A DNA stretch of 12,304 bases from Asterionellopsis glacialis (Eukaryota > Bacillariophyta > Plagiogrammaphyceae > Rhaphoneidales > Asterionellopsidaceae): contig WKLE02000158.1 in the NCBI GenBank assembly GCA_014885115.2, forward strand, positions 1 to 12,304, read 5' to 3'. A program made the position numbers and the translations under genes. Position 1 is the stretch's first letter. Each line of letters begins with the position of its first letter. Below the pieces are notes generated by a model, which was given only the letters and a program-made list of their open reading frames with translations, made no database searches and had not been told where the DNA came from. Positions 1-12,304 of the stretch are shown piece by piece.

Positions 1-325
1 TGGACACTCCTCTCATTTTTTCAAAATCACCACAGGTGACATCACTCCCAAAACTCCCAGTAAATACATCATTTCTAAGAGAAGTGCCTTCAAATCTACG
101 TCTCTTACTGTACCAAAATCCCCGGTCAAAAACGACCGGGAAAATTCCATGTGAACAAGAACCAGGCAAGACGGCAATCAACAAACTGACAATGATGACA
201 GCCATGTTACCAGCCGACGTGACATGTTGTTGATTGTTGTTGTTGGCTGCAGCAACAATAAATAAAAGAGGGGAAAGAACAAGCACAAAGATCTGGGAAA
301 ACGACAACGCGCGAGCGAATGCCAT
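1..325 (-). CDS. Partial secreted or membrane protein, unknown function (3' end outside window)
   Basis: I do not recognise this family. Reading leftward from the ATG at 325-323, the frame is open for 108 codons to the window edge. The upstream in-frame stop is TAA at 439-437, with no other ATG between, which fixes this start. Residues 1-27 form a clear signal peptide: a short Arg-containing n-region, a hydrophobic core (QIFVLVLSPLLFIV) and an AAA before an Asn/Gln-rich stretch. A second hydrophobic segment lies at residues 41-53 (MAVIIVSLLIAVL), followed by a basic patch KRRR at 74-77. The second segment could be a membrane helix. Alternatively a 103-bp intron (GT at 210-209, AG at 109-108) could be removed. 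That version would end at a TGA at 15-13 and give a 69-residue product. I prefer the unspliced reading because the sequence beyond it looks globular. The gene is divergent from the gene starting at 1402. Confidence 0.55.
   Translation of the reverse strand, partial: MAFARALSFSQIFVLVLSPLLFIVAAANNNNQQHVTSAGNMAVIIVSLLIAVLPGSCSHGIFPVVFDRGFWYSKRRRFEGTSLRNDVFTGSFGSDVTCGDFEKMRGVS
121..140. repeat. Perfect short inverted repeat (7-bp stem, 6-nt loop)
   Basis: cccggtc at 121-127 pairs with gaccggg at 134-140 around the loop aaaaac. It is GC-rich in AT-rich surroundings. It lies inside the left-edge coding frame (or inside the alternative intron), so it may be a chance feature of the coding sequence. 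Confidence 0.5.
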
Positions 326-361
326 GCTTGTTCGTGGTATTTTTTGTCGAGCGATTCTCTT

Positions 362-393
362 CGTCGATCGTGCGGGTCGTCGATCGTGCGGGT
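362..393. repeat. 16-bp tandem duplication in the leader of the left-edge gene
   Basis: The unit cgtcgatcgtgcgggt occurs twice in direct succession, at 362-377 and 378-393, and is followed by a related partial copy (cggtcgtcgat, 394-404). It is locally GC-rich and sits 37-68 bp upstream of the ATG at 325 on the minus strand. It is therefore probably in the 5' untranslated leader or core promoter of that gene. It looks like a recent slippage duplication; a regulatory role is not shown. Confidence 0.7.
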
Positions 394-985
394 CGGTCGT
401 CGATTGTAGTTCTCGACAATCAAATATTGAATGTTGTTAGGGTTGATTGATGAGTGTGATGTGGTGCTTGTGGTTTCTTTTACCAAAATAGTTTTGTAGG
501 TTGCTGATTGTTTCATGTAATTATATTAAAAATAAACACTGCTGTGTCCACAAACCTTCTTGCAATGATCATTATTATGTGTTGATTTTTTATTGTTGTT
601 TATTTTGATGTCCTTGTTGCCACTGAATTGTTGTGAACGTGCATTCTATGATTCTTAATTGTACATCAATTGTTGTTTTCACAAGAAGTAACAACCAACT
701 AGTTTGAAAACGACCACCCTCACCATATGAAGCTCTATTCCCACCTCTACACAAACATAACCACTTCACATTCCTTCAAATTACACTCCTGTCTTCCATG
801 GGGATGATGATATATTGTTGACAATTTCCAACTGTTGAACCCAAAGACAGGACCACGTGCCGTGCAAAATTACTAGCAAAAAATGCTCCAACTTCGACTT
901 GTCAAAAAACATACTTCCAGCTGCCCTTTTTTTTCATGACAAAAAGCTTGTTATTCTTCAACGAATTTCTGATAATCCCTGTACC

Positions 986-1045
986 TGGGACCATCCTTAT
1001 CTGCAATGCAATACTGCAAACGGACCACCGTTCGCCATGGTCCCA
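986..1045. repeat. 9-bp perfect inverted repeat, 42-bp spacer
   Basis: tgggaccat at 986-994 is the exact reverse complement of atggtccca at 1037-1045. It lies 357-416 bp upstream of the start at 1402. It could be a paired binding site or the ends of a small decayed element, but no target-site duplication or transposase is visible, so I give no function. Confidence 0.4.
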
Positions 1046-1401
1046 TTTTGTCGTGTAAATATCGCGCTGGCTGCTTAAAAATGTTCGAAAAGCCAAGAAG
1101 GTTGGTACTCGAGTCACGTAGCAAAATGAGTAGGATTTTTTTGTTCCGCCCGAAAAATGCATCGTCCCACCGCCCATTCTCACCAAAAGAATTTTGAGAA
1201 ATGAGAACCCAACCTGTAACGAAGCGATACCGGCGACAAAGCCTTGACACGATATGATGTGCGAATCAAACACTCTTTCACGAACGAGAAGCGACAGTTC
1301 CCAAAAAGCTTTTACGTCAACAACTTCTGATATACCCAGGTCGAATAATAAAAGTGTTACCGTATTTTGAAATTACTTACTAACTATCTTCAAATTATCC
1401 A

Positions 1402-4400
1402 ATGAGTTTAGCGGCAAATGAGAGAAGGTGTAACAATTTAAGAAGAAATGGTGAAGTGAACTCAAAGCGCAACGAGGGTTACCCTGATCACATTAGCCAA
1501 GATGTAATTGAAGCCACTCGACAGGTAGCTTTTTCGATTGCGACTGTTGGTATTGGAGAAAAACAGCCAGTTCATGGATGTCTCTTCATTGTTGGCAATG
1601 CACGGCGTCTTTGCGATCAAAAAGAAAACTTTGGGCGAATAAAAGTGCCTACTATGGACTGTAGTAAGAAGTCCTGGGGCGACAGTAATGAAAAGCGATA
1701 CAACGTTTTCGATTTTGAGAGTCGATCCAACGTTGGCATTAAACTTTTTTGCAGCACTGATGGGGGGCTGGTGATTGATGGTATAACAGGAGATGTATGG
1801 TGTGGAAGTTTTATAGTGAATGATCTAAGTCATGCAAACAGAGAAACCTCTGGCGGTGCTAGAAGTCAGGCTGCATCATCGATAGCTGAACAAGCAGGTG
1901 GCTGCTATGTCATCAAACTTTCTCAAGAGTATTGTGTTAGCGTAGACAAACAACTCCCCGAGGAAGCGGTAATCGAGGTTTACAACTGCACAAATGAGTG
2001 TATCAAAGACCCCATCCCTGTAAAGCATCTAAGCAATAGCAACATTCCCCAGGATCTCATGTTGACTGTTCAACAATTGCTAGAACGTGGTTATAAAAGC
2101 CCACCAGACTTGCAAGAATCAGAAGAATCGGACAGTGATTCATCTATATCAAAGTTTACGCATGTGTCCATAAGTCTGTCGTTAGGGGAAAGATATGAAA
2201 AGGACCTGAAATGGAATGAAAAAATTGCTTCTAGCAAAAATCATATCAACCAACACCTGGACGATATATACAACTTGTTAAGGGGGAGCGGTGCAGAATG
2301 TCCACAAGTTGAAATACAACGAAATAAGAAACGAAAACTTGGCATTCTTAGCGCAGATAAAGTTGTCGTAAAGTTGAAGTGCACTTTGTACTTGTTAGAA
2401 GGCCGCACTGATGAACACACTTTTTACTTGTTAGAAGACCGTACTGATGAACACCTTCAATTAGTAAAAGATGCATGTTTTGGTATTGCAGAAATCCTCA
2501 AAGATGCAGGTGCTGATGAAAATTTGTTGAAAAGAATAATTCGCCCTCCTTGTTTTTACAAGGGATCCATATTTATCCTTCTTGAGGCTCCATTGAAAAT
2601 ATTCAATTTGTTGTTTTCTCTTTTGGTAGAATCTGATACTGCGAATGGTCTCTGTATTGGAGAAAAACGGAGAGAACCAATATATCTCACTTCAATTGCT
2701 CCTTTGTTTCTTGTCGAGACACCGGCAAACATAATATTTCCATACCTAAAGAAAAGTCTTCCTAGTGATGATGTTGACTTGATACCTTTGGAGAAAGCCG
2801 ACATGATACTTTTCAAGGAAAATGATATTACTTTTTTTGTGCCAAAATCGGTAGATACATGGGATAACATTTTTCAGAATAGTAGTGGTCAACTTGAAGA
2901 AGAAATTCGAGAAATTCAGATCAAGACCATTGACTTGAAACATGAGATTGGAAAGCCAGATCAAATCTCCATTAGTATTTCTAAAAAGTCAGCAAAGGGG
3001 GACGGCGAAGAGAGATCAGCCACAACTGAAACTGCTGTGGCAAGTACAACATCACTTCAGCGTGCCGGTATCGAGGCAAATATTTCTAATAAATCGGAAG
3101 ATAAGGGTATTAAATCAATGAAAGCATACACAGACAGACGGTTTCGTTTTGGAATGACCGAGAGTTCAAAGAAACAGTCTATATATTCAGAAAAAGAAGG
3201 TCAACACGGTAGCGAACATCCAAGAAGAATAAATGTTCATATTCCTCAATCCGTCAAAAGAATAAGCGACTATACATACATGAACAAACGATTACTTCGT
3301 TCTATTGAGATTCCAAACTCAGTCACTTCAATAGACAGTTTTGCATTTGATGGTTGTTCGTCTCTTGGATCCATTGAGATTCCAAATTCAGTCACATCAA
3401 TAGGCAAAGCTGCATTTTATGATTGTTCGTATCTTGTATCCATTGAGATTCCAAATTCAGTCACATCAATAGGCGATTATGCATTTGATGGTTGTTCGTC
3501 TCTTGGATCCATTGAGATTCCAAATTCAGTCACATCAATAGGCAGAGGTGCATTTAATGGCTGTTCGTCTCTTGGATCCATTGAGATTCCAAATTCAGTC
3601 ACATCCATAGGCGATCATGCATTTGATGGTTGTTCGTCTCTTGGATCAATTGAGATTCCAAATTCATTCACATCAATAGGCAATTATAATTTTGGTGTAG
3701 ACCACCTCCCATTTTTTAGTTGTTCGTCTCTTGGATCCATTCAGATTCCAAATTCAGTCAAATCAAAAGGCAGAGGTGCATTTTTTGGTTGTTGGTCTCC
3801 TGGATCCATTGAGATTCCAAATTCAGTCACATCAATATGCAAAGATGCATTTAGTGGTTGTAAGTCTCTTGGATCCATTGAGATTCCAAATTCAGTCACA
3901 TCAATAGGCGATTATGCATTTAGTTATTGTTCGTCTCTTGGATCCATTGAGATTCCAAATTCAGTCACATCAATAGGCGATCATGCATTTAGTGGTTGTT
4001 TGTCTCTTGGGACTATTGAGATTCCAAATTCAGTCACATCAATAGGCGATTTTGCATTTGATGGTTGTTCGTCTCTTGGATCCATTGAGATTCCAAATTC
4101 AGTCACATCAATAGGCTATCATGCATTTGATGGTTGTTCGTCTCTTGGATCCATTGAGATTCCAAATTCAGTCACATCAATAGGCATAGATGCATTTAAT
4201 GGTTGTTCTTCTCTTGTATCCATTGAGATTCCAAATTCAGACACGTCAATAAGCTATTCTGTATTTAATGGTTGTTCGTCTCTTGGATACATTGAGATTC
4301 CAAATTCAGTCACATCAATAGACAGTTTTGCATTTCATGGTTGTTCGTCTCTTGGATCCATTGAGATTCCAAATTCAGTCACATCAATAGGTGATTATGC

Positions 4401-5055
4401 ATTTCATGGTTGTTCGTCTCTTGGATCCATTGAGATTCCAAATTCAGTCACATCATTGGGCGATTATGTATTTTATCGTTGTTCGTCTCTCGGATCCTTT
4501 AAGATTCCAAACTCAGTCACATCAATAGGCGGTTATGCATTTTATGGTTGTTCATCTCTTGGATCCATTGAGATTCCAAATTCAGTCACATCAATAGGCA
4601 AAGCTGCATTTCATTGTTGTTCGTCTCTTGGATCCATTGAGATTCCAAATTCAGTCACATCAATAAGCGATTATGCATTTGGTGGTTGTTCGTCTCTTGG
4701 ATACATTGAGATTCCAAATTCAGTCACATCAATAGGCTTTTATTTATTTAATGGTTGTTCGTCTCTTAGATCCATTGAGATTCCAAATTCAGTTACATCA
4801 ATAAGCGATTATGTATGTAATGGTTGTTCATCTCTTGGATCCATTGAGATTCCAAATTCAGTCACATCAATAGGCATAGGTGCATTTAATGGTTGTTCGT
4901 CTCTTGGATCCATTGAGATTCCTAATTCAGTCACATCAATAGGCGATTATGCATTTTATGGTTGTTCGTCTCTTGGATCCATTGAGATTCCAAATTCAGT
5001 CACATCACTAGGCGATAATGCATTTGATGGTTGTTGGTCTCTTGGGACCATTTAG
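1402..5055 (+). CDS. DAC-like (diadenylate cyclase fold) domain fused to a BspA-type LRR array
   Basis: Single open frame of 1217 residues. An in-frame TAA at 1381-1383 makes the ATG at 1402 the first possible start. Residues 36-195 resemble DisA_N/DAC domains of the archaeal DacZ kind. They show a helix leading into [15 protein letters not shown] (matching the PVGxLFVxGD strand), then TDGGLVID at 119-126 (the DGA motif), GARSQAA at 152-158 (the G-x-RHR motif) and a closing helix and strand ([11 protein letters not shown]). Known DAC enzymes condense two ATP to c-di-AMP. Residues 215-610 are unassigned and include an acidic stretch ([10 protein letters not shown], 239-248), a KKRK nuclear-signal-like patch at 309-312 and a 12-residue tandem duplication. 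Residues 611-633 are a degenerate repeat; 634-1215 are 25 repeats of consensus [23 protein letters not shown]. No signal peptide is visible, so the protein is probably intracellular. The fold call is fairly strong; activity is uncertain because the RHR motif is changed. Confidence 0.85.
1507..1986 (+). other. DisA_N/DAC-like domain (residues 36-195)
   Basis: Order of elements seen: amphipathic helix [12 protein letters not shown] (36-47), strand HGCLFIVGN (58-66), a variable insert, then helix [11 protein letters not shown] (112-122) with Asp120 where DAC enzymes place the metal-binding Asp of DGA. A strand LVID and strand DVWCGSFIV follow, then Gly152-Ala-Arg154-Ser155-Gln156 at the G-x-R-H-R position, helix [10 protein letters not shown] and strand CYVIKLSQE. 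Spacing and order match DAC proteins. Departures are Ala to Gly in DGA, His to Ser and the second Arg to Gln. Archaeal-type members, as I recall them, also vary at the last Arg, so Ser for His is the most worrying change. Alignment is by eye from known family motifs. Confidence 0.75.
2386..2457 (+). repeat. 36-bp in-frame tandem duplication
   Basis: Codons 329-340 ([12 protein letters not shown]) are repeated immediately as codons 341-352 ([12 protein letters not shown]). The two 36-bp copies, 2386-2421 and 2422-2457, differ at only a few bases, so the duplication looks recent. It adds 12 residues near the start of the middle region's strand-helix segment without breaking the frame. Confidence 0.85.
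3232..5046 (+). repeat. 69-bp tandem repeats encoding 25 BspA-type LRR units plus one degenerate unit
   Basis: The first unit (3232-3300, residues 611-633, [17 protein letters not shown]...) is diverged. From 3301 to 5046 there are 25 units of 23 codons, nearly identical at the DNA level; most carry the string ggatccattgagattcc, giving a BamHI site about every 69 bp. The consensus matches the Treponema/BspA LRR (LRR_5) pattern with IP, AF and C..L positions. The Cys at unit position 19 is present in all 25. Unit 6 (3646-3735) has a seven-codon insertion (30 residues instead of 23). Unit 22 has Cys for the usual Phe. Differences cluster at unit positions 12-14 and 17-18. The homogeneity implies recent expansion or gene conversion. 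Confidence 0.95.
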
Positions 5056-5106
5056 ATTCCAATCTCATTCACATCAATAGGCTATCTTGCATTTCCTGGT
5101 TCATGA
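5056..5106 (+). pseudogene. Remnant of a 26th LRR unit beyond the stop codon
   Basis: The codon after ATT in the last unit is TAG (5053-5055) where other units have GAG. In the same frame the sequence continues as ATT CCA ... for 16 codons (IPISFTSIGYLAFPGS) to TGA at 5104-5106. This is clearly repeat-derived but shortened and diverged. A single G-to-T change therefore explains the present stop. Readthrough of TAG would add 16 residues plus the residue inserted at the stop; otherwise this is untranslated remnant sequence. Confidence 0.85.
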
Positions 5107-5564
5107 TTAAGTTTTGTGAAATTATTACTCAGGAATGGTTTACTGAAGACTTCACAAGGTTTTTATTGATAATATCGTATGTGTAACATGATTTCGAAAC
5201 GTCTGTTCTACTCATATTGTCAGATCTAATCTAAAATATTTTAATTTATATATTTTGTATGTAGATGCTGGCTCCATAAAGATGAACCATTTTATTGTTG
5301 GCGGTTCTAGGCCATTCTCAAAAATTTCTAAGCACGAGTTTCCAATAAAAAAGTTTCGCGGTCACTCGTATGGAATATAGTCATTATCGTGTTCATCTGT
5401 GGTGTTGAGAAAATCAAAGAGCAAGGCATATCACGAACTCCTGATCAAATCATCAACACAGTCGAAGTAAAGAAGGCACAAGAATTAACATTTTGTCTAA
5501 CTTTAGGTTCTTCCCCAATGAAGAGCAGGGACTATACAAAAAGTATAACCCTGTCATTTGTGGA
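5107..5564. other. Convergent intergenic region (3' ends of two genes)
   Basis: The LRR gene and the armadillo-type gene end toward each other here. The stretch is AT-rich and holds an AATAAA at 5344-5349 that could serve as a plus-strand polyadenylation signal. A frame at 5389-5865 plus runs into the antisense of the armadillo gene and looks like a shadow. I see no RNA gene or mobile element. Confidence 0.5.
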
Positions 5565-8500
5565 TTACATGTCATTTGCTAAATTCTTCAATGCTTCCTT
5601 GACCAAAAACGATGGACTTCCTTCATTATTTTGTCCTACTGGATCTTTTTTGAAACTTGCATGTGTCAAGGCTGTCATTACCAATTCGTTTTGGACCATA
5701 AACTTTCGAGCCGCGGGTTCACGACTAATCATTTCTAATGCAGCAATCGCACTGGCACGAGTATCGGTGTCATTCATGCCTTCCAATAAAGCTAAATTGG
5801 CTAAAGCTTTGAGTAACCCGTCGTGCATCGCCATGGGACGACGATTTTCTGCTAGAGTTGCCTGAGATTTGAAAGCTTCGGCAATACAACTTGTTTTAGT
5901 CCACTGAGACGATACTGTTAAAGCACTTAACAAGGTGCGATGACAGGGCATTGGATAATGAACATCTGCAGCCATCCATTCCAATGCACGAGCGCAGTAT
6001 ACACGAACATCTGCACTATAATCCGTCAAAACAGCACGTGCAATTGATTCAAATAGTCGTGGATGATTACCCATTGTTTCGACTGTTTCCTCTGTGTTGT
6101 TACGTGCCATGTTGAACAACGCCTCACTGGCATTGATCCGTGCCTCATCTACGGGATCTTCCGATAAAACACGTCTCAAGGCTTCTAAAATTTCACCATC
6201 ACAATGACGTGCCATACGTTCTGTATTGGCAACAACACAAGCCAGGGTAAACATAGCAGCTGAGGCGTATCGACGTGTAAAGGGTGACTTGTCACCAATC
6301 AGATGAACCAAAACATCCAACAACCCATCGTGTTCTACCATGGTGACCTTGTTTTCGTCAGCGTATGCTAAATTCATAATCACAATGGCTGCATGTTCTC
6401 TAGCTTCTTCACTCGGGTCATTAAGTGCCAATCTTACCAAGGCATCTAACAACCCCTTGTGATGGACCATTTTCACCTTATTTTCTTCTGCACATGCTAA
6501 ATTCACAATGGTCGCGATAGCATCCACACGTGATGCCGCAAGTTCTGCCTCTTCTTGTCGTTGACTGTATTCATCATTTTCACTCTGATGCTGATCACCT
6601 TCGCCATAGGCAGAAGCACTATCAACAGAGCGTTGGCGATCTAATTGATAAACGAGCGCGTCTAATAATCCTGGATGATGCGCCATGGGGACCATTGCTG
6701 ATAAGACACGTGAAAAGTATCGTAAGACTTGTAATAACTGTGCTACAGCAATAGGATTGGTAGGTTCTTCCACACGAATCATATCCAACTCATTCCTCAT
6801 TTGGTCTGCTTCTTGTTGACCACGTAATTCACGCTGTTGCAAAGCAGCCCTCAAGGATTTGGCAGTAGTAGCTCCACTTCCCGAGGTTGATGATGTATGT
6901 GCAGTAATGGTAGATCTTGCACCTACAACAGTCCCCGAAACACGTGAGGACACAATCGATGATGCTGCATCTTCATCACCCTCCATGACTGTTTCTAATT
7001 CCTGGTCATTCATTGGTACATTATTTGTATTGTACTCAGAGTACGTTTCATAGGATGTTGTTTCTTCATCTACGTCTGATAATACTGTTTCAACTTCATA
7101 TTGATGACGATTTCCACTTCTACCTGTAGTGGTAGTTCCATTACCGGTAGATCGGCTTTGCTTACTGTTCGAATCTGTCACACTACCTGATGGTGCAAGG
7201 TATGTATCACCTGCCTTGGTTGATATACCAAAGGTATCATCATCTTTTAAGGTTGCTGCTGTCGACTGTCCCGATTTGGCAGCAGATGATGCCAACGTTT
7301 TAGATAAGGATGATTGACCATACGAATCCATCATGGTTGATTCATCTCCAGGACGGGTAGATTCTTCGTTATAGGCACTGTTTCCATATTCTGTCTCTGT
7401 CTCTTGATCATCGTGGTAATCACCGTCATCATGGTTGTTGTTACCTTGTTGGAGTTGTTGTTCTCTCATTTTGGCTACAGCAAGTTCTTTCAAGGCTTCT
7501 TCTAGTTCTTCTTGTCGTTTGACATGTAGAGGTTTACCCAGCATTTCCACAAATAAAGGTAATATAGATTCCCTTAATTCTGAAAAACTCAATGCAATGC
7601 GAGACCGGCTTGCACGGTACACCATTTCCAGAGCTGTACAAATCAAGGCCACCTCATCTGATCCACGATCTACCTGAAAGGCAAATGCCAGTTTTTGAAA
7701 TAAAATCTTATCGGCATGCAAATCCAACTCTTCATCGTGCTTGTATTCATCATCATGATCAAATTCAGCCACAGCTGTCCGTAATGCCATTAATCGATGT
7801 TCACGTGGTGCAATGGCTGAATTTAAATCTGTTTCATATATATATATAATATATATATTGTAAAAGGAAATTCGTATAACAACAGAAATGAAAGTTGTCC
7901 GTAGATGTGTGTGAGAATTGGAAATTCGAGAAAGTTATTACAATAGGATCAGATATGAATTCATTTTTTTTCATGGTATCCTGTGTGCTGGTTGGAAAAA
8001 AAGGAGAGCTAAAACCCGCGCTATACACTTTTGGCTGCAAAAGATACCATTTCAGTATCTTTTTTTCTTTTTCCAACCTCTCCACAAGGACATTTGTGTT
8101 CCAGGTAAAGCACATTAGGAAAGCCTGGTAGGGCACAAGAACAATTTGGTCCAACGATACCATTTCAAAAGCACGGTGACAATTACACGGTCCAGATGGA
8201 TGCCGACGTGTACATTGATAATATCGAGAAAAAAAGATACAATCGAAAGAAAGAGGTATCTTCCACAAGTGCACTGCAGGGAAAGAGAAGGAGACTGCAT
8301 TACACCAAACTCACCATAGAGAATAAGTTTCAAGACATCACCGCGACGTTCATCTTCAACGTTGGGACCCACCGAAGCTCCACCGCCTCCACCCATAATC
8401 ATGGTGCTCATGTTAGCGACGTCACCTCCACAATCAGCTGTGAAGTTGCTGTCGTACTTGAAGTGTAGGTCAACAACGAATTCCTCTCCCCGTCTCTCTG

Positions 8501-8733
8501 AAAGGTAGTCTATGTATGAATGGGTGACAGTCGGTAAGGTATTCTTCGTCTCTCCACCTGCACTTGTATTGATCACACGAAAGTCACAAGTGCTGCAAGG
8601 ATTCTAGTCTTAGAGTCCTGCCTGCGAAGACAATGGTTATGATATGCTACTGTATAATTCCGCTAGATGTGTTTGTGCCTCCTCCATGGAAAGATGCCTG
8701 ATAACTGTGACTCGAGGGCAGAGGGTTGTCCAT
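5565..8733 (-). CDS. Armadillo-like helical-repeat protein (three exons inferred)
   Basis: The certain part is 7790-5565 (741 residues from the ATG at 7790). The region around residues 346-383, and especially 417-740 of that part, holds several ARM-type helical repeats of about 42 residues, with recurring motifs such as ATIVNLACAEENKVKMV, GLLDALVRLA and AAIVIMNLAYADENK. Before them come a conserved-looking N-terminal helical block (1-85), a Glu/Lys/Gln-rich coiled-coil-like segment (91-115) and an acidic Ser/Thr-rich linker (116-310). Upstream the frame stays open with sensible sequence (IAPREHRL). I infer join(8733-8651, 8592-8315, 7828-5565), about 874 residues: introns start GTAGCA and GTGAGT, end CTTGCAG and AAACAG, and all phases match. 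ARM proteins are protein-binding scaffolds; no specific partner can be named, and no signal peptide is visible. If the 5' exons are wrong, the gene starts at 7790. Confidence 0.8.
7829..8314 (-). other. Inferred intron 2 (486 bp) with two possible acceptors
   Basis: The donor is GTGAGT at 8314-8309. Two acceptors in the same phase exist: AAACAG ending at 7829 and ATTCAG ending at 7817. The choice changes the protein by four residues (DLNS). The intron is long for this kind of genome, and AT-rich near its end with a TA palindrome at 7836-7859. An additional internal exon is possible; open frames inside (for example 7834-8274 minus) look non-coding to me. Confidence 0.5.
7836..7859. repeat. Self-complementary TA dinucleotide repeat
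   Basis: An almost uninterrupted AT/TA run of 24 bp that can fold on itself, immediately upstream (on the minus strand) of the putative acceptor for the main armadillo exon. It probably arose by slippage. Confidence 0.7.
8315..8592 (-). other. Inferred exon 2 of the armadillo-type gene
   Basis: Open frame of 92 codons with protein-like composition (THSYIDYLSERRGEEFVVDL, GGGGGASVGPNVEDERRGDV) and no ATG near its 5' edge, preceded by a good acceptor (CCTTGCAG). It ends KLILY before G^GTGAGT, a near-perfect donor. The last base is phase 1, exactly what the acceptors ahead of the main exon need. Confidence 0.6.
8593..8650 (-). other. Inferred intron 1 (58 bp)
   Basis: GTAGCATATC at the 5' end and CCTTGCAG at the 3' end, with a branch-point-like CTAAGAC in between. 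The donor is not a strong consensus. The length is short but usable for compact algal introns. It joins phase 2 to phase 1 and removes in-frame stops (including TAG at 8606-8604). Confidence 0.45.
8651..8733 (-). other. Inferred exon 1 of the armadillo-type gene
   Basis: ATG at 8733-8731 opens 27 codons (MDNPLPSSHSYQASF...) ending in phase 2 (CA) before a GTAGCA donor at 8650. A stop (TAG) follows at once if unspliced. Joining to C at 8592 restores a His codon and an open frame. It is too short to judge coding bias; support comes from phase fit and from exon 2 lacking its own ATG start. Confidence 0.5.
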
Positions 8734-9604
8734 CCTTTCTTTTCTTCTCATAAAAATCCATATGAAGTATTATTGGATCTTTTTTTAGTTATATAAAAAA
8801 AGTCCAGATCTGTCTTCTTTGAAGGATTCTACATGGAAGACTACTCGGGTAGAATAACTGTAGAGATCAATATTAAGTATTACCCATGTATGTTCGACAA
8901 GAAGATATCTTTTATAACAATCACATATACATAATCACGTTATATATATATATAGATGAATAATTTCGGAAGAGGATTCCGATCACGTCGTCATTCATCT
9001 TTCATAATCCTTCAAGGTGATGAGATTAGCTTCCGCAGATGACGACAAGGTCTGTTATTACTTAAAGGATTAGTCTTAGTCCTACTTAGTGCCAAATTTA
9101 GTCCATTGTACATGTATCTTATACGAAAAGTACTTTATGTAAAATATATTCTTTAATGACTGTGACTTTTACAGTCAGAACGTCTGGTTGTCTTCCGATA
9201 TTCATCAAAATCAATAAGGAAAGAGTTAGTGTATTCTTTATTTGAATCCAACATAGCAAGAGCGTCTGTTTGTCGCCAATAATAGATGGACGTACGTGGT
9301 TGCTCTTTTTCATAAAATAATGAATCACAAAAGATTTGTGCTTCGCTCAACATCATTATTATCGTCTCCTTGTCCATTCTTCTCGAGAGTGTGTGCGGAA
9401 CTTCTAGAGAGAGAGCCTTCGTACGAGATTGTCTTTCTCGTCCTGCTTCGTCGTCATCGACATCAACATTGCCTCCCGTTCATTATTTCTCGTGGGTTGA
9501 ATTTGATTCGTACCGGTCGTAAAACATATAATTGGCTTGTTCAGTTTTCAAGTCCGCAGACTGTGTTCGTGTTGGTCTGTCTAACCTTTGTGGTACCCAA
9601 TATT
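8734..9604. promoter_or_regulatory. Divergent intergenic/promoter region between the armadillo-type and SET genes
   Basis: This 871-bp AT-rich stretch must hold the promoters of both genes. It contains a 9-bp inverted repeat (cttttttta at 8779-8787 with taaaaaaag at 8794-8802), a TA run at 8941-8954 and an 8-bp inverted repeat (gtcgtcat at 8987-8994 with atgacgac at 9039-9046). The frame of the SET gene is open back to about 9257, with an in-frame ATG at 9320. I treat this as leader, not protein. No RNA gene is seen. Confidence 0.5.
8941..8954. repeat. TA dinucleotide repeat
   Basis: Seven consecutive TA units within the intergenic region upstream of the SET-domain gene. It is a simple microsatellite; a TATA-like role is possible but it lies more than 600 bp from the chosen start. 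Confidence 0.8.
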
Positions 9605-11359
9605 ATGATGATGCGCTCTTCTGTAGGTTTCTCATCATCTTTCATAGCTTTACCGCTGTGTTTGATTTTGTCAACATCAACGGTGATTAATGGATTTACA
9701 CCAAGTCTTCCATTAACCAAAGTGACATCAAATCCATCCTTTATTCATCCTCGCTACACAAACAACAATCATAACAATCATTTCAAACAATCATCATGGT
9801 CACCTTTGATTTTATATGATGCTACCACGGCTTCCACAGACTATCTTGAATCTGTGTCACAAACCTTGGAACAAAGTACATTGGAAAGTGGTGGCAGTGG
9901 AAAGAAAATATCGGACATTACCAAAACATGTAAAGTTCAAGTGGGACCATCTAAATCTGGACATCGGTTAGGATTAGTTGCAACATCACAAATTAAAAAG
10001 GGCGAGGTTATGTTATCCATGCCATATGATGATTTATTTGTCTTGACACCTGAACTTGCCAAGAAACAAGTCTTTGCCGAGAGATTACCAGAGGGTTACG
10101 ATGGATGGACAGGTGATGTTGGATTCATTGCCATGTTGGTTTTAAATGAACTTGCCAAAGCTTCTTCTAACGGCGGTGGTATTCCATTACCTAAACGTAG
10201 TGCAATGATTGATAACTTTATGGCATCATGGGTCAAATGCTTGCCATCCTTGGAGGAGATGAAAAGTCTTCATCCATTGTTATGGTCCGAAGACGATCAA
10301 GAAATATTACAATCATCGTCCACCTCCAAAATATATCAATCCTTGGATGATTGTGAGGAAGATGCAACATGGTTAATTGAACGTATTTGGTCGAAAGATC
10401 GACAAACATTTCCGGAATATGTAACATTGGGAAATGCTGAAGAAGAAATCCCATGCTTTACCACAGACGGATTCAAATGGGCAATGGCAATTGCACAATC
10501 CAGAAGTGTCTTTACAGATGGATCATTACGGTTAATCCCCTACATGGATATGTGTAATCACAATGACCGCAATACACAAGAAGTGACAGGTGGTTTCATG
10601 GGAACATTCGGTACAACCAAGGGTGCGCAATTGACTGCTGCACAAGATTATAGTATTGGTGATGAAGTATTTTGTTCCTACGGACCAAAGTCAGCAGCAG
10701 ACTATTTGTTGGAGCATGGATTTTGTCCGCCACAAACATTCAAAACCGCCGTTTCTGAATTAACATTTGAATTAGATTCAGAGGATCGTTTTTATGATGA
10801 CAAATTAGATATATTGGAATTTGAAACATACGAATTGGCACCCATGGATCCTGTCCAATCGTTTGATATTGTAAGTGAAATCGGACGTGATGGTGAACCA
10901 GATCCTGCCATGATTCAATTCGTACGACTCTGCAAGGTGGGAGGTACAGATTCTTTCTTGTTGGAAAGTATTTTTCGCAAAGAAGTTTGGGGTTTCATGT
11001 CACTACCAGTCAGTGAACCCAATGAACTAGCAGTAACGAATACGATTATTGATGCATGTCAAAAAGCATTGGATGATATGGCACAAGCAGGTAGTAGTAA
11101 TGATGATAGTGATGCTGAAACATTGGGAGTAAATGCCCAAGTTTGTAAACAATTACGTGAATCTGAAACAAAAGCCTTGACACGTACAATGGAATATTTA
11201 CTACGTGAAAAGGAAGCATTAGATTTGAAGGAATACTATCAAGAACGTCGTCTTAAAGACTTGGGCTTAGATTCAGAATGGGCACCTGAAGATGATGTCA
11301 ACCCTGATCTTGGTTTCGGACAAACAAGATTACCTGGAGGGGCTGATTATGACTGGTAG
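9605..11359 (+). CDS. SET-domain protein lysine methyltransferase, Rubisco LSMT/SETD3 type, probably plastid-targeted
   Basis: From the ATG at 9605 the product is 584 residues. The first SET segment is at 119-140 (GHRLGLVATSQIKKGEVML). The large LSMT-type insertion follows, then RSVFTDGSLRLIPYMDMCNH at 300-319 (the R-x-F...P..D..NH core) and GDEVFCSYGPKSAADYLLEH at 352-371, with the family's catalytic-type Tyr359. A C-terminal substrate-binding-like helical region (about 380-560) completes the LSMT plan. Residues 1-30 read as a signal peptide ending VING before Phe31 (FTPSLP), followed by a Ser/Asn/His-rich transit-like stretch, as in diatom plastid pre-sequences. Family members use S-adenosylmethionine to methylate lysines, in plants on Rubisco small subunit or plastid aldolase; the substrate here is unknown. 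Translation from ATG 9320 would add 95 residues and hide the signal peptide, so I prefer 9605. Confidence 0.88.
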   Translation: MMMRSSVGFSSSFIALPLCLILSTSTVINGFTPSLPLTKVTSNPSFIHPRYTNNNHNNHFKQSSWSPLILYDATTASTDYLESVSQTLEQSTLESGGSGKKISDITKTCKVQVGPSKSGHRLGLVATSQIKKGEVMLSMPYDDLFVLTPELAKKQVFAERLPEGYDGWTGDVGFIAMLVLNELAKASSNGGGIPLPKRSAMIDNFMASWVKCLPSLEEMKSLHPLLWSEDDQEILQSSSTSKIYQSLDDCEEDATWLIERIWSKDRQTFPEYVTLGNAEEEIPCFTTDGFKWAMAIAQSRSVFTDGSLRLIPYMDMCNHNDRNTQEVTGGFMGTFGTTKGAQLTAAQDYSIGDEVFCSYGPKSAADYLLEHGFCPPQTFKTAVSELTFELDSEDRFYDDKLDILEFETYELAPMDPVQSFDIVSEIGRDGEPDPAMIQFVRLCKVGGTDSFLLESIFRKEVWGFMSLPVSEPNELAVTNTIIDACQKALDDMAQAGSSNDDSDAETLGVNAQVCKQLRESETKALTRTMEYLLREKEALDLKEYYQERRLKDLGLDSEWAPEDDVNPDLGFGQTRLPGGADYDW

Positions 11360-12304
11360 ATTGTAAGAGTAGTCTAGCAGTAAACATACAATCATCCTTT
11401 ATTATTATTTCAGTTTACCTATTAAGAATTGAGTACAACTATTTTTCTTTGCTGTAATACTGGACTGAATGGCGAATCAATGGTTGAATTCTTGAAGCAA
11501 GTGTAGATACAAAGTCCTCCTTCATAGATAGTGGTTGTTGTTCCAACTATTCTTGTGCACAAACAATTTTTCTGGCTCAGTGATTGGCATGCTCGGGTAC
11601 AGTATACTTTGCAACAGTGTCTCTCCATCTTTCTATCTTTGTGGTTTTTGAGAAGATGTAAGGTTACCTCTATATTGGGTACTTGTATTGAGATCCCTTC
11701 TTCTTCTCTACAGTATGGCCCTTTTTTGTTAGTTCAAAGCACTCTAGTCAATTTTTTTCTGCAAAAATCACCTCAAAATTTGGTTTCACTTGCCATGGTC
11801 ATAGCTTCTTGAGGAAATATCCTGGCTACAATAGTCTAGGATACCTTAAAGGAGAGAAGGCTATGATGCTTTTCCCATCACACATCACTTTCATGGATAG
11901 AGACTGCTCAGACAGATGAAAAATATATTTGACCTCACAATGACAGGTGACAATGATGAATTCGTTCCTAAAAACTAAAGTTTGTGGACATGGAACAAAT
12001 TGTGATGATAACATTTGGGGAAGATCACTCAGATGAAGAATTTTAATTGAATTTATAAATTGTTTAATGTTGAGTACTTATTGTTTGCATCAACACATTT
12101 GAACATTGATTCTTTGGTGTCATAGACGAACAATTTTAAGAGAATTTATAAATAATTCCCAAGAAATGGAAATGGCAGAAGACAAAAGTGATCATGCTTG
12201 AGCAGATAACATTCGTCAAGCCCCAAAGCCATCTAACATGGATCCCTCTGTTTTGTTTTTTTTTGGTCACATCTAGAGAGCATCTAGAGTCATTGGTGAC
12301 CATG
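11360..12304. other. AT-rich right flank, no supported gene
   Basis: The region begins with the 3' untranslated part of the SET gene. Short open frames (11531-11812 plus, 11826-12014 minus, 11422-11628 minus) have no recognisable features and sit opposite other frames. At the right edge a minus-strand frame is open from 12304 for about 50 codons, but its composition is not persuasive. A 7-bp inverted repeat (tggtcac 12264-12270, gtgacca 12296-12302) encloses two copies of catctagag. Confidence 0.5.

Follow-up and report, generated by a model that had tools for sequence, protein, structure and literature searches.

A DAC-like head domain on NLR-like and repeat proteins of Asterionellopsis glacialis

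DAC domains are known as the c-di-AMP enzymes of bacteria and archaea. As described in PMC8573169, their conserved DGA and RHR motifs are needed for ligand binding, and c-di-AMP formation by the known domains requires a head-to-head pair. In the M. tuberculosis enzyme, replacing RHR with AAA abolished both ATP binding and c-di-AMP production, and the G73A change in the DGA motif did not abolish activity (PMC3328451). A second point of reference is offered by fungal NLR-like proteins, in which modules are shuffled on scaffolds of NACHT or NB-ARC with WD40, TPR or ANK repeats, and whose HET-type WD repeats show high internal similarity with diversification at four positions per repeat (PMC4986451).

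The stretch of DNA analyzed here (the window) comprises 12,304 nucleotides from the alga Asterionellopsis glacialis (GenBank assembly GCA_014885115.2, contig WKLE02000158.1, labelled C71 in our searches of the 1503 contigs, or 40.3 Mb, of its own genome). It encodes a protein in which a DAC-like head stands before leucine-rich repeats (LRRs). While DAC domains and NLR scaffolds are already known, their union in eukaryotes is described in none of the titles and abstract openings among the matches listed from open-licence PMC papers.

The open frame, its setting and its repeats

The frame proposed in an earlier note on this DNA is present without interruption, and, as that note proposed, head and LRRs lie within it with no break between them. 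Its features are:

1402..5055, + strand: whole gene, a single open frame from ATG to TAG, 1217 aa
1483..2019, + strand: DAC-like head, residues 28-206 (paralog alignment, profile and model comparison)
1759..1767, + strand: D120-G121-G122, the counterpart of DGA in the DisA alignment; all six family members have DGG
1852..1869, + strand: G151-G152-A153-R154-S155-Q156, the stretch opposite G-x-R-H-R when aligned to DisA
2020..3228, + strand: middle region between head and repeats, residues 207-609
3229..5052, + strand: BspA-type LRR array; its first unit, residues 610-632, is divergent, and about 25 more follow
5056..5103, + strand: remnant repeat unit past the TAG stop (tandem array and sequence)

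The eukaryotic setting that had been supposed is supported. The flanking gene on the + strand encodes a SET and Rubisco-LSMT protein that passes both Pfam cut-offs, and a transcript from MMETSP, a marine eukaryote collection, carries the same head. On the − strand, the other flanking gene shows ARM/HEAT matches that do not reach their cut-offs.

The middle region was searched with the piece covering residues 234-613, which matched nothing in Pfam or NCBIfam. The region has no relative elsewhere in its own genome, and it yielded no confident fold when modeled from the single sequence (pLDDT 34.7). A sub-threshold DUF3464 match in the whole-protein Pfam scan spans residues 589-676. Since the middle piece lacks a family match and residues 1-632 contain no Walker A motif, the window protein does not qualify as an NLR when a STAND NTPase is required. 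The middle region also contains a 36-bp tandem duplication (2382-2454, two copies, 91% match).

The LRR array matches LRR_5 (BspA type) with an E-value of 2.3e-208 (680.9 bits, cut-off 27.7). The 25 units counted earlier were recovered as 25 unit starts, with the divergent unit ahead of them; each unit is 23 residues (69 bp) long, and the 23-residue spacing holds in 23 of the 24 intervals. At the DNA level the 69-bp tandem array extends from 3304 to 5101. The whole-protein scan gave chance-like Pfam matches inside the repeats. The degenerate extra unit behind the TAG (5053-5103) looks as if a stop in the last repeats had shortened the gene.

Variation among the units was analyzed with 23 of the 25, leaving out the final unit and the one whose interval is 30 residues. 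Entropy peaks at about 2.5 bits at unit positions 14, 15 and 18, and is lower at 13 and 19 (1.2 and 1.0). Over all 23 positions, pN/pS in the window array, which comes from one genome, was 1.46. At positions 14, 15, 18 and 19, selected for having five or more residue types, it reached 5.3, a biased value since the positions were chosen on the same data; the same choice of positions gave 3.0 with a second set of 23 units defined by a looser motif. When four positions were picked from the C42 array instead, pN/pS in the window array was 2.07. Over all positions, the other arrays gave 0.85 (C42) and 0.55 (C101). Elsewhere in this genome, BspA-type LRRs are matched at L044 (C42), L045 (C101), L046 (C1470), L047 (C1315) and L048 (C474), of which the last three have fewer than 4 units and were excluded from the repeat analysis. 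Layout and repeat variation together point toward a possible role in immunity.

Family members and their fusion partners

Four further copies of the head are found in the same genome, on contigs C699, C1188, C296 and C1312, and a sixth member, P0001 (1395 aa, flagged as complete), comes from MMETSP. Over the aligned part, the window head is 43-55% identical to the four paralogs and 54% identical to P0001. Identities among the five genomic copies span 43-65%, and those to P0001 span 44-59%, so that, measured against the separation from the source of P0001, the copies are old.

The partners of the head vary. In C699 it is joined to NB-ARC (34.4 bits, cut-off 23.5) and a TPR array, and in C1188 to a TPR array (among the best 25 of 33 matching families). 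The C296 protein runs CHAT, head, WD40, CHAT, the CHAT matches scoring 25.0 and 26.5 bits against a cut-off of 24 (among the best 25 of 45 families), and P0001 has an NPHP3_N-type STAND NTPase (95.2 bits, cut-off 24.8) and WD40 repeats behind its head. In C1312 the contig ends after the head. Superstructure-forming repeats hence follow the head in five of the six members (LRR, TPR, TPR, WD40 and WD40), the sixth being cut by the contig end. A STAND NTPase accompanies it in two of the six, C699 and P0001; for C1188 and C296 this count refers to the matches listed, and C1312 is cut. An NTPase relative 49% identical to that of P0001 occurs on contig C906 in a frame without such a head.

Some side observations concern these frames. 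The C296 protein (L008, 2937-7271) is a 1445-residue open frame with CHAT at both ends and the DAC-like head and WD40 between them. In the NPHP3_N-type frame on C906 (L039, 2489-4261), a winged helix of the TANC1 type is matched as well (28.7 bits, cut-off 27). Further long open frames with NB-ARC matches are L040 (C480), L041 (C1323), L042 (C1386) and L043 (C965).

Because the head occurs on five contigs in differing fusions, with no stop within the match, and again on a marine eukaryote transcript, it is, to judge by these sequences, a shuffled module of NLR-like proteins and not a contaminant. The receptor-like layout suggested for the window protein is borne out by the paralogs with NB-ARC, TPR, WD40 and CHAT and by the transcript with a STAND NTPase; from architecture we infer that the head family may have an immune role. 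Matches in PADLOC were weak or fell on repeat parts, and a search for STING found no match, the controls likewise giving none.

The head: pocket, chemistry and kinship

DisA-like matches came from 20 plasmid records, and the DisA proteins of seven of them (H1, H3, H4, H16, H18, H19 and H20) were compared with the six heads; 12 Clostridioides rows and H2 were excluded. The motifs quoted in the earlier note lie at residues 56-66, 119-126 and 152-171 of the translation. All seven DisA proteins have RHR, whereas none of the six members does; the site reads R[SGT][QKA] (R-S-Q in the window), with the first R kept in 6/6 and the H and second R in 0/6. Likewise, DGA is present in 7/7 DisA and 0/6 members, which all have DGG. 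A canonical DAC enzyme was rejected on these counts. D120, G121, R154 and S174 are invariant in all six. Around the two motifs 25 of 46 positions are invariant, compared with 26 of 133 in the rest of the domain, and an insert of about 50 residues that separates the DGG segment from the first strand is poorly conserved (6/50 invariant).

The working c-di-AMP synthase that had been envisaged for this locus is not supported, given the motif losses and the finding that RHR was essential in the M. tuberculosis enzyme (PMC3328451). Ordinary c-di-AMP synthesis by the head is unlikely because the RHR motif is gone, and the head probably retains ligand binding, as conservation is highest in the pocket segments. 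We read this pattern as a pocket that matters and a standard chemistry that is not conserved. The explanation we favor, and consider reasonably probable, is that the head is a nucleotide-pocket signaling module with altered or lost catalysis, placed under a recognition scaffold in a eukaryotic family of NLR-like and repeat proteins. Within it, binding without synthesis seems somewhat more likely, altered chemistry is a substantial second option, and anything else would be a minor one.

Alternatively, the head might be an active eukaryotic dinucleotide synthase, making c-di-AMP or another (cyclic) dinucleotide upon receptor clustering, with residues other than RHR contacting the phosphate. STAND scaffolds often carry enzyme heads, and both the four invariant residues and the conservation of the pocket segments would suit such an enzyme. 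The loss of DGA, and of the H and second R of a motif essential in the tested enzyme (PMC3328451), speaks against it, and we regard it as a tentative possibility. Loss of the catalytic motif could also mean a dead DAC fold that serves in protein-protein contact or oligomerization, with no nucleotide involved; inactive cyclase-like domains of bacterial conflict systems have been discussed as nucleotide binders or dominant-negative regulators (PMC7159879). Conservation centered on the segments aligned with the DisA nucleotide site would be needless for a pure scaffold, which makes this explanation rather unlikely.

The kinship itself is remote. In the PF02457 check that had been proposed, residues 117-176 of the window head, within a 233-residue piece, did match DAC, but with an E-value of 0.21 and 11.6 bits against the gathering score of 27; the C1188 member scored 16.7 bits, and the E-values of the remaining members (best 0.0024 and 0.0041 in two scans) imply scores below the cut-off too. 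DAC was absent from the 7 families listed by the whole-protein Pfam scan, and NCBIfam returned for the head only TIGR02594 (E 0.12), far under its cut-off. The Pfam DAC model found nothing in the 1503 contigs and thus, by itself, fails to pick up the copies. The window sequence by itself had no match in the PDB. With the profile A1, two cytochrome c' rows preceded DisA in the PDB search; they were gone with the trimmed six-member profile A3, whose only three matches were all diadenylate cyclases (E-values 0.38-1.2). When the family profile was aligned by hhalign with the seven DisA proteins, 0 of 300 shuffles did as well and the alignment lay in motif register. A structure predictor had also been suggested; in the resulting low-confidence model (pLDDT 41.7), DAC structures rank far above all others.

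Homology to DAC is consequently upheld for the family, by PDB profile, hhalign and the low-confidence model, but falls below threshold for the single sequence in Pfam. Together, profile and predicted fold show a remote relationship of the window head to diadenylate cyclases. Chance convergence of short motifs would explain the sub-threshold Pfam score and the empty single-sequence PDB search; we think it very improbable, as shuffles, model, PDB profile and Pfam all point to one family and the hhalign and PDB profile alignments share one register. DACN-type sensor domains (e.g., DACNV in Pfam) are DAC-derived, lack the active site and are predicted to sense nucleotides. Pfam scans of the heads returned DAC itself as the only family, and the names of the DACN-type domains led to no related paper in the open-licence PMC literature.

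Outside the genome, two pattern scans of limited sensitivity gave 29 and 26 matches in prokaryote genomes and 399 each in viral contigs (IMG/VR), none of them confirmed. In the protein collection, none of 7990 candidates scored with a long query reached E ≤ 0.001 and none of 2613 reached E ≤ 1 with alignment A1; a third search found one relative among 310 candidates, which is P0001. A DisA fragment had no match in phage records and one short match (L017) in viral contigs. That a bacterial DAC gene was joined to a eukaryotic LRR gene by contamination or chimeric assembly, as the bacterial and archaeal character of DAC domains and the occurrence of LRR_5 in bacteria as well (3 of 14 control genomes) might suggest, is scarcely credible, as the earlier note already held, given the five contigs with varied fusions, the eukaryote transcript, the two prokaryote pattern scans with no relative confirmed, and codon usage that correlates with the two neighbor genes (head 0.72, middle 0.86, LRR part 0.56).

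A proposed mechanism and comparison with known systems

If the head is a nucleotide-pocket module, the repeat array would recognize a ligand through its variable surface, recognition would change the oligomeric state, with the NTPase, where present, acting as a switch, and the heads would be brought together in clusters that may signal by nucleotide binding or by an altered nucleotidyl-transfer reaction. A more specific proposal, which we find doubtful, is an NLR-type immune family in which recognition by LRR, TPR or WD40 repeats clusters DAC-derived cyclase heads of altered chemistry that make a nucleotide second messenger. Were the favored explanation true, a DAC-related swappable head would add a new signaling module to eukaryotic intracellular receptors, algae would gain a candidate recognition system, and DAC-derived nucleotide signals would become testable in eukaryotes other than animals; an altered-chemistry cyclase would represent a eukaryotic nucleotide alarm system with an origin other than cGAS.

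Among known systems, the diadenylate cyclases (DisA, CdaA/DacA and CdaM/DacM; PF02457) are the closest solved structures to the head, by profile and by model. They share with it the core strand GxLFIVG, the D-G of DGA, the first R of RHR and, after it, a helix and a strand with S at its end, all in the same order; the head differs in having DGG and Rxx, the insert, and its fusion to receptor-type parts. BspA-type LRR proteins share the 23-residue units and the strong family match, but in the window a DAC-like head precedes the array. In bacterial conflict systems a sensor scaffold is likewise coupled to a nucleotide-signal domain, although the domains discussed in this context in PMC7159879 are cNMP cyclases and not DAC; the two pattern scans of prokaryote genomes confirmed no sequence relative. 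Fungal NLR-like STAND proteins have scaffolds of the kind described above, whereas in the window member LRRs are present and an NTPase is not detectable, and a DAC-related class is not among the heads named in the sections of PMC4986451 at hand. The likeness lies in an exchangeable N-terminal module on NTPase and repeats, with related NTPases found both with the head (P0001) and without it (C906), and in the LRR variation of the window, which, within this one genome, resembles the four-position diversification of the fungal HET-type WD repeats (PMC4986451).
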